DNA from: Amniculibacterium aquaticum
GTDB lineage: Bacteria > Bacteroidota > Bacteroidia > Flavobacteriales > Weeksellaceae
Direction of reading: 5' to 3'
DNA: 64,000 bases
NCBI RefSeq assembly: GCF_003852705.1
Contig: NZ_REFA01000004.1
Span: 62,001-126,000 of the forward strand
The notes beneath the pieces were generated by a model, which saw only the letters and a list, made by a program, of their open reading frames with translations, had not been told where the DNA came from and did not search any database. How positions within the stretch are numbered: the first letter of the stretch is position 1; each line of letters begins with the position of its first letter. Of the stretch, positions 1 to 64,000 are shown piece after piece. The position numbers and the translations under genes are program-made.

Positions 1-267
1 ATCTATATGAAGAAAGTTTGGGCCGATAAAAAATTAGGAATTTCACCAGAAGACAAATTCATCAAGCCTTCCGATTGGCAAGGCGGATGTGGCGAATTGC
101 AAGGCATCAATGGAGGCTATGGCGACGATGGAGGCTTGCAAACCCTAGATGAAATAAAAAATCCTAAAGAACCCAACACTAACGATAAGCCTAAAAACAA
201 CGGCGATCAAAAAAACAATGTTAACGACAACTTACAAAAATCGGACGAAATAGATTTCAACCAATAA
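1..267 (+). CDS. C-terminal end of an unidentified protein (5' truncated)
   Basis: The reading frame is open from the first base, so this is probably the tail of a gene that starts before the window; the first in-frame ATG is at 7. The visible part has a glycine-rich stretch (GGCGELQGINGGYGDDGG, about residues 29-46 of the visible frame), followed by a low-complexity Asn/Lys/Pro/Asp tail. I do not recognise the family. A hairpin terminator follows immediately, so it ends its transcription unit and is separate from selO. Confidence 0.5.
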   Translation: MYMKKVWADKKLGISPEDKFIKPSDWQGGCGELQGINGGYGDDGGLQTLDEIKNPKEPNTNDKPKNNGDQKNNVNDNLQKSDEIDFNQ

Positions 268-272
268 ATTTT

Positions 273-307
273 AAAAAATCCTTTCTATTTTTGAAAGGAT
301 TTTTTTA
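273..307 (+). terminator. Rho-independent terminator
   Basis: ATCCTTTC (278-285) pairs with GAAAGGAT (293-300) around a 7-nt loop and is followed by seven T. It ends the partial gene at the left edge, just before selO. Confidence 0.8.
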
Positions 308-321
308 TTCAACCTCATCCT

Positions 322-1866
322 ATGCATTTAGAAAAAATTACACAAAGATATTTAGACCTTTTTCCAACCGACAGATCTAAGAATACCATGCAAAGAACCG
401 TCCCAAACATTCTTTCTTGCTTGGTTGATCCCGTAAAATTCGACCTTCCCAAACTTCTCTATTTTAATGAACAACTTTCGGAAGAATTGGGTTTAGGAAA
501 AATTGAAAATCATAAAGACGAAGATTTCTTAGCTGCCCAAAATCTCCCCAAAAACATCCGTCCTTTTGCAACGGCCTATGCCGGACATCAGTTTGGACAA
601 TGGGCAGGACAATTGGGCGATGGCAGAGCAATCTATGCCGGAGAAATCCTACAGAAAAATGGAAAATTTCAAGAATTACAATGGAAAGGAGCAGGTGCAA
701 CCCCATTTTCTAGAGCTGGAGACGGTAGAGCGGTATTGCGATCGACCATTCGTGAGTTTTTGATGTCCGAAGCCCTGCATCATTTAAAAATCCCAACCAC
801 AAGAGGTCTAAGCATTTCCCTGACTGGCGAACAAGTCATCCGAGATGTTTTATACAACGGCAATCCCAAACCGGAACCAGGAGCCGTTATGCTAAGAACC
901 GCTGAATCTTTTCTAAGATTTGGACATTTCGAGTGGTTTTCGGCTCAAAGGGATTATGAAACTCTAGAGAAACTAGGTCTATTTTGTATTGAAAATTATT
1001 ATCCCGAAATCGATTTGAATGACGATAATAAATACAAAAAATTCTTTGAACAAATCCTTGAAAGAACTGCCAATTTGATGGTAGATTGGCTTAGAGTCGG
1101 TTTTGTACACGGTGTGATGAACACCGACAATCTTTCGATAATCGGACTAACCATAGACTATGGGCCTTTTTCGATGTTGGACGAGTACGACACCTCTTTC
1201 ACCCCAAATACGACCGACCTTCCGGGAAGAAGATATGCTTTTGGCGAGCAAGGAAAAATCGCACAATGGAACCTCTGGAAATTGGCAAATGCCCTTTTCC
1301 CTTTGATTGAAGACGCTGATTATTTAACCGAAAAACTGGAATACTTCAACGATTATTTCAACCAAAAGAACGATGAAATGCTCTGTAAAAAATTTGGATT
1401 TGAAAACATGAAAGAGGACTATGCTGCGTTTTTTGAAGAATGGCAATTGTTGATGGAAGATTTGGTCTTGGACTACACCTTATTTTTCACAGCATTGGAA
1501 AAATGGAAACCGGAATTTGAGCTCAAAAGCCATTTTCAAACTTGTTTTTACAAAAACAACAGCCCGGAAGAATTTCAAAAGCTAAGTGCGTTTTTAAAAA
1601 AATATGATGAATTCATTTCAAATCAAAATTTCGAAGAAGAAAAACGAATGCAATTGATGCAAGAAAACAACCCAAAATTTGTGCTTAGAAACTATTTACT
1701 GTACGAATGCATAGAAGAAGTTAGTCAGGGAAAAATGGAGCTTTTTAACACCTTATTTCTCGCTTTACAAACCCCTTACGATTGCGACAATGCTTCATTA
1801 ACCCAAAAAAGACCCAACAAATACGACAACCAATCCGGATGCAGTATGCTGTCGTGTAGTTCGTAA
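322..1866 (+). CDS. selO: SelO/YdiU family protein adenylyltransferase
   Basis: A 514-residue pseudokinase-fold enzyme of the SelO (UPF0061/YdiU) family. In E. coli this family transfers AMP from ATP to Ser/Thr/Tyr of target proteins, with a role in redox stress. Visible family motifs are YAGHQFG (86-92), GQLGDGRA (96-103), the WKGAG lysine region (121-125), SRAGDGRAVLRS (130-141), HGVMNTDN (263-270) and the metal-binding DYGPF region (about 279). The protein ends GCSMLSCSS; the C-terminal cysteine pair is where animal SelO has selenocysteine. Length is normal for the family. The last 84 bp are repeated in diverged form at 4461-4544. Confidence 0.95.
   Translation: MHLEKITQRYLDLFPTDRSKNTMQRTVPNILSCLVDPVKFDLPKLLYFNEQLSEELGLGKIENHKDEDFLAAQNLPKNIRPFATAYAGHQFGQWAGQLGDGRAIYAGEILQKNGKFQELQWKGAGATPFSRAGDGRAVLRSTIREFLMSEALHHLKIPTTRGLSISLTGEQVIRDVLYNGNPKPEPGAVMLRTAESFLRFGHFEWFSAQRDYETLEKLGLFCIENYYPEIDLNDDNKYKKFFEQILERTANLMVDWLRVGFVHGVMNTDNLSIIGLTIDYGPFSMLDEYDTSFTPNTTDLPGRRYAFGEQGKIAQWNLWKLANALFPLIEDADYLTEKLEYFNDYFNQKNDEMLCKKFGFENMKEDYAAFFEEWQLLMEDLVLDYTLFFTALEKWKPEFELKSHFQTCFYKNNSPEEFQKLSAFLKKYDEFISNQNFEEEKRMQLMQENNPKFVLRNYLLYECIEEVSQGKMELFNTLFLALQTPYDCDNASLTQKRPNKYDNQSGCSMLSCSS
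1783..1866 (+). repeat. Direct repeat copy A: 3' end of selO
   Basis: The last 84 bp of selO (codons 488 to stop) match 4461-4544 in the same orientation with about ten substitutions. Between the copies lies the XRE/GLPGLI block. The matches stop abruptly upstream of codon 488. Confidence 0.85.
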
Positions 1867-1872
1867 AAAGTT

Positions 1873-2187
1873 TTATGGATTTTTTAGAATTTTCATAACT
1901 TCATTTATCGTTTTTTTATCTGATACCAACATAATCATAACACTGTTGTTGAATGTATTATCTTTGAAATCTTGAATAATATTAACTTTTTCTTCATTTT
2001 TAAATAAATCACTTATTTCTACTCCAAAAATTTCAGCAATTTTTGGAATGAATTCAGATTTTATATCACATAATTCGTTTTCCCAATTAATATAAGTTTT
2101 TCTGTCTACTTCTAACAAATCAGCAACTTCTTGCTGTGATAGTTTGTTTCTTGACCTTAACACCCTTAATTTACTTCCAATCATCAT
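1873..2187 (-). CDS. XRE-family transcriptional regulator
   Basis: A 104-residue protein with an N-terminal helix-turn-helix of the Cro/C1 (XRE) type: residues about 5-60, with LSQQEVADLLEVDRKTYINW as the recognition unit and FGVEISDLF after it. The remaining 40 residues are not recognised. It is transcribed away from the secreted-peptide/GLPGLI genes and probably controls that divergent promoter and its own. A −7 box (TATTTTTG on the minus strand, 2199-2206) lies just upstream of the tandem ATG ATG start, and a perfect 9-bp inverted repeat lies at 2228-2250. The gene ends 6 bp past the selO stop. Confidence 0.85.
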   Translation of the reverse strand: MMIGSKLRVLRSRNKLSQQEVADLLEVDRKTYINWENELCDIKSEFIPKIAEIFGVEISDLFKNEEKVNIIQDFKDNTFNNSVMIMLVSDKKTINEVMKILKNP

Positions 2188-2198
2188 ACTCTTTTTTA

Positions 2199-2206
2199 CA
2201 AAAATA
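2199..2206 (-). promoter_or_regulatory. −7 promoter element of the XRE regulator gene
   Basis: Read on the minus strand this is TATTTTTG, matching the Bacteroidota consensus TAnnTTTG, 11 nt upstream of the start codon. No clear −33 TTG was found. Confidence 0.5.
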
Positions 2207-2227
2207 TAAAAGTATCCATAAAAACAC

Positions 2228-2250
2228 CCATTTTTTGTGAAAAAAAATGG
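2228..2250. promoter_or_regulatory. Inverted repeat, candidate XRE operator
   Basis: CCATTTTTT (2228-2236) and AAAAAATGG (2242-2250) form a perfect 9-bp dyad with a 5-nt spacer. It sits between the −7 boxes of the two divergent promoters, a typical place for an autoregulating XRE repressor to bind. The A/T-rich arms make chance occurrence possible. Confidence 0.4.
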
Positions 2251-2255
2251 ACTAC

Positions 2256-2282
2256 TTGTTCAATTTTTACAATCTACATTTG
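2256..2282 (+). promoter_or_regulatory. Promoter of the secreted-peptide/GLPGLI operon
   Basis: TACATTTG (2275-2282) matches TAnnTTTG and lies 23 nt before the ATG at 2306. TTG at 2256-2258 is 16 nt upstream, slightly shorter than the usual spacing. Confidence 0.5.
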
Positions 2283-2305
2283 TATAAGTAATTAAAAAAA
2301 ACATT

Positions 2306-2788
2306 ATGAAAAATTTTACACTATTAGTTGTACTTTTTATCAGTACACTTTTCTATGCCAATCAAAAAGTAGAGGTATATAGAAACAACAACATTAATGA
2401 GATAAAAGTTGATAAAAAACCTTTATCAATTTACCACAACAACGAAAAATTGGAAACAATCATTGTTGTAGGCTCTGATTTTGAAGGAAAAATAACTTCA
2501 ATTTCAATAGAAACTGAGAATAATACAATATCTTTGGAAAAGGTATTTAATCTAAATGAAATGCAAACAGGAATAAAAAAAGTTGTAGAATATATTTCTG
2601 GAAAATTTATCAATAATACACCAAACGGTATTGGAGAACCTGCAGCAGTAAAATGTGCAATGGATTGCAACGACAAGTATAATTGCTATAACAAGCCTAC
2701 CGAAGTAGGAACTTTCTTGTGCCTACAAGACTGTGTTATAGAATGTTACTTCTTACCAAAATCTAATTCAATACAAAATTTAAATTAA
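2306..2788 (+). CDS. Secreted six-cysteine protein, paralogue 1
   Basis: A 160-residue protein of unknown function. It has a Sec signal peptide (MKNFTLLVVLFISTLFYA, cleavage about residue 18) and a C-terminal module of six cysteines spaced C-x3-C-x5-C-x11-C-x3-C-x3-C, with CYNKPTEVG in the middle. The same spacing and the same C-Y-x-K-P-T-x-x-G core recur in the protein at 3607-4173, so the two are paralogues. An extracytoplasmic, disulfide-bonded module is the natural inference. It is the first gene of a three-gene operon with the GLPGLI protein. I do not recognise a named family. Confidence 0.75.
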   Translation: MKNFTLLVVLFISTLFYANQKVEVYRNNNINEIKVDKKPLSIYHNNEKLETIIVVGSDFEGKITSISIETENNTISLEKVFNLNEMQTGIKKVVEYISGKFINNTPNGIGEPAAVKCAMDCNDKYNCYNKPTEVGTFLCLQDCVIECYFLPKSNSIQNLN

Positions 2789-2789
2789 T

Positions 2790-3602
2790 GTGAAAAATCT
2801 AATATTATTCTTCTTACTTTTATCAAATGTGATTTTTGGACAAGACTTAATTGTGCAATATAAATACGAAAAACAATATTCATTAAAAGACACTTTGAAA
2901 ATTACAGAGTATGATTATTTGAAAATATCCGGTAATAAATCGATATTCTTTAGTGAAGGAGAGTATAAAAGCGATTCTATTATTAATAACAGTAAACAAA
3001 AAATAGATTTTAAAAGTTTACCGGATGATAGATTAGGTTGTATAATTACAAAAGATTTATCAAAAAAAGAAATCGTTTTTTACTCTAATGATTTTTTAGA
3101 AAACAATTTTAAATATTCTGAAAATCCAAATTTCAAATTTGAAATAACCGATAAGAAAAAAAATATCCTTGGATACGATTGTACATTAGCCAAAACCAAT
3201 TATGGCGGTAGAGATTATAACATTTATTTCACCAATCAAATACCCATACAAGAAGGTCCCTACAAGTTTTTTGGTTTACCAGGATTAATTTTGCAGGTCT
3301 ATGATGTGGAGAGAAAACATTCTTTTACCGCGGTTGGTATCACAAAAAACAAAGCGTATATACAATTGGATATTTCCAAACGGAAGTTCGTAGAAATTAC
3401 ACGGCAAAAATATTTTATTGTCAGAAAAAATTATGAATCCAACCCTATGCAAAGGTTATTCGAGTTAATGAATAGTACACAAATTTATGAGAAACCGGAC
3501 GCCAATGGAAACATGGTTAATCTCATAGAATTAAATAACAGAGTTCAAAAATCAATGATTGAACAATTCAAAACACAAAATAAAATTGAAATAAAACCTT
3601 AA
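2790..3602 (+). CDS. GLPGLI family protein 1
   Basis: A 270-residue exported protein with a signal peptide (MKNLILFFLLLSNVIFGQ). The motif FGLPGLILQVYD at about 165-176 defines the GLPGLI family (TIGR01200), a Bacteroidota family of unknown function. The reading frame opens at GTG 2790, one base after the preceding TAA; the ATG at 2788 is out of frame and is followed directly by a stop, so the GTG start (translational coupling) is preferred. It lies between two paralogous six-cysteine secreted proteins, which suggests the three act together in the periplasm or at the cell surface. Confidence 0.85.
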   Translation: MKNLILFFLLLSNVIFGQDLIVQYKYEKQYSLKDTLKITEYDYLKISGNKSIFFSEGEYKSDSIINNSKQKIDFKSLPDDRLGCIITKDLSKKEIVFYSNDFLENNFKYSENPNFKFEITDKKKNILGYDCTLAKTNYGGRDYNIYFTNQIPIQEGPYKFFGLPGLILQVYDVERKHSFTAVGITKNKAYIQLDISKRKFVEITRQKYFIVRKNYESNPMQRLFELMNSTQIYEKPDANGNMVNLIELNNRVQKSMIEQFKTQNKIEIKP

Positions 3603-3606
3603 AAAC

Positions 3607-4173
3607 ATGAAAAATTTAATATTAAAAACAACATTCTTAATCATTTATACTCTAGGTATATCAATTTGCCAAGCAAATACTGTAAATGACGATACACCTA
3701 CAAATTATTCTGAATTCAAGAAAAACAAAAGCCCTAAAAATGTAACATTCGAGTTATTAACCAAATCAAAGACCTCTTTTGTTGGATACGATGAAAAAAT
3801 TGATGATTTTTACACCATATACAAAAAAGATACAAATGGCAACGGTTATTACTTCAAAGTAATTGTAGATAGAGCAACACAACTACCTATAGCGACTTAC
3901 TTGGCAAATGAAAAAAAAGAAAAAATATCTGTAGAGTCCAAGAATAATGCAGTTTCGGTTAGCAAGACCATTTTTCATCAAACCATAGTTGTAGATGGAG
4001 ATCCTATTTTTAGTAATGAGGCAACAAAATGTGTAATAAAATGTCATAGAGAAAATGGCTGTTATGATAAACCTACCAACCTTGGAGCGGCACTTTGTTC
4101 GGCAGATTGCATGTTGAGTTGCGACGATAAAACAAGCTCACCTAAGCCAAAAAAATTGGAAAATATTAATTAA
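3607..4173 (+). CDS. Secreted six-cysteine protein, paralogue 2
   Basis: A 188-residue protein with a signal peptide (cleavage near ICQA-NT, about residue 24), a central region without recognisable domains, and a C-terminal cysteine module with exactly the same C-x3-C-x5-C-x11-C-x3-C-x3-C spacing as the protein at 2306-2788 (core CYDKPTNLG). It starts 4 bp after the GLPGLI gene and is the last gene of the operon, followed by a terminator. Outside the module the paralogues differ strongly, so the cysteine part is the conserved unit. Function unknown. Confidence 0.75.
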   Translation: MKNLILKTTFLIIYTLGISICQANTVNDDTPTNYSEFKKNKSPKNVTFELLTKSKTSFVGYDEKIDDFYTIYKKDTNGNGYYFKVIVDRATQLPIATYLANEKKEKISVESKNNAVSVSKTIFHQTIVVDGDPIFSNEATKCVIKCHRENGCYDKPTNLGAALCSADCMLSCDDKTSSPKPKKLENIN

Positions 4174-4186
4174 TGATCTTAAAAAT

Positions 4187-4218
4187 AAAAAAGTTGTCCT
4201 TTTCGGGCAACTTTTTTT
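4187..4218 (+). terminator. Terminator of the secreted-peptide/GLPGLI operon
   Basis: GTTGTCC (4193-4199) pairs with GGGCAAC (4205-4211, one G-T wobble), flanked by an A-run and followed by seven T. Confidence 0.75.
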
Positions 4219-4460
4219 AAGTCAATTTTGTTTCTGTTTATTTTTTATTCAAACCTAAACTTATATATCACTCAATTCTGCAGAAGATGAGTCCAATCTC
4301 TACCCCTGCAATAATTTTCATAATCTGAAATAACGAAAATTTCACATAGAAAAATGGTTGTTCGGTAATATTAAAAAGAAGATTTCTCCTATAAAATAAG
4401 CTCTATACATGTTATACTTTTTCTTTTGCTGACAAGTTTCGTAATGGAGTTCGGTGGGTT
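4219..4460. other. Non-coding spacer right of the GLPGLI operon
   Basis: AT-rich sequence with no credible gene, RNA or mobile-element end. It joins the operon terminator to the duplicated selO tail. Matching bases with the sequence just upstream of codon 488 in selO were looked for and not seen. Confidence 0.5.
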
Positions 4461-4544
4461 TGCAACAATGCTTCATTAACAAAAAAAAGACCCGGCAAAT
4501 ACGACAACCAATCCGGATGCAGCATGCTCTCCTGCAGTTCTTAA
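4461..4544 (+). pseudogene. Diverged remnant of the selO 3' end (direct repeat copy B)
   Basis: In frame this reads CNNASLTKKRPGKYDNQS followed by GCSMLSCSS and a stop. It is nearly identical to the SelO tail at 1783-1866: three or four amino-acid changes, while agt/agc, ctg/ctc, tcg/tcc, tgt/tgc and tcg/tct are silent. It has no start and no upstream coding continuity. It is followed 10 bp later by a terminator that may have been the original selO terminator. The excess of silent changes suggests the tail diverged while part of a working gene, for example in another strain. Confidence 0.8.
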
Positions 4545-4553
4545 AAAAATAAA

Positions 4554-4583
4554 AATCCCCAAAGCCTGAAAACTTTGGGGATT
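4554..4583. terminator. Bidirectional terminator
   Basis: AATCCCCAAAG (4554-4564) pairs perfectly with CTTTGGGGATT (4573-4583) around an 8-nt loop. It serves the reverse-strand DUF5689 gene and any forward transcript from the selO block. Confidence 0.8.
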
Positions 4584-4606
4584 AATTTTATAAAATTCTT
4601 TTAGAA

Positions 4607-6001
4607 TTATTCAATTCTAATGTTGTCAACTTGAACATTGAAAGCAGATCCTGAACCTACTTTCAGTGCAAAAATATCTTTGGTGGTATCGGTTAGATTA
4701 AGATCTGTAAGACCTGTTAATGTCAACTCCACTTTTCTCCACTGTCCACCCGTATTGATCGAACCTGTGTATTGGTTGTTCGCTGCTGGATCCAAAATGG
4801 CACCTGTTGTAAAAGCCCCAAGATTAAATGCATAGAAAGAGCCATCGGTTTTATAGACATTGAAAGACATGGATTTCCCTGGAGAAGTCCCTTTGATGTA
4901 CATGGTAATTCTCTTAGGATTGGCCGGCAAACCTGCTGTTGCATACGAAGTAAACACATAATCGTTTCCGGTTGGTGTTCCTAAAATTTGTAAAGAATTG
5001 GTTCCGTTAAAACCTTGACCCACACCTTGAGTTGCATAAGCTTTAACCCCAAATGGCATTTTTACTCCTGACAAGAATGTTGTCCAATCTTCATAATCGG
5101 CACCTGCAAAAAGATTAACTGCAGTTGCTGCTGGATCTTCAGGAACTCCTGGAGCAAAAAGTGGCTCTGTAAAGTTAATATCGTTTAAGCTTCTTACATA
5201 GGCCTGATCGGTCGTACTGAATCTGCTTAAATTAAGAATAATACTTCCGCTTTTTGCATAATTTGGAGAGATTGGAGATTTAGCAAAAGTAGCATAGTTG
5301 GAGAATCGAAGTGTTAAAGAAGCACCTTTTTTATCAACGATTTTTCGGTCTCCCGTTTTGTCGGCATCGGCAAAAGTTTTTGTCAATTCATCTTCGTGAA
5401 ACTGAACATTGTTAATTTTCACCAATTGGTTGATGTGGGCACTGTTTTTAAGAGCTTCTCCGATTGAGTTGAACTCTAAAGGTTGCATTTGCGCCAATAC
5501 CGGGTATTGTCCGTCGCAAACTCTTTCGATGTACTGAGAAAGTTTATTCGGGTTGATACGACCAATTGCATAGCTTGGATCGTAAGAACCAATTTTAATA
5601 TTTCCATTAGAACCTTGCACGATCAATCCTTTTAGGTTAATTCTTAACAATGCTCCAACCGGATAGTTCAGGTATTGGTTGGCTCCGTCTATATCGATTT
5701 CTACCCCTTGAGTTGGGTTGTTTGGAGAGTCTTGTACAAAAAGCATTTTGTAGATATTTCCTTGCTCGTCGCTGGAGGACACATAAGCTTCGACAATGTA
5801 GTCGGTTGTAATGATATCTGCCGGTGTAGGGTTCGTTTTTGCAAGGGCAACCAAATCGCCAAGTGTGTGGTTTGCAGCAGCAAACTGGGTCGTACATTGT
5901 ATGGTTGGTACGGCATAATCATCGTCCTTTACGCAAGAGGTCAGGGCGAAAGCCATAATCGCCGCTACGGCTGTTGTTTTTATAAATCTATAATTTTTCA
6001 T
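4607..6001 (-). CDS. DUF5689 domain lipoprotein
   Basis: A 464-residue lipoprotein. The signal sequence ends FALTSCVKDDD (lipobox LTSC, Cys23). The following ~260 residues match the DUF5689 type, with an OB-like region around VEAYVSSSDEQGNIYK and GVEIDIDGANQYLNYPVG. The C-terminal ~180 residues look like a jelly-roll carbohydrate/choice-of-anchor type domain (FNGTNSLQILG to VQVDNIRIE). It starts 27 bp after the TonB receptor gene ends, so the two form one unit. DUF5689 proteins commonly sit beside TonB receptors in Flavobacteriia. By analogy to SusD-like proteins it may be a surface substrate-binding partner, but that is inference. Confidence 0.8.
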   Translation of the reverse strand: MKNYRFIKTTAVAAIMAFALTSCVKDDDYAVPTIQCTTQFAAANHTLGDLVALAKTNPTPADIITTDYIVEAYVSSSDEQGNIYKMLFVQDSPNNPTQGVEIDIDGANQYLNYPVGALLRINLKGLIVQGSNGNIKIGSYDPSYAIGRINPNKLSQYIERVCDGQYPVLAQMQPLEFNSIGEALKNSAHINQLVKINNVQFHEDELTKTFADADKTGDRKIVDKKGASLTLRFSNYATFAKSPISPNYAKSGSIILNLSRFSTTDQAYVRSLNDINFTEPLFAPGVPEDPAATAVNLFAGADYEDWTTFLSGVKMPFGVKAYATQGVGQGFNGTNSLQILGTPTGNDYVFTSYATAGLPANPKRITMYIKGTSPGKSMSFNVYKTDGSFYAFNLGAFTTGAILDPAANNQYTGSINTGGQWRKVELTLTGLTDLNLTDTTKDIFALKVGSGSAFNVQVDNIRIE

Positions 6002-6028
6002 TTTATTAAAATTTAATTGTTGATGGAT

Positions 6029-8896
6029 TTAGAATCTGAATTGAACATTTACAAAATACGATCGTCCTTGGTTGTACCAATATTTTGGAGAGAATACCAT
6101 ATTTCCGCTGTCTTTATCGGCAACATAATCTTGGTAGTTCACATTTCGGGTTTGCTCAAAACCACCTGTAATGTATGATTTGTTATCCAAAATATTGTTG
6201 ACGGTAGCCGAAACCAGCATATAATATTTACCGATTATCCAAGATTTACCCACATTTAGGTCAAAGAAATAGGCGGTAGGCAATTTTGTTGGAGCCAGAA
6301 CTCTTGTAAGTTCGGCTTGATTTACGCCATCATAAGGTACGCCTGTCACTTGGTTGGTATAGAAACGGTCGGTTCTAATTACCGGTGATGGATCCAGGTA
6401 CGAATGTCCAAGATAGCTCCAGCTACCACCGATCCACCAGTATTTTGGGCTGCTGTATCTAAGACCTAATGAATAGGCTTCTTGTGGTGTGCCACCTTGT
6501 TTGTAATCTTTTAGGTAAGCGGTTCCCATATTGGTATAGGACTTATCCACCAAATTTCCATTGGCATCTTGTTCTCTGAAAGTTCCGATGGCATCGGAAG
6601 CGAAATACACCGTTGGGTTGTTGGTATAGGTATATTGTCCGTAACTTACCAATCCGCTTGCAGTAAGGGTTGGAGTTACTTTGACTTGCAAACCAAGTTC
6701 TGCACCCATGTTTCTTTTGTTAACATCCGAAAGTACCTGAGTTACAAAAGCTCCTTCTTGCACCGGAGTCTGACCGCCGGTTTCGTCCAGAGTGGTTAGC
6801 TTAATTCCGTCTGCAAAAAATCGTTGTACATTGGTATCGTTTTGTGTATTCACCATATACCCTGTCAGTCTCATTTTAACAAAAGGTGTAGCAATCACAT
6901 AGCTTAGGTCGTTGGCATCGATAACAACATTTTTAATTTTTGGAGTTGTTGCACCACTTACTCTTGCGTTGAAGAAAATATCGTTCAAGAAAGGAGATTG
7001 GCTAAAGTAAGCACCGTTGTACACCAAGAAATTTCTACCGTTGATTTTGTAAGTCACCTGACCTTTAAGTCCTGCGTCCCAGAAATTCATGTCGGCACCT
7101 TTGCCCAAGGAGCTTGGATACAAGTAGTGCTTGTACCTCCCTTCTCTGCTGTTGTTGGTATAACCCAAAAGTGCAGAAACGAAAACATCAAAATTTCCGG
7201 TGGAGAATTTCAACCCTGGATTTACTTTTACCTCTTGTCTTCTAAGGATGTAATTGTATCCAATTCTATCGCCTTCTTTTTTAGCAATTTGACTATCCGA
7301 TTCCAGTTCGTTGAATTTTCCCCAGAACTTAGCACCTGTTGTGTTCGATGCAAAAGCGTCCATATTTAGAGCAAAATCGGCTCCCAAAAGGTCTTTTACT
7401 TCTCTATACTGTTCGGATTTGTAATTTTGATACGATACATTTAAAATGAATTTTGTGGTATCGTTAAAGTTGTGGGTAAGGTGTGTTGATGCATTCCAGA
7501 TTTTATCGTCTTTGACATCATTTACCAAATAATAAACTGCTCTTTTGCCTCCAAATTCATTGATGTATGGAGCGTTGTAATTGGCAGCGTAAAGATTGTC
7601 CCAATTAATTTGTGTGTGAGCCGGATCGTTATTGGTCCACCAACCTTGTGTTAGGGCAATATTTTCAAATTGTTCCGGAGAAGGGTTGGTATAGTTCAAC
7701 CAATAACTCGGAAGGTTTCTGTAGTAAGTTGGTGAAGGGTTATTGGCTTTGTACCAATCCAATCTCGAGCTTTTTTCTTTCCCAAACTGATAGGACAAAG
7801 TGGTCCACAATTGGGTATTTTTATTAATTTTCCAATAATCGGTTAATTGAAGAAGAGGTTGGAATCCTTTTTTGATTCTTTCGCTTCTCTTTTCTCCATC
7901 TTGCCATCCCCAATACGAATTGTAATGCACCCCTCTGAAGTCATACACCTCTTGAGTATTTGGACTGGAAGTACTTCTCTTGAAATTGGATCCGATGGCA
8001 TTGAAGGTCATGCTGTGTTTATCATTGAATTTCTTTTCAATTCCCAGATAACCACTTAGCGCATCGTAGAAAGTCCCTTCCTGTATGCCTTCTTGCGCCC
8101 ATCTTCTTGCTATCATTCCGGTAAACGCCCAACCGTTTTTGTTCATTCCGGAAGTGTAGCGGTATGAAAGTCTGTTTCTATAATTTCTATTGGTTAAAGA
8201 ATAAGTGAGCTGACTTCCTTTTCTGTATTCTGAAGCAATGGTATTTTTATAAACCACTGAGCTTGCACCACCAAAAGCATATTCTGAAGGAGAATGGTTG
8301 GCAGATATTTCGGGATAACGAGTAATTTCGTTAAGTCCACCCCAAGTGCCAAAATCTACATTTCCATCATCACCGGCTGCCATTGCAACACCGTTCATTA
8401 TGGTTTCTCCAGTCCTGCCGTCAATACCTCTTGGTCGGAACCAATATGCACCCAAATCAAAGGAAGCAATCCTAGAGAAAACATCTTGTGACGATTGTAA
8501 GAGTCCTACGGTTGCGGTCTGTGAGGAGTTGTTGTCGTCTTCTCCAGAACTATCCAAAAGTACCAAGCCTTGTCCAGCGCCAGAAAACTGAGAGTAAAGT
8601 GTGATGACACCTAAATCTTTCTTTTTCTCGTCATTGACATCAAATTCTAAAACTTTAGTATCAAAATTGGGTTTAGAAACCACAATTTGATAATGTCCGG
8701 GTTTAAGGTCCACAAATTGGAAATATCCAATTTTGTCTGCTTTCACCTCTTGTCCAGCTCCTTTTAGATCTACAGAAGCTTGCTCAACGACTTTTCCGTC
8801 GGCATCTTTTATATATGCAAAAGCCGTGGTTTGTGCATAATAATACGATGCTGGCAGCAATGTAAATAAGGAGAGTAGTGATAACCTTTTAAACAT
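6029..8896 (-). CDS. TonB-dependent receptor with N-terminal carboxypeptidase-regulatory-like domain
   Basis: A 955-residue outer-membrane protein. It has a signal peptide (to about residue 21, SYYYAQ), a regulatory-like beta-sandwich domain (about 25-100; DADGKVVEQASVDLKG), a plug-type region (about 120-230) and a long beta-barrel ending in VNVQFRF with C-terminal Phe. Such receptors import large substrates with energy from TonB-ExbBD. It is followed by the DUF5689 lipoprotein on the same strand and diverges from a secreted nuclease/phosphatase. The ligand is not readable from sequence; the neighbours point to nucleic acid or a phosphate compound. Confidence 0.9.
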   Translation of the reverse strand: MFKRLSLLSLFTLLPASYYYAQTTAFAYIKDADGKVVEQASVDLKGAGQEVKADKIGYFQFVDLKPGHYQIVVSKPNFDTKVLEFDVNDEKKKDLGVITLYSQFSGAGQGLVLLDSSGEDDNNSSQTATVGLLQSSQDVFSRIASFDLGAYWFRPRGIDGRTGETIMNGVAMAAGDDGNVDFGTWGGLNEITRYPEISANHSPSEYAFGGASSVVYKNTIASEYRKGSQLTYSLTNRNYRNRLSYRYTSGMNKNGWAFTGMIARRWAQEGIQEGTFYDALSGYLGIEKKFNDKHSMTFNAIGSNFKRSTSSPNTQEVYDFRGVHYNSYWGWQDGEKRSERIKKGFQPLLQLTDYWKINKNTQLWTTLSYQFGKEKSSRLDWYKANNPSPTYYRNLPSYWLNYTNPSPEQFENIALTQGWWTNNDPAHTQINWDNLYAANYNAPYINEFGGKRAVYYLVNDVKDDKIWNASTHLTHNFNDTTKFILNVSYQNYKSEQYREVKDLLGADFALNMDAFASNTTGAKFWGKFNELESDSQIAKKEGDRIGYNYILRRQEVKVNPGLKFSTGNFDVFVSALLGYTNNSREGRYKHYLYPSSLGKGADMNFWDAGLKGQVTYKINGRNFLVYNGAYFSQSPFLNDIFFNARVSGATTPKIKNVVIDANDLSYVIATPFVKMRLTGYMVNTQNDTNVQRFFADGIKLTTLDETGGQTPVQEGAFVTQVLSDVNKRNMGAELGLQVKVTPTLTASGLVSYGQYTYTNNPTVYFASDAIGTFREQDANGNLVDKSYTNMGTAYLKDYKQGGTPQEAYSLGLRYSSPKYWWIGGSWSYLGHSYLDPSPVIRTDRFYTNQVTGVPYDGVNQAELTRVLAPTKLPTAYFFDLNVGKSWIIGKYYMLVSATVNNILDNKSYITGGFEQTRNVNYQDYVADKDSGNMVFSPKYWYNQGRSYFVNVQFRF

Positions 8897-8958
8897 ACTT
8901 ATTTTTTTGTATTTAATTTCCTTTTAGTTTAATTCTCAATATTTTATGAAAAGGGAAG

Positions 8959-8991
8959 CAAAGTTACTTAAAATTTTATAACCTTGTCAAA
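8959..8991 (-). promoter_or_regulatory. Promoter of the TonB receptor/DUF5689 operon
   Basis: On the minus strand TTTG (8991-8988), 21 nt spacer, TAACTTTG (8966-8959). This fits the Bacteroidota −33/−7 consensus, 62 nt upstream of the start codon. Confidence 0.55.
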
Positions 8992-9067
8992 CAACCCTTA
9001 TGATTTTTGTTTTAAATTATGTTAATATTAGAAAATCCACCTTGTTGTTTCGCTGTATGTTTGCGCA

Positions 9068-9098
9068 ATTGTTAATACGACTCCGTATTGGTAACAAT
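9068..9098. promoter_or_regulatory. Interrupted palindrome in the divergent receptor/nuclease region
   Basis: ATTGTTA-ATACG (9068-9079) pairs with CGTAT (9084-9088) and TAACAAT (9092-9098): 12 bp paired with a 4-nt loop and a 3-nt bulge. There is no T-run after it. Its place between two divergent, functionally linked genes suggests an operator. Confidence 0.4.
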
Positions 9099-9158
9099 AA
9101 ATTTTGTTCATATTCGAAAAAGATTTTGATAGATAGACGCTTATCTCATAAAAAGAAT

Positions 9159-9166
9159 TAATTTTG
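9159..9166 (+). promoter_or_regulatory. −7 element of the nuclease/phosphatase gene
   Basis: TAATTTTG matches TAnnTTTG, 28 nt before the ATG at 9195. No TTG at the usual distance is seen. Confidence 0.4.
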
Positions 9167-9194
9167 TTGTCCATTTTTTAAAATCATTCAACCA

Positions 9195-10397
9195 ATGAAC
9201 AAGTATTTTGGTATTTTCGCATTATGTCTTGGAAGTTTAGTCTTTGCACAGAAAAAAAGCGAACTTAGAAAAGTCGCTGTTGTGGGCTTTCTAAATGTTG
9301 AAAACATCTGGGACACCATCCCATCTGCCGATTATATTGACGGAACCAAGGACAAGTCCAACCCTGCATTTCACAGAAGCATCCCGGTAGACTCCATAAA
9401 GTATCTAAGTGTAGATGAAGAATACAAAGGCGTTTGGAATGACGACAAACTAAAGGGTAAAAGAGTTGTGCGATACCAAGGAAACAATGAAGAGTTCACT
9501 CCGAAAAGCGCTAAGAACTACAACACCAAAATCTACAACACCAAATTGGCCAACGAGTCCAAAGTCATTTCCGAAATGGGAGCCAAATATTCTGGAGGAG
9601 CCCCGGTCATTGTTGGACTTTTAGAAGTTGAAAACAGACAAGTTGTTCAAGACCTTATCAAGCAACCCGCTTTAGCCAAATACGACTACGGCATTGTGCA
9701 TTATAACTCCTACGATTATCGTGGGATTGATGTGGCTTTCATTTATCAAAAAAGAAGATTCACTCCAAGTCACTCCCTTAAGAAAGAAGTGGTCATCTTC
9801 AACGAAGAGGGACGAAGAGAATATACCCGAGATATTTTGGTTCTTACAGGAATGTTGGACAATGAAAAAGTTGCTTTATTCCTAAATCACTGGCCTTCCA
9901 GAAGAGGTGGTGAAGCCATTTCTCTACCCAAAAGAAATGCTGCAGCAGCAGTTTTAAAACAACAAATGGACAGCGTAAGAGCTTTGGATCCCAATACCCG
10001 ATTGATGGCAATGGGCGACTTTAACGACGATCCTGTAAGCAGCAGTTTTAAAAAAGTTTTGAAGGCTGTTGGAAACCCGAAAGATCTTTCGGAAAAAGAT
10101 CCGTACCTGAACTTGATGTACCCTCTTTACAAAAACGGTGTTGCCTCGTTAGCCTATCAAGATGCTCCCAATTTGTTTGACCAAATCATCGTTTCCGGGA
10201 ATATGTATAACGAGAAAAATGAAGCGAGAAAAGAATACAGCGTTTTCAAAGCAGAATTGTATGCACCTCCGTATCTCATTACCAAAGAAGGAAACTACAA
10301 AGGATATCCTTTCCGTTCTTGGGCAGGCGACAAATTTACCGGAGGCTACAGCGACCACTTCCCGGCTTTCGTAGTGCTGCAAAGAGCTGCCGAATAA
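9195..10397 (+). CDS. Secreted endonuclease/exonuclease/phosphatase family protein
   Basis: A 400-residue exported enzyme of the EEP (DNase I-like) superfamily. It has a signal peptide (MNKYFGIFALCLGSLVFAQ). Family motifs are VVGFLNVENIWD (N-terminal Asn/Glu metal region, about 28-39), VGLLEVENRQV (metal-binding Glu), LFLNHWPSRRGG (catalytic His), MAMGDFNDDPVSS (Asp/Asn) and GYSDHFPAFV (C-terminal SDH catalytic dyad). It could cleave extracellular DNA/RNA or another phosphodiester. It is divergent from the TonB receptor/DUF5689 unit, which suggests uptake of the products. Exact substrate unknown. Confidence 0.88.
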   Translation: MNKYFGIFALCLGSLVFAQKKSELRKVAVVGFLNVENIWDTIPSADYIDGTKDKSNPAFHRSIPVDSIKYLSVDEEYKGVWNDDKLKGKRVVRYQGNNEEFTPKSAKNYNTKIYNTKLANESKVISEMGAKYSGGAPVIVGLLEVENRQVVQDLIKQPALAKYDYGIVHYNSYDYRGIDVAFIYQKRRFTPSHSLKKEVVIFNEEGRREYTRDILVLTGMLDNEKVALFLNHWPSRRGGEAISLPKRNAAAAVLKQQMDSVRALDPNTRLMAMGDFNDDPVSSSFKKVLKAVGNPKDLSEKDPYLNLMYPLYKNGVASLAYQDAPNLFDQIIVSGNMYNEKNEARKEYSVFKAELYAPPYLITKEGNYKGYPFRSWAGDKFTGGYSDHFPAFVVLQRAAE

Positions 10398-10469
10398 AAC
10401 CACTCACAACCTTTATATACTCAATCCTTCAAGAAATTAAAATCCTTGAAAGAATCTGGTTCAAAAAAC

Positions 10470-10499
10470 AAAGCCCGCCAAATTTCTCTGGCGGGTTTT
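10470..10499. terminator. Bidirectional terminator between nuclease and SOD genes
   Basis: CCCGCCA (10474-10480) pairs with TGGCGGG (10489-10495), flanked by an A-run and followed by TTTT. It lies between converging genes. Confidence 0.8.
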
Positions 10500-10518
10500 G
10501 ATTTTCAGTAAAGTTCAA

Positions 10519-11115
10519 TTATTTATTGAACAGGTCTTCTACTTTATCCCAATTGATTACATTAAAGAAAGCCGTAACATAATCCGGTCTTCTGTTTTGG
10601 TAATTCAGATAGTAAGCGTGTTCCCAAACATCCAAACCTAAAATTGGAGTTCCTTGACAATCGGCAACCGGCATCAATGGATTATCTTGGTTTGGTGTAG
10701 AACATACCGCTACAGAACCGTCTTCTTTCTTACACAACCAAGCCCAACCAGAACCAAATCTCGTTTTGGCTGCGTTGGAGAAATCTTCTTTAAATTTTTC
10801 TAAACCTCCGTAGTTTTCTATAGCCTTAGCAACATTTCCAACTGGAGCATTGCTTCCACCGGGAGTCATTACTTCCCAAAAAAGGCTGTGGTTATAATGT
10901 CCACCTCCGTTATTTCTAACCGCAGGTTTGTCCGTTCCTATTTTACAAATTTCCTCAATGCTTTTTCCTTCCAGTTCTGTACCTGCAATTGCATTATTCA
11001 AGTTATCAATGTATGCTTGGTGGTGTTTTGTGTGATGGATTTCCATGGTTCTTGCGTCGATGTTGCTTTCCAATGCATCGTATGCATAACCCAATTTTGG
11101 TAATTCGAATGCCAT
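10519..11115 (-). CDS. sodA: Superoxide dismutase, Mn type
   Basis: A 198-residue Fe/Mn superoxide dismutase converting superoxide to O2 and H2O2. The start chosen is [17 protein letters not shown]; an upstream in-frame codon at 11154 would add 13 residues not found in the family. Metal ligands are visible: His in HHTKHHQAY (about 27), His in [13 protein letters not shown] (about 81), and Asp/His in LDVWEHAYY (about 163-167). GGGH in that loop and the Gln in TPNQDNPL are typical of the Mn-type rather than the Fe-type enzyme. There is no signal peptide. A Fur-like palindrome lies upstream. Confidence 0.92.
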
Positions 11116-11151
11116 AATGTAATTTTTGATTTTTGTTAAACTTTTGTAGCC

Positions 11152-11159
11152 CAAAGGTA
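11152..11159 (-). promoter_or_regulatory. −7 element of the SOD gene
   Basis: TACCTTTG on the minus strand, 36 nt upstream of the chosen start; fits TAnnTTTG. Confidence 0.5.
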
Positions 11160-11160
11160 A

Positions 11161-11172
11161 TGATAATTATCA
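11161..11172. promoter_or_regulatory. Fur-box-like palindrome upstream of SOD
   Basis: TGATAATTATCA is a perfect 12-bp palindrome directly upstream of the SOD −7 box. It carries GATAAT-type repeats as in Fur sites and matches 11 of 14 fixed positions of TGATAATnATTATCA. Iron-dependent repression of Mn-SOD is known in other bacteria, so a Fur operator is plausible. Confidence 0.4.
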
Positions 11173-11230
11173 ACTTGATAAAAGCGAGTCTTTAACATAA
11201 TTTTTATCACTTAAATAGACAAAAACAAAA

Positions 11231-11262
11231 TTGTCCTATTTACAAAAAAGTCAGTACCTTTA
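11231..11262 (+). promoter_or_regulatory. Candidate promoter of hemCDE
   Basis: TTG (11231-11233), 21 nt spacer, TACCTTTA (11255-11262; one mismatch to TAnnTTTG), 23 nt before the hemC start. Confidence 0.45.
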
Positions 11263-11285
11263 AAGTTTTAAAATTAAGAAATTTC

Positions 11286-12194
11286 ATGGAAATTAAAATA
11301 GGTACAAGAAACTCTCCTTTAGCCCTTTGGCAAGCCAGAGAAGTCGCTAGACAACTACAAAATCTCAACTGCATTACCGAAATAATACCCATTGTATCTT
11401 CAGGGGACAAAGACCTGTCTCAACCGTTATACGCCATGGGAATAACCGGTGTATTTACTCGAGATCTAGATATTGCCCTTCTAAACAACGAGGTTCACAT
11501 CGCTGTTCATTCTCTGAAAGATGTCCCAACAGAAATGCCAGAAAACATCGAACTGATTGCTTATCTCGAAAGAGATTTCCCACAAGATGTGTTGGTTAGA
11601 AGTTCCAAAGCCATGGACAAACCGCTACATGAACTAAAAATTGCAACCAGCAGCTTGAGACGCCGCGCTTTTTGGCTAAAAGAATTTCCTAATACTGAGT
11701 TTGTAGATATCCGTGGAAATGTGAATACCCGTTTGCAAAAAATTGAAGACGGATTGGCAGATGCTACCCTATTTTCTTTGGCCGGACTAAAACGATTGGA
11801 TCTTAAACTTAATTATGAAGAATTGCCTTTCATGATTTCGGCTCCATCTCAAGGGGTTGTTACCATTGCCGGACACAAGGACAATGTAGAGATCAACGAG
11901 ATTATACGAAAAATCAACCACAAAGAAACCCAACTTTGCGTGGAAACCGAGAGAATTTTCCTAAAAACCTTAGAAGGAGGCTGTACCGCACCGATTGGTG
12001 GTATTGCTAAAACCGATGGAGACCAACTGCATTTTTCCGGCAGGCTGTGCTCTTTGGACGGCAAACAATGTTTGGAAATTGATGAAACGGTGAATAAAAA
12101 CGAATCTAATTTGGGAGAAAAATTTGCTCAAAACATTTTAGATCGTGGTGGGAAAGAACTAATGAAAGAGATTAAGGCACAAATTAATGAATAA
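11286..12194 (+). CDS. hemC: Porphobilinogen deaminase (hydroxymethylbilane synthase)
   Basis: A 302-residue cytosolic enzyme joining four porphobilinogens into hydroxymethylbilane in haem synthesis. Motifs are IGTRNSPLALWQAREV (5-20), VHSLKDVPTEMP (catalytic Asp), RRRAFWLKEFP and, near the C-terminus, LEGGCTAPIGG, whose Cys233 carries the dipyrromethane cofactor. Length is normal. It is the first gene of hemC-hemD-hemE; hemD starts 2 bp after its stop. Confidence 0.96.
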   Translation: MEIKIGTRNSPLALWQAREVARQLQNLNCITEIIPIVSSGDKDLSQPLYAMGITGVFTRDLDIALLNNEVHIAVHSLKDVPTEMPENIELIAYLERDFPQDVLVRSSKAMDKPLHELKIATSSLRRRAFWLKEFPNTEFVDIRGNVNTRLQKIEDGLADATLFSLAGLKRLDLKLNYEELPFMISAPSQGVVTIAGHKDNVEINEIIRKINHKETQLCVETERIFLKTLEGGCTAPIGGIAKTDGDQLHFSGRLCSLDGKQCLEIDETVNKNESNLGEKFAQNILDRGGKELMKEIKAQINE

Positions 12195-12196
12195 TC

Positions 12197-12886
12197 ATGA
12201 AAATTCTTTTCACTAAAAAAAGTATTGAAAAAGAGGTCAGACAAAAAATAAATTCAGAAATAGAATGTGAGTTTGTTGATGTGCTAAAAATAAAACATCG
12301 AAAAGAAAGTCCTTTTTCACTGTCCAACAAATCTTTAATTTTTACCAGTGTCAATGGCGTACAATCTTTTTTTGAAAACGGTTTTATGCCCGAAGAAGAT
12401 TTTACCAATCCTTACCGATACAATAAAATATATGCGGTTGGAAATAAAACCAAAAAAGAACTTAGGAAAAACGGATTTGGCACTTTTAAAGTTGCCAAAC
12501 ACGCTAGCGAACTTTTAGATTTCATTATAGAACACGCCTCAAAAGAACAATTCATCCATTTTTGTGGCAACATGGCATTGGACCTCTTGAATGAAAAATT
12601 ACCCTTGCAAAATATTGTTTATAGAAAAGTAATCCTCTACGACACCGAGCTGCTTCATCCTAAAATTGACGAAAATCATGATGCGGTATGCTTTTTTAGC
12701 CCAAGTGGAGTTCGTAGTTTTGCAAAATTAAATTCCTTGGAAGGGAAAACCTTATTTTCCATTGGCGAAACAACTGAAAAGGAATTAAAAAATTGGACAA
12801 AAAATAAAATATACACCAGCAAAGAAAGCAGTTTGAACGATTTGTTAAACCTCATTAACACGCATTATAAAACTTTGATTTCTTAA
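12197..12886 (+). CDS. hemD: Uroporphyrinogen-III synthase
   Basis: A 229-residue protein, the right size and place (between hemC and hemE) for the enzyme that closes hydroxymethylbilane to uroporphyrinogen III. The family is poorly conserved. Visible support includes FTSVNGVQSFFENG (about 50-63), IYAVGNKTKKELRKNGF (about 76-92), CFFSPSGVRSF (about 170-180) and LFSIGETTEKELK: the repeated two-domain fold with S/T-G-V and G-x-T-x-x-x-L elements. Identification rests partly on gene order. Confidence 0.88.
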   Translation: MKILFTKKSIEKEVRQKINSEIECEFVDVLKIKHRKESPFSLSNKSLIFTSVNGVQSFFENGFMPEEDFTNPYRYNKIYAVGNKTKKELRKNGFGTFKVAKHASELLDFIIEHASKEQFIHFCGNMALDLLNEKLPLQNIVYRKVILYDTELLHPKIDENHDAVCFFSPSGVRSFAKLNSLEGKTLFSIGETTEKELKNWTKNKIYTSKESSLNDLLNLINTHYKTLIS

Positions 12887-12902
12887 GCTATAACCTAAGA
12901 TT

Positions 12903-13931
12903 ATGATTAAAAACGATTTATACCTACGCGCCCTAAAAGGCGAAACTGTAGAAAGACCACCGGTATGGATGATGAGACAGGCCGGAAGATATTTACCCGA
13001 ATTTATCAAGCTACGCGATCAGTACGACTTTTTCACAAGATGCCAAACTCCAGAATTGGCAGCAGAAATTACCGTTCAACCCATCCGTAGATTTCCTTTG
13101 GATGCGGCAATTTTATTTTCAGACATTTTAGTGGTACCACAAGCCATGGGCATCGATTTCAAAATGAAAGAAAGCGTTGGACCTTGGCTGGACAATCCCA
13201 TCCGCACCCTAGAAGATGTACAAGCCGTACAAGTTCCGGATGTCAACGACTCTTTGGGCTATGTTTTTGATGCCATCGAGATCACTTTACAAAAATTAGA
13301 AAACAACATCCCGTTGATTGGCTTTGCAGGATCTCCTTGGACATTATTGTGTTATTGCGTAGAAGGAAAAGGTTCTAAATCTTTTGATATTGCAAAATCT
13401 TTCTGTTTCCAACAGCCGGAAGCTGCTCATTTGTTGCTTCAAAAAATAACGGACACCACCATTGCTTATCTTAAAAGAAAAGTAGAAAAAGGAGTGTCTG
13501 CGGTGCAAATTTTCGATTCTTGGGGCGGAATGCTTTCACCGGCAGATTATCAAGAGTTTTCTTGGCAATACATCAACCAAATCGTTGAAGCTTTGGCACC
13601 AATGACTCATGTTGTGGTATTTGGAAAAGGATGTTGGTTTGCATTGGAAGAAATGTCGAAATCTAAAGTTTCTGCTTTGGGTGTGGATTGGACCATCAGT
13701 CCGGAAATTGCCAGAAAACTGACCAATAACAGCATAACCCTACAAGGAAATTTTGATCCGGCGCGTTTGCATTCGGATCCGGCAACCATAAAAAAAATGG
13801 TGACTGAAATGATCAATCGTTTTGGTAAAGACCAATACATCGCCAATCTTGGACATGGTATTTTGCCGAACATCCCATTGGAAAATGCAGAAGCCTTTAT
13901 CCGAGCAGTGGTCGATTGGAAAGCCAACTAA
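12903..13931 (+). CDS. hemE: Uroporphyrinogen decarboxylase
   Basis: A 342-residue cytosolic enzyme converting uroporphyrinogen III to coproporphyrinogen III. Signature motifs are [16 protein letters not shown] (19-34, substrate-binding Arg), [12 protein letters not shown] with the catalytic Asp, [17 protein letters not shown] and [11 protein letters not shown]. It starts 16 bp after hemD and ends the haem operon with a strong terminator. Confidence 0.96.
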
Positions 13932-13937
13932 CAAAAT

Positions 13938-13968
13938 GCGGTGTCTGAATTGGGACACCGCTTTTTTT
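13938..13968 (+). terminator. Terminator of hemCDE
   Basis: GCGGTGTC (13938-13945) pairs with GACACCGC (13954-13961), followed by seven T. The T-run overlaps the stop codon of the convergent msrA gene. Confidence 0.85.
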
Positions 13969-14599
13969 ATTCTTTTATCAGACCTTTTGCCTTGAAATAT
14001 TCTGTGAATTTTTTAATTTTTGGACCCACAACAGCAGAACAGTACGGTTGGTCGGGATTCTCGTTATAATATCCTTGGTGATACTCTTCTGCAGGCCAAA
14101 ACTTTTGAAAAGCCACCACTTCCGTAACGACTTTATTTTTATAGTTCCCCGATAGGTTGATGGCTGAAATTTTATTCAAAACCATATTTTTTTCCTCATC
14201 GTTTTCATAAAAAACAATGGATCGGTATTGCGTTCCGATGTCGTTGCCTTGTTTGTTGAGCTGTGTAGGATCGTGTAAAAAGAAAAAAACATCCAACAAC
14301 TGATCGTACGAAATAATATCGGGATTATAAACAACCTGTACCACCTCTGCATGGTGCGTTTCTCCTGTACAAACTTCTTTGTAGGTCGGGTGTTCGGTTT
14401 TCCCACCGGAATATCCGGATATCGCTTTTTCTACCCCTTTTAATTTATTGAAACAACTTTCAATACACCAAAAGCATCCTCCACCGAAAGTTATTGTTTT
14501 TGTATTTTCCATATTTATAATTTTTGGAATGCGTAAATTTTGCTCCTGTGACTGACAAGAAAAGAGTAAAAAACTACAAATAACCATCAGTACTTTCAT
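13967..14599 (-). CDS. msrA: Peptide methionine sulfoxide reductase MsrA, lipoprotein form
   Basis: A 210-residue enzyme reducing methionine-S-sulfoxide in proteins. The catalytic motif FGGGCFWCIES is at 38-48 with Cys42. The family motifs GYSGG, HAEVVQVVYNP and YHQGYY follow, and C-terminal QPYCSAVV supplies a possible resolving Cys. The N-terminus is hydrophobic and ends LLFSCQSQ (lipobox, Cys15), so the product is probably a periplasm-facing lipoprotein rather than the common cytosolic form. An internal ATG (residue 30) would give a cytosolic version. It is the last gene of the reverse-strand apt/ROK operon. Confidence 0.92.
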   Translation of the reverse strand: MKVLMVICSFLLFSCQSQEQNLRIPKIINMENTKTITFGGGCFWCIESCFNKLKGVEKAISGYSGGKTEHPTYKEVCTGETHHAEVVQVVYNPDIISYDQLLDVFFFLHDPTQLNKQGNDIGTQYRSIVFYENDEEKNMVLNKISAINLSGNYKNKVVTEVVAFQKFWPAEEYHQGYYNENPDQPYCSAVVGPKIKKFTEYFKAKGLIKE

Positions 14600-14617
14600 A
14601 AGAAGTATTTTATAAAA

Positions 14618-15580
14618 TTACCAAACCAATGATGCGGCACCAAGAATGGCGGCGTCGGATTCGTTCATCTTGCTGACTGCAAATTTCACTTTATTTTGAA
14701 AGATTGGTAAAACCATTTTCTCCATTTCTTCATAAGCCGGTTTCAAAAGATAATCTCCAGCTTTTACCACTCCTCCAAAAAACAAAATGGCCTCTGGTGA
14801 AGAAAACATCACGAAATTTGCCAAGGCTTTACCTAAAATCTCACCGGTATATCGGAAAACTTCTAGGGCAGCAGCATCTCCTTTTTCGGCACATTCAAAT
14901 GCGGTTTTGGCATCTACTTCTTCGAGAGGGATTGAATTTAAAAGAGAATCAGGATGAGCAGCTCTAAACTCTTTGGCTGTAATGGCAATTCCCGTTGCCG
15001 AAGCATAGGTTTCTAAGCTGCCTCTAAAACCCGTTGACCAATGCATTCTTCCATCGGGAACAATAATGGTATGCCCCAATTCGCCAGCAAAACCATCGTG
15101 TCCATAGACCATTTGACCGTTGATGACGATGCCACTTCCCACACCGGTACCCAAAGTCATCATGATGAAATTTTTAAGTCCTTTGGCTGCTCCAAATTGC
15201 ATTTCACCTTGCGCAGCAGCATTGGCATCGTTGGTTAAGGTCGCTTTTGTATTAAACTTTTTCCCAATAAGATTTGCTATATTTATTTTTCCTTTCCACT
15301 TCAGGTTGGGAGCATATTCTATACAACCGTTATAATAGTTTCCGTTGGGAGCTCCAATTCCGACCCCAATAAAATCGCACTTTGCTGCATATTGATCCAA
15401 TAAAGGTTGAGCCCTGTCATAAAGCGCATCAACAAAATCTTCAATGGTTTCGTATTTATCTGTTGGCAGTACACCTTTGGCAAGAATTTCGCCTCTTAAG
15501 TTTACAATTCCAAATTTGGTAGTTGTGCCTCCAATATCAATGCCTAGGGCAATTTGGTGGGATAGGTCAATAATTTCCAT
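14618..15580 (-). CDS. ROK family sugar kinase (probable glucokinase)
   Basis: A 320-residue ROK-family kinase. The phosphate-1 loop LGIDIGGTTTKFGIV (12-26), catalytic-region LTNDANAAAQGE, MTLGTGVGSGIV and the adenosine loop FFGGVVKAGD are all present. The usual ROK zinc motif CxCGxxGC is absent: after GELGHTIIVPDG the sequence is RMHWSTGFRGSLE with no cysteine. Glucokinase is the best guess; N-acetyl-hexosamine kinase is possible. It starts 5 bp after apt and is followed 18 bp later by msrA. Confidence 0.82.
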   Translation of the reverse strand: MEIIDLSHQIALGIDIGGTTTKFGIVNLRGEILAKGVLPTDKYETIEDFVDALYDRAQPLLDQYAAKCDFIGVGIGAPNGNYYNGCIEYAPNLKWKGKINIANLIGKKFNTKATLTNDANAAAQGEMQFGAAKGLKNFIMMTLGTGVGSGIVINGQMVYGHDGFAGELGHTIIVPDGRMHWSTGFRGSLETYASATGIAITAKEFRAAHPDSLLNSIPLEEVDAKTAFECAEKGDAAALEVFRYTGEILGKALANFVMFSSPEAILFFGGVVKAGDYLLKPAYEEMEKMVLPIFQNKVKFAVSKMNESDAAILGAASLVW

Positions 15581-15585
15581 TTCAA

Positions 15586-16128
15586 TTAATAGTGTAATAT
15601 TTGGTAAACTTCAGCATCGAATTGCGAAAGTTTCTCTTCTCCTTTCAGATCTTTTAGACCGATCAAAAAACTAAATTGACTGGCAATGGCTCCTTGCTTT
15701 TCTACCAGTTTGGCAGCCGCTTCCGTTGTACCTCCTGTAGCCAGAAGATCGTCATGAATCAGTACGCGTTGTCCGGGTTTTATCTGACCTACTTTCATTT
15801 CAATTTCTGCCGTTCCGTATTCTAAATCGTATTTTTCAGAAACAAATGGCGGTGGCAACTTCCCTTTTTTTCGTATCAAAACAAAAGGGACATCTAGGGC
15901 GACAGCAATTGCAATACCGAACAAATAGCCACGACTTTCAATTCCACAAACCACATCTATTTTATCTTTAGAAAAAGCAGCCAAGTCTGCAATAACCGCT
16001 TCATACAATTTTGGGTTAAGAAAAATAGGCGTAATGTCTTTAAACTGTATTCCCGGTATTGGAAAATCCGAAATATTCTCTATGGTTTGTTCTAAAGTTT
16101 GTATTAACTCGTCTTTCTTCATCATCAT
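15586..16128 (-). CDS. apt: Adenine phosphoribosyltransferase
   Basis: A 180-residue purine-salvage enzyme (adenine + PRPP to AMP). Visible are FPIPGIQFKDITPIF near the N-terminus, VVCGIESRGYLFG, FVLIRKKGKLP and the PRPP loop VLIHDDLLATGGT. The start is one of three consecutive ATG codons (16128, 16125, 16122). An in-frame start at 16173 would add 15 residues overlapping the upstream gene and is not supported. It follows the lipoprotein gene without a gap (upstream stop at 16130-16132). Confidence 0.95.
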   Translation of the reverse strand: MMMKKDELIQTLEQTIENISDFPIPGIQFKDITPIFLNPKLYEAVIADLAAFSKDKIDVVCGIESRGYLFGIAIAVALDVPFVLIRKKGKLPPPFVSEKYDLEYGTAEIEMKVGQIKPGQRVLIHDDLLATGGTTEAAAKLVEKQGAIASQFSFLIGLKDLKGEEKLSQFDAEVYQILHY

Positions 16129-16129
16129 T

Positions 16130-17245
16130 TTATTGAATTTGATACGAAACAATTTTCCAATCACCGTTAACATTTTTCAGACCGAAAACCACTTGCAACG
16201 AGGTTGTTTTTCCATTTTTATCGGTTACATCGTAAGATGCATTAACTGTAGAAGTTGTTGCTGATGTAGAATTGGTTGAAAGTGATTTTACAGAGAGGGA
16301 TTTTACAGCTCCAAAACCGGAAGTGGTATTGGAAAATGATTCATACGAACCCCAATTTGGATTCTGAGATCCTTCGTAAGCCGCCTTTAAATTTTGTGCA
16401 TTTAGATTACTCAAAAATTTAGATACCGAATTTTTAGGATCTGCAACAGGCCGAACCACTTCTGGCACCACTTCTGTTGGAAGTGCTGTAGAATCGGAGA
16501 CCACAACTTTTGGTTTTTGTAAAGCATCAGGATTGATAGAAATACCTGTTTTGGTTAATTGATACGTTTTCTTTGTTGTTTTAATACTGACTTTAATGTC
16601 AATTTTATTATCAAAAATCTTGTCTTGAGGTATTGAAGAAAAATTCAAATAAAAACCTCTAAAATGGTTATCGGACATGATGTTTTTGGAGGTTGATATT
16701 TTGCTTCCGCCACTGTACACTTCCATTAAAGTTTCTAAACCTGCATCAGAAAACTCGATTTCTTTATTGGCCTGATCCACCAATCGAGGAACTACTTTTA
16801 AAGCTTTCACTCCCAGGCTATCACTACCTACAGGCACGATGTCGATGTTTAGAGACGATGCCTCTACATCATTTTTGTCGACTTCACTTGCGGTAACATT
16901 TCCGAAAATATTCATTTCACCAAGAGAAGGAGGCCCGGAGCTTGTCCAATCCATTCCATTTTTTTGAGCCGTTTGATCGGCCAAACTTAGAATTTCTTCT
17001 ACATTTTTACCGTTAAGTAATTTAGAGAGTTGCTTCAGTTCTGTAATATCATCGTCTCCGTTAACAGCAAACTTTTTGAGGATATAAAGCGCTTCATTGA
17101 ACTTTATTTGCTGCAAAGTGGTTAGCGAAGATGCCATATCGTTGATACTGGACTGAAAAGCTTGAGTACTGCTGGCATCTACACGGTCTTTTTTACAAGA
17201 AACCAATAAAAAAAGAAGAAACAAATAAGGGATTAATTTTTTCAT
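16130..17245 (-). CDS. Uncharacterised lipoprotein
   Basis: A 371-residue lipoprotein: MKKLIPYLFLLFLLVSCKKD (lipobox LVSC, Cys17). The segment after it (about 25-80) is helical and resembles the DUF6694-type pattern (SINDMASSL, FNEALYILKKF). The centre is beta-rich, and the C-terminal ~90 residues (SKFLSNLNAQNLKAAYEGSQ to WKIVSYQIQ) look like a SnoaL/NTF2-like or DUF4864-like fold, which is only a weak impression. It is the first gene of the lipoprotein-apt-ROK-msrA operon. The start at 17245 keeps the signal sequence; codons further upstream (17272) are unlikely. Confidence 0.65.
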   Translation of the reverse strand: MKKLIPYLFLLFLLVSCKKDRVDASSTQAFQSSINDMASSLTTLQQIKFNEALYILKKFAVNGDDDITELKQLSKLLNGKNVEEILSLADQTAQKNGMDWTSSGPPSLGEMNIFGNVTASEVDKNDVEASSLNIDIVPVGSDSLGVKALKVVPRLVDQANKEIEFSDAGLETLMEVYSGGSKISTSKNIMSDNHFRGFYLNFSSIPQDKIFDNKIDIKVSIKTTKKTYQLTKTGISINPDALQKPKVVVSDSTALPTEVVPEVVRPVADPKNSVSKFLSNLNAQNLKAAYEGSQNPNWGSYESFSNTTSGFGAVKSLSVKSLSTNSTSATTSTVNASYDVTDKNGKTTSLQVVFGLKNVNGDWKIVSYQIQ

Positions 17246-17308
17246 ATTTAAAATATTCAACACTTTAACCATTTACAGAAATTTCAAAATAAATGGGCAT
17301 GTAGAATA

Positions 17309-17338
17309 CAAAAATATGAAAAATGCTTAATTGTACAA
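17309..17338 (-). promoter_or_regulatory. Promoter of the lipoprotein-apt-ROK-msrA operon
   Basis: On the minus strand TTG (17338-17336), 19 nt spacer, TATTTTTG (17316-17309). An excellent match to the Bacteroidota −33/−7 consensus. Confidence 0.6.
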
Positions 17339-17362
17339 CGAAAAGAAAAAGGATTATTGAAA

Positions 17363-17426
17363 GGAGGCGGATAAATAAGTAATGAAATTACTTAAGGTTT
17401 TGCTTGCTTTTGATGTCTCCGCCTCC
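17363..17426. repeat. Structured intergenic repeat, copy 1
   Basis: Outer arms GGAGGCGGA (17363-17371) and TCCGCCTCC (17418-17426) pair perfectly. Inside, AAGTAAT-gaa-ATTACTT (17377-17393) forms a second hairpin, followed by a single-stranded-looking stretch rich in TTTTGCTTGC. A 30-nt internal block (17387-17416) is identical in copy 2, 137 bp downstream. Could be a structured RNA or a repetitive extragenic element. Confidence 0.75.
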
Positions 17427-17498
17427 AGAAATTTTTGCAAATATATAATTTTATAGTTTTAATCAAAGATAAAAACTAAACAATCGATTAATAAAAGA

Positions 17499-17565
17499 AG
17501 AGGCGGAAAGGAAAAGTAATAAAATTACTTAAGGTTTTGCTTGCTTTTGATGTTATTCCGCCTCC
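17499..17565. repeat. Structured intergenic repeat, copy 2
   Basis: Outer arms GAGGCGGAA (17500-17508) and TTCCGCCTC (17556-17564) pair perfectly. The inner hairpin AAGTAAT-aaa-ATTACTT is at 17514-17530. The block 17524-17553 is identical to copy 1. The outer stem differs in register from copy 1 but is still fully paired, and the inner loop differs (aaa for gaa). Confidence 0.75.
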
Positions 17566-17770
17566 ATATTTTTTAAAAACAATTGTAGAGGGAATGAAAA
17601 AGGAAGTCACCCTAAAAGTAACTAAGAAAATCTGAAGCACATCTCTTTCAAGATATCGTGCATTATCCATTGAAATTGTGTTTTGTTTTTGTTACTTTAT
17701 TGTAACTTCTTTTTTCATCGTTACAAAATTACATTATTTTTTAAAACTTTCACAAAAAAAATTAAATAAA
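17566..17770. other. Spacer between structured repeats and the ACIII operon end
   Basis: No gene is supported here; the short frame over 17488-17670 just overlaps the repeat. The sequence is AT-rich and ends at the actF terminator. Confidence 0.5.
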
Positions 17771-17771
17771 A

Positions 17772-17794
17772 AAAGCCCGAAAAAATCGGGCTTT
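17772..17794. terminator. Terminator of the act (ACIII) operon
   Basis: AAAGCCCGA (17772-17780) pairs perfectly with TCGGGCTTT (17786-17794) around AAAAA. On the minus strand it is followed by a long T-run. Confidence 0.85.
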
Positions 17795-17816
17795 GTATTT
17801 GGATGTAAAATCAGTC

Positions 17817-19145
17817 TTAGAATGGATATTCGAAAATGATTGATTCGTGTAGGAATGGGTTTCCTGAAGGGATCAGCTTCATTTTTGACAATGCTGTCAA
17901 CACTACGAAGATGAATAAACCTGCAAAGAAAACTACAGAACCGATTTCTAACAATCCGAAGTTCCAGAATGGACCTACTGTTCCTGGCATTACCATTAGG
18001 AAGTGCGTGATTAATTGTCCAAAGATTACTACCACGGCCATGGTAACGACCACTTTGTAATTTCTCTTAATGCTTGAGCTCACCATTACAATTAATGGAA
18101 TTAGGAAAGCTGGAATTAAACTTGGCAAGAACAATTGTGGATAGTATTCAAATCGTCCTAAGAAATAGTTAACTTCTTCCGGTACATCGGCATACCAATA
18201 CAACATAAACTGACAGAACCAAGTGTATGTCCAAAGCATTGAAGATGCAAATAAGAACTTACCTAAGTCGTGTAAGTGGTTGTCGTTGAATTGAGGTAAA
18301 AATCCTTTTCTCTTCAAATAAACAGAAATGATGATGATCACAGCAATTGCAGCAGCTAAGCAGCTTACTAAAGCATACCAAATATACATGGTAGAATACC
18401 AGTGTGGGTCGATGGACATCAACCAATCCCAAGCCCAAGCTGCAGAGCAAAATCCGAAGAAAGCGATGTAGCCTACAGACCAGCTGTAAATTTTCTTATA
18501 AACTTCTCTGGATTTTGTTTCGTCCATTTTTTTAGTTAAAGACTTCAACTTCCATACGAAGAAAGATCCTCCTACTACATAGATTAAGGTTCTAATCACA
18601 TAGAAAGGTACATTTAAGAATTTTTTCTTTTCGAAAATCAATGGATCAAATTCTGGTGAATTAGGATCAACCAAAGCCGGATCCATCCAGTGGAAAAGAT
18701 GACCAAAATGAGCAGCATTCAAAATCGCAATGATAATCAATACGCCACCTGCCCAAGGCATGAAAGAACCTACGGCTTCCATTACTCTGGTAATAATGAT
18801 GGACCATCCTGCATGAGCGACATGCTGAATGCTATAGAAAAACATTGCTGCGGCACTTAATCCGAAAAGGAAAACTGCTACAAAATGAATTGCAGATAAA
18901 GGTTCGTTGGCAATTTGATGCTTTACATGTTCGATATGAGATGCAGCATCATGTCCTCCGTTCATTTCACTAGAATGCGTTGGTGCATTGTGTCCGTTGG
19001 CATGAACCGTTTCCATCAAATGGGTGATTTTAGCTTCGTCTCCTAACAAACCGTGGTTCATCATATAACCTGCTCCAAAAAGAACTAACCCTAGAACAAT
19101 CAGTATAATCGATATTAATCTTAATTTAGGTGAAAATGTGTACAT
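17817..19145 (-). CDS. actF: Alternative complex III subunit ActF (quinol:cytochrome c oxidoreductase membrane protein)
   Basis: A 442-residue integral membrane protein with about ten helices, the last subunit of ACIII. The N-terminus has one helix, then a His/Ala-rich periplasmic segment (about 35-70), then helices including LSAAAMFFYSIQHVAHAGWS and the WAWDWLMSIDPHWYSTMY motif typical of ActF. It starts 16 bp after actE and is followed by a terminator; the cox genes that often follow actF in Bacteroidota are not next to it here. Confidence 0.92.
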   Translation of the reverse strand: MYTFSPKLRLISIILIVLGLVLFGAGYMMNHGLLGDEAKITHLMETVHANGHNAPTHSSEMNGGHDAASHIEHVKHQIANEPLSAIHFVAVFLFGLSAAAMFFYSIQHVAHAGWSIIITRVMEAVGSFMPWAGGVLIIIAILNAAHFGHLFHWMDPALVDPNSPEFDPLIFEKKKFLNVPFYVIRTLIYVVGGSFFVWKLKSLTKKMDETKSREVYKKIYSWSVGYIAFFGFCSAAWAWDWLMSIDPHWYSTMYIWYALVSCLAAAIAVIIIISVYLKRKGFLPQFNDNHLHDLGKFLFASSMLWTYTWFCQFMLYWYADVPEEVNYFLGRFEYYPQLFLPSLIPAFLIPLIVMVSSSIKRNYKVVVTMAVVVIFGQLITHFLMVMPGTVGPFWNFGLLEIGSVVFFAGLFIFVVLTALSKMKLIPSGNPFLHESIIFEYPF

Positions 19146-19161
19146 TTTAAAATTCTTTTAG

Positions 19162-19872
19162 TTATTTAGTTGCAGGTTTATCACTCGCTTCCGCAGGAGC
19201 CGCTTCTGTAGTTGCAGCAGGAGCTGCAGCAGTTGCAGGCGCAGGATTTAATCCTCCTTTAAAAGCACTCATCACATACATGGCGACTCTCCAACGGTCA
19301 CCCGGTTGAAGTTGCCCAGCAAAAGATCCCATGGCATTTTTACCGTGGCTAAGTACATAATGTACAGCGCCTATGGTAAGCTCTCTATCTTTGTAGTTAG
19401 GAACACCTGCATAAGCACCTCCTTGTACAATACTACCTTGTCCGTCACCTGCTTCTCCGTGGCAAGCAGCACAGACTTGGTTAAATAATTTCTTACCTCT
19501 TTCGATGTCTTTTTCCTGGTTTGCAGGATTAAGAGGTGAAGAAGTTGTCAATTTTGCAGCATCATAACCTGCGTTATAAACATCGGCTTTCATCATTTTA
19601 GATGAATTCACATCTACTACTCCATCTTTATTTTGAGATACCGTTCCATCAACAGATACCAATCCTGTAGCAAAATCATTTTTTACAAAAGCAGGAATTG
19701 AGTTTTCGTGTTTAGAATAAGCATCTTCAGCTTTTTGCAATGGATCGTACGCTACCGGAAAATACATATCTGGGAAGTACACCAACGGTGGATTGTCTTT
19801 TGGTCCACAAGAATTAAGTAAAACAGTAGTTACACCTAAGACAGCTCCTATTTTTAAAATATTATTTTTCAT
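19162..19872 (-). CDS. actE: Alternative complex III subunit ActE (mono-haem cytochrome c lipoprotein)
   Basis: A 236-residue lipoprotein cytochrome: signal ending VLLNSCGPKD (lipobox), a family-specific segment PDMYFPVAYDPLQ, one haem-binding CAACH in FNQVCAACHGEAGDGQGS, and MGSFAGQLQPGDRW, whose Met is the likely sixth ligand. The C-terminus is an Ala/Pro/Thr-rich tail. The start MKNNILK at 19872 is preferred; ATG 19881 would overlap actD by 8 bp. It is thought to carry electrons within or out of ACIII. Confidence 0.92.
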   Translation of the reverse strand: MKNNILKIGAVLGVTTVLLNSCGPKDNPPLVYFPDMYFPVAYDPLQKAEDAYSKHENSIPAFVKNDFATGLVSVDGTVSQNKDGVVDVNSSKMMKADVYNAGYDAAKLTTSSPLNPANQEKDIERGKKLFNQVCAACHGEAGDGQGSIVQGGAYAGVPNYKDRELTIGAVHYVLSHGKNAMGSFAGQLQPGDRWRVAMYVMSAFKGGLNPAPATAAAPAATTEAAPAEASDKPATK

Positions 19873-19873
19873 A

Positions 19874-20395
19874 TTAAGCATCTTTTACGGTTATTTCTTC
19901 AACTCCGGTTTCAACAAATAATTGTTTTACAGCATCCACATTGTCGGTAACAATTTCCATTAGAAATTTATCGTCGGTTGTTCTTGGATCTGGGTTTTGT
20001 GGTGGACAACCAGGATACATTTTATTTCTTACTAAGAAAGTCCAAGACATCATGTGTGCAGCACAAAATACCATTAATTCGAACATTGGAACTACGAAAG
20101 CTGGCATATTCTCCCCCCAAGTAAAAGCAGGTTTACCACCAATATTTTGAGGCCAATCGTGGTTCATCATGTACCAAGTGGATAGAATACCGATTAAAAT
20201 TCCGTAAACTGCATAACACCAAGCAGCGTCAGAAAGTCTGGTCTTCTTAAGTCCTAAAGCTTTATCAAGCCCGTGAACAGGAAAAGGAGTATAAACTTCA
20301 TTAATTTCAATTCCTTTTTCTCTAAATGATTTTACGCCTTGCATCAAATCATCATCGTCGGCGTATAAGCCGTATACAATTTTAGTGGTGCTCAT
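19874..20395 (-). CDS. actD: Alternative complex III subunit ActD (DUF3341)
   Basis: A 173-residue membrane subunit of the DUF3341 family: cytoplasmic start MSTTKIVYGLYADDDDLMQG, two transmembrane helices (about 60-80 and 97-117), and a C-terminal tail with GCPPQNPDPRTTDDKF. The start at 20395 overlaps the end of actC by 14 bp, which suggests translational coupling; upstream in-frame residues from 20422 are not family-like. Confidence 0.9.
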   Translation of the reverse strand: MSTTKIVYGLYADDDDLMQGVKSFREKGIEINEVYTPFPVHGLDKALGLKKTRLSDAAWCYAVYGILIGILSTWYMMNHDWPQNIGGKPAFTWGENMPAFVVPMFELMVFCAAHMMSWTFLVRNKMYPGCPPQNPDPRTTDDKFLMEIVTDNVDAVKQLFVETGVEEITVKDA

Positions 20396-21779
20396 CTCCT
20401 TCTTTTGCTTTATAGGTTTCACCTGACATTTTCAAAATAGATTTCAATTCAGCCTGTGCAATTACAGGGAATGTTCTTGCGTAAAGTAGGAATAATACGG
20501 AGAAGAATCCTATTGTTCCTAAGTAAACTCCAACATCAATAATGGTTGGCATAAACATGGTCCAAGTCGATGGTAAATAATCTCTAGAAATGTTGATTAC
20601 GATGATGTCAAATCTTTCGAACCACATACCGATATTGATGATCAATGCCACGAAGAAAGTCCAGAAGATATTAGTTCTTAGTTTTTTGAACCAGAAAGAT
20701 GCAGGAACAACTAAGTTACAAATAATCAACGCCCAGAAAGCCCACCAGTAAGGTCCAGTTGCTGCACCTGGAGATAGGTATGTAAAATCTTCGTATCGTG
20801 ATCCCGAATACCATCCGATGAAATACTCGGTAGCATAAGCTACAGTTACCATACCACCGGTTACAACGATTACGATGTTCATGATCTCTATGTGATACAT
20901 GGTGATGTAATCTTCCAGGTTACACACCTTTCTAGCCACCAACAATAATGTTTGTACCATCGCGAATCCAGAGAAGATTGCTCCGGCAACGAAGTATGGA
21001 GGATAGATGGTTGAGTGCCAACCTTTGATTACTGAAGTAGCAAAGTCAAAGGATACCGTTGTGTGTACCGAGAATACTAGTGGAGTTGCAAGACCTGCCA
21101 ATACCAAAGATAATTCTTCGAATCTTTGCCAATGTTTTGCTTTTCCACCCCAACCGAATGCTAATAAAGTATAAATCTTTTTAGTCCAAGGTGTTTTTGC
21201 TCTATCTCTGATCATCGCAAAGTCAGGGATCAATCCCATGAACCAGAATACGGTTGATACTGAGAAATAAGTAGAGATTGCAAATACATCCCAAAGTAAT
21301 GGAGAGTTGAAGTTGGTCCACAAAGTACCGTATTGGTTCGGGATTGGGAATACCCAATATCCTACCCAAACTCTACCCATGTGAATAACCGGGAAGATGG
21401 CTGCTTGTACTACCGCAAAGATTGTCATCGCTTCCGCAGAACGGTTAACGGACATTCTCCATCTTTGTCTAAATAATAACAATACCGCAGAGATCAAGGT
21501 TCCGGCGTGACCAATACCTACCCACCAAACGAAGTTAGTAATATCCCAACCCCAGTTGTTGGTTCTGTTTAGTCCCCATGCTCCAATACCAGTACCGATA
21601 GTGTAAGCGATGCAACCAAATCCATAGATGAAAAGTACTAAGGCAGCATATAGTGATACCCACCACAATTTGCCTGCTCTTTCTTCTATAGGTCTTGCGA
21701 TATCTTCCGTGATATCATGATAAGTCTTGTGACCAATAATTAAAGGTTCCCTTATCGGAGCTTCGTAATGTCCTGACAT
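20382..21779 (-). CDS. actC: Alternative complex III subunit ActC (NrfD/PsrC-like quinol-binding membrane protein)
   Basis: A 465-residue membrane protein with about ten helices, homologous to NrfD/PsrC. In known ACIII structures ActC binds menaquinol. Recognisable segments are EPLIIGHKTYHDITEDI (N-terminal), WWVGIGHAGTLISAVLLL, SVHTTVSFDFA and STIYPPYFVAGAIFSG. It lies 18 bp downstream of actB. Confidence 0.95.
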   Translation of the reverse strand: MSGHYEAPIREPLIIGHKTYHDITEDIARPIEERAGKLWWVSLYAALVLFIYGFGCIAYTIGTGIGAWGLNRTNNWGWDITNFVWWVGIGHAGTLISAVLLLFRQRWRMSVNRSAEAMTIFAVVQAAIFPVIHMGRVWVGYWVFPIPNQYGTLWTNFNSPLLWDVFAISTYFSVSTVFWFMGLIPDFAMIRDRAKTPWTKKIYTLLAFGWGGKAKHWQRFEELSLVLAGLATPLVFSVHTTVSFDFATSVIKGWHSTIYPPYFVAGAIFSGFAMVQTLLLVARKVCNLEDYITMYHIEIMNIVIVVTGGMVTVAYATEYFIGWYSGSRYEDFTYLSPGAATGPYWWAFWALIICNLVVPASFWFKKLRTNIFWTFFVALIINIGMWFERFDIIVINISRDYLPSTWTMFMPTIIDVGVYLGTIGFFSVLFLLYARTFPVIAQAELKSILKMSGETYKAKEGDEHH

Positions 21780-21797
21780 TTTTTACCTATTTATTAT

Positions 21798-24700
21798 TTA
21801 AACTTTATTTTCTTTTCTATTTCTCACTTTCGTATGGTAGAATACATTTGGTTTGGTACCAATTTCTTCTAACAAGATATATCTTCTGTTGCTTGCGAAA
21901 AGTTTTCTCACATGAGAAGATTTATCATTCATATCACCGAACTGGATTGCACCAGTAGAACACGCTTTAGAACAAGCAGTTTGGAATTCTCCGTCTTCTA
22001 CTTTTCTACCGTCTTTCTTAGCTTCCAAAATGGTCTGTTGTGTCATTTGGATACACATAGAACATTTTTCCATAACCCCTCTGGTTCTTACCACAACATC
22101 CGGATTCAATACCATTCTTCCTAGATCGTTGTTTTGGTTATAATCGAATTTATCATTCAAATTATAAGTAAACCAGTTGAATCTTCTTACTTTGTATGGA
22201 CAGTTGTTTGCACAATATCTTGTACCCACACATCTGTTGTATGCCATTTGGTTTTGACCTTGCTTACCGTGAGAAGTTGCCGCAACTGGACAAACCGTTT
22301 CACATGGTGCGTGGTTACAGTGCTGACACATTACCGGTTGGAAGATTACATCAGGGTTGTCCGCAGGGTGGTTCAAGATACCACTTTCTTTATCGAAAGC
22401 ATGACCGTACATTCCTGGTACATCCAAACCTTCAGCTACGGCTTCGGCAGGTTGAATTTTTCTTACAGCAGAATAGTAACGGTCGATTCTCAACCAATAC
22501 ATATCTCTGGACATTCTTACCTCGTCTTTACCAACAACAGGTACATTGTTTTCTGCTTGACAAGCGATGACACAAGCACCACATCCTGTACAAGCATTTA
22601 AGTCTACAGACATGTTGAAGTGTGGACCGTCGGTATCGTCATAAGAATTCCAAAGGTCAATTTTTCTTGCTGCAGTAGCCTGACCCGTAATTGTATGGTA
22701 TTCGATTGGTTTGTTCCATCCGTTTTTAGGATCGTTGAAAGGTACATTGATGAAATCTGCTAAAGATACTTCTTTTGCGATGTCATAACGACCCATTACT
22801 GTATTTTGAAGCTGCATTCCGGCAAACTCATGTCCAGAACCTGTTTTTTCGATTTTAACATTGGTAACGACCAAATTATTTCCATCGAACAAAGGATATG
22901 CATTGATACCTGTAGCAGCAACTTTACCAGAGCTTTTCTTACCGTAACCCAAGGCAAGACCTAGTGATCCTTGCGCTTGACCCGGTTGTATAAAAACTGG
23001 AATATTTTCTAATTTAACATTCCCTGCGGTAAGTGTTACCAAATCACCATTCAATTGCATTCTACCGTTAAGATCGTTTGACAATCCTAAAGTTTTAGCA
23101 TCTGCTGGGGAAATGGTTAGGTAGTTATCCCAAGACAATCGTGAAATTGGATCTGGTAATTCTTGCAACCAAGGGTTGTTGGATTGTGTACCGTCACCAA
23201 TTGCAGTTTTTGTATATAATTTTAATTCGAATTCTGAAGCTTTGAAGTTTCCTAAATCCGCTACAGCTTGAGCAGCATTACCACCGGAATAAGCCAATGT
23301 TGTAGCAACACCACCTGCATTGAATCCGTTATATAATGCTTGGTTAAATGGTGTAGCTCCTAGTAATGTAGTTGCATTGGTCTTTAAATAATCATAATAA
23401 TTATTTAGCTCACTTCCTTTACCATTAATCCACACCAATAGAGATTCTTCCAACTGTCTTGGTTTGAAAATCTTTTGAATGGTTGGCTGCATTAATGAAT
23501 AAGCACCCGTTTGTGGAGCAATATCTCCCCAAGACTCTAACCAGTTAGCAACAGGAATTACGACTTTAGAAGCGTCGTACATTTCGTTCTTTTTCTCAGA
23601 GAAAGACATTACGAAACCTACTTTGGAAAGCGCTTTTTTGAAGTCTTCACCTTTGTTGCTGGAGTAGATTGGGTTTACATTATTTGCGATTAACACTCCT
23701 ACTTGACCGGCATTCATCCAGCCTAAGAATTCTTGGTATCTAGCTCCGTCAAATTCTTTTAAGAAATTAGCTTTACCTGTGAAAGCTGTAGAATTCAACT
23801 TTTGATTAATCAAATGAGAAAGTACGATGGCTGCTTTAGAGCCGTCTGCCAAAACAACTGCTTTGTTTCCCTTCTCTTGTAATCTTTTTACTAAATCAGC
23901 GGCTACTTTATCCGAAGTCCCTCCATTAAGTCCGTTGTACACTTCAACTAAAAGTTTATTAACCGCACTTGGTTTAAGAGGAATTCTTGTGTCGGAGTTG
24001 GCTCCAGTTAGAGACAAATTAGACTCGATTTGGATATGCTCCAACATGTTTTCTCCAGGTACTCTTGCAGCGGCATAAGAAGACTCTAAACTTTGAGCAT
24101 TGAAATCTCCTAAGAAATCCGCTTGGAAAGACACCACCAATTCTGAGTTTGTTAGGTCATAAACCGGTAAGGCTCTTTGACCGAAAACTTCTTGCGCAGC
24201 ATCTAGATTTGCAGCGTGAGGTAGGGCATCATAAGTAACAAGTTCTGCACTTGGATATTTTGTTTTGAAATCGCCGAACAACTTCTTGAAAGTTGGAGAA
24301 GCAAAAGAGTGAGAAAGAACCACAATCTTTTTCCCTGAAGTTCCGGCATTGTTTAATGCTTTTAGAACTTCGTCATCAACCTTGTCGAAAGTTTCGTCTT
24401 TTCCGTTTAGTTTTGGTTGTTTTACCTTATCGTTATCATAAAGAGACAATACACTAGCTTGAGCTCTTGCATTGGTTTTACCCAATTCGTTTGCTGCAGG
24501 GTTTGCTTCAATCTTGATTGGTCTTCCTTCTCTTGTTTTCACCAAGACACTTGCAAAATCGGCACCATCAAAATAAGTAGATGCGAAATAATTAGCAACT
24601 CCCGGGATTACATCGTGAGGTTTTACGACATAAGGTATAGTTTTCACAACTGGTGCTTCGCAAGCGGCCAATGTAACGGCTGCAGTAGAGAAACCTAAAA

Positions 24701-24866
24701 GTTTTAGGAAATCTCTTCTGGTTGTATTTACAGGGCTGTTCTTATCACCACTTCTGATTTCATCCACTGGAATTTCGTCATGAAATTCCTTCTGAGCCAA
24801 TCTTTTTGTCAAAGTTGGATCTTGTAGTTCGTGGATACTTCTGAATTGTATTTTATTTGAAGCCAT
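21798..24866 (-). CDS. actB: Alternative complex III subunit ActB (molybdopterin-oxidoreductase-like plus Fe-S protein)
   Basis: A 1022-residue fused subunit. A Tat signal (TRRDFLKLLGFSTAAVTLAA, 49-68) ends at AACEAP with a lipobox-like Cys. Residues about 80-700 resemble the catalytic subunit of molybdopterin oxidoreductases, which in ACIII lacks the cofactor. The C-terminal third is a four-cluster ferredoxin subunit with CTGCGACVIACQ, CQHCNHAPCETVCP, CVGTRYCANNCP and CSMCIQ. The clusters pass electrons from ActC quinol to the haems. It starts 22 bp after actA. Confidence 0.95.
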   Translation of the reverse strand: MASNKIQFRSIHELQDPTLTKRLAQKEFHDEIPVDEIRSGDKNSPVNTTRRDFLKLLGFSTAAVTLAACEAPVVKTIPYVVKPHDVIPGVANYFASTYFDGADFASVLVKTREGRPIKIEANPAANELGKTNARAQASVLSLYDNDKVKQPKLNGKDETFDKVDDEVLKALNNAGTSGKKIVVLSHSFASPTFKKLFGDFKTKYPSAELVTYDALPHAANLDAAQEVFGQRALPVYDLTNSELVVSFQADFLGDFNAQSLESSYAAARVPGENMLEHIQIESNLSLTGANSDTRIPLKPSAVNKLLVEVYNGLNGGTSDKVAADLVKRLQEKGNKAVVLADGSKAAIVLSHLINQKLNSTAFTGKANFLKEFDGARYQEFLGWMNAGQVGVLIANNVNPIYSSNKGEDFKKALSKVGFVMSFSEKKNEMYDASKVVIPVANWLESWGDIAPQTGAYSLMQPTIQKIFKPRQLEESLLVWINGKGSELNNYYDYLKTNATTLLGATPFNQALYNGFNAGGVATTLAYSGGNAAQAVADLGNFKASEFELKLYTKTAIGDGTQSNNPWLQELPDPISRLSWDNYLTISPADAKTLGLSNDLNGRMQLNGDLVTLTAGNVKLENIPVFIQPGQAQGSLGLALGYGKKSSGKVAATGINAYPLFDGNNLVVTNVKIEKTGSGHEFAGMQLQNTVMGRYDIAKEVSLADFINVPFNDPKNGWNKPIEYHTITGQATAARKIDLWNSYDDTDGPHFNMSVDLNACTGCGACVIACQAENNVPVVGKDEVRMSRDMYWLRIDRYYSAVRKIQPAEAVAEGLDVPGMYGHAFDKESGILNHPADNPDVIFQPVMCQHCNHAPCETVCPVAATSHGKQGQNQMAYNRCVGTRYCANNCPYKVRRFNWFTYNLNDKFDYNQNNDLGRMVLNPDVVVRTRGVMEKCSMCIQMTQQTILEAKKDGRKVEDGEFQTACSKACSTGAIQFGDMNDKSSHVRKLFASNRRYILLEEIGTKPNVFYHTKVRNRKENKV

Positions 24867-24888
24867 TGATACTTCTAATTTTTAGTTA

Positions 24889-26262
24889 TTAATAATGACA
24901 TTTACCACACTCAAGACCTCCAATAGCATCTACTGTAACTTTACCACCAGAAGCAGGATATTGCTTCGCAAGTTTGTCGTGTAGATTCTTGAAGTACTCT
25001 TTATTATAACCGTTGTTCATATCAACTTCTGTTGTTCTATGACATTCTATACACCATCCCATGGTGAAGTCGTTTGCCATTTGTACCACATTCATTGTAT
25101 CTACCTTACCGTGACATGCTTTACATACCGTATCGATTTGGTCGTTTGGATTTTTCTTGTTGTATGAATTAATGATTGCTTGCTCGCCTGCAACAACATG
25201 CTGAGAGTGGTTAAAATAAACGAAATCCGGCATGTTATGGATTCTCACCCATTCCACTGGTTTTGTTTTACCCGTGTACATTTGTTTTGACGGATCCCAT
25301 CCTGTTGCAGCATAGATCTTTTGGATCTCTCCATCGTAGAATGCTTTATCTTTTCCAGGCTCCATATATTTACCGTTGTATTCAGAAATCATACGGTGAC
25401 AGTTCATACACACATTCATGGACGGAATTTCGGACACCTTGCCGTACTTGGCACCGGTGTGACACATTTGACAGTCGATCTTATTTTCTCCAGCGTGAAT
25501 TTTGTGTGAGAAATGAATGGGTTGTTCCGGTTGGTATCCTTTATAGACACCGATCCACATTAACCAGTTCCAAACTCCGTAGAATGCAAATACCGCCAAC
25601 AATGTAAGGGCAAGTTTGCCAACACCGTTGTATTTTTTGTAAAAATCTGCAAAAGAAGTTACACGGTTATCGTTAAGGCCTCCCAACTCATCGGTTTGTT
25701 GCAATTTCACCAAACCTCTTAGTTTAATGAGTAACCAAATTAACAATCCACCGATTGCCAACAAGGAAGCAAAAATGATTAAGCCATCATTCTTCCCTTG
25801 TCTTTCTTTTTCTAGATCCGCACTAGACCCTTGATCTGCTGAAGCAGCACCGGCAGCATCTTCTGCTTTAGGTTCCTCTTTTGGTGGGTTAGTCGTGTAC
25901 TCAAGAATGTCTTTGATGTCCTGATCCGAAAGACTCGGGAAGGCAGTCATCTCAACCTTATTGAATTTTTCATAAAGCTCATTGGCATACTTGTCGCCAG
26001 ATGCTCTTAAAGCTTTATTGTCTTTAATCCACTTGATGAACCATGCTTCATCAAGGTTTTGCTCCTTTTTTACCTTATCTACAACACCGCCTAATGCAGG
26101 GCCAACCAATTGCTTGTCCAAAGCGTGACAAGCAGCACAGTTTGCCTTGAAGAGTTTCTCTCCATTTTTCGCATCTCCTTGCGCATAGATAGAAGCAGTA
26201 GTTGCTAGCAACAAACCTATTGCCAACAATCCTTTTTTGTAATGCTTACTCCAACTAATCAT
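24889..26262 (-). CDS. actA: Alternative complex III subunit ActA, multihaem cytochrome c fused to a mono-haem domain
   Basis: A 457-residue cytochrome with a signal peptide (cleavage after IYA, about 27). The N-terminal class-I cytochrome c domain has CAACH at 42-46. One membrane anchor follows at about 160-180 (GLIIFASLLAIGGLLIWLL), another at about 218-238, and a C-terminal pentahaem ActA domain with CQMCH, CMNCH, CKACH, CIECH and CGKCH gives six CxxCH in all. It is the first gene of the six-gene ACIII operon, which oxidises menaquinol and reduces a cytochrome c or oxidase. Confidence 0.94.
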   Translation of the reverse strand: MISWSKHYKKGLLAIGLLLATTASIYAQGDAKNGEKLFKANCAACHALDKQLVGPALGGVVDKVKKEQNLDEAWFIKWIKDNKALRASGDKYANELYEKFNKVEMTAFPSLSDQDIKDILEYTTNPPKEEPKAEDAAGAASADQGSSADLEKERQGKNDGLIIFASLLAIGGLLIWLLIKLRGLVKLQQTDELGGLNDNRVTSFADFYKKYNGVGKLALTLLAVFAFYGVWNWLMWIGVYKGYQPEQPIHFSHKIHAGENKIDCQMCHTGAKYGKVSEIPSMNVCMNCHRMISEYNGKYMEPGKDKAFYDGEIQKIYAATGWDPSKQMYTGKTKPVEWVRIHNMPDFVYFNHSQHVVAGEQAIINSYNKKNPNDQIDTVCKACHGKVDTMNVVQMANDFTMGWCIECHRTTEVDMNNGYNKEYFKNLHDKLAKQYPASGGKVTVDAIGGLECGKCHY

Positions 26263-26308
26263 TTATTAAATCTTGGGTTAGAAAAAATTGAGTATATAAT
26301 CAATTGCG

Positions 26309-26316
26309 CAAAAGTA
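26309..26316 (-). promoter_or_regulatory. −7 element of the act operon
   Basis: TACTTTTG on the minus strand, 46 nt upstream of actA. No clear −33 element is visible. Confidence 0.45.
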
Positions 26317-26422
26317 ACACTTTTAACAGATATTTAACAGTAACAAAATATGACAATTCTATCCGAAAGGCTAATTTATAACTATTCTAAATAACTATCA
26401 CTGTCATATATTTTATTTATTA

Positions 26423-26430
26423 TAATTTTG
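26423..26430 (+). promoter_or_regulatory. −7 element of the SPOR protein gene
   Basis: TAATTTTG, 14 nt before the ATG at 26445, fits TAnnTTTG. Confidence 0.45.
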
Positions 26431-26444
26431 CGAAAAAGATTTAG

Positions 26445-26972
26445 ATGAAAATTATTTCAAGAACATTTTTTATTGCTTTAGCACTAATCTCTCACCTGTC
26501 TAGTGCCCAACAAGTTACAAAGAGAGACACTTTGAACGGGACGGAATTGATCATGACCATGGACACAAAAATATCCAATGAACTTTCCGATTTGGAAGAA
26601 AAATGCCTGGACAAAAAAGACAGAAACCCAAATTTCGAAAATGGTACAAAAGAGAACAATAAAATCGTTGTTCCCAATAGAGCGCTGACCAACGAAGAAA
26701 TCTGTCGAAAAAACCCAAGAATTTCTGGCTTTAAAATTCAAGTAGTCGTCGTAAAATCCAACGATGAGGCGAATAAAATACGAAGTGACTTCCGTACTAA
26801 ATTCCCATACCTCAAAGTAGAGATCGACGCTTCACTTAGGCCAAATTATAAAATTTTAGCAGGCAGTTATTTTACAAAAACCAGCGCTGCATCTGATCTT
26901 AAAAGCATTAGAAAACAGTACAATACAGCCGTACCCATCCAATACAGAATTTTTTGTGTTGAAGCGAAATAA
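26445..26972 (+). CDS. Secreted SPOR-domain protein
   Basis: A 175-residue exported protein: signal peptide MKIISRTFFIALALISHLSSA, a short charged linker, and a C-terminal SPOR domain (about 97-170: FKIQVVVVKSNDEANKIRSD, YKILAGSYFTKTSAASDLK). SPOR domains bind peptidoglycan stripped of stem peptides, so a periplasmic wall-associated role is likely. It diverges from the act operon and is monocistronic with its own terminator. Confidence 0.82.
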   Translation: MKIISRTFFIALALISHLSSAQQVTKRDTLNGTELIMTMDTKISNELSDLEEKCLDKKDRNPNFENGTKENNKIVVPNRALTNEEICRKNPRISGFKIQVVVVKSNDEANKIRSDFRTKFPYLKVEIDASLRPNYKILAGSYFTKTSAASDLKSIRKQYNTAVPIQYRIFCVEAK

Positions 26973-26995
26973 AATTCAATTTCACCAAAAAATAC

Positions 26996-27025
26996 AACAC
27001 CTGACTTTTGTGGAAGTCAGGTGTT
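26996..27025 (+). terminator. Terminator of the SPOR protein gene
   Basis: AACACCTGACT (26996-27006) pairs perfectly with AGTCAGGTGTT (27015-27025), followed by TTT. Confidence 0.85.
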
Positions 27026-27143
27026 TTTATTTAGTGTGAATGTCTACAAGCCACAGAAACAAACGAAATCTAATTTGAAAGACATTGCAATACCTTTAAA
27101 TAATTTAACGAAACTTCTGAATGGTCATCAAAATTAATAATAA

Positions 27144-27168
27144 AAAAACCACTCTATTCGAGTGGTTT
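27144..27168 (-). terminator. Terminator of the first type IX cargo gene
   Basis: AAACCACTC (27146-27154) pairs with GAGTGGTTT (27160-27168). On the minus strand it is followed by a T-run. Confidence 0.8.
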
Positions 27169-27194
27169 ATTCGATCGTTGATTTGATCTAAAAA

Positions 27195-29671
27195 TTATTT
27201 CTTCATCACTTTTAATGAAGTCGTGGTTCCATCTTTGTGCTGAAGCTTCAAGATATACAATCCTGATTTCAAATCACCCAAGTGAAGTTGTGTACTTGGT
27301 CTATCGAAAGCCTTCACCAATCTGCCTGTCGCATCCAAAACTTGGATGTTTTTAACAGATTTCACATCAGAAATATTCACCACATCATGGAAAGGATTCG
27401 GATATACTTTGATGGCATCTTTTGCATTCACTTCGTCTGTTGACAAAGGATCTACTTCAATATTAATGTTATCCAAGAATAAATTTGAGTTATCGGCATC
27501 GGAATACGCATTGAATCCTACAAAATAGATTCCGTTAGCCGGAACGGTAAATGTATAGGTTGCATTTTGTGATGTAATCGTTGAAATGCTCGGAAGGTCT
27601 GCAATTTGAGTCGTCATGGCTGCAGCATCGGCCGTTGTTCCGAAAGCCACTTTTAATTTTTCTGTATAATTAACACCATCGTCGTTACCATAATCAAATG
27701 TTACTCTGTAAGTTATACCCGACATAAGGTTTAAACCTTGGGTAAAAAACCATGCATTGGCATCATTTGCCATATTATACGGATACATTAGAGCTTTAGT
27801 TCCGAAACCGTATCCAGGGTTGTTGATGGTTACCCAATTGTTACCTGTACCTGCATTTTGTTTCGTAGTACAACTTGGAAGTGCTGGAGTAGCAGCAGAT
27901 TCAAAATTCTGAACATACGGTAAGTTGCCTACACCGCATTCTGTTGCAAGAGAAGGAAGAGCTTTCCACACCGATTTGTCGGTGTCGCTACACTTAGATC
28001 TCACCCAAACATAATAAGTTGTACCGGAATTTAAGCCGGTTAAATTAGCAGTAGTGGTTGCAGTTGGCACATTCAACAAAGCTGAAGTACTTGCATCCGG
28101 AGCCACACCTGTTGTGTTGTAGTACACATCGTATCCTAGTGCTGGTGGCGTTACAGAAGGCGCCCAAGAAAGAACGGCACTGTTCATCGTTACTGAAGAA
28201 GATACCAAATCTGTAGGTTCTATACAAGTTGGTACCGGCTCCCAATACACATTATCCCAATAGTATGTTTTACCATCATTTTTATTTACAATGGCCAATC
28301 TTGCTCCGGCAGGAATGCTTGCTGCAGGAATAACAACACTGTATTCCGCATTTGGAACTGAATAAACGGTATTCATGATGTTCAAATCTTCAATCACCAC
28401 AAAGCTGAGCATATCGGTAAGATCGGTGATGTATCCTACAGACAAGGTACCACCACCTGCTGAATTTACCCTTGCTTTCAATCTCAATCGGTGAGTTCCG
28501 TCGTTGATGTTGGACAATTCTGGCAACACTACAATAACCGGGGTTTGAGTAGCCGAAGCATATTGAGATACATTTTTAGTCCCTGTTGCCGGCAAAGTTG
28601 TAGTTACGGTTTGGTTTCCGGAATCCGAAGGAGCAGCCAATCTAATCCAACAATCCGGCACATAATTTCCGGTTGCTGTAGTTTCAAACCCTTCAAATAA
28701 AGAAGTTACCGGTGCACATTCTGTTTTGAAAGTGAACGGTCCTTTCCATGCGGAATTCCCATTGGCACCTCCACAAGCTGCACGAACATAAAGATCATAA
28801 TAGGTATTTTGAGCCAAGTTAACATTAACCGAATTGGTACTCACATTGGTAAAGGTTGTAGGTACACCTGTTCCGGCAGGTTTCACCACATAATCCCAAG
28901 AAGTTTCAGCACCTCCTGCAGTCCAAGATACCGTTGCAGAATTTGTTGTAATGTTATTTGCAGTTAGCGCTGTTGGAGCTGGGCAAGATACCAAATAATC
29001 AAATCCTATTTTAGCCCTTCTATAATTAGTTGCTGTTAGAAGATCAGGCAAGGTTCCGTCGTTATTGGTTTGATTTTTTGTCGTATTGTCATTGGTAACA
29101 TCCACACAAGGGTTGTTCCATTCGTACTCCCAAGTAACATTGGTCGTATTTCCTGTATTTACATATTCAAAAAGCACCATTAAATTGGAACCAGTTGTGT
29201 AATTAAAATTGGTCGACAGTACAAACTCCTTCCAACCTGCAGGACCTGCTGCTGCAACTGCTGGATTGCTATTATAAACCAAAGTGGCTCCTGTAACTAA
29301 AGTAGTCCAATCTGCTGATGCATCACCAAAATCAAGAGCTGATGTATTTTTCAAATACACTTTAAAATTTGGAGTACCACCAATATTTGTTGCAGTGATC
29401 TTTTTTAGATAAAGAGAGGTTAGCGTTTGTCCCGCAATACCCGCAAGTTGAGTTGCCGGATAAATTGTTGCAACTCTATTGGTCGAAAGAGGCACATTAT
29501 TACTCGCCATGGCATAAGTGCCATTGACTAATGGAGTTGTTGCATAACACGCTCCACCCACAGGAAACAACTGCCCCATGAGAATTGAGACATCAAAATC
29601 GTCATCAACAAAATAGCCATATTTTGAAGCTTGTTGATCTTGAAATCTTTAATTAAATTAAAATTTTTCAT
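27195..29671 (-). CDS. Type IX secreted fibronectin-type III protein, apparent frameshift in the signal peptide
   Basis: A large surface or secreted protein, about 825 residues if read through. It has an N-terminal domain (QLFPVGGACYATT onward), FN3 domains (SCPAPTALTANNITTNSATVSW; CIEPTDLVSSSVTMNSAVLSW), one choice-of-anchor-type module (LFEGFETT to YYWDNVYWEP) and a C-terminal type A sorting domain (IKVYPNPFHDVVNISD to SLKVMKK). The signal peptide MKNFNLIKDFKINKLQ...SQFSWG is coded from ATG 29671 but is one base out of frame with the mature part, which opens at 29579. One extra G in the GGGG run at 29574-29577 would join them. The paralogue at 29842-33855 has the intact junction FSWAQLYPV. 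Confidence 0.8.
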
Positions 29672-29697
29672 TCTATCTACATTAAATTTAATCTCAG

Positions 29698-29705
29698 CAA
29701 AGATA
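29698..29705 (-). promoter_or_regulatory. −7 element of the first type IX cargo gene
   Basis: TATCTTTG on the minus strand, 26 nt upstream of ATG 29671. It supports that ATG, and so a frameshift after it. Confidence 0.45.
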
Positions 29706-29796
29706 TGCATTTATTAAACTCAATGGAGAAAAATTAGCTCTCCCTATTATTAATCATGTTTTCAAGGACATCACACACACAAACGCAACAAAAAAA

Positions 29797-29816
29797 GCTG
29801 CTCAAGTTTGAGCAAC
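29797..29816 (-). terminator. Terminator of the second type IX cargo gene
   Basis: GCTCA (29800-29804) and TGAGC (29809-29813) form a short hairpin. On the minus strand it is followed by a T-run. Confidence 0.65.
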
Positions 29817-29841
29817 TTCCTTAACATTTGGTTAAAAATAT

Positions 29842-32800
29842 TTACTTTTTGATCACTTTAACAGAAGTTGTTGTTCCGTCTCTATGAGCCAGTTGTAAAA
29901 TATACATTCCGGATTTTAGATCACCCAATTGCAATTGTGCAGTAGGTTTCTCAATGGTTTTCACCAATCTTCCAGAAGCATCCATTACATGAACGGTTTT
30001 TACATTTCTAATTTCAGAAATGGTAATTACATCATGGAAAGGATTAGGATATACCTTGATGCTGTCTTTAGTATCTACTTCGGATGTTGCTAGATTGTTA
30101 ACATCTACCGCTATGTTATCTACATACAAATAAAATTTATCGGCATCAGAATAACAATTGAATCCAAAATAGTACACTCCTGTTGTAGGTACAGTGAATG
30201 TATAGGTACCTGACTGCAATGCCGCTTGGTTAATGTTTGGTAAATCAACAATCTGTGTGGTCATTGCTGTTGCAACCGCTGAAGTACCAAAAGCAACTTT
30301 TAGTTTCTCTGGAGCATATGTGGTGCTGTTATTTCCATAATCAAATGAAATCTTATAGTTTGTACCGGCTGTCAAATTAATTCCTGCTGTATAGAACCAC
30401 ACATTAGCAGCATTTGATGTATTATAACTGTAAATCAATGCATTCGTTGTAAACCCATATCCTGGGCTTGCTACTGTACCCCAATTGTTTCCTGTTCCAA
30501 CATTTTGGTTGGTGGTACAAGTTGGCAATGCAGGTGTAGTTACCGATTCAAAGTTTTGAACATAAGGTAAATTCACCGCATCACAAGCCGTTGCAAAACT
30601 TGGCAAAGCTACCCATGGACTTTGATCGGTAGATGAACATCTGGATCTTACCCACACATAATACATAGAACTAGGTGACAATGAAGATAAGTTTGCAGTA
30701 GTTGTGGTTACATTGACCGATGGAGTCGTGCTTGGAGTAGGTACAGTATTTACCAAACTATAATACACATCATATCCTTCTGCCGGTGCTGTAGCCGGAG
30801 CCGTCCATGACAATGTCGCTGTCGTCGTAGTCGTACTTGTTACCGTTAATGCAGTAGGCTCAGCACAAGTTGAGTTTGGCTCCCAATAAACATCATCCCA
30901 ATAATAGGATTTTGCATCGTTTTTACCATGAATGGCTAACCTCGCTCCAGCAGGAACTGTGTTAGGGATTATTACATTGTATTGCGCTGTTGGATCGGTA
31001 TAAGTCGTATTATTGATGGTTAAATCTTCAATAGAAACAAAAGAACTCACATCATTCACATCTGTTACATAGCCAACAGAAAGAGTTCCGCCAGCAGAAG
31101 ACACCCTAGCTTTCAATCTTAGTCTGTGAGTACCAGCATTAATATTTGAAAATACAGGTAAGGCAACAATAACTGGATTGGTTGTAGTAGAAGTGTATTG
31201 ATATACATTCTTAGTTCCTGATGCTGGAGTTGTTGTTGTAATCGTCATGGATCCCGGACTGGATACAGGAACCATTCTCACCCAACAATCCGGAACATAA
31301 TTCCCTGATGCAGTAGTCTCAAAACCTTCATACATGTAAGACACAGGCAAACAAGAAGTTTCGAAACTTGGCAATGCTACCCAAATACTTTGATCGGTTG
31401 TACCACAATTGCTTCTTACCCAAACATAATAGGTGGTGTTATCCGTTAGAGAAGTCAAATTAGCCGAAGTACCTGCAACATTAACTGACGGTGTTGTAGT
31501 TGCTGTCGGAGCTGTATTGGTAGTGCTGTAATACACATCGTATCCATTGGTTGGAGGCGTAGTAGAAGCAGTCCAAGAAACGGTTGCAGAATTGTCAGTA
31601 ATTGCAGATGCACCTAAGGATGTTGGCGCAACACAAGTTGGAATTGGTTCCCAATTCACTTCATCCCAATAATACGATTTTGCATCGTTTTTATTTTTAA
31701 TGGCCAATCTTGCACCTGCAGGTACAGTGGTAGGAATTATAACTTTATAAATAGCATCTGAAGTTGTATAAGTTGTATTGTTGATGGTTAAATCTTCAAT
31801 AGAAACAAAACTTGCAACATCAGAAATATCCGTAACATAACCTACAGAAAGTGTACCTCCGGTAGTGGTTGCTCTCGCTTTAAATCTTAACCAATGCGTT
31901 CCTGCATTTACATTTGAAAATACCGGTAAGGCAACAATGGTAGGATTCTGAGTTGCAGAAGCATATTGATATACATTATTCACACCTGCAGCAGGAGTAG
32001 TCGTAGAAATAGACATCGATCCCGGAGTAGTAACCGGCGCCATTCTCACCCAACAATCAGGGACATTATTTCCCGTTGCAGTGGTTTCAAATCCTTCATA
32101 CAATGAAGTCATTGGAAGACATGCCGTTTCGAAACTCGGTAACGCATTCCAAATACTCTTATCAGTCGTGCTGCACACACTTCTTACCCAAACATAATAG
32201 GTGGTATTGTCCGTAAGCGAAGTTAGGTTTGCGGATGTCCCTGCAACATTCATATTTGGAGTAGAAGTTGCTGTTGGGGCAGTATTCGTAGTGCTGTAAT
32301 ACACATCGTATCCGTTTGCAGGAGGTGTAACAGAAGCCGTCCAAGATATTGTTGCAGAATTATCAGTTATTGCAGATGCTACTAAAGCCGTCGGCTTCAC
32401 ACAAGTTGGGATAGGCTCCCAAAATACCTCATCCCAATAGTAGGATTTACCATCATTTGCATTTTTAATTGCTAAACGAGCTCCTGCTGGAACGGAAGAA
32501 GGAATAGCAACGGTATATTCTGCATCAACTGTGGTATATGTGGTGTTGTTGATGGTCAAATCTTGTATGGTAACAAAACTTCCAACATCCGTTACATCCG
32601 TTACATAACCAACACTCAATGTACCACTTGCTGTTGATACTCTCGCTTTTAATCTCAACCAATGCGTTCCTGCATTAATGTTTGACATTTCCGGTAAAGC
32701 AACAATGGTCGGAGACTGAGTAGAAGATGCGTATTGGTAAACATTTTTGGTTCCAGCAGCCGGTGTAGTCGTAGAAACAGACATTGACCCCGGAGTAGTA

Positions 32801-33855
32801 GCCGGCGCCATTCTTGTCCAACAGATTGGAACAAAATTTCCTGTCGTTGTATTTTCAAATCCTTCGTACAAAGAAGTTATTGGCGCACAAGCCGTTTGAA
32901 AAGTAAAAGGACCTTTCCAAGCAGAATCTCCGTTGGTTCCACCGCATTTTGCTCTTACATAAAGTTCATAAATGGTTCCTGGAGTAAGAGAACTAACATT
33001 GTTTGTTAAAGATGAAGTTGTTGAAAACGAAGTTGGAGTTCCTGATCCTGCAGGTTGAACCGCATAATCCCATGAAGTTTCCGTACCACCAGCAACCCAA
33101 GACACCGTTGCAGAGTTAGATGTAATACTCGTAGCACCCAATCCTGAAGGCCAAGGACAAGAAACCAAATAATCAAAAGCAATTCGTGGTCTTCTATAAT
33201 TCGAAGATGTCAATGAAGTACCAAGTGTACCCGTAGTTGTCGTTACATACTTACCTGTATTGTTGTTTGATGTATTTACACAAGGAGATGTATATTCATA
33301 TTCCCATGTTGTATTAACCGTATTCCCGGTGTTCACATACTCAAACAAAACCATTAAATTGTTGGTACTTGAGGTAAACGGAAAATTGGTAGAGAATACC
33401 AATTGCTTCCATCCCGCAACACCAGCTGTTGCAGTAACCGGATTTCCATCATAAACCAAAGTAGCTCCAGTAGAAACGGTTGACCAATCCACTGCGCTTG
33501 TACCAAGATCCGTTGCAGTCGTTTCTTTAAGATAAATCTTAAGATTCGGTGTTCCCACCATATCTGCCGTTGTAAACTTCCAAAGATACAGAGAAGACAA
33601 TGTTTGCCCTGCAATTCCGGACAATTGGCTTGCAGGATAGATCACCGCATGTCTACTGGTGGACAACGAATTGGTGGAACTTGCGGGCGCATATACAGTA
33701 GTCCCAATACCACCGGTACAGGTACCGGCAACAGGATAAAGTTGTGCCCAGGAAAACTGGGAACCAAGCAGAGCTAAGAGCAACACAACCGTGTGCCGCA
33801 GCCTGTACATCTTGAGGTTTTGACTAAAACCTCGAAATAAATTAAAATTCTTCAT
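29842..33855 (-). CDS. Type IX secreted protein with three tandem 256-residue fibronectin/anchor modules
   Basis: A 1337-residue exported protein: signal peptide ending GSQFSWAQ (about residue 38), an N-terminal domain shared with the downstream paralogue, an FN3 domain, then three tandem modules of exactly 256 residues. Each module is a choice-of-anchor-type domain (LYEGFE...YYWDE) plus FN3 (SATISWTAS...YYVWVRS). A last FN3 and jelly-roll region follow, then the type A sorting domain (IKVYPNPFHDVITISE to TSVKVIKK) that targets it to type IX secretion and surface anchoring. Probably an adhesin or matrix component. Repeat number could vary by recombination. Confidence 0.85.
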   Translation of the reverse strand: MKNFNLFRGFSQNLKMYRLRHTVVLLLALLGSQFSWAQLYPVAGTCTGGIGTTVYAPASSTNSLSTSRHAVIYPASQLSGIAGQTLSSLYLWKFTTADMVGTPNLKIYLKETTATDLGTSAVDWSTVSTGATLVYDGNPVTATAGVAGWKQLVFSTNFPFTSSTNNLMVLFEYVNTGNTVNTTWEYEYTSPCVNTSNNNTGKYVTTTTGTLGTSLTSSNYRRPRIAFDYLVSCPWPSGLGATSITSNSATVSWVAGGTETSWDYAVQPAGSGTPTSFSTTSSLTNNVSSLTPGTIYELYVRAKCGGTNGDSAWKGPFTFQTACAPITSLYEGFENTTTGNFVPICWTRMAPATTPGSMSVSTTTPAAGTKNVYQYASSTQSPTIVALPEMSNINAGTHWLRLKARVSTASGTLSVGYVTDVTDVGSFVTIQDLTINNTTYTTVDAEYTVAIPSSVPAGARLAIKNANDGKSYYWDEVFWEPIPTCVKPTALVASAITDNSATISWTASVTPPANGYDVYYSTTNTAPTATSTPNMNVAGTSANLTSLTDNTTYYVWVRSVCSTTDKSIWNALPSFETACLPMTSLYEGFETTATGNNVPDCWVRMAPVTTPGSMSISTTTPAAGVNNVYQYASATQNPTIVALPVFSNVNAGTHWLRFKARATTTGGTLSVGYVTDISDVASFVSIEDLTINNTTYTTSDAIYKVIIPTTVPAGARLAIKNKNDAKSYYWDEVNWEPIPTCVAPTSLGASAITDNSATVSWTASTTPPTNGYDVYYSTTNTAPTATTTPSVNVAGTSANLTSLTDNTTYYVWVRSNCGTTDQSIWVALPSFETSCLPVSYMYEGFETTASGNYVPDCWVRMVPVSSPGSMTITTTTPASGTKNVYQYTSTTTNPVIVALPVFSNINAGTHRLRLKARVSSAGGTLSVGYVTDVNDVSSFVSIEDLTINNTTYTDPTAQYNVIIPNTVPAGARLAIHGKNDAKSYYWDDVYWEPNSTCAEPTALTVTSTTTTTATLSWTAPATAPAEGYDVYYSLVNTVPTPSTTPSVNVTTTTANLSSLSPSSMYYVWVRSRCSSTDQSPWVALPSFATACDAVNLPYVQNFESVTTPALPTCTTNQNVGTGNNWGTVASPGYGFTTNALIYSYNTSNAANVWFYTAGINLTAGTNYKISFDYGNNSTTYAPEKLKVAFGTSAVATAMTTQIVDLPNINQAALQSGTYTFTVPTTGVYYFGFNCYSDADKFYLYVDNIAVDVNNLATSEVDTKDSIKVYPNPFHDVITISEIRNVKTVHVMDASGRLVKTIEKPTAQLQLGDLKSGMYILQLAHRDGTTTSVKVIKK
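31325..32868 (-). repeat. 768-bp tandem coding repeats
   Basis: The LYEGFE-coding sequence recurs at 32861, 32093 and 31325, exactly 768 bp (256 codons) apart, with high similarity through whole modules. The third copy runs on to about 30.56 kb but is more diverged. Confidence 0.8.
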
Positions 33856-34115
33856 ATCGCTAATATTTTATTAAACTTCAACAAATGTAAAAAAAATCTA
33901 AATATACCCTTGCTATATACTTTAAATTTTAACATTTAATCAGCTTTAAGTTGATATTAATGAATTAAATCAATTTATATTAACTAAAAATAATTACAAA
34001 TAGTCCATCAAAATATCAATATAATTAAACATCTAATTAAAAACACATTCCTATCATCCAACCAAAAGATGATTTTCACACAAAACAACATTCATTAGAC
34101 ACATTAGGCACAACG
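33856..34115. other. AT-rich intergenic region upstream of the large type IX cargo gene
   Basis: Contains a −7-like TACATTTG on the minus strand (33882-33889), 26 nt upstream of the start at 33855. Otherwise no gene, RNA or repeat is seen in this very AT-rich stretch. Confidence 0.5.
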
Positions 34116-34154
34116 AAAAAAGGAGTAAAAATCCTAAGATTTTTAACTCCTTTT
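34116..34154. terminator. Long hairpin terminator after the M48 protease gene
   Basis: AAAAGGAGT-AAAAATC pairs with GATTTTT-AACTCCTTTT around CTAA, a stem of about 16 bp with one bulge, T-rich on both strands. Confidence 0.75.
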
Positions 34155-34201
34155 CTGATAATTCTTTGAAAATTATTTTGCCTGATAACTTCTAAATGCT
34201 T

Positions 34202-35014
34202 TTATTTAATTTTTCCTCCTGCTGCTTTGTAATACTCCAAAGCTTTAGCCATATTGGCATTCAGTCCGGCAATTCTGTTTTCAGCACCTGGGTGTGTCGA
34301 TAAAAATTCAGGTGGTTTATTAGCTCCACTAGACGCCGCTTCCATCCTGTTCCAAAAAGGTACAGCTTGTCTTGGATCGTATCCCGCCATAGCCATTAGG
34401 TAAAGGCCCATTTGGTCGGCTTCCGACTCTTGCTTTCGACCGTAAGCCAATAACGCTACTTGCGAACCCATAGGATACGCCTGTTGGAAAATGCTTTGTA
34501 ATTGAGCATTGGAAATGGACGCCCCCAAAATAGCACCTCCATATTGGGCAATCATGGCTTGAGAAATTCTTTCGTTTCCGTGACCTGCCAAAGCGTGAGA
34601 TACTTCGTGACCCATCACTACAGCCAATCCTGTATCGTCTTTGGTGATGGGCAAAATCCCGGTGTACACAGCAACCTTACCTCCCGGCATACACCAAGCA
34701 TTCAGTTGCTTGTCCTCTATCAGAGTAAATTCCCATTGGTAATTGGCCAAATCCCCTTCCCTTCCGATACTTTTATAATAATTGTTGGCGGCATTTTTTA
34801 TCCTCATACCCACATTGGTCACCGACTTTGCCGCAGCGGTATTTTTGATAACTTTGGATTTAGAAAGCGTATTGTTGTATTCTTTCAAAGCCATAGTACT
34901 TAGCTCTGCATTGTTTCCAATTTGTAAGGAACTTCTGCCCGTCATGGGATTGGTAACACACGACACCAATGCAACTGACGCCAATGCATAACCAAAAAAT
35001 TTTATTTTTTTCAT
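34202..35014 (-). CDS. M48 family zinc metalloprotease, lipoprotein
   Basis: A 270-residue protein of the M48 (BepA/LoiP-like) family. A lipoprotein signal ends ASVALVSCVTNP (Cys19). TGRSSLQIGNNAE follows, as in other Bacteroidota members. The zinc site GHEVSHALAGHG is at 135-146 (HExxH) with third ligand Glu in QESEADQMGLYLM. The C-terminus has FLSTHPGAENRI. It probably acts in the periplasm on misfolded outer-membrane proteins. Monocistronic, with its own terminator. Confidence 0.92.
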   Translation of the reverse strand: MKKIKFFGYALASVALVSCVTNPMTGRSSLQIGNNAELSTMALKEYNNTLSKSKVIKNTAAAKSVTNVGMRIKNAANNYYKSIGREGDLANYQWEFTLIEDKQLNAWCMPGGKVAVYTGILPITKDDTGLAVVMGHEVSHALAGHGNERISQAMIAQYGGAILGASISNAQLQSIFQQAYPMGSQVALLAYGRKQESEADQMGLYLMAMAGYDPRQAVPFWNRMEAASSGANKPPEFLSTHPGAENRIAGLNANMAKALEYYKAAGGKIK

Positions 35015-35186
35015 AATCGGTATTTAAGATTCTAAATTAATAATTTTCTCACGATCAACAAAATTTATTCCACTTTTTCATGATTTGACCGATGTTTAGC
35101 ATTAAATTTGTTGTGCTTTACAAAGCAACTCAATCTCAGGTTGTTAATTTTTTAAGAAAAGATTTTACCAAAAAACAGTGTTATTC

Positions 35187-35705
35187 ATGAAAAGAACATT
35201 CATCTTAATATTTTCTGCAATTGCACTTCTTCAAAGTTGTGCTTCACAAATCTATATGGAACCCCAGGAACTGAATACAGCAATTCAATCCGATGAGTTT
35301 TCATTTGTTGCAAAAAGAGCCAACCCTACCAATTATGCAGTGATCAATACTATTAATTCCATTCCAAATTCTACAGCTACCCGAATTTTGGAATTGAGCA
35401 CCGGTTACGGGCTGAGTCTAAAGAAAAATTTACTGGAGGTTAATTTACCCTATTTTGGAAGAGCGTACAAAGCCTCTACCAATCCTTTAGAAATCGGTTA
35501 TCGTTTTGCATCAAAAGATTTTTATCTAAAAAAATCTGTAGGAAAGAACGGTAAAATGATCTACACCATCGAGCCCAATGACAATACAGCAATCAGAAGA
35601 ATCAGCATAGAAATATACCCTTCAGGATCGGCAATGGTTTCTGTAGACTCCAACGACAGACAACCGATCACTTACGACGGCTACCTCGAAAAATTTAAAA
35701 AATAA
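35187..35705 (+). CDS. DUF4251 family lipoprotein
   Basis: A 172-residue lipoprotein starting MKRTFILIFSAIALLQSCAS (lipobox LQSC). The rest matches the DUF4251 pattern: FVAKRANPTNYAVINT, PYFGRAY (a hallmark of the family), IGYRFASKDF and a C-terminal beta-rich end. Function unknown; common in Bacteroidota. The start at ATG 35187 is preferred to GTG 35178. It converges on meaB with no base between the two stop codons. Confidence 0.8.
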   Translation: MKRTFILIFSAIALLQSCASQIYMEPQELNTAIQSDEFSFVAKRANPTNYAVINTINSIPNSTATRILELSTGYGLSLKKNLLEVNLPYFGRAYKASTNPLEIGYRFASKDFYLKKSVGKNGKMIYTIEPNDNTAIRRISIEIYPSGSAMVSVDSNDRQPITYDGYLEKFKK

Positions 35706-36689
35706 TTAGATTTTTTTGAAAATGCTTTCAACAAACTCTGCCGCTTCTGTACTGGGATTGGCCAAAAGGTTGGAAGCATTTTTTCTGTGATGCTCATAAT
35801 CCAAACTTCCGTAATTTCCGGTTTTGGTTTTCTGTAAAATTAGCTCTTGCACCCAATAATCAAAGCGTTTTTCAGCCTGAAGTTTTCTCACCTCATCAAA
35901 TCTACCGGTCGATTTTTTTAGCTGAATATACGCTTCAATCTGAGCATAGACCTCATCCAAACCACGATGCTCCAATGCCGATCCCAGCAAAACAGGAATT
36001 TTCCAATTTTCTTCTTTAGGATGTATAAAATGCAAGGCCCGCATCAATTCCAACTTGGTATTTTTGGCTTTTTGAATGTTCTGATCATCGACCTTGTTGA
36101 TGAAGATCAAATCTACCATTTCCATAATCCCCCTTTTAATACCTTGCAACTCATCGCCTCCACCAATAATTTTTAAAAACAAAAAAACATCAGTAATATC
36201 GGAGACCAAAACTTCACTTTGTCCCACACCTACGGTTTCGATTAGGATAAAATCATAACCTGCCGCTTCACAAATCAACATGGTCTCAAAGGTCGTATTG
36301 GCAACACCGCCTAAAAATCCGGAACTTGGAGAAGGACGGATGAAGGCATTTTTCTCTTTTGCCAATTCTTCCATTCTGGTTTTGTCCCCCAAAATAGAAC
36401 CTTTGTTGAGAGCAGAACTGGGATCAATGGCCAAAACCGCAACTTTTAGTCCTTTTTTTATGGCAAAAAGTCCAAAACTTTCTATAAAAGTAGATTTTCC
36501 AGCACCCGGCACTCCAGTAATACCAATCCTAACCGATTGTCCGGTGAGAGGCATAATCATCTTTAATAAATCTTCGGCTTGTTCTCGGTGTTCTGGCTTT
36601 TTACTTTCGACCAAAGTGATTGCTTTACCCAACAATCGGGTATCTCCATTGATAATGCCTTGGTACAAATCTTTTGTTGAAACTTTCAT
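35706..36689 (-). CDS. meaB: MeaB-type GTPase, methylmalonyl-CoA mutase chaperone
   Basis: A 327-residue G3E-family GTPase (MeaB/ArgK). Walker A GITGVPGAGKSTF (about 59-71), IDPSS switch I region, Walker B ETVGVGQSEV, and guanine-specificity NKVDDQN are visible. MeaB protects and reloads B12-dependent methylmalonyl-CoA mutase; the mutase genes are not in this window. Start at ATG 36689. Confidence 0.94.
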   Translation of the reverse strand: MKVSTKDLYQGIINGDTRLLGKAITLVESKKPEHREQAEDLLKMIMPLTGQSVRIGITGVPGAGKSTFIESFGLFAIKKGLKVAVLAIDPSSALNKGSILGDKTRMEELAKEKNAFIRPSPSSGFLGGVANTTFETMLICEAAGYDFILIETVGVGQSEVLVSDITDVFLFLKIIGGGDELQGIKRGIMEMVDLIFINKVDDQNIQKAKNTKLELMRALHFIHPKEENWKIPVLLGSALEHRGLDEVYAQIEAYIQLKKSTGRFDEVRKLQAEKRFDYWVQELILQKTKTGNYGSLDYEHHRKNASNLLANPSTEAAEFVESIFKKI

Positions 36690-36707
36690 CAAAACAAAAA
36701 TAATATA

Positions 36708-36715
36708 TATATTTG
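36708..36715 (+). promoter_or_regulatory. −7 element of the small cytochrome c gene
   Basis: TATATTTG, 24 nt before ATG 36740; fits TAnnTTTG. Confidence 0.4.
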
Positions 36716-36739
36716 AAAGAATGTTTTAATTTGAAAGTT

Positions 36740-37021
36740 ATGAAAAAATTATTTGTATTATCCGTTTTGGCAACTGCCTTTGTAATGTCGTGTACAACAA
36801 AGACCCAAGCAGGAACTGCTGCAACCAAGAAAGTTTCTAAAGAAGCATTAGCAGAAGGCAAAATGCTTTTTGAAAAATCTTGTGGTAAGTGTCACGATTT
36901 GCCAAAAGCAAAAGATTATTCTGCTGAAAAATGGGTGGGAATCATGAAGTCTATGGCACCAAAAGCAAAATTGGACGAGGCTCAATCAACTTTGGTTTAT
37001 GACTATCTAACCCAAAACTAA
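36740..37021 (+). CDS. Small mono-haem cytochrome c lipoprotein
   Basis: A 93-residue lipoprotein cytochrome. The signal ends ATAFVMSCTTK (lipobox MSC). One haem motif CGKCH lies in LFEKSCGKCHDLPKAKDYS, and Met in MKSMAPKAKL is the probable sixth ligand. The start MKKLFVLS at 36740 is chosen because it begins the signal sequence; the upstream TTG (36713) is unlikely. It may be a periplasmic electron carrier. It is monocistronic, 50 bp from the divergent meaB. Confidence 0.85.
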   Translation: MKKLFVLSVLATAFVMSCTTKTQAGTAATKKVSKEALAEGKMLFEKSCGKCHDLPKAKDYSAEKWVGIMKSMAPKAKLDEAQSTLVYDYLTQN

Positions 37022-37026
37022 TTGAA

Positions 37027-37062
37027 AACAAGCCACCTTTTTCTGAGGTGGCTTGTTTATTT
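37027..37062. terminator. Bidirectional terminator between cytochrome c and rnhA
   Basis: AACAAGCCACCT (37027-37038) pairs perfectly with AGGTGGCTTGTT (37046-37057), then a T-rich tail. Confidence 0.88.
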
Positions 37063-37070
37063 TTTGACTT

Positions 37071-37547
37071 TCAAAACAATCCGTTGCCTTCAGGTTGTTC
37101 GTAGTAATGATCTATTTCTAATTGTGCAGACTGAGATGCCTTTACGGCCAATTGGTCACAAATTTCATTTTCAGGATGTCCATTGTGTCCTTTTATCCAA
37201 TGCAGCTTTGGCTGATGTTGAATGAAGAGTGGATAAAACCTTTTCCACAGGTCGGGATTTTTAACCTTATTAAAACCTTTTTTCACCCAACCCAATAACC
37301 ATTTTTGGTTGATGGCATCGGCAACATATTTACTATCGGTATAGATGTGAACATCGTGTCCCGTGGAATTTAGGTTTTCTAAAGCCACAATGACCGCCAA
37401 AAGTTCCATTCTGTTGTTGGTGGTTTTTCTGTAGCCACAGCTGTAGGTTTTTTGATAATTTTTACCCACCACCCTCATCAGGATTCCATAGCCTCCTTTT
37501 CCGGGGTTTCCGCTACATGCACCATCGGTGAAAATCTCTATTTTCAT
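37071..37547 (-). CDS. rnhA: Ribonuclease HI
   Basis: A 158-residue enzyme that cuts the RNA strand of RNA-DNA hybrids. Catalytic residues are visible: Asp in IFTDGACSGNPG (about residue 8), Glu in NNRMELLAV, Asp in IYTDSKYVAD, and the final Asp in NEICDQLA with His in KGHNGHPENE. The start MKIEIFTDG at 37547 is family-typical; the ATG at 37580 adds 11 unlikely residues. It lies 38 bp after dnaB on the same strand. Confidence 0.95.
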   Translation of the reverse strand: MKIEIFTDGACSGNPGKGGYGILMRVVGKNYQKTYSCGYRKTTNNRMELLAVIVALENLNSTGHDVHIYTDSKYVADAINQKWLLGWVKKGFNKVKNPDLWKRFYPLFIQHQPKLHWIKGHNGHPENEICDQLAVKASQSAQLEIDHYYEQPEGNGLF

Positions 37548-37585
37548 GAATTGTTTTGTGAAAGTATCAGTACTATTCAATTTTC

Positions 37586-39172
37586 TTAGAAAGGCATTCC
37601 TTCATCGTCGTCATCGTTCATGGATGAGGCACTCAGGTTGTTATTTCCTCCCATATTGAAGGCAGCACCAGGATCGATGGTGGTTCTAATTTTATCAAAT
37701 CCAGAAGGCTCATTGTGATCTGAAAAATTAGAAGAACCGTAATTGTAAGTGGTAAGCGCTTCTAAATCGGCAAATTTACCCATGGTTTTTAAAAATGCCA
37801 ACCGAACATCGTCCACAGATCCATTTCTGTGTTTTGCAACAATGACTTCGGCTTGGTTTTCGGTTGAAGTTTGTGCATCCTCCGGATCGTTATCCCAAGT
37901 TCCGAGTTTATAATATTCCGGTCTATAGATGAAGGAAACAATATCGGCATCCTGCTCGATGGCTCCCGATTCCCTAAGGTCGGAAAGCTGAGGTCTTTTA
38001 TTGGTTGCAGAACGGGTCTCTACCGATCTGGACAACTGTGAAAGGGCAATGACAGGGACATTCAATTCTTTAGCAATGGCCTTCAACGATCGAGAGATCA
38101 TGGAGATTTCTTGCTCACGGTTTCCGGATCCTTTTCCTCCGCCGGCGGTCATCAACTGGAGATAGTCGACCATGATAATCTTCACTCCATGTTGCATCAC
38201 CAATCTTCTGGCTTTTGCACGAAAGTCAAATATGGAAAGCGATGGCGTTTCGTCGATGTACAATGGGGCATTTTCCAATTCAGAAACATTGGTGAAAAGC
38301 CTTTGCCATTCGTCATCGGTTAGGGTTCCTTTTCTTAATTTTTCTGATGAAATATTGGTTTCAGAAGAAATCATCCTCGTAATCAACTGTACAGATGCCA
38401 TCTCCAAAGAGAATAAGGCCAAAGGAATTTTGTGTTGTACAGAAATATTTCTGGCCATGGAAAGGATAAAAGCCGTTTTACCCATCGCCGGACGCGCTGC
38501 AATGATAATCAAGTCCGAGTTTTGCCAACCGCCTGTCAGTTCATCCAATTTTGTGAATCCCGAAGGAATCCCCGAAAGACCTTCTTTGTCTTTCAAGGCT
38601 TTGATGGACTCTATGGCTTGTTTTACCAAATCATTCGCTGTATCGAATCCTTTTTTGATGGTTCCGTTGGTAATTTCAAAAAAACTTTGTTCGGCTTTGT
38701 CCAACAATTCAAAAACATCGGTTGACTCTTTGTATGAACTGTCGATAACATTGGCGGATACATTGATAAGGCTTCTTAGAATAAATTTTTCCAAGATAAT
38801 TCGAACATGATATTCGATATGCGCACTGGACGAAACCCCCATGGTGAGGTCAATGATATAATGATCACCTCCTGCTGTCCCCAATTGTTCACTTTTTTTA
38901 AGCTCTTGGATCACCGTAACCATATCCACCGGTTTACTTTCCAAATAAAGTTTGACAATCGTCGAAAAAATAACTTGATGTCTGGGATCGTAAAAAACTT
39001 CCGGAGTCAGCAAGTCAATGGAATAATCGAGTCCTTTTTTGTCAATAAGAAAAGTACCGATTACAATTTTTTCTAGATCAACTGCATTGGGAGGTAGTTT
39101 TCCATCGGAAATGGAAAGTTCTTTAGCAAAATTGCCGTGGGTAAGAGATGATAAGGTTTCCTTTTGTGCCAT
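37586..39172 (-). CDS. dnaB: Replicative DNA helicase DnaB
   Basis: A 528-residue hexameric helicase. The N-terminal domain has PPNAVDLEKIVIGTFLID. The C-terminal RecA-like domain has Walker A IAARPAMGKTAFILSMA (about 223-239), Walker B IIMVDYLQLM, and SQLSRSVE and RPQLSDLRESGAIEQDAD. No intein interrupts it. The C-terminus carries an acidic tail (SSMNDDDDEGMPF) that is usual in Flavobacteriia. Confidence 0.97.
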   Translation of the reverse strand: MAQKETLSSLTHGNFAKELSISDGKLPPNAVDLEKIVIGTFLIDKKGLDYSIDLLTPEVFYDPRHQVIFSTIVKLYLESKPVDMVTVIQELKKSEQLGTAGGDHYIIDLTMGVSSSAHIEYHVRIILEKFILRSLINVSANVIDSSYKESTDVFELLDKAEQSFFEITNGTIKKGFDTANDLVKQAIESIKALKDKEGLSGIPSGFTKLDELTGGWQNSDLIIIAARPAMGKTAFILSMARNISVQHKIPLALFSLEMASVQLITRMISSETNISSEKLRKGTLTDDEWQRLFTNVSELENAPLYIDETPSLSIFDFRAKARRLVMQHGVKIIMVDYLQLMTAGGGKGSGNREQEISMISRSLKAIAKELNVPVIALSQLSRSVETRSATNKRPQLSDLRESGAIEQDADIVSFIYRPEYYKLGTWDNDPEDAQTSTENQAEVIVAKHRNGSVDDVRLAFLKTMGKFADLEALTTYNYGSSNFSDHNEPSGFDKIRTTIDPGAAFNMGGNNNLSASSMNDDDDEGMPF

Positions 39173-39276
39173 GAAACAAAGATAGAATATTTACACTTCA
39201 TCTTCCGAATATTTAATCAACAATCATGTTCAATCCACATTCATATTACTGACTTACAAACAGATACAATGTTAAT

Positions 39277-39312
39277 AAAAAAGAGACTGCCGCTGTGGCA
39301 ATCTCTTTTTTT
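39277..39312. terminator. Terminator downstream of the gliding-motility-type adhesin gene
   Basis: AAAAGAGACTGCC pairs with GGCAATCTCTTTT (one mismatch) around a 4-nt loop, with T-runs on both strands. Confidence 0.75.
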
Positions 39313-39335
39313 TATTTTGGGTTTTCATGTTAAAT

Positions 39336-41408
39336 TTATTCAAAATTTTTCAACATAATCCATCCGGAATAGGTTACCGGAGTTTTATTGGCATCGTCTT
39401 CGTTCCAAGTAATAACATACCAATAGGTTCCGGTATTCAATCTTTTTCCTTGGAATTTTCCGTCCCATTTATAACCGTTGGTTTTATCGGCTACGGCAAC
39501 TTTTTTACCATAACGATCAAATACAGTGAATTGAAGATTTTCTTTGTAAGCCAAAGCCGAATATTCTATTTCGTCATTCACTCCATCGTTATTAGGAGTG
39601 ATGGCGTTCAACAGATTGGGTACAGTGATCTGTAAGGAAACAGGAATACAGTTGAAACTGTCTTTTAAATAGACCATATTCAAACCTCTTGGCAATCCAG
39701 AAAAAGTGTTGGAATCTTGCCAGTTGACACCGTCGATAGAGTATTTGTACGGAGCTACACCTCCTGTTGCGTTTATAACAATGGTGTTGTTGGTAATTTC
39801 TACATTTGAAATGATGGGAGCTACGGTTGCAACAACTTTTACATTTTGTTTGGTCACACAATTGTTCTTGGTAAGATTAACCCAATAGTTACCAACCCCT
39901 ACATTATTGATGATTTGCGTAGTTGCACCAGTACTCCATTCGTAAGCGGTATATCCCGAACCGGCATCAAGGGTTGTCGTTTTTTCTGCACAAATAATTT
40001 TGTCCACCAAAACTGATGACGGTGCCGGAGCTGTAACCGAAAGGTTAATTTTAGCTAAATTATAACAACCGTTTGCATCCAAAACTTTCGCATAGATCGC
40101 TTTTGTTTCAGAAATATATGCCGTAGGATTTAGGATTTCATTGGCATTTTGGGCAGCATCATTGGTTGTAGGATAATACTTGATAACGGCTCCAGGAAGC
40201 GCAGTAACCACAGCATTGGTCAGGTTGAATACGGCTTTGGTAGGCGTATTTTCTATAAAACAAGATACCAAACTTGCTTCATTCACTTGAAACGATGGGA
40301 AATATTCTAAATTAATAGGTCCAGAATTGGTACAGTTTTGCGCCGTTGTTACCTTTACAAAAACCTGCTTTGGAGCGGTCGATTGATACGCATTAGGATT
40401 GGTAATTTGGTTGGTTCCTGCGTTCAAATCGGCCATGGTTGGGTAAAACTTTTTGGTTGCTGTAGGATCGTTGATTACAGCGGCATTGTTCAGATTGAAA
40501 AATCCATAACCGATGTTATTGTTGTTACACGCTTGTACCGTTGCCGGATTCAACGAAATGTTTCCATATACAAATTTTACCGGCCCCACTTTTCTACAAC
40601 TGTTGATGATATTGTTGGGATCGTTAGGATCTTCGTAACGGATGCTGTAGTAATAGATCGATGGAACATTAATGGTTACCGGCATTGGCAAAGGATTGGC
40701 ACCCGTAAGGGCATCGTTTTGATTGCTGTGATAGGTAATGATGAAGTTTTGGTTACCGTTGATAATTCCTGCATTCAGTTGTGTGAAATCATAAGTCGCT
40801 GTATTGACACACATCGGGATAAAACCGTCGTGGTTAGGTCCTGGAGCAATAATCGGAAAAGGCTGAACCCCAGGATTATCAAACGACGATGACAAAGTTG
40901 CAGTCCCGCCCCATGTTAGCGCAAAACCGTTTGTATTTGCAGAATAGTTATCGATGACCATGTAGTATGTTTGCCCAGGCAATACATCCAAATATTTACA
41001 ATATCCTGTACCTCCTGCACCTTCTGTGATTACGGTAGAAGTCAGGCTAAGTCCTGTGGTATAAGTACCGTCATCACTTGGTGGGCCGTCATAAGAACAA
41101 CGGATTGGTGTACCTTTGGTAGCACAGGTGACATTGGGTCCGTAAACCGCCCAGTCATAATCGGCATTACCATTCGGAACGATTAGAAAAGTCAATGTTC
41201 CGGCGGTATTCACGGTAAATTTATACCAAACCGAATAGTGCTCATTAGAAGATAGACAGCCCCCTAAAGTTTCAGGTACATTTCCGTTTCCACTTGGGGT
41301 GTATGAAATTCCGGTATTTCCACAAACAGCCATTGCTGTTTCGCAATCGGACTGCGCATAAATAAATTGGGAAAACCAAATAAGTGTTAAGAGTACAATT
41401 TTCTTCAT
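39336..41408 (-). CDS. Type IX secreted protein with gliding-motility-associated (type B) C-terminal domain
   Basis: A 690-residue exported protein: signal peptide MKKIVLLTLIWFSQFIYAQ, then a domain with paired cysteines (CETAMAVCGNTGISY; CKYLDVLPGQTYYMVIDNYS), several beta-rich repeats, and a C-terminal gliding-motility type B sorting domain (LNAITPNNDGVNDEIE, FDRYGKKV, WDGKFQGKRLNTGTYWYVI). It should leave the cell by type IX secretion. Probably a surface adhesin. It is monocistronic. Confidence 0.88.
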   Translation of the reverse strand: MKKIVLLTLIWFSQFIYAQSDCETAMAVCGNTGISYTPSGNGNVPETLGGCLSSNEHYSVWYKFTVNTAGTLTFLIVPNGNADYDWAVYGPNVTCATKGTPIRCSYDGPPSDDGTYTTGLSLTSTVITEGAGGTGYCKYLDVLPGQTYYMVIDNYSANTNGFALTWGGTATLSSSFDNPGVQPFPIIAPGPNHDGFIPMCVNTATYDFTQLNAGIINGNQNFIITYHSNQNDALTGANPLPMPVTINVPSIYYYSIRYEDPNDPNNIINSCRKVGPVKFVYGNISLNPATVQACNNNNIGYGFFNLNNAAVINDPTATKKFYPTMADLNAGTNQITNPNAYQSTAPKQVFVKVTTAQNCTNSGPINLEYFPSFQVNEASLVSCFIENTPTKAVFNLTNAVVTALPGAVIKYYPTTNDAAQNANEILNPTAYISETKAIYAKVLDANGCYNLAKINLSVTAPAPSSVLVDKIICAEKTTTLDAGSGYTAYEWSTGATTQIINNVGVGNYWVNLTKNNCVTKQNVKVVATVAPIISNVEITNNTIVINATGGVAPYKYSIDGVNWQDSNTFSGLPRGLNMVYLKDSFNCIPVSLQITVPNLLNAITPNNDGVNDEIEYSALAYKENLQFTVFDRYGKKVAVADKTNGYKWDGKFQGKRLNTGTYWYVITWNEDDANKTPVTYSGWIMLKNFE

Positions 41409-41645
41409 AAAAATAAAATGTGAACAAATTTATAAAATTTTCTGCATTTGATTGTTGTTTACACAGCAAAATGCTTTTGTTGATGCTTAGTTCCGATTTA
41501 TTGCTCCATAAATCCTATGATTTATGCATTTTATTATGAAGCTGTATTGTTTCAAATTAAATAACTAGGGATGTAAACATAAAAAAATCAATAACGCTGG
41601 AGCATTATTGATTCTGAAGTTAATTATAAAAAATATGAAGTTTCT

Positions 41646-41846
41646 CTATTTTAATGCATAAAGCTCAACTCCATCCAGATCTTCTGTATGTTCAGAAATA
41701 TCAAAATGTCGATGTTCATCTCTATACAAATAAATGTCTTGATTTTTTCTTTTTTTGGTTTTCATGATTCTATTCAACGCACATATACCCAATACGGTAA
41801 ACAATCCAATACCTGCGGCCAAAATAATTTTTGTTTCGCTTTTCAT
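41646..41846 (-). CDS. Small single-helix membrane protein
   Basis: A 66-residue protein starting MKSETKIILAAGIGLFTVLG: one transmembrane helix (about 6-24), a basic stop-transfer (MKTKKRKNQ), and a His/Asp-rich cytoplasmic tail (YRDEHRHFDISEHTEDLDG). The ATG at 41846 is preferred to TTG 41867. Coding potential is supported by composition and a credible hydrophobic segment only; no family is recognised. Confidence 0.5.
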   Translation of the reverse strand: MKSETKIILAAGIGLFTVLGICALNRIMKTKKRKNQDIYLYRDEHRHFDISEHTEDLDGVELYALK

Positions 41847-42018
41847 AATTTCATTTTTTGTATCCAAACATTCGCAAAAAACATGCCTTTTTTATGCATG
41901 TTGTTTTAAATTTATGTTAATAAAAATCTAAACTTTGTTAATACTGACCATTTCAGATTTTCTAAGACCGAGATGATTTGAGAAATTCTCGTTACTTTTG
42001 CGAATTATTTTGTTTTAT

Positions 42019-43788
42019 ATGTCGGATATCATACAACTTTTACCGGATCATGTCGCCAACCAAATCGCTGCGGGCGAGGTGGTACAAAGGCCTGCATCTA
42101 TCGTAAAAGAACTCATGGAGAATGCCATCGATGCCAAAGCCAGTAAAATAGAACTCATCGTTCGTGATGCCGGAAAAAACCTGATCCAAGTGGTGGACGA
42201 CGGATTGGGAATGTCAGAAACCGATGCCAGAATGGCCTTCGAAAGACACGCAACTTCCAAAATAAAAAATACTGAAGATATTTTTAAAATCGCAACCAAA
42301 GGTTTTCGTGGCGAAGCCTTGGCATCCATTGCTGCGGTGGCTCAGGTGGAGTTGAAAACCAAAAAAAAAGAGGCCAGCATTGGAACAAACATCTATATTG
42401 AAGGGGGAACATTGCAGTTTCAAGAACCTGTACAGACGGTTGAAGGTTCTAATTTTGCAGTAAAAAATTTATTCTACAATGTGCCTGCCCGTAGAAAGTT
42501 CCTGAAAAACAACAATATAGAATTCAGGCATATTATTGATGAATTTCAACGCGTGGCTTTGGCTCATGACCAAGTCGAATTTGATTTGTTCCACAACGAC
42601 GAACCCATTTTCAAACTCAGAAAAGGATCTCTCCTGCAAAGAATTGTTGATGTTTTTGGAAGAAAACTTCAACCGCTTTTGGTACCCATCAAAGAAGATA
42701 TGGATTGGGTGAACCTTAACGGATTTGTCGCAAAACCTGAAGGTGCCAAAAAAGTTAGAGGCGAACAATTTCTTTTTGTAAACGGTCGATATTTTAAAAG
42801 CCCTTATCTGAACAAAGCGGTACAAGAAGCCTTTGATGGACTATTGCTACCGGGATACATCCCTTCTTTTTTCTTGTTTTTGGAAATGGATCCCGAGAAA
42901 ATCGATGTCAACATTCATCCTCAAAAAACAGAAGTAAAGTTCGAAGACGAGCATCTGATTTTTGCATTGCTAAGATCTACCATCAAAAGAGCTTTGGGCA
43001 TATACAACATTGCACCGAGTTTGGATTTTGAAAGGGATGTCAAAATGGACGATTTTTTTGGCGGAAAAACTCCTTCTATGCAAAATTTTAAGACCCCTGA
43101 AATTTCTGTAGATCGAACTTTTAATCCGTTCAAAGAAGAAAGCATCTCACACAAACATGCAGAAATCCAGAATCTGGCAGAACTGTACCATCAAAATATC
43201 GAGGCGGCGCCATCTAAAATCAACCTTTTCGAGGACGAAGATTTTGAAGAAGATCTGATGCGATTGCCCAACGGATATTGGGTTTTCAACAAGGGAGACC
43301 GAACACTGATGCTGGATTTGGGACGCATGCATCGTTTGGTAATTGCAAACGGTAACAAAGTGCAAAACAAAAGCTCGGTAAGCCATGCCCTCCTGTTTTC
43401 TTTGGAATATCACATGAACGAAATTGAAAAAAACAAATACAAATCCTTCAAAAAATACCTGCCGGATTTGGGTTTCCAAATGCATGTGGCGTATGAAAAT
43501 GTCCTGAGGATAGATGCCGTCCCTGAAGGCTTGAAGGAAACTCAGGTGATGAAGTTTTTAGAGAACTTATTCGATATCTTGGAATACAAAACCGAAGAAG
43601 AATTTTTACACTTCTATGAAAATCAATGGAATAAAATGCAAAGCAAATCCAGATTTGATTTTATTTATAAAAATGATGCTGAAGATTTAATAAAAGATTT
43701 TACTAATTTAGGCTTCCCAGAATATTTGCCCGATGGCAAAAGGTGTTTTATCGAATTGCCGATAGACGATTTTAAAAATAAATTTTAA
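42019..43788 (+). CDS. mutL: DNA mismatch repair protein MutL
   Basis: A 589-residue mismatch-repair ATPase. GHKL ATPase motifs: IAAGEVVQRPASIVKELMEN (N-terminal), AIDAKASKI, VVDDGLGM, ERHATSKI, GFRGEALASIAAV. The N-terminal half is typical MutL. The C-terminal dimer domain lacks the DQHA(x)2E(x)4E endonuclease motif; the aligned position appears to be LDLGRMHRLVI (432-442). The start MSDIIQLLP at 42019 is family-typical. It is the first gene of a tight operon with the rhomboid protease (4 bp), EEP protein and lipoprotein. A −7 box TACTTTTG lies at 41993-42000. Confidence 0.93.
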   Translation: MSDIIQLLPDHVANQIAAGEVVQRPASIVKELMENAIDAKASKIELIVRDAGKNLIQVVDDGLGMSETDARMAFERHATSKIKNTEDIFKIATKGFRGEALASIAAVAQVELKTKKKEASIGTNIYIEGGTLQFQEPVQTVEGSNFAVKNLFYNVPARRKFLKNNNIEFRHIIDEFQRVALAHDQVEFDLFHNDEPIFKLRKGSLLQRIVDVFGRKLQPLLVPIKEDMDWVNLNGFVAKPEGAKKVRGEQFLFVNGRYFKSPYLNKAVQEAFDGLLLPGYIPSFFLFLEMDPEKIDVNIHPQKTEVKFEDEHLIFALLRSTIKRALGIYNIAPSLDFERDVKMDDFFGGKTPSMQNFKTPEISVDRTFNPFKEESISHKHAEIQNLAELYHQNIEAAPSKINLFEDEDFEEDLMRLPNGYWVFNKGDRTLMLDLGRMHRLVIANGNKVQNKSSVSHALLFSLEYHMNEIEKNKYKSFKKYLPDLGFQMHVAYENVLRIDAVPEGLKETQVMKFLENLFDILEYKTEEEFLHFYENQWNKMQSKSRFDFIYKNDAEDLIKDFTNLGFPEYLPDGKRCFIELPIDDFKNKF

Positions 43789-43792
43789 ACTT

Positions 43793-44551
43793 ATGTTTCA
43801 AAATATCCCTCCCATCACCAGAAACATCATCATCATCAATGTGGTGGTCTATTTACTTACCAATTTATTGATGAACGGTGCGTTGTACAATGTGCTCTCT
43901 GCATATTATCCTTTTTCTCCCAATTTTCATTGGTGGCAAATCCTCACACACATGTTTATGCACGCACCAATGGGCGAGGGAATCGGGATTACGCATATCC
44001 TTTTCAACATGCTTACTTTGTGGAGTTTTGGACCGGTTTTGGAGCAATCTTTAGGACAAAAAAAATATCTGTGGCTGTATTTTCTTTCAGGGATCGGCTC
44101 TTTTTTACTCTTTAACATTTGGAATTTCTACCAGGTAAATCATTTGGTCGGTCAATTGCAGGTTTTGGGTGTAGATGTTTCGGACATTTACCTAAAAGCA
44201 AAAATTGGCTATCAAGGAGATATGAACATTTCGGCCAACAGTCAGGAAGCGATCGACCTTTCCAGACAGTTGTTTTCGGATCTTAGAAGTCCGATGTTGG
44301 GTGCTTCTGGTGCTATTTTTGGAATTGTAGCTGCCTTTGCCACTCTATTTCCGGATGCCAAATTAATGTTCATGTTCATTCCTTTTCCTATTAAAGCCAA
44401 GATATTGTTGCCCATTATCATTTTGGTTTCCATATACCTCGGATTTAGCGGAAATGTGGGTGGTGTTGCCCATTTTGCTCATGTGGGCGGTGCACTTGTC
44501 GGATACATTATGGCTAAAATCTGGAACCGCAATCGATTTAGAATTTACTAA
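43793..44551 (+). CDS. Rhomboid-family intramembrane serine protease
   Basis: A 252-residue protein with six or so transmembrane helices. The catalytic Ser is in LGASGAIFGIV (about 166-176) and the His in VAHFAHVGGALVGYIMA (about 221-237), the standard GxSG/H dyad. THMFMHAPMGEGIGITHILFNM matches the HxxxxHxxxN element in helix 2. It cleaves membrane proteins within the bilayer; substrate unknown. Starts 4 bp after mutL. Confidence 0.92.
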   Translation: MFQNIPPITRNIIIINVVVYLLTNLLMNGALYNVLSAYYPFSPNFHWWQILTHMFMHAPMGEGIGITHILFNMLTLWSFGPVLEQSLGQKKYLWLYFLSGIGSFLLFNIWNFYQVNHLVGQLQVLGVDVSDIYLKAKIGYQGDMNISANSQEAIDLSRQLFSDLRSPMLGASGAIFGIVAAFATLFPDAKLMFMFIPFPIKAKILLPIIILVSIYLGFSGNVGGVAHFAHVGGALVGYIMAKIWNRNRFRIY

Positions 44552-44553
44552 AG

Positions 44554-45537
44554 TTGAAACCGTTTAGATTTATTTTCACCCTCATCCATGTACTCCTCTT
44601 TTTCGTATTGATGGGTGTTTTGATGAACGCTTATGTTTCGCCTCTTTTTTTTCCGTATTTCAATCTGCTGTCCTTGGCATTTCCAGGGCTCTTAATTGTT
44701 TATGTTTTGCTTTGTCTGTTCTGGATGGTTCTTTGGAAAAAAAGAGCTTTGGTTTTCCTGATTTTAGGTTTGTTTTTTTATAAACCAGTCCTGAGATGGG
44801 TTAATTTCAACACAAAATCCAAAGAAAATGCAACACTAAAGGTGGTTTCTTTTAACAATAAAAGTAAAAAGGATGCCGAAGAGTATTTGAACCATCAAAA
44901 TGCAGACATCGTTTTTTTACAAGAATCCGGAACGGAAAACGCCAGCCGTCCGGAAATCAGACTGAAGTATGTTACCGATCACGATTGGCTTTTGTCCATC
45001 CACAGCCGATACAAAATACTTGAGCAAGGAATTTTATTTGACCCTAAAGATTATACCGGGAATATGCAATATGCCGATGTGGAAATTGATGGACAACGCA
45101 TACGCCTCATTAATATTTACCTAGAACCGTATTCTTTTGAGAAGAAGAAACTGCTAACCGATGGTGATTTTGAACAAGATGAAGCCAAGGCAAAGTTCAT
45201 CATCAAACGGTTGCTGACCACCTACGAAACGCACGCAACACAGGTAGAGGAAATTAAAAAGTTTATCGAACAAACTCCGTATCCGATTATTTTGTGTGGC
45301 GATTTCAATGCCGTACCCAATTCTTACGAATATTATCAGCTGGTTAAAGGTCTGAACGATGGCTTTATAGACAGTGGATCCGGATTGTCCACCAGTTTTC
45401 ACGATTATAAAATCCCCATCCGGATTGATTATATTTTCAGTTCAAAAACAATCAAAGCCTTGTCGTATAAGGTGGACAGAACGGTTCATATCTCCGATCA
45501 TTATCCTGTAATTGCCCAATTCAAACTTGTTAAATAA
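44554..45537 (+). CDS. Membrane-anchored endonuclease/exonuclease/phosphatase family protein
   Basis: A 327-residue protein with two or three N-terminal helices (about 6-26, 36-62, 67-76) and a C-terminal DNase I-like catalytic domain: VVSFNNKSK, IVFLQESGTE (metal Glu), ILCGDFNAVPNS (about 247-258) and ISDHYPVIAQF (His of the SDH dyad). No ATG begins the membrane segment; TTG 44554, 2 bp after the rhomboid stop, is the best start. Nuclease or phosphodiesterase; substrate unknown. Confidence 0.85.
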   Translation: MKPFRFIFTLIHVLLFFVLMGVLMNAYVSPLFFPYFNLLSLAFPGLLIVYVLLCLFWMVLWKKRALVFLILGLFFYKPVLRWVNFNTKSKENATLKVVSFNNKSKKDAEEYLNHQNADIVFLQESGTENASRPEIRLKYVTDHDWLLSIHSRYKILEQGILFDPKDYTGNMQYADVEIDGQRIRLINIYLEPYSFEKKKLLTDGDFEQDEAKAKFIIKRLLTTYETHATQVEEIKKFIEQTPYPIILCGDFNAVPNSYEYYQLVKGLNDGFIDSGSGLSTSFHDYKIPIRIDYIFSSKTIKALSYKVDRTVHISDHYPVIAQFKLVK

Positions 45538-45869
45538 TGCAAAAATTCGTACTCGTTTTCACTCTCGCTGTTTGTTTTTCGTATTGTTCCGAAAATCAAA
45601 ATGACCATGCCAATTATCCGGATGCCGTTTTTGTAGAACCCAAGTACGACACCACTCCGGTCGATTCTTTTTCTGCAGGTGCCACTTCTGCCGATGTCGC
45701 CAGAAGGATCAGGATGGCGTCGTCGTCCTATCAAGATTCTTTAAAAAAGGCTTTGCAAAAGGAAGCAGAACTGCTTAAACAAAAACAGCTGGAAGAAAAA
45801 CTTAAAAAAGAAGTTGAAAAGTCTGTAAAAAAAGAAACGGCTGATGTACAAACATCAACCGCAGAATAA
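45537..45869 (+). CDS. Small secreted or lipid-anchored protein
   Basis: A 110-residue protein: hydrophobic N-terminus MQKFVLVFTLAVCFSYCSEN (possible lipobox at Cys17), then an acidic segment, then a highly charged Lys/Glu helix or coiled coil (about 65-100, KKALQKEAELLKQKQLEEK). The start overlaps the preceding stop by one base (TAATG). It ends 2 bp from the convergent GH3 gene. No family recognised. Confidence 0.65.
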   Translation: MQKFVLVFTLAVCFSYCSENQNDHANYPDAVFVEPKYDTTPVDSFSAGATSADVARRIRMASSSYQDSLKKALQKEAELLKQKQLEEKLKKEVEKSVKKETADVQTSTAE

Positions 45870-45871
45870 AT

Positions 45872-47386
45872 TTATTGGTTCAGCTCCAACAAAGGATCTA
45901 TAAATTCTCGGGTATTGCTCAGTCTTGGGACTTTGTTTTGTCCGCCCAATTTTCCTCTTTGCTCCATCCAACGATAGAAAAGATTATTTTTTGCCAAATG
46001 AACAATCGGCCTTTTCAGGGTCATGTTGTTGTATCTTTTCGCTTCATAGTCTGAGTTGATTGCCTTGAGATGGTTATCGAAAACTTCTATAAAATAATCC
46101 AAATTATTGGGCATTTCACCAAATTCAATAATCCATTCGTGGGCACCACTTTCGCCTTCTTTCATGTACACCGGAGCACCGGTATATTCTCTCACGGAAG
46201 CACCTGTGCTTTCACAGGCTTTGGTTAGGGCCGTTTCTACATTATCAATCATCAATTCTTCACCAAAAGCATTGATGTAGTGCTTGGTTCTTCCGGCAAC
46301 ACGAACGCGATACGGTTGTGTGGATGTAAAAATTACGGTATCACCGATCATGTATCTCCACAATCCACCATTGGTGGTGATCACCACGGCATAGACCTTC
46401 CCTATATCGACCTGATCCAGTGAAAGAGCTATGGGGTTTTCTTTACCAATCTCGTCCAACGGAACAAATTCATAGAAAATTCCATAATCCAACATCAACA
46501 ACATTTCGTCGCTACCGGCTTGGTCTTGTATGGCAAAAAAACCTTCGGAAGCATTGTAAATTTCGTAATAATTGATGTCTTTGCCGATGATTTTCATGTA
46601 CTGATCTTTGTACGGCTTAAAGCTGATTCCTCCGTGGAAAAAGACTTCTAAATTGGGCCAAATTTCGGTAATATTAACCGCATTGGTTTCTTGGATTACC
46701 CTTTGCAAAAGCACCATCATCCAACTCGGAACTCCGGTAAGGCTGCCCACATTTTCATTTTTCACTTCAGCGACTATGGCTTTTAGTTTCGTTTCCCATT
46801 CGGACATCAAAGAAACTTTTTTGCTGGGTGTGGTGGTCATCTCTACCCAAAAAGGAAGGTTATCAATTAAAATTGCTGATAAATCTCCAAATTTGGTGTT
46901 GAAATTTTCGTACAATTCGGCACTACCTCCTAATCTCAAATTTTTATTAACAAAAAGTTGGTTGCCCGGATGATTGTTGGCATAGATGGAGACCAAATCT
47001 TTTCCCGCTTTCATGTGGCAGAACTCCAAACTTTCATCGGTAATGGGGATGAATTTGCTCTTCGCATTGGTGGTCCCAGAGGATTTTGCAAAATTTCTGA
47101 TTTGTCCAGGCCAAATTACATCCTTCTCGCCTTGTCTGGCTCTTTCAATGTAGGGCTCTATCCCCTCATAACTCACAATTGGGACTTTGTTTTTGAAATC
47201 TTCGTAGGAAGAAATGCTGTTGAACCCAAATTTTTTACCATACACCGTGTCTTCGGCATGATACAATTGGGAAAATAGAACGCCATTTTGAGTATCGATG
47301 GGATAATCGATAAAATGCTGAATTTGATCTATCCTTTGCTTGATAAACCAATTGACTACCGAATTGAAAAGTGCTTTTGTTGCCAT
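45872..47386 (-). CDS. GH3-family acyl-adenylating enzyme
   Basis: A 504-residue protein of the GH3 family (plant auxin-conjugating enzymes and bacterial relatives, ANL superfamily). ATP/AMP motifs: FAKSSGTTNAKSKFIPIT (about 93-110), EIYNASEGFFAIQ, YMIGDTVIF, and RVAGRTKHYINAFGEEL. In plants GH3 joins amino acids to acyl acids; bacterial substrates are largely unknown. The start MATKALFN at 47386 is preferred because a good promoter ends 5 nt before it; a longer form from 47473 would add 29 basic residues. Confidence 0.85.
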   Translation of the reverse strand: MATKALFNSVVNWFIKQRIDQIQHFIDYPIDTQNGVLFSQLYHAEDTVYGKKFGFNSISSYEDFKNKVPIVSYEGIEPYIERARQGEKDVIWPGQIRNFAKSSGTTNAKSKFIPITDESLEFCHMKAGKDLVSIYANNHPGNQLFVNKNLRLGGSAELYENFNTKFGDLSAILIDNLPFWVEMTTTPSKKVSLMSEWETKLKAIVAEVKNENVGSLTGVPSWMMVLLQRVIQETNAVNITEIWPNLEVFFHGGISFKPYKDQYMKIIGKDINYYEIYNASEGFFAIQDQAGSDEMLLMLDYGIFYEFVPLDEIGKENPIALSLDQVDIGKVYAVVITTNGGLWRYMIGDTVIFTSTQPYRVRVAGRTKHYINAFGEELMIDNVETALTKACESTGASVREYTGAPVYMKEGESGAHEWIIEFGEMPNNLDYFIEVFDNHLKAINSDYEAKRYNNMTLKRPIVHLAKNNLFYRWMEQRGKLGGQNKVPRLSNTREFIDPLLELNQ

Positions 47387-47391
47387 TAGGA

Positions 47392-47421
47392 CAAAGTTAA
47401 TTTTTTTTGCAACTCGACCAA
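47392..47421 (-). promoter_or_regulatory. Promoter of the GH3-family gene
   Basis: On the minus strand TTG (47421-47419), 19 nt spacer, TAACTTTG (47399-47392). It lies 5 nt before ATG 47386, so a leaderless or nearly leaderless transcript is implied. Confidence 0.55.
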
Positions 47422-47484
47422 GTTTTTTAAGCTTTAATTTGGCATGATGCTTTTCATCTTCTCGTTCATTCATAAATTAATGTT

Positions 47485-47492
47485 TATTTTTG
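47485..47492 (+). promoter_or_regulatory. −7 element of the prolyl oligopeptidase gene
   Basis: TATTTTTG, 18 nt before ATG 47511; supports that start over the TTG at 47490. Confidence 0.45.
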
Positions 47493-47510
47493 GACATAAA
47501 TTTTTTTAAA

Positions 47511-49637
47511 ATGAAAATTCAAAAACAATTAGGACGAACTGCCGTGATGCTTTTTGCATCGGCTATCGCGGCAAACACCATCAATGCGCAACAAATGAAA
47601 TACCCTACCACCCATAAAATAGAACATCAAGACACCTATTTTGGTTCTGTGGTGCAAGACCCGTATCGATGGTTAGAAGACGATCGATCTGTCGAAACCG
47701 GCGCTTGGGTCAAGGAAGAGAATAAATTTACCCAAGATTATCTTTCACAAATCCCGTTCAGGGAACAGATCAGAAAGCAATTGAATGACATTTGGAATTA
47801 TGAAAAAATTTCGGCGCCATTTAAAAAAGGAGATTACACCTATTTCTACAAGAATGATGGCCTTCAGGCTCAATCTGTATTGTATAGAACGGATAAGAAC
47901 GGAAAAACAGAGGTTTTCCTGGATCCCAATAAATTTTCAGAGAAAGGAACCACTTCCATGTCCGGAATTTCATTCAACAAAAAAGGCACATTGGTGGGAT
48001 ATTCCATTTCTGAGGGCGGCTCGGATTGGCAAAAGATCATCATCATGGATGTTGTATCCAAGAAAATATTGGACGAACCCATCGTGATGAAATTTTCTGG
48101 TGCTTCTTGGCTCGGGGACGAAGGTTTTTACTATTCAACCTACGATCAACCAAAGGAAGGGAGCATGCTTTCCGGGATTACCGATACCCAAAAAGTATAT
48201 TTTCATAAATTAGGAACCAAGCAGAAAGAAGATAAATTGATCATCGGCGGCGAAGATTTCAAAAGAAGATACATGAGCGTTAGCGTTTCCGATGATCAGC
48301 GATTTTTGATTTTATCCGCCTCCAACACCACCAACGGAAACGAATTGTACATCAAAGATCTTAAAAAGAAAAAAACCGATTGGGTAGCGATACAAAAAGG
48401 GTTTGATAACAACTCTCATGTTTTGGACACCAAAGGAGAAACCGTCTATCTGAGTACCGATAAGAATGCACCGAATAACAAATTGGTGAAATTCAACATC
48501 AACAAGCCCGAACAATGGGAAACGGTAATTCCAGAGACCGACGAGGTACTGAGCCTTTCTACCGGTGGTGGTTATCTTTTTGCCAAATACATGAAAGACG
48601 CCCTAACTTGGGTGAAGCAATTGGATTATTCCGGAAAATTAGTCCGTGAGGTCAAATTGCCCGGAAACGGCACTGCCAGCGGCTTTGGAGGGAAAGACAG
48701 CGAAAAAGATCTCTACTATTCTTTCACCAATTACATCACTCCACCTACGACTTACAAATACAATGTAGAGAAAGGAACTTCTGAGATTTATCAAAAACCA
48801 AAAGTGAATTTTAACCCAGAAGATTATGTTTCGGAACAGGTTTTCTACACCTCAAAAGACGGAACAAAAGTTCCCATGATGATCTCCTATAAAAAAGGAC
48901 TAAAAATGGATGGGAAAAATCCAACGATACTTTACGGTTACGGAGGTTTCAAAATTAGCCTTACCCCATCGTTTTCTGTGGTGAATGCCGTTTGGATGGA
49001 CAACGGCGGGATCTATGCCGTACCAAATCTTAGAGGTGGTGGCGAGTACGGAAACAAATGGCACAACGCAGGAACCAAAATGCAAAAGAAAAATGTTTTC
49101 AACGATTTTATTGCTGCAGGTGAATATTTGCAAAGCAAAGGCTACACTTCCAAAGACTACATGGCACTTTCTGGCAGATCCAACGGCGGACTTTTGGTAG
49201 GAGCAACCATGACCATGAAACCGGACTTGGCAAAAGTCGCTTTCCCAGGTGTTGGGGTATTGGATATGCTTAGATACAATAAATTTACTGCAGGTGCGGG
49301 CTGGGCTTACGATTACGGAACGGCCGAAGACTCCAAAGAAATGTTTGAATATCTAAAATCCTACTCACCGGTGCACAATGTGAAGAACACTGTTTGTTAC
49401 CCTTCTACCATGATCATCACCAGCGATCACGACGACAGAGTGGTTCCGGCGCATTCTTTTAAATTCGGTGCCGAACTTCAGGCAAAACAAAGCTGTACAC
49501 AACCGATCCTGATACGAATTGAAACCAATGCCGGTCACGGTGCCGGAAGAAGTACCGCCCAAGTCATTGGTGAAAATACCGATTTGTTGAGTTTTGCTCT
49601 TTTCGAAATGGGAATTAAATCTTTAAACAAAAAATAA
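47511..49637 (+). CDS. Secreted prolyl oligopeptidase (S9A family)
   Basis: A 708-residue exported serine peptidase that cuts after proline in short peptides. The signal peptide ends NTINAQQ (about 33). The N-terminal part has DPYRWLEDD, then a beta-propeller. The C-terminal alpha/beta hydrolase has ILYGYGGFKIS, the nucleophile in LSGRSNGGLLVGATM, DHDDRVVPAHS (Asp) and ETNAGHGAGRST (His). Full-length for the family. Probably periplasmic. Confidence 0.94.
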   Translation: MKIQKQLGRTAVMLFASAIAANTINAQQMKYPTTHKIEHQDTYFGSVVQDPYRWLEDDRSVETGAWVKEENKFTQDYLSQIPFREQIRKQLNDIWNYEKISAPFKKGDYTYFYKNDGLQAQSVLYRTDKNGKTEVFLDPNKFSEKGTTSMSGISFNKKGTLVGYSISEGGSDWQKIIIMDVVSKKILDEPIVMKFSGASWLGDEGFYYSTYDQPKEGSMLSGITDTQKVYFHKLGTKQKEDKLIIGGEDFKRRYMSVSVSDDQRFLILSASNTTNGNELYIKDLKKKKTDWVAIQKGFDNNSHVLDTKGETVYLSTDKNAPNNKLVKFNINKPEQWETVIPETDEVLSLSTGGGYLFAKYMKDALTWVKQLDYSGKLVREVKLPGNGTASGFGGKDSEKDLYYSFTNYITPPTTYKYNVEKGTSEIYQKPKVNFNPEDYVSEQVFYTSKDGTKVPMMISYKKGLKMDGKNPTILYGYGGFKISLTPSFSVVNAVWMDNGGIYAVPNLRGGGEYGNKWHNAGTKMQKKNVFNDFIAAGEYLQSKGYTSKDYMALSGRSNGGLLVGATMTMKPDLAKVAFPGVGVLDMLRYNKFTAGAGWAYDYGTAEDSKEMFEYLKSYSPVHNVKNTVCYPSTMIITSDHDDRVVPAHSFKFGAELQAKQSCTQPILIRIETNAGHGAGRSTAQVIGENTDLLSFALFEMGIKSLNKK

Positions 49638-49666
49638 ACAGAGTTCTTAAAGAATGTCTGAATCAT

Positions 49667-49700
49667 AAAATCCGCTTCTTTTCAGGATGCGGATTTTTAT
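49667..49700 (+). terminator. Terminator of the prolyl oligopeptidase gene
   Basis: AAAATCCGC (49667-49675) pairs with GCGGATTTT (49689-49697), then a T-rich tail. Confidence 0.75.
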
Positions 49701-49721
49701 ATTTTTTGAAAGAAAATTAAA

Positions 49722-50513
49722 CTAAACTTCCATAGTTACGACATAACCTTCGTGATTTCGGATGTTGATGACTTTACCTTCGTCAAAACAAAGATATTGA
49801 CCTTTAATACCTCTCAGAACACCTGAAAATTCGGGGCTTTTATCCAAAGTGAATGCTACAATTTTTTCTGGTGCCTCGTAGGGATAATCCAATCGTGTAA
49901 TTTCTTGCTCATCGGTATAGAATTTCTGACTTTCATCCGAAAAATAGGCTTTCACTTTATCGCGAAAATCCGCCAGATCCACATCGCTTTCCAACGCTGC
50001 AGACAGCATTTTTTTGTAATTGGTTTTGTCAGCCAAGTGTTTTTTAAGCTCCACTTCAATAACGCCGGCTTCGTACCGGTTTTCGGTTCTCGCAATGGGG
50101 ATGGCAAAGGTCGCACCTTGATCGATCCATCTCGTTGGGATTTGATTTTCTCGGGTAACGCCTACTTTTACATCGCCTGTGTAGGCCAAATATACAATGT
50201 GAGGCTGAAGTTGTATTTCTTTTTCCACTTCCAGATTTCGCTCTTCAATACCCAAATGAGCTTTGGACAATTCGGGTCTGATGATGGTTTCGCTGGCATA
50301 CGGACTTTCAAAAAAACATTTTTTACAGAATCCCATTCGGAAAATGGGTTGTTCGCTACCGCATGACACACAGTGATAGCCGGTATGCTGAAAGCGAATA
50401 TCCTTCCCAATCAATTGGTTCATGCTGATTAAGTCGTTGTTCAAATTCAAAAAATATTGAATGGGATTTCCCATTTCGGAAATCATTTTTTTTAGAGTGC
50501 CTTGAAATATCAT
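49722..50513 (-). CDS. DUF2797 family protein
   Basis: A 263-residue cytosolic protein. The DUF2797 architecture is visible: a small zinc-finger-like unit (CVSCG, then CKKCF about 14 residues later), then VYLAYTGDVKVGVTRENQIPTRWIDQGA, which resembles a GIY-YIG-type fold. The family is of unknown function, often annotated as a putative RNA- or DNA-acting protein. Start ATG 50513. It is monocistronic between two forward-strand genes. Confidence 0.75.
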   Translation of the reverse strand: MIFQGTLKKMISEMGNPIQYFLNLNNDLISMNQLIGKDIRFQHTGYHCVSCGSEQPIFRMGFCKKCFFESPYASETIIRPELSKAHLGIEERNLEVEKEIQLQPHIVYLAYTGDVKVGVTRENQIPTRWIDQGATFAIPIARTENRYEAGVIEVELKKHLADKTNYKKMLSAALESDVDLADFRDKVKAYFSDESQKFYTDEQEITRLDYPYEAPEKIVAFTLDKSPEFSGVLRGIKGQYLCFDEGKVINIRNHEGYVVTMEV

Positions 50514-50685
50514 GGTGTGTAAATTCTTGGGTAAAAATAATAAAACACCGCAAGAATCATTGTTTCAACGAATACTATTTTCAGAGCTCTGCTATTTTTA
50601 CAAAGTAAATTTAAGGCTTTTATATTGATAATCAACATGAAACCGTGATTTTCAATTCAATATTAATCTTTTCTAAAAAAGTCAA

Positions 50686-50693
50686 TATATTTG
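50686..50693 (+). promoter_or_regulatory. −7 element of the epimerase gene
   Basis: TATATTTG, 14 nt before ATG 50708. Confidence 0.45.
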
Positions 50694-50707
50694 CGAAAAA
50701 GCATCAA

Positions 50708-51736
50708 ATGACATATCTTGTAACTGGAGGGAGTGGTTTTATTGGCTCTCATTTGGTAGAACATCTTCTGGAAAATGGACATTCTGTCATCAATATAGAT
50801 AATTTTGACACATTTTATAAGTATCAAAATAAAATTCTGAATACTTTAGAAAGTATCGGTCAAGACATTGATTTTCAGTTTGAAGAAAGAGAAAAAGACC
50901 TTCAGAAATTGGAGAAAATTGTAAATTCGGACAACTACACTCTTTATTATCAAGACATTAGAGATCTAAATGGTCTAAGAAACATTTTTAAAAATCATTC
51001 GATAGACATGGTGATTCATTTGGCGGCATTGGCCGGAGTTCGGCCATCGATAGAAAGACCTTTGGATTATGAAGAAGTCAACCTAAGAGGAAGCATGAAT
51101 CTTTGGGAACTGTGTAAAGAATTTGATGTTAAAAAATTTGTTTGCGCCTCCAGCTCAAGCGTTTACGGAAACAACGACAAGGTGCCTTTTTCTGAAAACG
51201 ATCCTGTTGACCGACCGATTTCGCCCTATGCTGCGACCAAAAAATGCGGAGAAATTATGGGTCATGTTTACCATCATCTTTATCATTTAGATCTAATTTT
51301 CCTGAGATTTTTCACCGTGTACGGACCAAGACAACGACCGGATTTGGCCATTAGAAAATTCACGCAATCCATCATCGAAGGAGATAAAATCCCATTCTAC
51401 GGCGATGGCAAAACCGCCAGAGACTACACCTTTGTCAATGACATAATCGACGGGGTATTAAAGTCCATTTCATATTTAGAAAGCAACACGAAAGTTTATG
51501 AAATCATCAATCTTGGTGAAAGTGAAGTGGTTAGCTTAGACAGAATGCTTTCTACCATTGAAACCGAGTTGGGCAAAAAAGCCGACATCAACCCGTTGCC
51601 CATGCAACCTGGTGATGTGCAGAGAACCAATGCCGACATCGACAAGGCAAAAACCATGATCGGTTATGCACCAGATACAACATTCCAAAATGGCATAAAA
51701 AAATTTGTGGAATGGTTTTTGAGAAAACAACGCTAA
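50708..51736 (+). CDS. NAD-dependent UDP-sugar epimerase (UDP-glucuronate 4-epimerase-like)
   Basis: A 342-residue extended short-chain dehydrogenase. Rossmann motif VTGGSGFIGSHLVEHLL (5-21); catalytic Ser region CASSSSVYGNN and the YxxxK motif in SPYAATKKCGE; FTVYGPRQRPDLAIRKF is typical of UDP-glucuronate 4-epimerases (CapI/LpsL type). It likely makes a nucleotide sugar for surface polysaccharide. Start at ATG 50708 because residues upstream precede the Rossmann strand unnaturally. No glycosyltransferase genes are adjacent. Confidence 0.88.
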   Translation: MTYLVTGGSGFIGSHLVEHLLENGHSVINIDNFDTFYKYQNKILNTLESIGQDIDFQFEEREKDLQKLEKIVNSDNYTLYYQDIRDLNGLRNIFKNHSIDMVIHLAALAGVRPSIERPLDYEEVNLRGSMNLWELCKEFDVKKFVCASSSSVYGNNDKVPFSENDPVDRPISPYAATKKCGEIMGHVYHHLYHLDLIFLRFFTVYGPRQRPDLAIRKFTQSIIEGDKIPFYGDGKTARDYTFVNDIIDGVLKSISYLESNTKVYEIINLGESEVVSLDRMLSTIETELGKKADINPLPMQPGDVQRTNADIDKAKTMIGYAPDTTFQNGIKKFVEWFLRKQR

Positions 51737-51797
51737 TGTTTTTTTTAATTATTTTGATTTTATCTTAGCAAACCGCTAAAAATCAGTACGAAAAAAC

Positions 51798-51827
51798 TTT
51801 GATTATTAACCTATTTTTATACTTTTG
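51798..51827 (+). promoter_or_regulatory. Promoter of the DUF2795-type gene
   Basis: TTTG (51798-51801), 18 nt spacer, TACTTTTG (51820-51827), 17 nt before ATG 51845. One of the best −33/−7 matches in the window. Confidence 0.65.
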
Positions 51828-51844
51828 CAAAAAAAATAATTTTT

Positions 51845-52066
51845 ATGTATTGGACATTAGAATTAGCATCATACCTGAGCGACGCTCCTTGGCCAATGAC
51901 CAAGGCAGAACTAATTGATTATGCCATCCGTACAGGGGCACCAATGGAAGTGGTAGAAAACCTACAAGCCATTGAAGATGAGGGAGAAATCTATGAAAGC
52001 ATCGAAGAGGTGTGGAGCGATTATCCTACAGACGAAGACTTCCTTTGGAACGAGGATGAGTACTAA
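51845..52066 (+). CDS. Small conserved DUF2795-type protein
   Basis: A 73-residue acidic protein: MYWTLELASYLSDAPWPMTK and AELIDYAIRTGAPMEVVENL match the DUF2795 family pattern, found next to secA in many Flavobacteriia. The C-terminus is rich in Asp/Glu (SDYPTDEDFLWNEDEY). No transmembrane segment. Function unknown. secA starts 160 bp downstream. Confidence 0.8.
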   Translation: MYWTLELASYLSDAPWPMTKAELIDYAIRTGAPMEVVENLQAIEDEGEIYESIEEVWSDYPTDEDFLWNEDEY

Positions 52067-52226
52067 AAACGATTGGCACTTGGCTTATTGTCATTTGCCT
52101 TTTTTTAATTTTTAGTCAACAGTCTTATTATCATTCGGTTACTCAATCGAAAGACCAATCATTGAATTATTAAATCTAAAACCAAAGTTTAGCATCGGTT
52201 TCTCTGCTGCTATTCCCAATTATACT

Positions 52227-55200
52227 ATGAGTTTTTTAAACAAAGTTCTGAAAGGTTTTCTAGGCGATAAAAATGCCAACGACCTGAAAGAAGTAAAGAA
52301 AGTAGTCGCTAAAATTAAATCGGTTGAAGCGGGTATTCAACAGCTATCCGACAACGGATTGAGAGAAAAAACCGAAGCTTTCAAATCTCAAATAAAAGCA
52401 GCCTCTGCACAAGTAAACGAGAAAATCGAAAAAATTCAAGAACAAATCAAATCGTCCAACAATGTGGATGAGAAAGAAGCGTTGTTTGGAAATATTGAAG
52501 TTCTAAAGAAAGAAGCATATCAACTAGAAGAAGTGGTTTTGAACCAAATTCTTCCTGAGGCTTTTGCTTTGCTGAAAGAGACCGCAAGAAGATGGGCTCA
52601 AAATGGAGAAATCCGTGTTACAGCGACAGATTACGATAGAGACTTGGCCCAAACCAAAGATTTTGTAGAAATCCAAGGCGATGTAGCCGTTTGGAAAAAC
52701 TCATGGAATGCTCACGGCACCGATGTAGTTTGGGATATGGTGCACTACGATGTGCAGTTTATTGGTGGTGTTGTTTTGCACTCGGGTAAGATTGCCGAAA
52801 TGGCAACCGGTGAAGGTAAAACCCTTGTAGGGACACTACCCATCTACCTGAATGCTCTTCCAGGAAGAGGGGTGCATGTTGTAACCGTAAACGACTATTT
52901 GGCAAAAAGAGACTCCGCTTGGATGGGACCTTTGTACCAATTCCACGGATTGAGTATTGACTGTATCGACCATCATCAACCCAACTCTGACGCCAGAAGA
53001 AAAGCCTACAACTCCGATATTACCTACGGAACCAACAACGAATTTGGTTTCGATTATCTTAGAGACAACATGGTCACCAATCCAGACGAGTTGGTTCAAA
53101 AAGAATTAAATTTTGCCATTGTCGACGAGGTGGATTCTGTTTTGGTCGATGATGCCAGAACTCCATTGATCATCTCCGGACCGGTTCCACAAGGTGACCG
53201 CCAAGAATTCGATGTACTGAAACCTTCAGTTGACCGTATTGTTGGAGTTCAAAAACAAACCGTAACTCACATTTTTGCGGAAGCTAAAAAATTAATTGCC
53301 CAAGGAAACACCAAAGACGGAGGCTTCAAATTGTTGCAAGCTTACAGAGGTCTTCCGAAGAGTAAAAATATTATAAAATTCCTTTCCGAAACTGGAAATA
53401 GAGCCCTATTGCAAAAAGTTGAAGCGCAGTACATGCAGGACAACAATCGCGATATGCCGATTGTAGATAAGGATCTTTATTTCGTTATCGACGAAAAAAA
53501 CAATCAAATTGACCTAACCGACAAAGGTGTGGAGTACATGTCCCAAGGTTACGAAGACAAAGACTTCTTCGTATTGCAAGACATCGGAACAGAAATCGCC
53601 GAGTTAGAAGCTAAGAATTTGACTAAAGAAGAAGAATTCGAAGAAAAAGAAAGATTGTTTGCCGATTTTGCCAACAAATCCGAGAGGGTACACACCATGA
53701 ATCAGCTACTGAAAGCCTACACGCTTTTCGAAAAAGACGATCAATATGTGGTGATGGATGGTGAAGTAAAAATCGTTGACGAACAAACCGGCCGTATCAT
53801 GGAAGGTCGTCGTTATTCCGACGGGTTGCACCAAGCGATTGAAGCCAAAGAAAGTGTAAAAATTGAAGCGGCAACACAAACTTTCGCTACCATTACTTTG
53901 CAGAACTATTTCCGTATGTACAACAAATTGGCGGGGATGACCGGTACTGCAGAGACCGAAGCTGGAGAGTTTTGGCAAATCTATAAATTGGATGTTGTGG
54001 TGATCCCAACCAACAGAACCATACTAAGACACGACAGACACGACTTGGTATTCAAAACCAATAGAGAAAAATACAACGCCGTAATCGAGGAAATCGAAAG
54101 ACTTACCGCACAAGGAAGACCCGTTTTGGTGGGAACCACTTCGGTTGAGATTTCTCAGTTGCTTTCCAAAGCGTTGCAATTAAGAAAAATTCAGCACCAA
54201 GTTCTAAATGCGAAGTTGCATAAAAAAGAAGCCGAGATTGTTGCCGAAGCAGGTAGAGGCGGCGTGGTAACCATTGCTACCAACATGGCAGGTCGTGGTA
54301 CCGACATCAAACTGAGCAAAGAAGTAAAAGAAGCTGGAGGTTTGGCGATTATCGGTACAGAAAGACACGACTCCAGAAGGGTCGACAGACAGTTAAGAGG
54401 TCGTGCCGGTCGTCAGGGAGACCCTGGAAGCTCTCAGTTCTATGTTTCTTTGGAAGATAATTTGATGCGATTGTTCGGATCTGAAAGAATCGCCAAAATG
54501 ATGGATAAAATGGGACATAAAGAAGGAGAAGTTATTCAGCACTCCATGATTTCCAAATCCATCGAAAGAGCTCAGAAAAAAGTAGAAGAAAACAACTACG
54601 GTATCCGTAAAAGATTGTTGGAGTACGACGATGTAATGAACAAACAAAGAGATGTAATCTATAAAAAAAGAAAGAATGCTTTGTTTGGAGACCACCTAAA
54701 ATACGACATCAAAAACATGATTTTCGATGTTTCGCATTCCATCGTTAACAAAACAAAATTGGAGGGAGATTACAAAGATTTCGAATACGAAATTATCAAG
54801 AATTTCACCATGGGTGCTCCTGTTTCGGAAGCCGATTTTAAAAACAAAACGGTTGAGGAACTTACACAAACGGTTTTCAACGCTGCCGATGAAGATTATC
54901 AAAACAAACTTCGCTTGTTGAAAGAAAAAGCTTTCCCAATTATCGAGAATGTCTATCTCAACCAAGGTAACATGTTCAAGATGATCCAAGTTCCGTTTAC
55001 AGATGGACACCGCTCCATCACCATAGTAACCGATTTAAAAGAGGCGTATGAAACAAAATGTGAGAATCTAATCAACGATTTCGAAAAGAACATTACTCTG
55101 TCTTTAATCGATGACAACTGGAAACAACACCTAAGAGAGATGGACGACCTAAGAAGATCTTCTCAAGGTGCCGTTTACGAACAAAAAGATCCGTTGGTGA

Positions 55201-55298
55201 TCTACAAACAAGAATCGTTCTATTTGTTCAGCGAAATGGTCGATAAGATCAATAAAGAAACCATTTCTTTCTTATACAAAGGAGAAATCCCAGCATAG
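52227..55298 (+). CDS. secA: Protein translocase ATPase SecA
   Basis: A 1023-residue SecA, the motor that drives preproteins through SecYEG. Motifs: Walker [18 protein letters not shown] (about 188-204), [26 protein letters not shown], Walker [51 protein letters not shown]. It is longer than E. coli SecA (901), as usual for Bacteroidota, with an insertion about residues 375-480. It ends FLYKGEIPA and has no C-terminal CxCxSG...C/H zinc domain. Confidence 0.97.
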
Positions 55299-55317
55299 AA
55301 ATTTATAAATATTAAAA

Positions 55318-55354
55318 AAAGCGAGCTAATTAATAATAATTAGCTCGCTTTTTT
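55318..55354. terminator. Terminator of secA
   Basis: GCGAGCTAATTA (55321-55332) pairs perfectly with TAATTAGCTCGC (55337-55348) around ATAA, with flanking A- and T-runs. Confidence 0.88.
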
Positions 55355-55387
55355 CGTTGTATGATTATAATTAAATAAAAAAACAAC

Positions 55388-55711
55388 ATGAAAAAATATT
55401 TTTTAACAACAGCGCTGGCCTCTTTATTTTTGATGTCTTGTCAAACCAAAAAAACTTTAGGCGGGAACCCTTTTCCCGGAGACGATGCTTTGTATGCAAA
55501 ATATAAAGAATTAATTAAGGAAAATAAAAAGAATGAAAAGCAAACCGTATTTATCATCAACGGTAAGCACTACAGTCAAGATCAGTTTAGAAAAGGTTTG
55601 GATGGGAATTCTAAGATGAATATTATCAGTATAAAAGATGAATCCCAAATAAAAACCCTGGGATACTCCCCAAAAAAAGTGAACCGAATTTTGGTTATCA
55701 ACAAATTGTAA
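55388..55711 (+). CDS. Small lipoprotein of unknown function
   Basis: A 107-residue lipoprotein: MKKYFLTTALASLFLMSCQT (lipobox LMSC, Cys18), a short Gly/Pro segment (LGGNPFPGDDALY), then a small alpha/beta region (VFIINGKHYSQDQF, INIISIKDESQI). No family recognised. Upstream is the secA terminator, so it has its own promoter. Confidence 0.65.
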   Translation: MKKYFLTTALASLFLMSCQTKKTLGGNPFPGDDALYAKYKELIKENKKNEKQTVFIINGKHYSQDQFRKGLDGNSKMNIISIKDESQIKTLGYSPKKVNRILVINKL

Positions 55712-55786
55712 TTTGATCTTCTGAATAAAATATAGAGCTCGCTGTAAATGTTCTCGCGCTCTCGTCAAAAAATCAACAACACAAAA

Positions 55787-55818
55787 TTTGTAAATTGTAA
55801 ACTTTTAAGTTAACTTTG
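55787..55818 (+). promoter_or_regulatory. Promoter of the HigBA-like toxin-antitoxin operon
   Basis: TTTG (55787-55790), 20 nt spacer, TAACTTTG (55811-55818). ATG 55823 follows 4 nt later, implying a leaderless transcript. Confidence 0.55.
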
Positions 55819-55822
55819 TGAA

Positions 55823-56170
55823 ATGAATTCTCAAAGACAAATTATTTTTCACAAACACTATTTCATTGACTTTTATGTCGAACAAAATGAAAAAGTGCAG
55901 GAAAAAATTGAGTATGTTTTTAAGATTTTAAGAACCGTTCAGAATGTTCCAAAAAAGTTTCTAGACCATATGACTGGAACTGATGGACTTTATGAAATTA
56001 GAATAGAATTTGAAAGTAACATTTACAGGATTTTTTGCTGCTTTGACAAAGGTAATTTGGTCGTTCTATTTAATGGATTCCAAAAGAAGTCTCAAAAAAC
56101 ACCAAAAAAAGAAATCGACTTGGCTTTGAAATTAAAAGATGAATATTTTAACTCAAAAAAAACAAAGTAA
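55823..56170 (+). CDS. RelE/HigB-like toxin
   Basis: A 115-residue basic protein of the phage-derived Gp49-like/HigB type (RelE superfamily), which usually cuts mRNA on the ribosome. Visible: IEYVFKILRTVQNVPKKFLDHM, then LYEIRIEFESNIYRIFCCFD and VLFNGFQKKSQKTPKKEID, the standard order of strand-basic residue motifs in this family. It overlaps the downstream antitoxin gene by one base (TAATG), with the toxin first, as in HigBA. Confidence 0.85.
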   Translation: MNSQRQIIFHKHYFIDFYVEQNEKVQEKIEYVFKILRTVQNVPKKFLDHMTGTDGLYEIRIEFESNIYRIFCCFDKGNLVVLFNGFQKKSQKTPKKEIDLALKLKDEYFNSKKTK

Positions 56171-56475
56171 TGAATAAAGAAAATATCAAAAATGCTAAAA
56201 ACTTTGATGAGTTATTAGACATTAAATATGGCAAAATCGGCTCTGAAAATAGAGATAAATTTGAAGAAAAAGCACAATATTTTGTAATTAGTGAAATGTT
56301 GAAAGAAGCCCGTAAAGAAGCAAATATGACACAAGAACAACTTGCTGAAAAAGTAGGGACAAAGAAGAGTTATATTTCTCGACTTGAAAATGGAAAATGT
56401 GATATTCAACTTTCAACTCTTTATAGAATTTTCGAATTTGGACTAGGAAAACGAGTAAACTTACTTTTTGGATAA
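56170..56475 (+). CDS. HigA-like XRE antitoxin
   Basis: A 101-residue DNA-binding protein: the C-terminal half is an XRE helix-turn-helix (MLKEARKEANMTQEQLAEKV, KKSYISRLENGKCDIQLSTL), the N-terminal half the toxin-neutralising part (NFDELLDIKYGKIG). It should bind the toxin and repress the shared promoter. The one-base overlap with the toxin gene suggests coupled translation. Confidence 0.88.
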   Translation: MNKENIKNAKNFDELLDIKYGKIGSENRDKFEEKAQYFVISEMLKEARKEANMTQEQLAEKVGTKKSYISRLENGKCDIQLSTLYRIFEFGLGKRVNLLFG

Positions 56476-56617
56476 AAATAACGCCTACAGCTAACGGACA
56501 GTTTTGCAAGAGAGTTGGGAAAGTTCTCCGTTTGAAATATTTTAGTATATTTAAAACACAGTCCTCGCAAGGAAAGTTGTACTAAAAGACCGCTCCCTCG
56601 AAAAGCTGCTAAAAACG
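56476..56617. other. Non-coding region after the toxin-antitoxin pair
   Basis: No gene is supported. It begins with a stretch (ACGCCTACAGCTAACGGACA, 56482-56501) and GC-richer patches unlike the flanking AT-rich genes; it may be a dispersed repeat or cassette end. It was not seen elsewhere in this window. Confidence 0.35.
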
Positions 56618-56650
56618 AAAACTGAATGATTTACACATTCGGTTTTTTTG
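56618..56650 (+). terminator. Terminator after the toxin-antitoxin region
   Basis: AAAACTGAATG (56618-56628) pairs with CATTCGGTTTT (56636-56646, one G-T wobble), followed by a T-run. Confidence 0.75.
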
Positions 56651-56760
56651 TTTTTGTTAAAATTATATTCAAAATGACATGAAAATCTTTTAGTATTCAC
56701 AAAAGAATTTTGTAAATTGTTCAGAAACAATTAAATTTGCATTTCAATTTTTAAAAAAAT

Positions 56761-57462
56761 ATGGCAAAACATACAAGTAAGCACGAGCTGGAAGGAAAAG
56801 AAACCGTTGAGTTTTTTCAGGATCTCGATAGAGAAGCACTGAACACGGAGAAATTATTGGAGAAATATGCCAAACCCGTTGGTGGAGTTTTCGCTTTGCT
56901 TATCGCAGGTGTTTTAGGATATTTTGGATATCAACAATACATCGTTCAGCCTAAAAATGACGAGGCCATAAAAGGATTTGTACAAGCACAAAAACAATTG
57001 GCAGAAGGAAAAGAAGCCGAAGCATTGGGCGGAAAATCAAAAGCAAATCCAGGATTTGTTGGTACTTACGATGCCTATTCCGATACCACAGTGGGCAAAT
57101 TTTCTGCATACAATGCCGGACTTATCGAGTTCAAAAAAGGAAATTTCCAAAAAGCATACGATTTGTTGGATAAATTTTCGTCCGACAATAAAGTTTTCGA
57201 AGCGATGAAATTTGGCGCAATGGCCGATTGCCAATCTGGACTTAACAAAAACAACGAGGCGTTGAGCCTTTTGGACAAAGCAATTTCCACTTCTGATGAC
57301 CCGTACACTTCGTATTTTTTCACTAAAAAAGCAGGTGTTTTGGCTTTAGGAATGAACAAAAAAACAGAAGCTAAAAAATACTTCTCGACCATTGACGAGA
57401 AATATAAAGATCAAGATAACGGTATGAGCGATGCTTATATTGAAATGACAAAATATTTTTAA
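56761..57462 (+). CDS. Tetratricopeptide-repeat membrane protein (YfgM-like)
   Basis: A 233-residue protein with one transmembrane helix (about 41-58, GGVFALLIAGVLGYFGYQ) and a periplasmic TPR-like region (AYNAGLIEFKKGNFQKAYDL, MADCQSGLNKNNEALSLLDK, AGVLALGMNKKTEAKKYF). It resembles the YfgM/TPR_21 pattern, a protein that interacts with envelope chaperones. It starts 4 bp before ribH's reading frame begins and is co-transcribed with it. Confidence 0.8.
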   Translation: MAKHTSKHELEGKETVEFFQDLDREALNTEKLLEKYAKPVGGVFALLIAGVLGYFGYQQYIVQPKNDEAIKGFVQAQKQLAEGKEAEALGGKSKANPGFVGTYDAYSDTTVGKFSAYNAGLIEFKKGNFQKAYDLLDKFSSDNKVFEAMKFGAMADCQSGLNKNNEALSLLDKAISTSDDPYTSYFFTKKAGVLALGMNKKTEAKKYFSTIDEKYKDQDNGMSDAYIEMTKYF

Positions 57463-57466
57463 AATT

Positions 57467-57949
57467 ATGGCTACAGTCAATCTATCAGATTACCAGCCAC
57501 TTCAGATATGCAATGCCGATGAACTCAACATCGGCATTGTGTTTTCCGAGTGGAATTCTTTTGTGACGCACAATTTAAGAGATGCTTGTTTGGACATCCT
57601 TCAGCACGAAGGTGTAAAAGCTGAGAACATTTCTGTTTTTCAAGTTCCCGGAGCTTTCGAACTTTCTTACGCTGCAATGCAATTGTGTAAAACCAAAAAA
57701 TACGATGCAGTAATTTCCGTAGGATGTGTGATTCGAGGAGAAACTCCTCATTTTGATTTCGTTTGTTCTGCTGTGGCTCAAGGCATCAAAGATTGTAACA
57801 TTCTTACCGATGTGCCAACCATTTTTTGCGTTTTGACCGATGACACCAAAGAACAATCCTTGGCAAGAAGCGGTGGAAATCTCGGAAACAAAGGAGTTGA
57901 AGCCGCCGTTACAGCTCTTCAAATGATTGATTTCAAGAAAAAGATATAA
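57467..57949 (+). CDS. ribH: 6,7-dimethyl-8-ribityllumazine synthase
   Basis: A 160-residue enzyme that makes lumazine, the last intermediate before riboflavin. Motifs: IGIVFSEWNSFVTHNL (ring-stacking Trp), VFQVPGAFELSYAAMQL, YDAVISVGCVIRGETPHFDFVC with the catalytic His, and CVLTDDTKEQSLARSGG. Normal length. No FMN riboswitch precedes it; it is translated 4 bp after the TPR gene. Confidence 0.95.
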   Translation: MATVNLSDYQPLQICNADELNIGIVFSEWNSFVTHNLRDACLDILQHEGVKAENISVFQVPGAFELSYAAMQLCKTKKYDAVISVGCVIRGETPHFDFVCSAVAQGIKDCNILTDVPTIFCVLTDDTKEQSLARSGGNLGNKGVEAAVTALQMIDFKKKI

Positions 57950-58090
57950 CCAACAAGTTTATTTTGTACACAAAAAACTTGATTAACTTTAAGCCACAAA
58001 AATTTGAATTTAATTTTTGTGGCTTTTTATAAATAACAACAGTTCTCCGGTCAGGCATTTGACGAGAATTTCAAACCCAATACAAAGTAT

Positions 58091-60181
58091 ATGAATACCT
58101 ATTTTGACAAAATAAAACCTTTTCTGTTCCTAGGAATTTTATATTTGATAATTTCCCTTTTATTAAGGTTAGTTTTCGTTTTCCATCCCATAACCACGGC
58201 TTCATTTGGCTTTTTAGAGATCATAAAACTGCTTTTTATTGGGTTGTTGAATGATGGTTTTGTGTTCGTATTGGCGAGTACTGTATTGGCACTGTACTTT
58301 CTTTTTTTATCGAATGGCAAATACGAAAAACCTTGGGGTTATATCCTATTCGGGTTGTTTCTTTTGGCATTGGTATATACCGTCTTTGTCCCAAACAATA
58401 TATTCAAACAATATGGCGGTAGTTTTCCGGAAATCGCCATGGCATTTATCGGTTTGAAGACCTTGTTTTTTGGTTTGATGCTTTTTTTACCCAATCAAAG
58501 GTTGAAAATCAGAAATGTTTTGTATTTCATTACATTATTTTTGTATGTATTGGTTATGGTTTTCAATGCGGTGAGTGAGTATTTTTTCTGGAATGAATTT
58601 GGACTTCGCTATAATTTTATTGCGGTAGATTATCTTATCTATACCAACGAAGTGATCGGAAATATTATGGAAAGTTATCCGGTGATCCCGTTGTTTGCGG
58701 CCATTTTTATTATAACGCTGACCTTCACTCTTCTTATTTTTAAAAGATCCAAATCTTCACTTTTATCCTTACCGAATTTCAAACAAAAAATAATTTTGTT
58801 AGGCACCTTTCTCATCATGGGGATTTGTTCGGTTTTTGCCATCAATTCTTTGTTTAGCCTAAAAGGATCCAACACATTTTCAACTGAAATCCAAGCGAAC
58901 GGTTTGCCCAAATTTTACGATGCTTTTGTACATAAAGAATTGGATTTTTTTGCCTTTTACCCTACACTTCCACAAAATGAAGCTGAAAAAATATTTTTAA
59001 AACAATTCAACCCACCGTCCCTCTTCAGACAAGTGGTTTCAACAAAACCAGAAGAAAAGAAGAATGTGGTCTTGATCTCTGTAGAAAGTCTGTCTGCGGA
59101 TTTCATGAAATCGTATGGCAACGAGCAGAACATTACCCCTTTCTTGGATAGTTTGGCGACAAAATCCTTTGTTTTCACCAATTTATATGCTACCGGCAAC
59201 CGTACCGTTCGTGGTTTAGAAGCTCTAACCCTATGCATTCCGCCCACTGCTGGGGAAAGTATTGTGAAAAGGAAAGACAATAAAAATAAATTCTCAACAG
59301 GTTCTGTTTTCAAAGCGAAAGGCTATCAAGTAAAATACCTTTATGGAGGATATAGTTATTTTGATAACATGCAGGATTTCTTCTCCGGAAATGGGTACGA
59401 CATTGTGGACAGAGACAGCTTCAAACCAGAAGAAATTTCTTTTGCCAATGTCTGGGGTGTCTGTGATGAAGATATGGCAAAAAAAGCCATTACAGTGATG
59501 AACGAAGAAGCCAAAACCGGAAAGCCCTTCTTCAACCATTGGATGACGGTTTCCAATCACCGTCCTTTTACATATCCAGAAGGAAAAATAGACATTCCCG
59601 GAAATGCAAAATCCAGAGAAGGTGGAGTAAAATATACCGACTATGCGCTGAAACAATTCTTTAACTTGGCAAAAAAACAAAGTTGGTACAAGAATACCGT
59701 TTTCGTCATCGTATCCGATCATTGCGCTTCTAGTGCTGGTAAAACCGAACTTCCTTTGGACAAATACAGAATCCCAGGAATGATTTTTTCTGAAGGTTTT
59801 ATAGAGCCTCAACAGTTTACCACCATGACATCACAAATCGATGTGATGCCCACACTGATGGGAATGCTTAATTTTTCATATCCTTCAAAATTTTTGGGAC
59901 AAGATGTCCTTCAACCTCATTATTCGCCAAGAGCTTATATTGCTACTTACCAAGATTTGGGACTGATAAAAGACCATTATCTAACAATTATTTCACCCAC
60001 AAAAAAAATTAAACAGTACGCTCTAACTTTACAAGAAAGTACATTGCCTCCTGCTTTTAAATTGATGTATCACGAAAATTTGGTGAATAAAAACAATGAT
60101 TTCTTGGTAAACGAAACCATTGCCACCTACCAAAGTGTCAGTTATTGGGTGAAGCAAAAAATGTTAAATCAAAGTAAATAA
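58091..60181 (+). CDS. LTA-synthase/sulfatase-family membrane transferase
   Basis: A 696-residue protein: about five N-terminal transmembrane helices (residues 10-240), then an extracytoplasmic alkaline-phosphatase-fold domain. Active-site elements are NVVLISVESLSADFM (metal Glu, about 325), ATGNRTVRGLEAL (nucleophile Thr), FVIVSDHCASS (Asp/His) and NHWMTVSNHRPF. Length and layout match the LTA synthase family. Gram-negative members transfer phosphoglycerol or similar groups to lipids or glycans. Substrate unknown. Confidence 0.88.
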   Translation: MNTYFDKIKPFLFLGILYLIISLLLRLVFVFHPITTASFGFLEIIKLLFIGLLNDGFVFVLASTVLALYFLFLSNGKYEKPWGYILFGLFLLALVYTVFVPNNIFKQYGGSFPEIAMAFIGLKTLFFGLMLFLPNQRLKIRNVLYFITLFLYVLVMVFNAVSEYFFWNEFGLRYNFIAVDYLIYTNEVIGNIMESYPVIPLFAAIFIITLTFTLLIFKRSKSSLLSLPNFKQKIILLGTFLIMGICSVFAINSLFSLKGSNTFSTEIQANGLPKFYDAFVHKELDFFAFYPTLPQNEAEKIFLKQFNPPSLFRQVVSTKPEEKKNVVLISVESLSADFMKSYGNEQNITPFLDSLATKSFVFTNLYATGNRTVRGLEALTLCIPPTAGESIVKRKDNKNKFSTGSVFKAKGYQVKYLYGGYSYFDNMQDFFSGNGYDIVDRDSFKPEEISFANVWGVCDEDMAKKAITVMNEEAKTGKPFFNHWMTVSNHRPFTYPEGKIDIPGNAKSREGGVKYTDYALKQFFNLAKKQSWYKNTVFVIVSDHCASSAGKTELPLDKYRIPGMIFSEGFIEPQQFTTMTSQIDVMPTLMGMLNFSYPSKFLGQDVLQPHYSPRAYIATYQDLGLIKDHYLTIISPTKKIKQYALTLQESTLPPAFKLMYHENLVNKNNDFLVNETIATYQSVSYWVKQKMLNQSK

Positions 60182-60231
60182 GAGTACAGATGTCTTCTTT
60201 TTTATAAATTTGAACGAAAAACAATGCAAAT

Positions 60232-61089
60232 ATGAAATGGACAAACGATTCTAGTGACATGGTCGATGACCGAAGAGGCAAAGGCGGAGGCGGAGCGCTG
60301 ATTGGAGGTGGTCTGGGAACTTTAATAATTGCGGCTATCGTATTTTTCCTAGGTGGAGATCCTTCTGCCATATTAAATTCGGGAAGCTTGCAATCTCAAA
60401 CCGCACCTACAGAACAGCGACAACTGAGTGCCCAAGAACAACAAATTGGGAAAATGGTAAGCATGATTACCGCAGAAAACGAACAAACTTGGACGCAAAT
60501 CTTTCAAGAAAACGGGATGCAGTATAAAAAACCAAGAGTGGTCTTGTTCGAAAACACAACACAATCCGGTTGCGGTACCGCTCAATCGGCCATGGGACCT
60601 TTTTATTGTCCAGCCGATCAAACGGTGTATATGGACATGAGTTTCTTTAGTGAGTTACAACAAAAATTTGGTGCTCGTGTTACGGAGTTTACCGTGGCTT
60701 ATGTTATGGCTCACGAAATGGGCCATCATGTACAAACCCTTTTGGGGACGACACAAAAAGTAGATGCCCTAAGACAAAGTGGTCGTTATTCCGAAGCCGA
60801 TATCAATAGAGTATCCGTGGCTACCGAGTTGCAAGCTGATTTTTATGCTGGCGTTTGGGCAAAAAAAACCGACGATAGAGAACATTTCCTAGAGCCTGGC
60901 GACATACAAAGTGCGATGGAAGCAGCAGCAGCCGTTGGTGACGATAACATACAAAAAAGGTCGTCGGGATATGTTAACCAAGAAGCCTTTACTCACGGAT
61001 CTTCCAAACAAAGAATGGAATGGTTTATGAAGGGCTACCAAACAGGAGATATCCGCCAAGGCGATACCTTTAACCAATTATTAAAATAA
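60232..61089 (+). CDS. Putative neutral zinc metallopeptidase (YpfJ family)
   Basis: A 285-residue protein of the YpfJ/KPN_02809 family: one N-terminal transmembrane helix in the Gly-rich GGALIGGGLGTLIIAAIVFFL (about 20-42), CGTAQSAMGPFYCPADQTVY, and the zinc site VMAHEMGHHVQTLLG (HExxH). The third ligand is likely in ELQADFYAGVWA. Monocistronic with its own terminator. Function in bacteria is not well established. Confidence 0.9.
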   Translation: MKWTNDSSDMVDDRRGKGGGGALIGGGLGTLIIAAIVFFLGGDPSAILNSGSLQSQTAPTEQRQLSAQEQQIGKMVSMITAENEQTWTQIFQENGMQYKKPRVVLFENTTQSGCGTAQSAMGPFYCPADQTVYMDMSFFSELQQKFGARVTEFTVAYVMAHEMGHHVQTLLGTTQKVDALRQSGRYSEADINRVSVATELQADFYAGVWAKKTDDREHFLEPGDIQSAMEAAAAVGDDNIQKRSSGYVNQEAFTHGSSKQRMEWFMKGYQTGDIRQGDTFNQLLK

Positions 61090-61118
61090 ACCTTTGCACA
61101 TTTTTTTCACAGAAACTA

Positions 61119-61155
61119 AAAAGAAGCTGACCTCATCGGACAGCTTCTTTCGTTT
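61119..61155. terminator. Bidirectional terminator between YpfJ-like and GLPGLI genes
   Basis: AAAGAAGCTG (61120-61129) pairs perfectly with CAGCTTCTTT (61141-61150). Confidence 0.8.
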
Positions 61156-61156
61156 C

Positions 61157-61978
61157 TTAATCAAGAAAATTATTCCTTCTGCTTAGGTTTTTATTAATCA
61201 TTTCTTCATCTTCTTTTGCTACTTTTCGTCGTAATTTTACATAAGAAACAGGAGATTTTAGAAATTCTTTTCTTTTGTCTAGAAATCTAGAATATGTAGT
61301 TTCTATGGCGTTCTCAATTATTTTAAATTCGGTTTTTCTCTTTTCTAAAGAAATTAATAAAAATTGATTATTCATTTGAACATCATCAATTTGTAGAATC
61401 AAACCTGGCAGACCTTTAAAATTGTAAGGTCCTTCTGGAATTGGGATCTCATTGGAATACCAAGCTATAACCATCCTATTTCCATAACTTCCTTCTGCTT
61501 TCTTACACAGATGTCCACTTATCATTTTTGTTTCATTAATGAGTTTCCACAAACATTTATTTACTGGTTTATACCGATATGAATCGGTATAAATATTGTC
61601 ATAAATATACACATTTCCGTTGTTTACAAAAACCTCTGGCTCAAATACCGCTGAAGAAACCGAAGGACTAACAAAAGTAAAACCTCCTGTTGAAGATGCA
61701 TTATCAAAGGCTTTGTTAAACGCTTGATTATAGATAGAATCAACCACAAACTTTTGATGACTTCTAAATAATGAACCTTTTTCTCCTATCTGGAGAGTTG
61801 CTAATTCAACATATCTTGTGCTTACATCTAAAGTGTCATCAATTGATGAAATCCTATATTTACACAATAAATTCGCTGAATATATACCTTCCTGACACAA
61901 CAAATAATTTGTTGACATAAGAAAAATAAATAAGACTGTTTGAAATTTACTGAATTTAATTGTCTTTCCCCAATCCAT
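61157..61978 (-). CDS. GLPGLI family protein 2
   Basis: A 273-residue exported protein: signal-like MDWGKTIKFSKFQTVLFIFL (hydrophobic 10-25, ending YLLCQ). The family motif FKGLPGLILQIDDV lies near residue 185, preceded by EIPIPEGPYN as in the protein at 2790-3602. The start MDWGKT at 61978 overlaps the upstream small gene by 23 bp; the start at 61996 adds six residues. Same family as the first locus but otherwise diverged. Function unknown; paired with a small secreted cysteine-containing protein. Confidence 0.85.
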   Translation of the reverse strand: MDWGKTIKFSKFQTVLFIFLMSTNYLLCQEGIYSANLLCKYRISSIDDTLDVSTRYVELATLQIGEKGSLFRSHQKFVVDSIYNQAFNKAFDNASSTGGFTFVSPSVSSAVFEPEVFVNNGNVYIYDNIYTDSYRYKPVNKCLWKLINETKMISGHLCKKAEGSYGNRMVIAWYSNEIPIPEGPYNFKGLPGLILQIDDVQMNNQFLLISLEKRKTEFKIIENAIETTYSRFLDKRKEFLKSPVSYVKLRRKVAKEDEEMINKNLSRRNNFLD

Positions 61979-62274
61979 TATTATATGATTTACCACATGT
62001 TTCTATTTCAGCTAGCAGCGCTTCTTTCTTAGCACATTCATGTGCCGCTTGTATCGATTTTGCATCACCTGAAGTATACCTATATCCGCTATTCTCAATG
62101 ATTGGACCACATGTTGTATGGGTATTCGTCTGATAGCAAACCTGTTCAACAGTATTCGCTAATTTACTTTTCACATTTTCACTCACAACCATTTTCTGAT
62201 GTTCCATTTTTCCGTTGTTGGCACTCATCAATCCCGCAACACAAATCGTTGCCATTACTAATAACTTTTTTCAT
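61956..62274 (-). CDS. Small secreted cysteine-containing protein, apparent frameshift in the signal peptide
   Basis: An uncharacterised protein of about 105 residues upstream of GLPGLI protein 2 and overlapping it. The mature part has four cysteines (VCYQTNTHTTCGPIIE; AAHECAKKEALLAEIETCG). The in-frame ATG at 62255 leaves a truncated signal. Another ATG at 62274 is followed by six A; removing one A gives a perfect signal peptide MKKLLVMATICVAGLMSA continuous with the mature protein. So the gene either carries a real A6 slip or the base is a sequencing error. The spacing does not match the six-cysteine modules of the first locus. Confidence 0.6.
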
Positions 62275-62438
62275 AGTGTAATTCATAAATTTGTTAATAA
62301 CACTACGAAATTAAAATTATGCAAATTATTATCTAAAACCACAAAAACATCAACAATTTATAATCATTACAAATAATATCATAATTTACAACAACAGAAA
62401 ATCTCTTTTATAATTTTATACCAGTCAAATCTATTTTC

Positions 62439-62446
62439 TATTTTTG
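62439..62446 (+). promoter_or_regulatory. −7 element of the small membrane protein gene
   Basis: TATTTTTG, 15 nt before ATG 62462. Confidence 0.4.
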
Positions 62447-62461
62447 TAAAAAATACACACT

Positions 62462-62743
62462 ATGAAAAGCCTTAGCATCATCGGAATAATCCTTTTGGGA
62501 CTCTCTTCTTTTCTGTTTTATCTTACTGCCGATTTTTCTGTTGAAAAGCTTTCTTTACCTCATATTATGGGGATTATGGCCGGCATTGGTATCGGACTCA
62601 TCATCGGTGGAATGGTAGGCTACATCAGTAAAGGTACTGCCATAAAAAACGAGCAAAAGAAAAAAGAAATGGAGGCTTTGAAAAAAGAAAAAGCCGCCTT
62701 GGAAAAACAAGCGGCTGAATTTTCTCATCAACAAAAAAACTAA
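62462..62743 (+). CDS. Small two-helix membrane protein
   Basis: A 93-residue protein: two transmembrane helices (about 5-22 and 33-55, MGIMAGIGIGLIIGGMVGYI) and a Lys/Glu-rich cytoplasmic coiled tail (KKKEMEALKKEKAALEKQAA). Well-formed −7 box and ATG. No family recognised. Confidence 0.65.
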   Translation: MKSLSIIGIILLGLSSFLFYLTADFSVEKLSLPHIMGIMAGIGIGLIIGGMVGYISKGTAIKNEQKKKEMEALKKEKAALEKQAAEFSHQQKN

Positions 62744-62775
62744 GTTCTAAGAGCCTTTTAAAATTTAAACAGACT

Positions 62776-63396
62776 CTAAAACTGATAACCTAATCCTAAA
62801 AACAGGAGACTTGGAGAGTTGTCATACACAATATCTTGTCCTGTTTGTTGATTGATGAAGTTTCTTTCTTCTCGGTTGAAAGCACCTTCGTACCTTCCAC
62901 TCACAATCAGATTTTTAATGGTTAATTGGGCTCCTAACTGATATCCCAATGCAAATTTCTTTGTGTTAAACTCTTCAAAATCGTTGTACCACTTGTTGTT
63001 CTTCAGTTTAAACAAAGCTACAGGCCCTGCATACACCCCAAAATATTCTCCAACCAAATCCATACCCACCAAAACCGGTACATCTACTCTTTTATTGTTT
63101 GCAGATAAAGTCGTATTGGTTTTGGACTCGGTAAAGTTATTTTTGAATTCGGTATAATAAATTTCGGGCATGACGAAAAATGAAGTCCCGGGTAGGGAAA
63201 TCTTGGAGGACAGGCCCACATTGTATCCAACGCTATTTTTGCCACTTTCATCATAAGTTGTACCCAAAGATGATGATACATCCTTCCATGTAGAAGAGGC
63301 TGTTGGAACGGCTAGATTTGCCTTAATAGAAAACTTGGCTTGTGCACTACAGATCCCGGCTGTGGCTATTGTTAATAGCAGAATTAATTTTTTCAT
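62776..63396 (-). CDS. Outer-membrane beta-barrel protein (PorT-like)
   Basis: A 206-residue exported protein: signal peptide MKKLILLLTIATAGICSAQA, then about eight amphipathic beta strands ending LLFLGLGYQF with C-terminal Phe. The size and pattern (FSIKANLAVPTAS, FFVMPEIYYTEF, VLVGMDLVGEYFGVYAGPV) match the PorT/outer-membrane-beta-barrel domain family (PF13568). Ligand or role unknown. Monocistronic. Confidence 0.8.
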   Translation of the reverse strand: MKKLILLLTIATAGICSAQAKFSIKANLAVPTASSTWKDVSSSLGTTYDESGKNSVGYNVGLSSKISLPGTSFFVMPEIYYTEFKNNFTESKTNTTLSANNKRVDVPVLVGMDLVGEYFGVYAGPVALFKLKNNKWYNDFEEFNTKKFALGYQLGAQLTIKNLIVSGRYEGAFNREERNFINQQTGQDIVYDNSPSLLFLGLGYQF

Positions 63397-63444
63397 TTTT
63401 AAATGGTAAATTTTCGTTAGTTTCTTTATAACGCAAAAAAGTAA

Positions 63445-64000
63445 TTATTCGTCTTTTGAGATGGTGTTGTGTATGGACGATTGGTTGTTTTCCAACATGA
63501 ATTTACGAAGTTCTTTAAAGAGCTCAGACGAATACACAAAATCGATAAGATATTGGTTTTTGGCATCTATCAAAATGTCCTTATTCCCTTCCCATTCTTT
63601 GATTCCTAATCGCAAGTAGATGATCTTTTCACCAATGGTCATCACCGAATTCATATCGTGGGTGTTGATGATGGTGGTGGTGTTGTATTCTTTGGTAATT
63701 TCCAACAACAAATCATCAATGATGTTCGAAGTATAGGGATCCAAACCTGAATTGGGCTCGTCACAGAAAAGGTATTTTGGATTGTTGACAATCGCCCTTC
63801 CAATGGCCACCCTTTTTTGCATACCTCCGGAAATTTCTGAGGGAAATTTTTTCTCTGCATTTTCCAATCTAACTCTACCAATAACTTCTTTCACCCTCTT
63901 TTTCTTTTCGGTATAAGTCAGGTTGGTAAACATGTCCAAGGGAAACATAATATTCTCCTGCACCGTCATGGAATCGAAGAGTGCTGAACCCTGGAAAACG
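63445..64000 (-). CDS. MlaF-like ABC transporter ATPase (5' end beyond the window)
   Basis: The last 185 residues of an ABC ATPase. The Q-loop QGSALFDSMTVQEN reads through the window edge, followed by signature SEISGGMQKRVAIGRA, Walker B YLFCDEPNSGLDP and H-loop IINTHDMNSV. The ALFDSMTVxENxxFPL pattern is typical of MlaF, which drives phospholipid transport between the membranes with MlaE/MlaD. The partner genes would be outside the window. It starts before the visible end, so the Walker A is missing. Confidence 0.9.
   Translation of the reverse strand, partial: VFQGSALFDSMTVQENIMFPLDMFTNLTYTEKKKRVKEVIGRVRLENAEKKFPSEISGGMQKRVAIGRAIVNNPKYLFCDEPNSGLDPYTSNIIDDLLLEITKEYNTTTIINTHDMNSVMTIGEKIIYLRLGIKEWEGNKDILIDAKNQYLIDFVYSSELFKELRKFMLENNQSSIHNTISKDE

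Follow-up and report, generated by a model that had tools for sequence, protein, structure and literature searches.

Small TIM chaperones carry a twin-CX3C arrangement and are antiparallel helical hairpins pinned by Cys pairs. The alpha-hairpinins of plants are described as antimicrobial helix-loop-helix peptides with four Cys (PMC11591084, PMC7191063). The GLPGLI family (TIGR01200; Pfam Porph_ging, PF09697) is large, abundant and unexplained, and the literature searched (partial texts, mostly from outside subscription journals) assigns it no role: several GLPGLI genes are included among the PhoP-regulated genes of Riemerella (PMC9603813), the family is named in a table entry (PMC8757827) and it is mentioned once more (PMC5771137). 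The same search for GLPGLI, of the same partial and mostly non-subscription scope, returned no description of a unit joining secreted Cys-containing proteins to a GLPGLI protein. Such a unit is described here from a 64,000-nucleotide stretch of the Amniculibacterium aquaticum genome, analysed as a whole and referred to as the window; the cassette offers a way of finding out what the GLPGLI family does.

The locus and its insertion site

The cassette occupies positions 1870 to 4459, at the end of a SelO gene (322 to 1866, forward strand; Pfam SelO, E 7.7e-125) which marks the insertion site and lies outside the system. Its first forward-strand gene (2306 to 2788) encodes 6C-A (P0001), an exported-type protein of 160 aa made up of an N-terminal part and a six-Cys module (C117-C147; 2654 to 2746, forward strand, located from sequence and alignments). 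The second (2790 to 3602, forward strand, GTG start) encodes a GLPGLI protein of 270 aa (P0002) with the GLPGLI motif at residues 162-167 (3273 to 3290, forward strand), and the third (3607 to 4173, forward strand) encodes 6C-B (P0003), an exported-type protein of 188 aa with a predicted alpha/beta domain and a predicted six-Cys helical hairpin (C142-C172; 4030 to 4122, forward strand). As only 1 base separates the 6C-A and GLPGLI genes and 4 bases the GLPGLI and 6C-B genes, a single transcript is likely; a terminator-like hairpin with a T run (4191 to 4220, forward strand) can be read 3' of 6C-B. An XRE-family regulator gene (P0004; 1873 to 2187, reverse strand; Pfam HTH_19, E 2.1e-13) diverges from the operon, and a palindrome with 9-bp arms between XRE and 6C-A (2228 to 2250; equalled in 2 of 200 Markov shuffles) is a candidate operator. 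The original prediction had described two secreted six-Cys proteins on either side of a GLPGLI protein and an XRE gene transcribed divergently from them, and these genes are as it described them; it had overlooked the insertion with its duplicated SelO tail, as well as the exported-type Cys proteins beside a good part of the other GLPGLI genes in this genome.

The last 88 nt of the intact SelO gene (1782 to 1869, forward strand) are repeated, 89% identical, as an orphan copy at 4460 to 4547 (forward strand), which continues into a terminator-like hairpin (the ancestral terminator) and a convergent DUF5689 gene. In a genome of the same genus (G002), the SelO and DUF5689 ends lie only about 60 bp apart, i.e. 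the site is uninterrupted, and the right tail copy and hairpin of the window align with this junction. The duplicated tail and the aligned junction therefore indicate that the cassette was inserted at the SelO gene end, leaving a spare tail behind. The cassette is foreign, AT-rich DNA at this gene end: its GC content of 27.8% is lower than that of all 123 sliding windows of 2590 bp (minimum 28.4%), against 38.0% for the window as a whole. As a separate observation, the SelO protein of the window is 60% identical to its G002 counterpart and 58-59% to those of four other genera, while its DUF5689 neighbour is 81% identical to the G002 counterpart, which suggests that SelO may itself have been exchanged when the cassette arrived.

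About seven different cassette sites were encountered in total. G002 has its own cassette elsewhere, between SurA-like and MlaD-like genes, and other cassettes adjoin serS, flank an isochorismate synthase gene on one side or the other, lie within peptide islands or occupy a Frigoriflavimonas site; two Chryseobacterium species carry two different cassettes each (L067/L081 with L086; L068 with L100). Cassette dS falls under flank dS at two of three site pairs, namely the first (0.06-0.20 vs 0.36-1.01) and the second (0.44-0.58 vs 2.3 for marC and 1.3 for an XRE gene, batD not being computable), whereas at the serS pair it is not lower (0.40-0.69 vs 0.34-0.47). No integrase gene was seen in the cassette, and its movement by a dedicated enzyme or by homologous recombination at gene ends is equally likely.

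The encoded proteins

The pattern C-x3-C-x5-C-x11-C-x3-C-x3-C with a CY(N/D)KPTxxG core is common to 6C-A and 6C-B, an exact match to the shared module and CYxKPTxxG core first noted for the two outer proteins, and the N-termini of both read as signal-peptide-like from the sequence. In the first eight modules aligned, all six Cys are invariant, as are K and T within the KPT core; some later Chryseobacterium modules carry Q in place of K or S in place of T. The paralogy initially ascribed to the outer proteins holds for the module and fails for the N-terminal parts: in profile-profile comparison, only 41 C-terminal columns align (98.1%, E 6.5e-14) and the N-terminal parts have no detectable relationship, so that one module is borne by two different N-terminal parts. 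Within cassettes, mean identity between 6C-A and 6C-B is 44% for the modules and 27% for the N-terminal parts, the latter under forced alignment.

The predicted model of 6C-B is of moderate quality (pLDDT 74, pTM 0.70) and consists of four strands and a helix, followed by helices 137-150 and 158-176, with all six module Cys placed within or beside these two helices. Across the hairpin, the Cys positions of 6C-B sum to 314 (142+172), 314 (146+168) and 316 (152+164), and the equivalent sums in 6C-A are 264, 264 and 266; this register fits an antiparallel hairpin with three stacked disulfides (C1-C6, C2-C5 and C3-C4). The prediction of a disulfide-braced helical hairpin for the module thus comes from register and not from coordinates.

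The 6C-B fold has no convincing match in the PDB (best Foldseek E 0.049, best VIA Z 4.7), an absence that proves nothing, and the NCBIfam matches of both 6C proteins are to other families and weak (E at least 0.007), far under the cut-offs, the three relatives scanned yielding none at E <= 0.1. Neither protein matches bacteriocin families, leaders or precursors; the Pfam matches of P0001 and P0003 include no toxin family. Among the PADLOC anti-phage models, none is matched by P0001-P0003 at E <= 0.1, and 14 are matched by P0004, which is taken as a reflection of the shared HTH. PHROGs yields three weak matches of unknown function for P0003 (E at least 0.03) and regulator-type matches for P0004. 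A viral, phage or plasmid origin was rejected, since viral contigs yielded no confirmed P0001 relative and plasmids and phages none of P0003.

P0002 is a full GLPGLI member (156.1 bits against TIGR01200, curated cut-off 50) and also matches Pfam PNGase_F-II_N (E 2.1e-8). The other cassette GLPGLI proteins are 42-57% identical to it (35% for the Frigoriflavimonas L082/L061 member), and five other GLPGLI proteins in the same alignment 24-30%. The AF2 model (pLDDT 87.1, pTM 0.82) has as its top fold match the N domain of PNGase F-II (4r4z_A: Z 17.2, 174 aligned, rmsd 3.2), followed by 7zgn (Z 15.3) and then by 2yzy (a Thermus protein), VioE, LolA, EPDR1 and RseB/MucB at Z of about 8-9.6. The LolA match (2w7q_A: Z 9.0, 139 aligned, rmsd 3.8) is near the range of common arrangements, and the likeness to LolA and RseB at Z 8-9 may be a shared arrangement, a fold showing no function. 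P0002 is predicted from its model to be an exported, cup-shaped LolA/RseB-like protein; the cup-shaped half-barrel fold occurs in carriers of hydrophobic cargo. The catalytic N-glycanase domain is absent (the protein ends at 270 aa and has no such Pfam match), and no LolA model of Pfam or NCBIfam is listed for P0002 at E <= 1.

Recurrence and genomic neighbourhood

A profile of the six-Cys module, searched over 320 genomes of the family Weeksellaceae, matched 18 at E <= 0.01, of which 15, from six genera, are strong (E < 1e-10); the three weak genomes (G278, G100 and G163) were excluded from the strong count. The strong genomes carry 17 loci, G095 and G031 having two apiece, and at 16 of these a GLPGLI gene is no more than about 1.5 kb away (15 full-length, one truncated), so that co-occurrence of the module with GLPGLI, proposed from a single locus, extends beyond the lineage in which it was noticed. 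By arithmetic from the 28 GLPGLI matches in the 2.55 Mb of the window's genome, a random point would lie that near a GLPGLI gene in about 4% of cases. The truncated case (G092, near a contig end) has an intact 6C-B and only the last ~66 residues of GLPGLI, and the exception with no nearby GLPGLI (G208) retains only a broken 6C-B. One GLPGLI gene lies 0.4 kb before the module gene and another 1.3 kb after it in G019; in G338, GLPGLI follows the module gene by 1.3 kb with an ABC-type gene pair between. A recognisable 6C-A is absent at G207, G306 and Frigoriflavimonas L060, the last with an intact GLPGLI and a broken 6C-B.

Twelve complete cassettes were compared (ten of the 17 loci and two from C. 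binzhouense found by pattern scan). The strand is fixed in these and the gene order is 6C-A, GLPGLI, 6C-B in 11, the Frigoriflavimonas L061 cassette differing (6C-A, 6C-B, GLPGLI). A regulator adjoins 6C-A in all 12 (nine divergent XRE, two divergent AraC-TPR and one Crp-like on the same strand), which supports the control first attributed to the divergent XRE gene. The recurrence of three genes and a regulator in 12 complete cassettes is more than chance, and the regulated unit of secreted Cys proteins and GLPGLI that was originally suspected is real. By eye, the nine XRE regulators fall into about three types. The intergenic palindromes of nine cassettes were equalled by 2 to 52 of 200 shuffles and, being individually weak, are only suggestive as operators; one of them is an island of identity among three cassettes sharing an XRE type. 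Crp-type regulators, similar by eye, were also seen upstream of GLPGLI operons in two genera (L061, 4565-5137; L015, 2815-3393), and a domain scan of the L061 regulator alone found a cNMP-binding domain.

The cassette's three genes are a recurring unit under purifying selection, with dN/dS of 0.04-0.17 for 6C-A, GLPGLI and 6C-B in three species pairs (at the serS pair, 6C-B was compared over 87 aa only); no positive selection, which would have been a signature of toxins, was found in these pairs. The distance matrices of the three proteins are congruent over the 12 cassettes (Mantel r 0.94-0.96, with 0 of 2000 permutations as high), which is what joint inheritance alone gives and is expected if the proteins travel together.

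Beyond the family, the module was sought by a pattern scan of 84,980 species, which returned 38 stretches, 13 of them in Weeksellaceae. The remaining 25 (Paenibacillus, Listeria, archaea, Kordia, Aureispira and others) have no GLPGLI by HMM, and in only 12 of them does the module stand in an ORF of at least 40 aa; the pattern required both K and T within the KPT core, and K-to-Q or T-to-S variants would escape it. The module profile matched nine of 395 genomes of the order at E <= 0.01, only G000 and G306 strongly, both from the same family. Neither search produced anything convincing for the module outside Weeksellaceae.

Two of the 12 cassettes are located inside RiPP/bacteriocin islands. 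The C. edaphi island (L069) has a C39-peptidase ABC exporter, HlyD and a SPASM-type maturase piece, and that of G196 (L223) has a grasp-with-spasm type ATP-grasp gene and a bacteriocin-like leader peptide over its cut-off; the grasp and SPASM proteins of these islands, both seen in part, score under the curated cut-offs. VKOR-thioredoxin fusions are the kind of enzyme that makes disulfides, and a gene for one lies 248 bp after 6C-B in G196. The region just downstream of 6C-B there (L223, 7586-9696) holds this fusion and a bacteriocin-like, Cys-rich precursor of 66 aa.

A wider survey applied a fixed rule for a small exported-type protein with at least 2 Cys directly upstream of GLPGLI genes, with a home-made signal-peptide test, duplicates merged and one G000 GLPGLI match at a contig edge excluded. 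Such a protein precedes 25 of 105 GLPGLI genes over all sets (14/27 in the window's genome, 4/24 in G078, 1/9 in G021, 5/14 in G377 and 1/31 in the others), as against 3 of 71 other genes having a signal peptide, 0/51 other genes in the same loci and 0/43 in the window. The pattern is marked in the window's genome even when its own cassette is left out (13/26 vs 3/71, p 7.8e-7) and weaker outside that genome (11/78 vs 3/71, p 0.035); an earlier form of the signal-peptide rule had given 14/28 vs 0/71. In G019, the genes with which GLPGLI genes alternate encode exported-type Cys proteins, a 6C protein, an ABC ATPase accompanied by a membrane protein, and a large protein containing a carboxypeptidase-regulatory-like domain. 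The cassette thus resembles a single branch of a more general tendency among some GLPGLI genes.

Several further observations touch on this neighbourhood. The window holds a second GLPGLI gene (61157-61996, reverse strand), preceded by a small 5-Cys exported-type protein (region 61157-62255) whose leader looks out of frame with the expected start, so that the gene may be broken or mis-assembled. Elsewhere in the same genome (L012, C48, 2226-2795), an exported-type protein of 168 aa stands before another GLPGLI gene with a different Cys-rich tail, which suggests that proteins of this kind may exchange tails. A 175-aa exported-type protein of the window (26445-26972, forward strand) resembles, by eye, the GLPGLI neighbour of G338 (L146, 8618-9154). 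Plasmid-borne GLPGLI genes were found in 15 records. Two Prevotella corporis plasmids (L231 and L230; 12.3 and 7.9 kb) each carry a Txe/YoeB addiction pair. On the larger, two GLPGLI genes are annotated, and a hypothetical gene of 2.6 kb directly follows one of them; the smaller has an unannotated GLPGLI match.

Possible roles and comparison with known systems

The best explanation, put forward tentatively and at rather less than even confidence, is that of an apparently horizontally spread accessory cassette encoding secreted, disulfide-braced and probably antagonistic 6C proteins, with GLPGLI as their periplasmic partner. The 6C proteins, predicted to exit the cytoplasm through Sec, would be oxidised in the periplasm, where GLPGLI would hold or escort them as a cognate partner and perhaps also shield the producer from them. 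Once released, the pair would act extracellularly, most likely against related bacteria in the manner of a bacteriocin, and XRE would repress the operon until needed. We infer both the partnership and the activity, antagonism being read from the mobility of the cassette, its rarity (15 of 320 genomes) and the two cassettes within islands. Against antagonism, the 6C proteins match no bacteriocin family, they are conserved (low dN/dS) and not fast-diversifying, unlike many toxins, the intact 6C-B beside a truncated GLPGLI in G092 is unexpected under a strict toxin/immunity model, and a RiPP-island location is limited to 2 of 12 cassettes. Among the functions proposed at the outset, toxin/immunity-like antagonism has thus gained some contextual support, while none was found for signal-peptide processing or redox sensing.

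A bolder extension, possible though doubtful, is that many GLPGLI proteins of Flavobacteriales are LolA-fold partners, each with its own small disulfide-rich exported protein, and that the cassette is a mobile, separately regulated branch and a new class of two-protein secreted antagonists. If the reading as dedicated LolA-fold partners is true, it would give the GLPGLI family a function for the first time; should the partnership prove general, it would amount to an unnamed Bacteroidota way of handling exported disulfide-rich proteins. Because the cassette is compact, has two fixed partners and comes with a predicted fold and an empty-site control, it makes the GLPGLI family testable by simple deletion and pull-down.

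An unlikely alternative is an acquisition or surface-binding cassette, in which the 6C proteins would bind a ligand (metal, haem, lipid or glycoprotein) outside, a LolA-like GLPGLI would receive the ligand or complex in the periplasm, and an outer-membrane barrel would perhaps be encoded elsewhere. It draws on the predicted GLPGLI fold, which an N-glycanase has in its N domain and which is similar to that of carriers of hydrophobic ligands, on the ABC ATPase beside GLPGLI genes in G019, and on the large exported proteins that other GLPGLI genes adjoin (one tested has the carboxypeptidase-regulatory-like domain, and its being an outer-membrane barrel is presumed). Nevertheless, no such large gene was read among the ORFs inside the 12 complete cassettes, the invariant Cys with their hairpin register look structural, and a patchy distribution is less typical of uptake.

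The low dN/dS and the G092 locus weigh against a strict toxin/immunity pair, with the 6C proteins as toxins and GLPGLI solely as their immunity protein, as does the need for a single immunity gene to serve two different N-terminal parts. The Frigoriflavimonas L060 locus (intact GLPGLI, broken 6C-B, no 6C-A found) and the 15 plasmid records fit such a pair, which is nevertheless improbable. Still less probable is envelope sensing, whereby an RseB/MucB-like GLPGLI and the 6C proteins, as ligands or modulators, would inform the regulator of the state of the envelope or of its redox state: RseB/MucB is among the predicted fold matches (Z about 8) and each complete cassette has an adjoining regulator, but the cassette holds no anti-sigma or inner-membrane link gene, and the regulator families (XRE, AraC-TPR and Crp-like) are unrelated, which argues against a conserved sensing pathway. 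That abundant GLPGLI genes (28 matches in 2.55 Mb) and small secreted genes merely meet by chance or loose clustering is scarcely credible, being contradicted already by a gene order that is conserved between genera (the same in 11 of 12 complete cassettes, with fixed strand), by GLPGLI at 16 of 17 loci and by the congruent divergence of the three proteins over several genomic sites.

Among known systems, the type II toxin-antitoxin arrangement differs from this locus, where XRE is divergent, the neighbours have signal-peptide-like starts and P0004 stays under antitoxin-model cut-offs such as that of PezA (32.9 of 290 bits). Two cassettes are located in Chryseobacterium grasp-with-spasm/bacteriocin-like RiPP islands; the 6C proteins differ from RiPP precursors in their apparent Sec-type starts and in matching no precursor family. 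Like the alpha-hairpinins, the six-Cys module is predicted to form an antiparallel helical hairpin pinned by Cys pairs with CX3C spacing, and the 6C-B model has the helix-loop-helix feature (helices 137-150 and 158-176); however, the module has six invariant Cys in place of the four-Cys motif of alpha-hairpinins (PMC11591084). Unlike alpha-hairpinins and TIM chaperones, to which they bear an outward likeness, the 6C proteins are bacterial and carry the module fused to an N-terminal domain. The modelled half-barrel arrangement of GLPGLI may resemble that of the LolA/LolB/RseB-MucB carriers (Z about 7-9), from which P0002 differs in having no sequence-family match to them in Pfam or NCBIfam. Its predicted fold is held in common with the N domain of PNGase F-II (4r4x/4r4z) and with 7zgn (Z 15-17), but in PNGase F-II a catalytic domain follows the N domain and in P0002 none does. 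P0002 is a GLPGLI protein (TIGR01200, Porph_ging) scoring over the family cut-off and, unlike other GLPGLI proteins, those of the cassette clade are bracketed by two six-Cys proteins.
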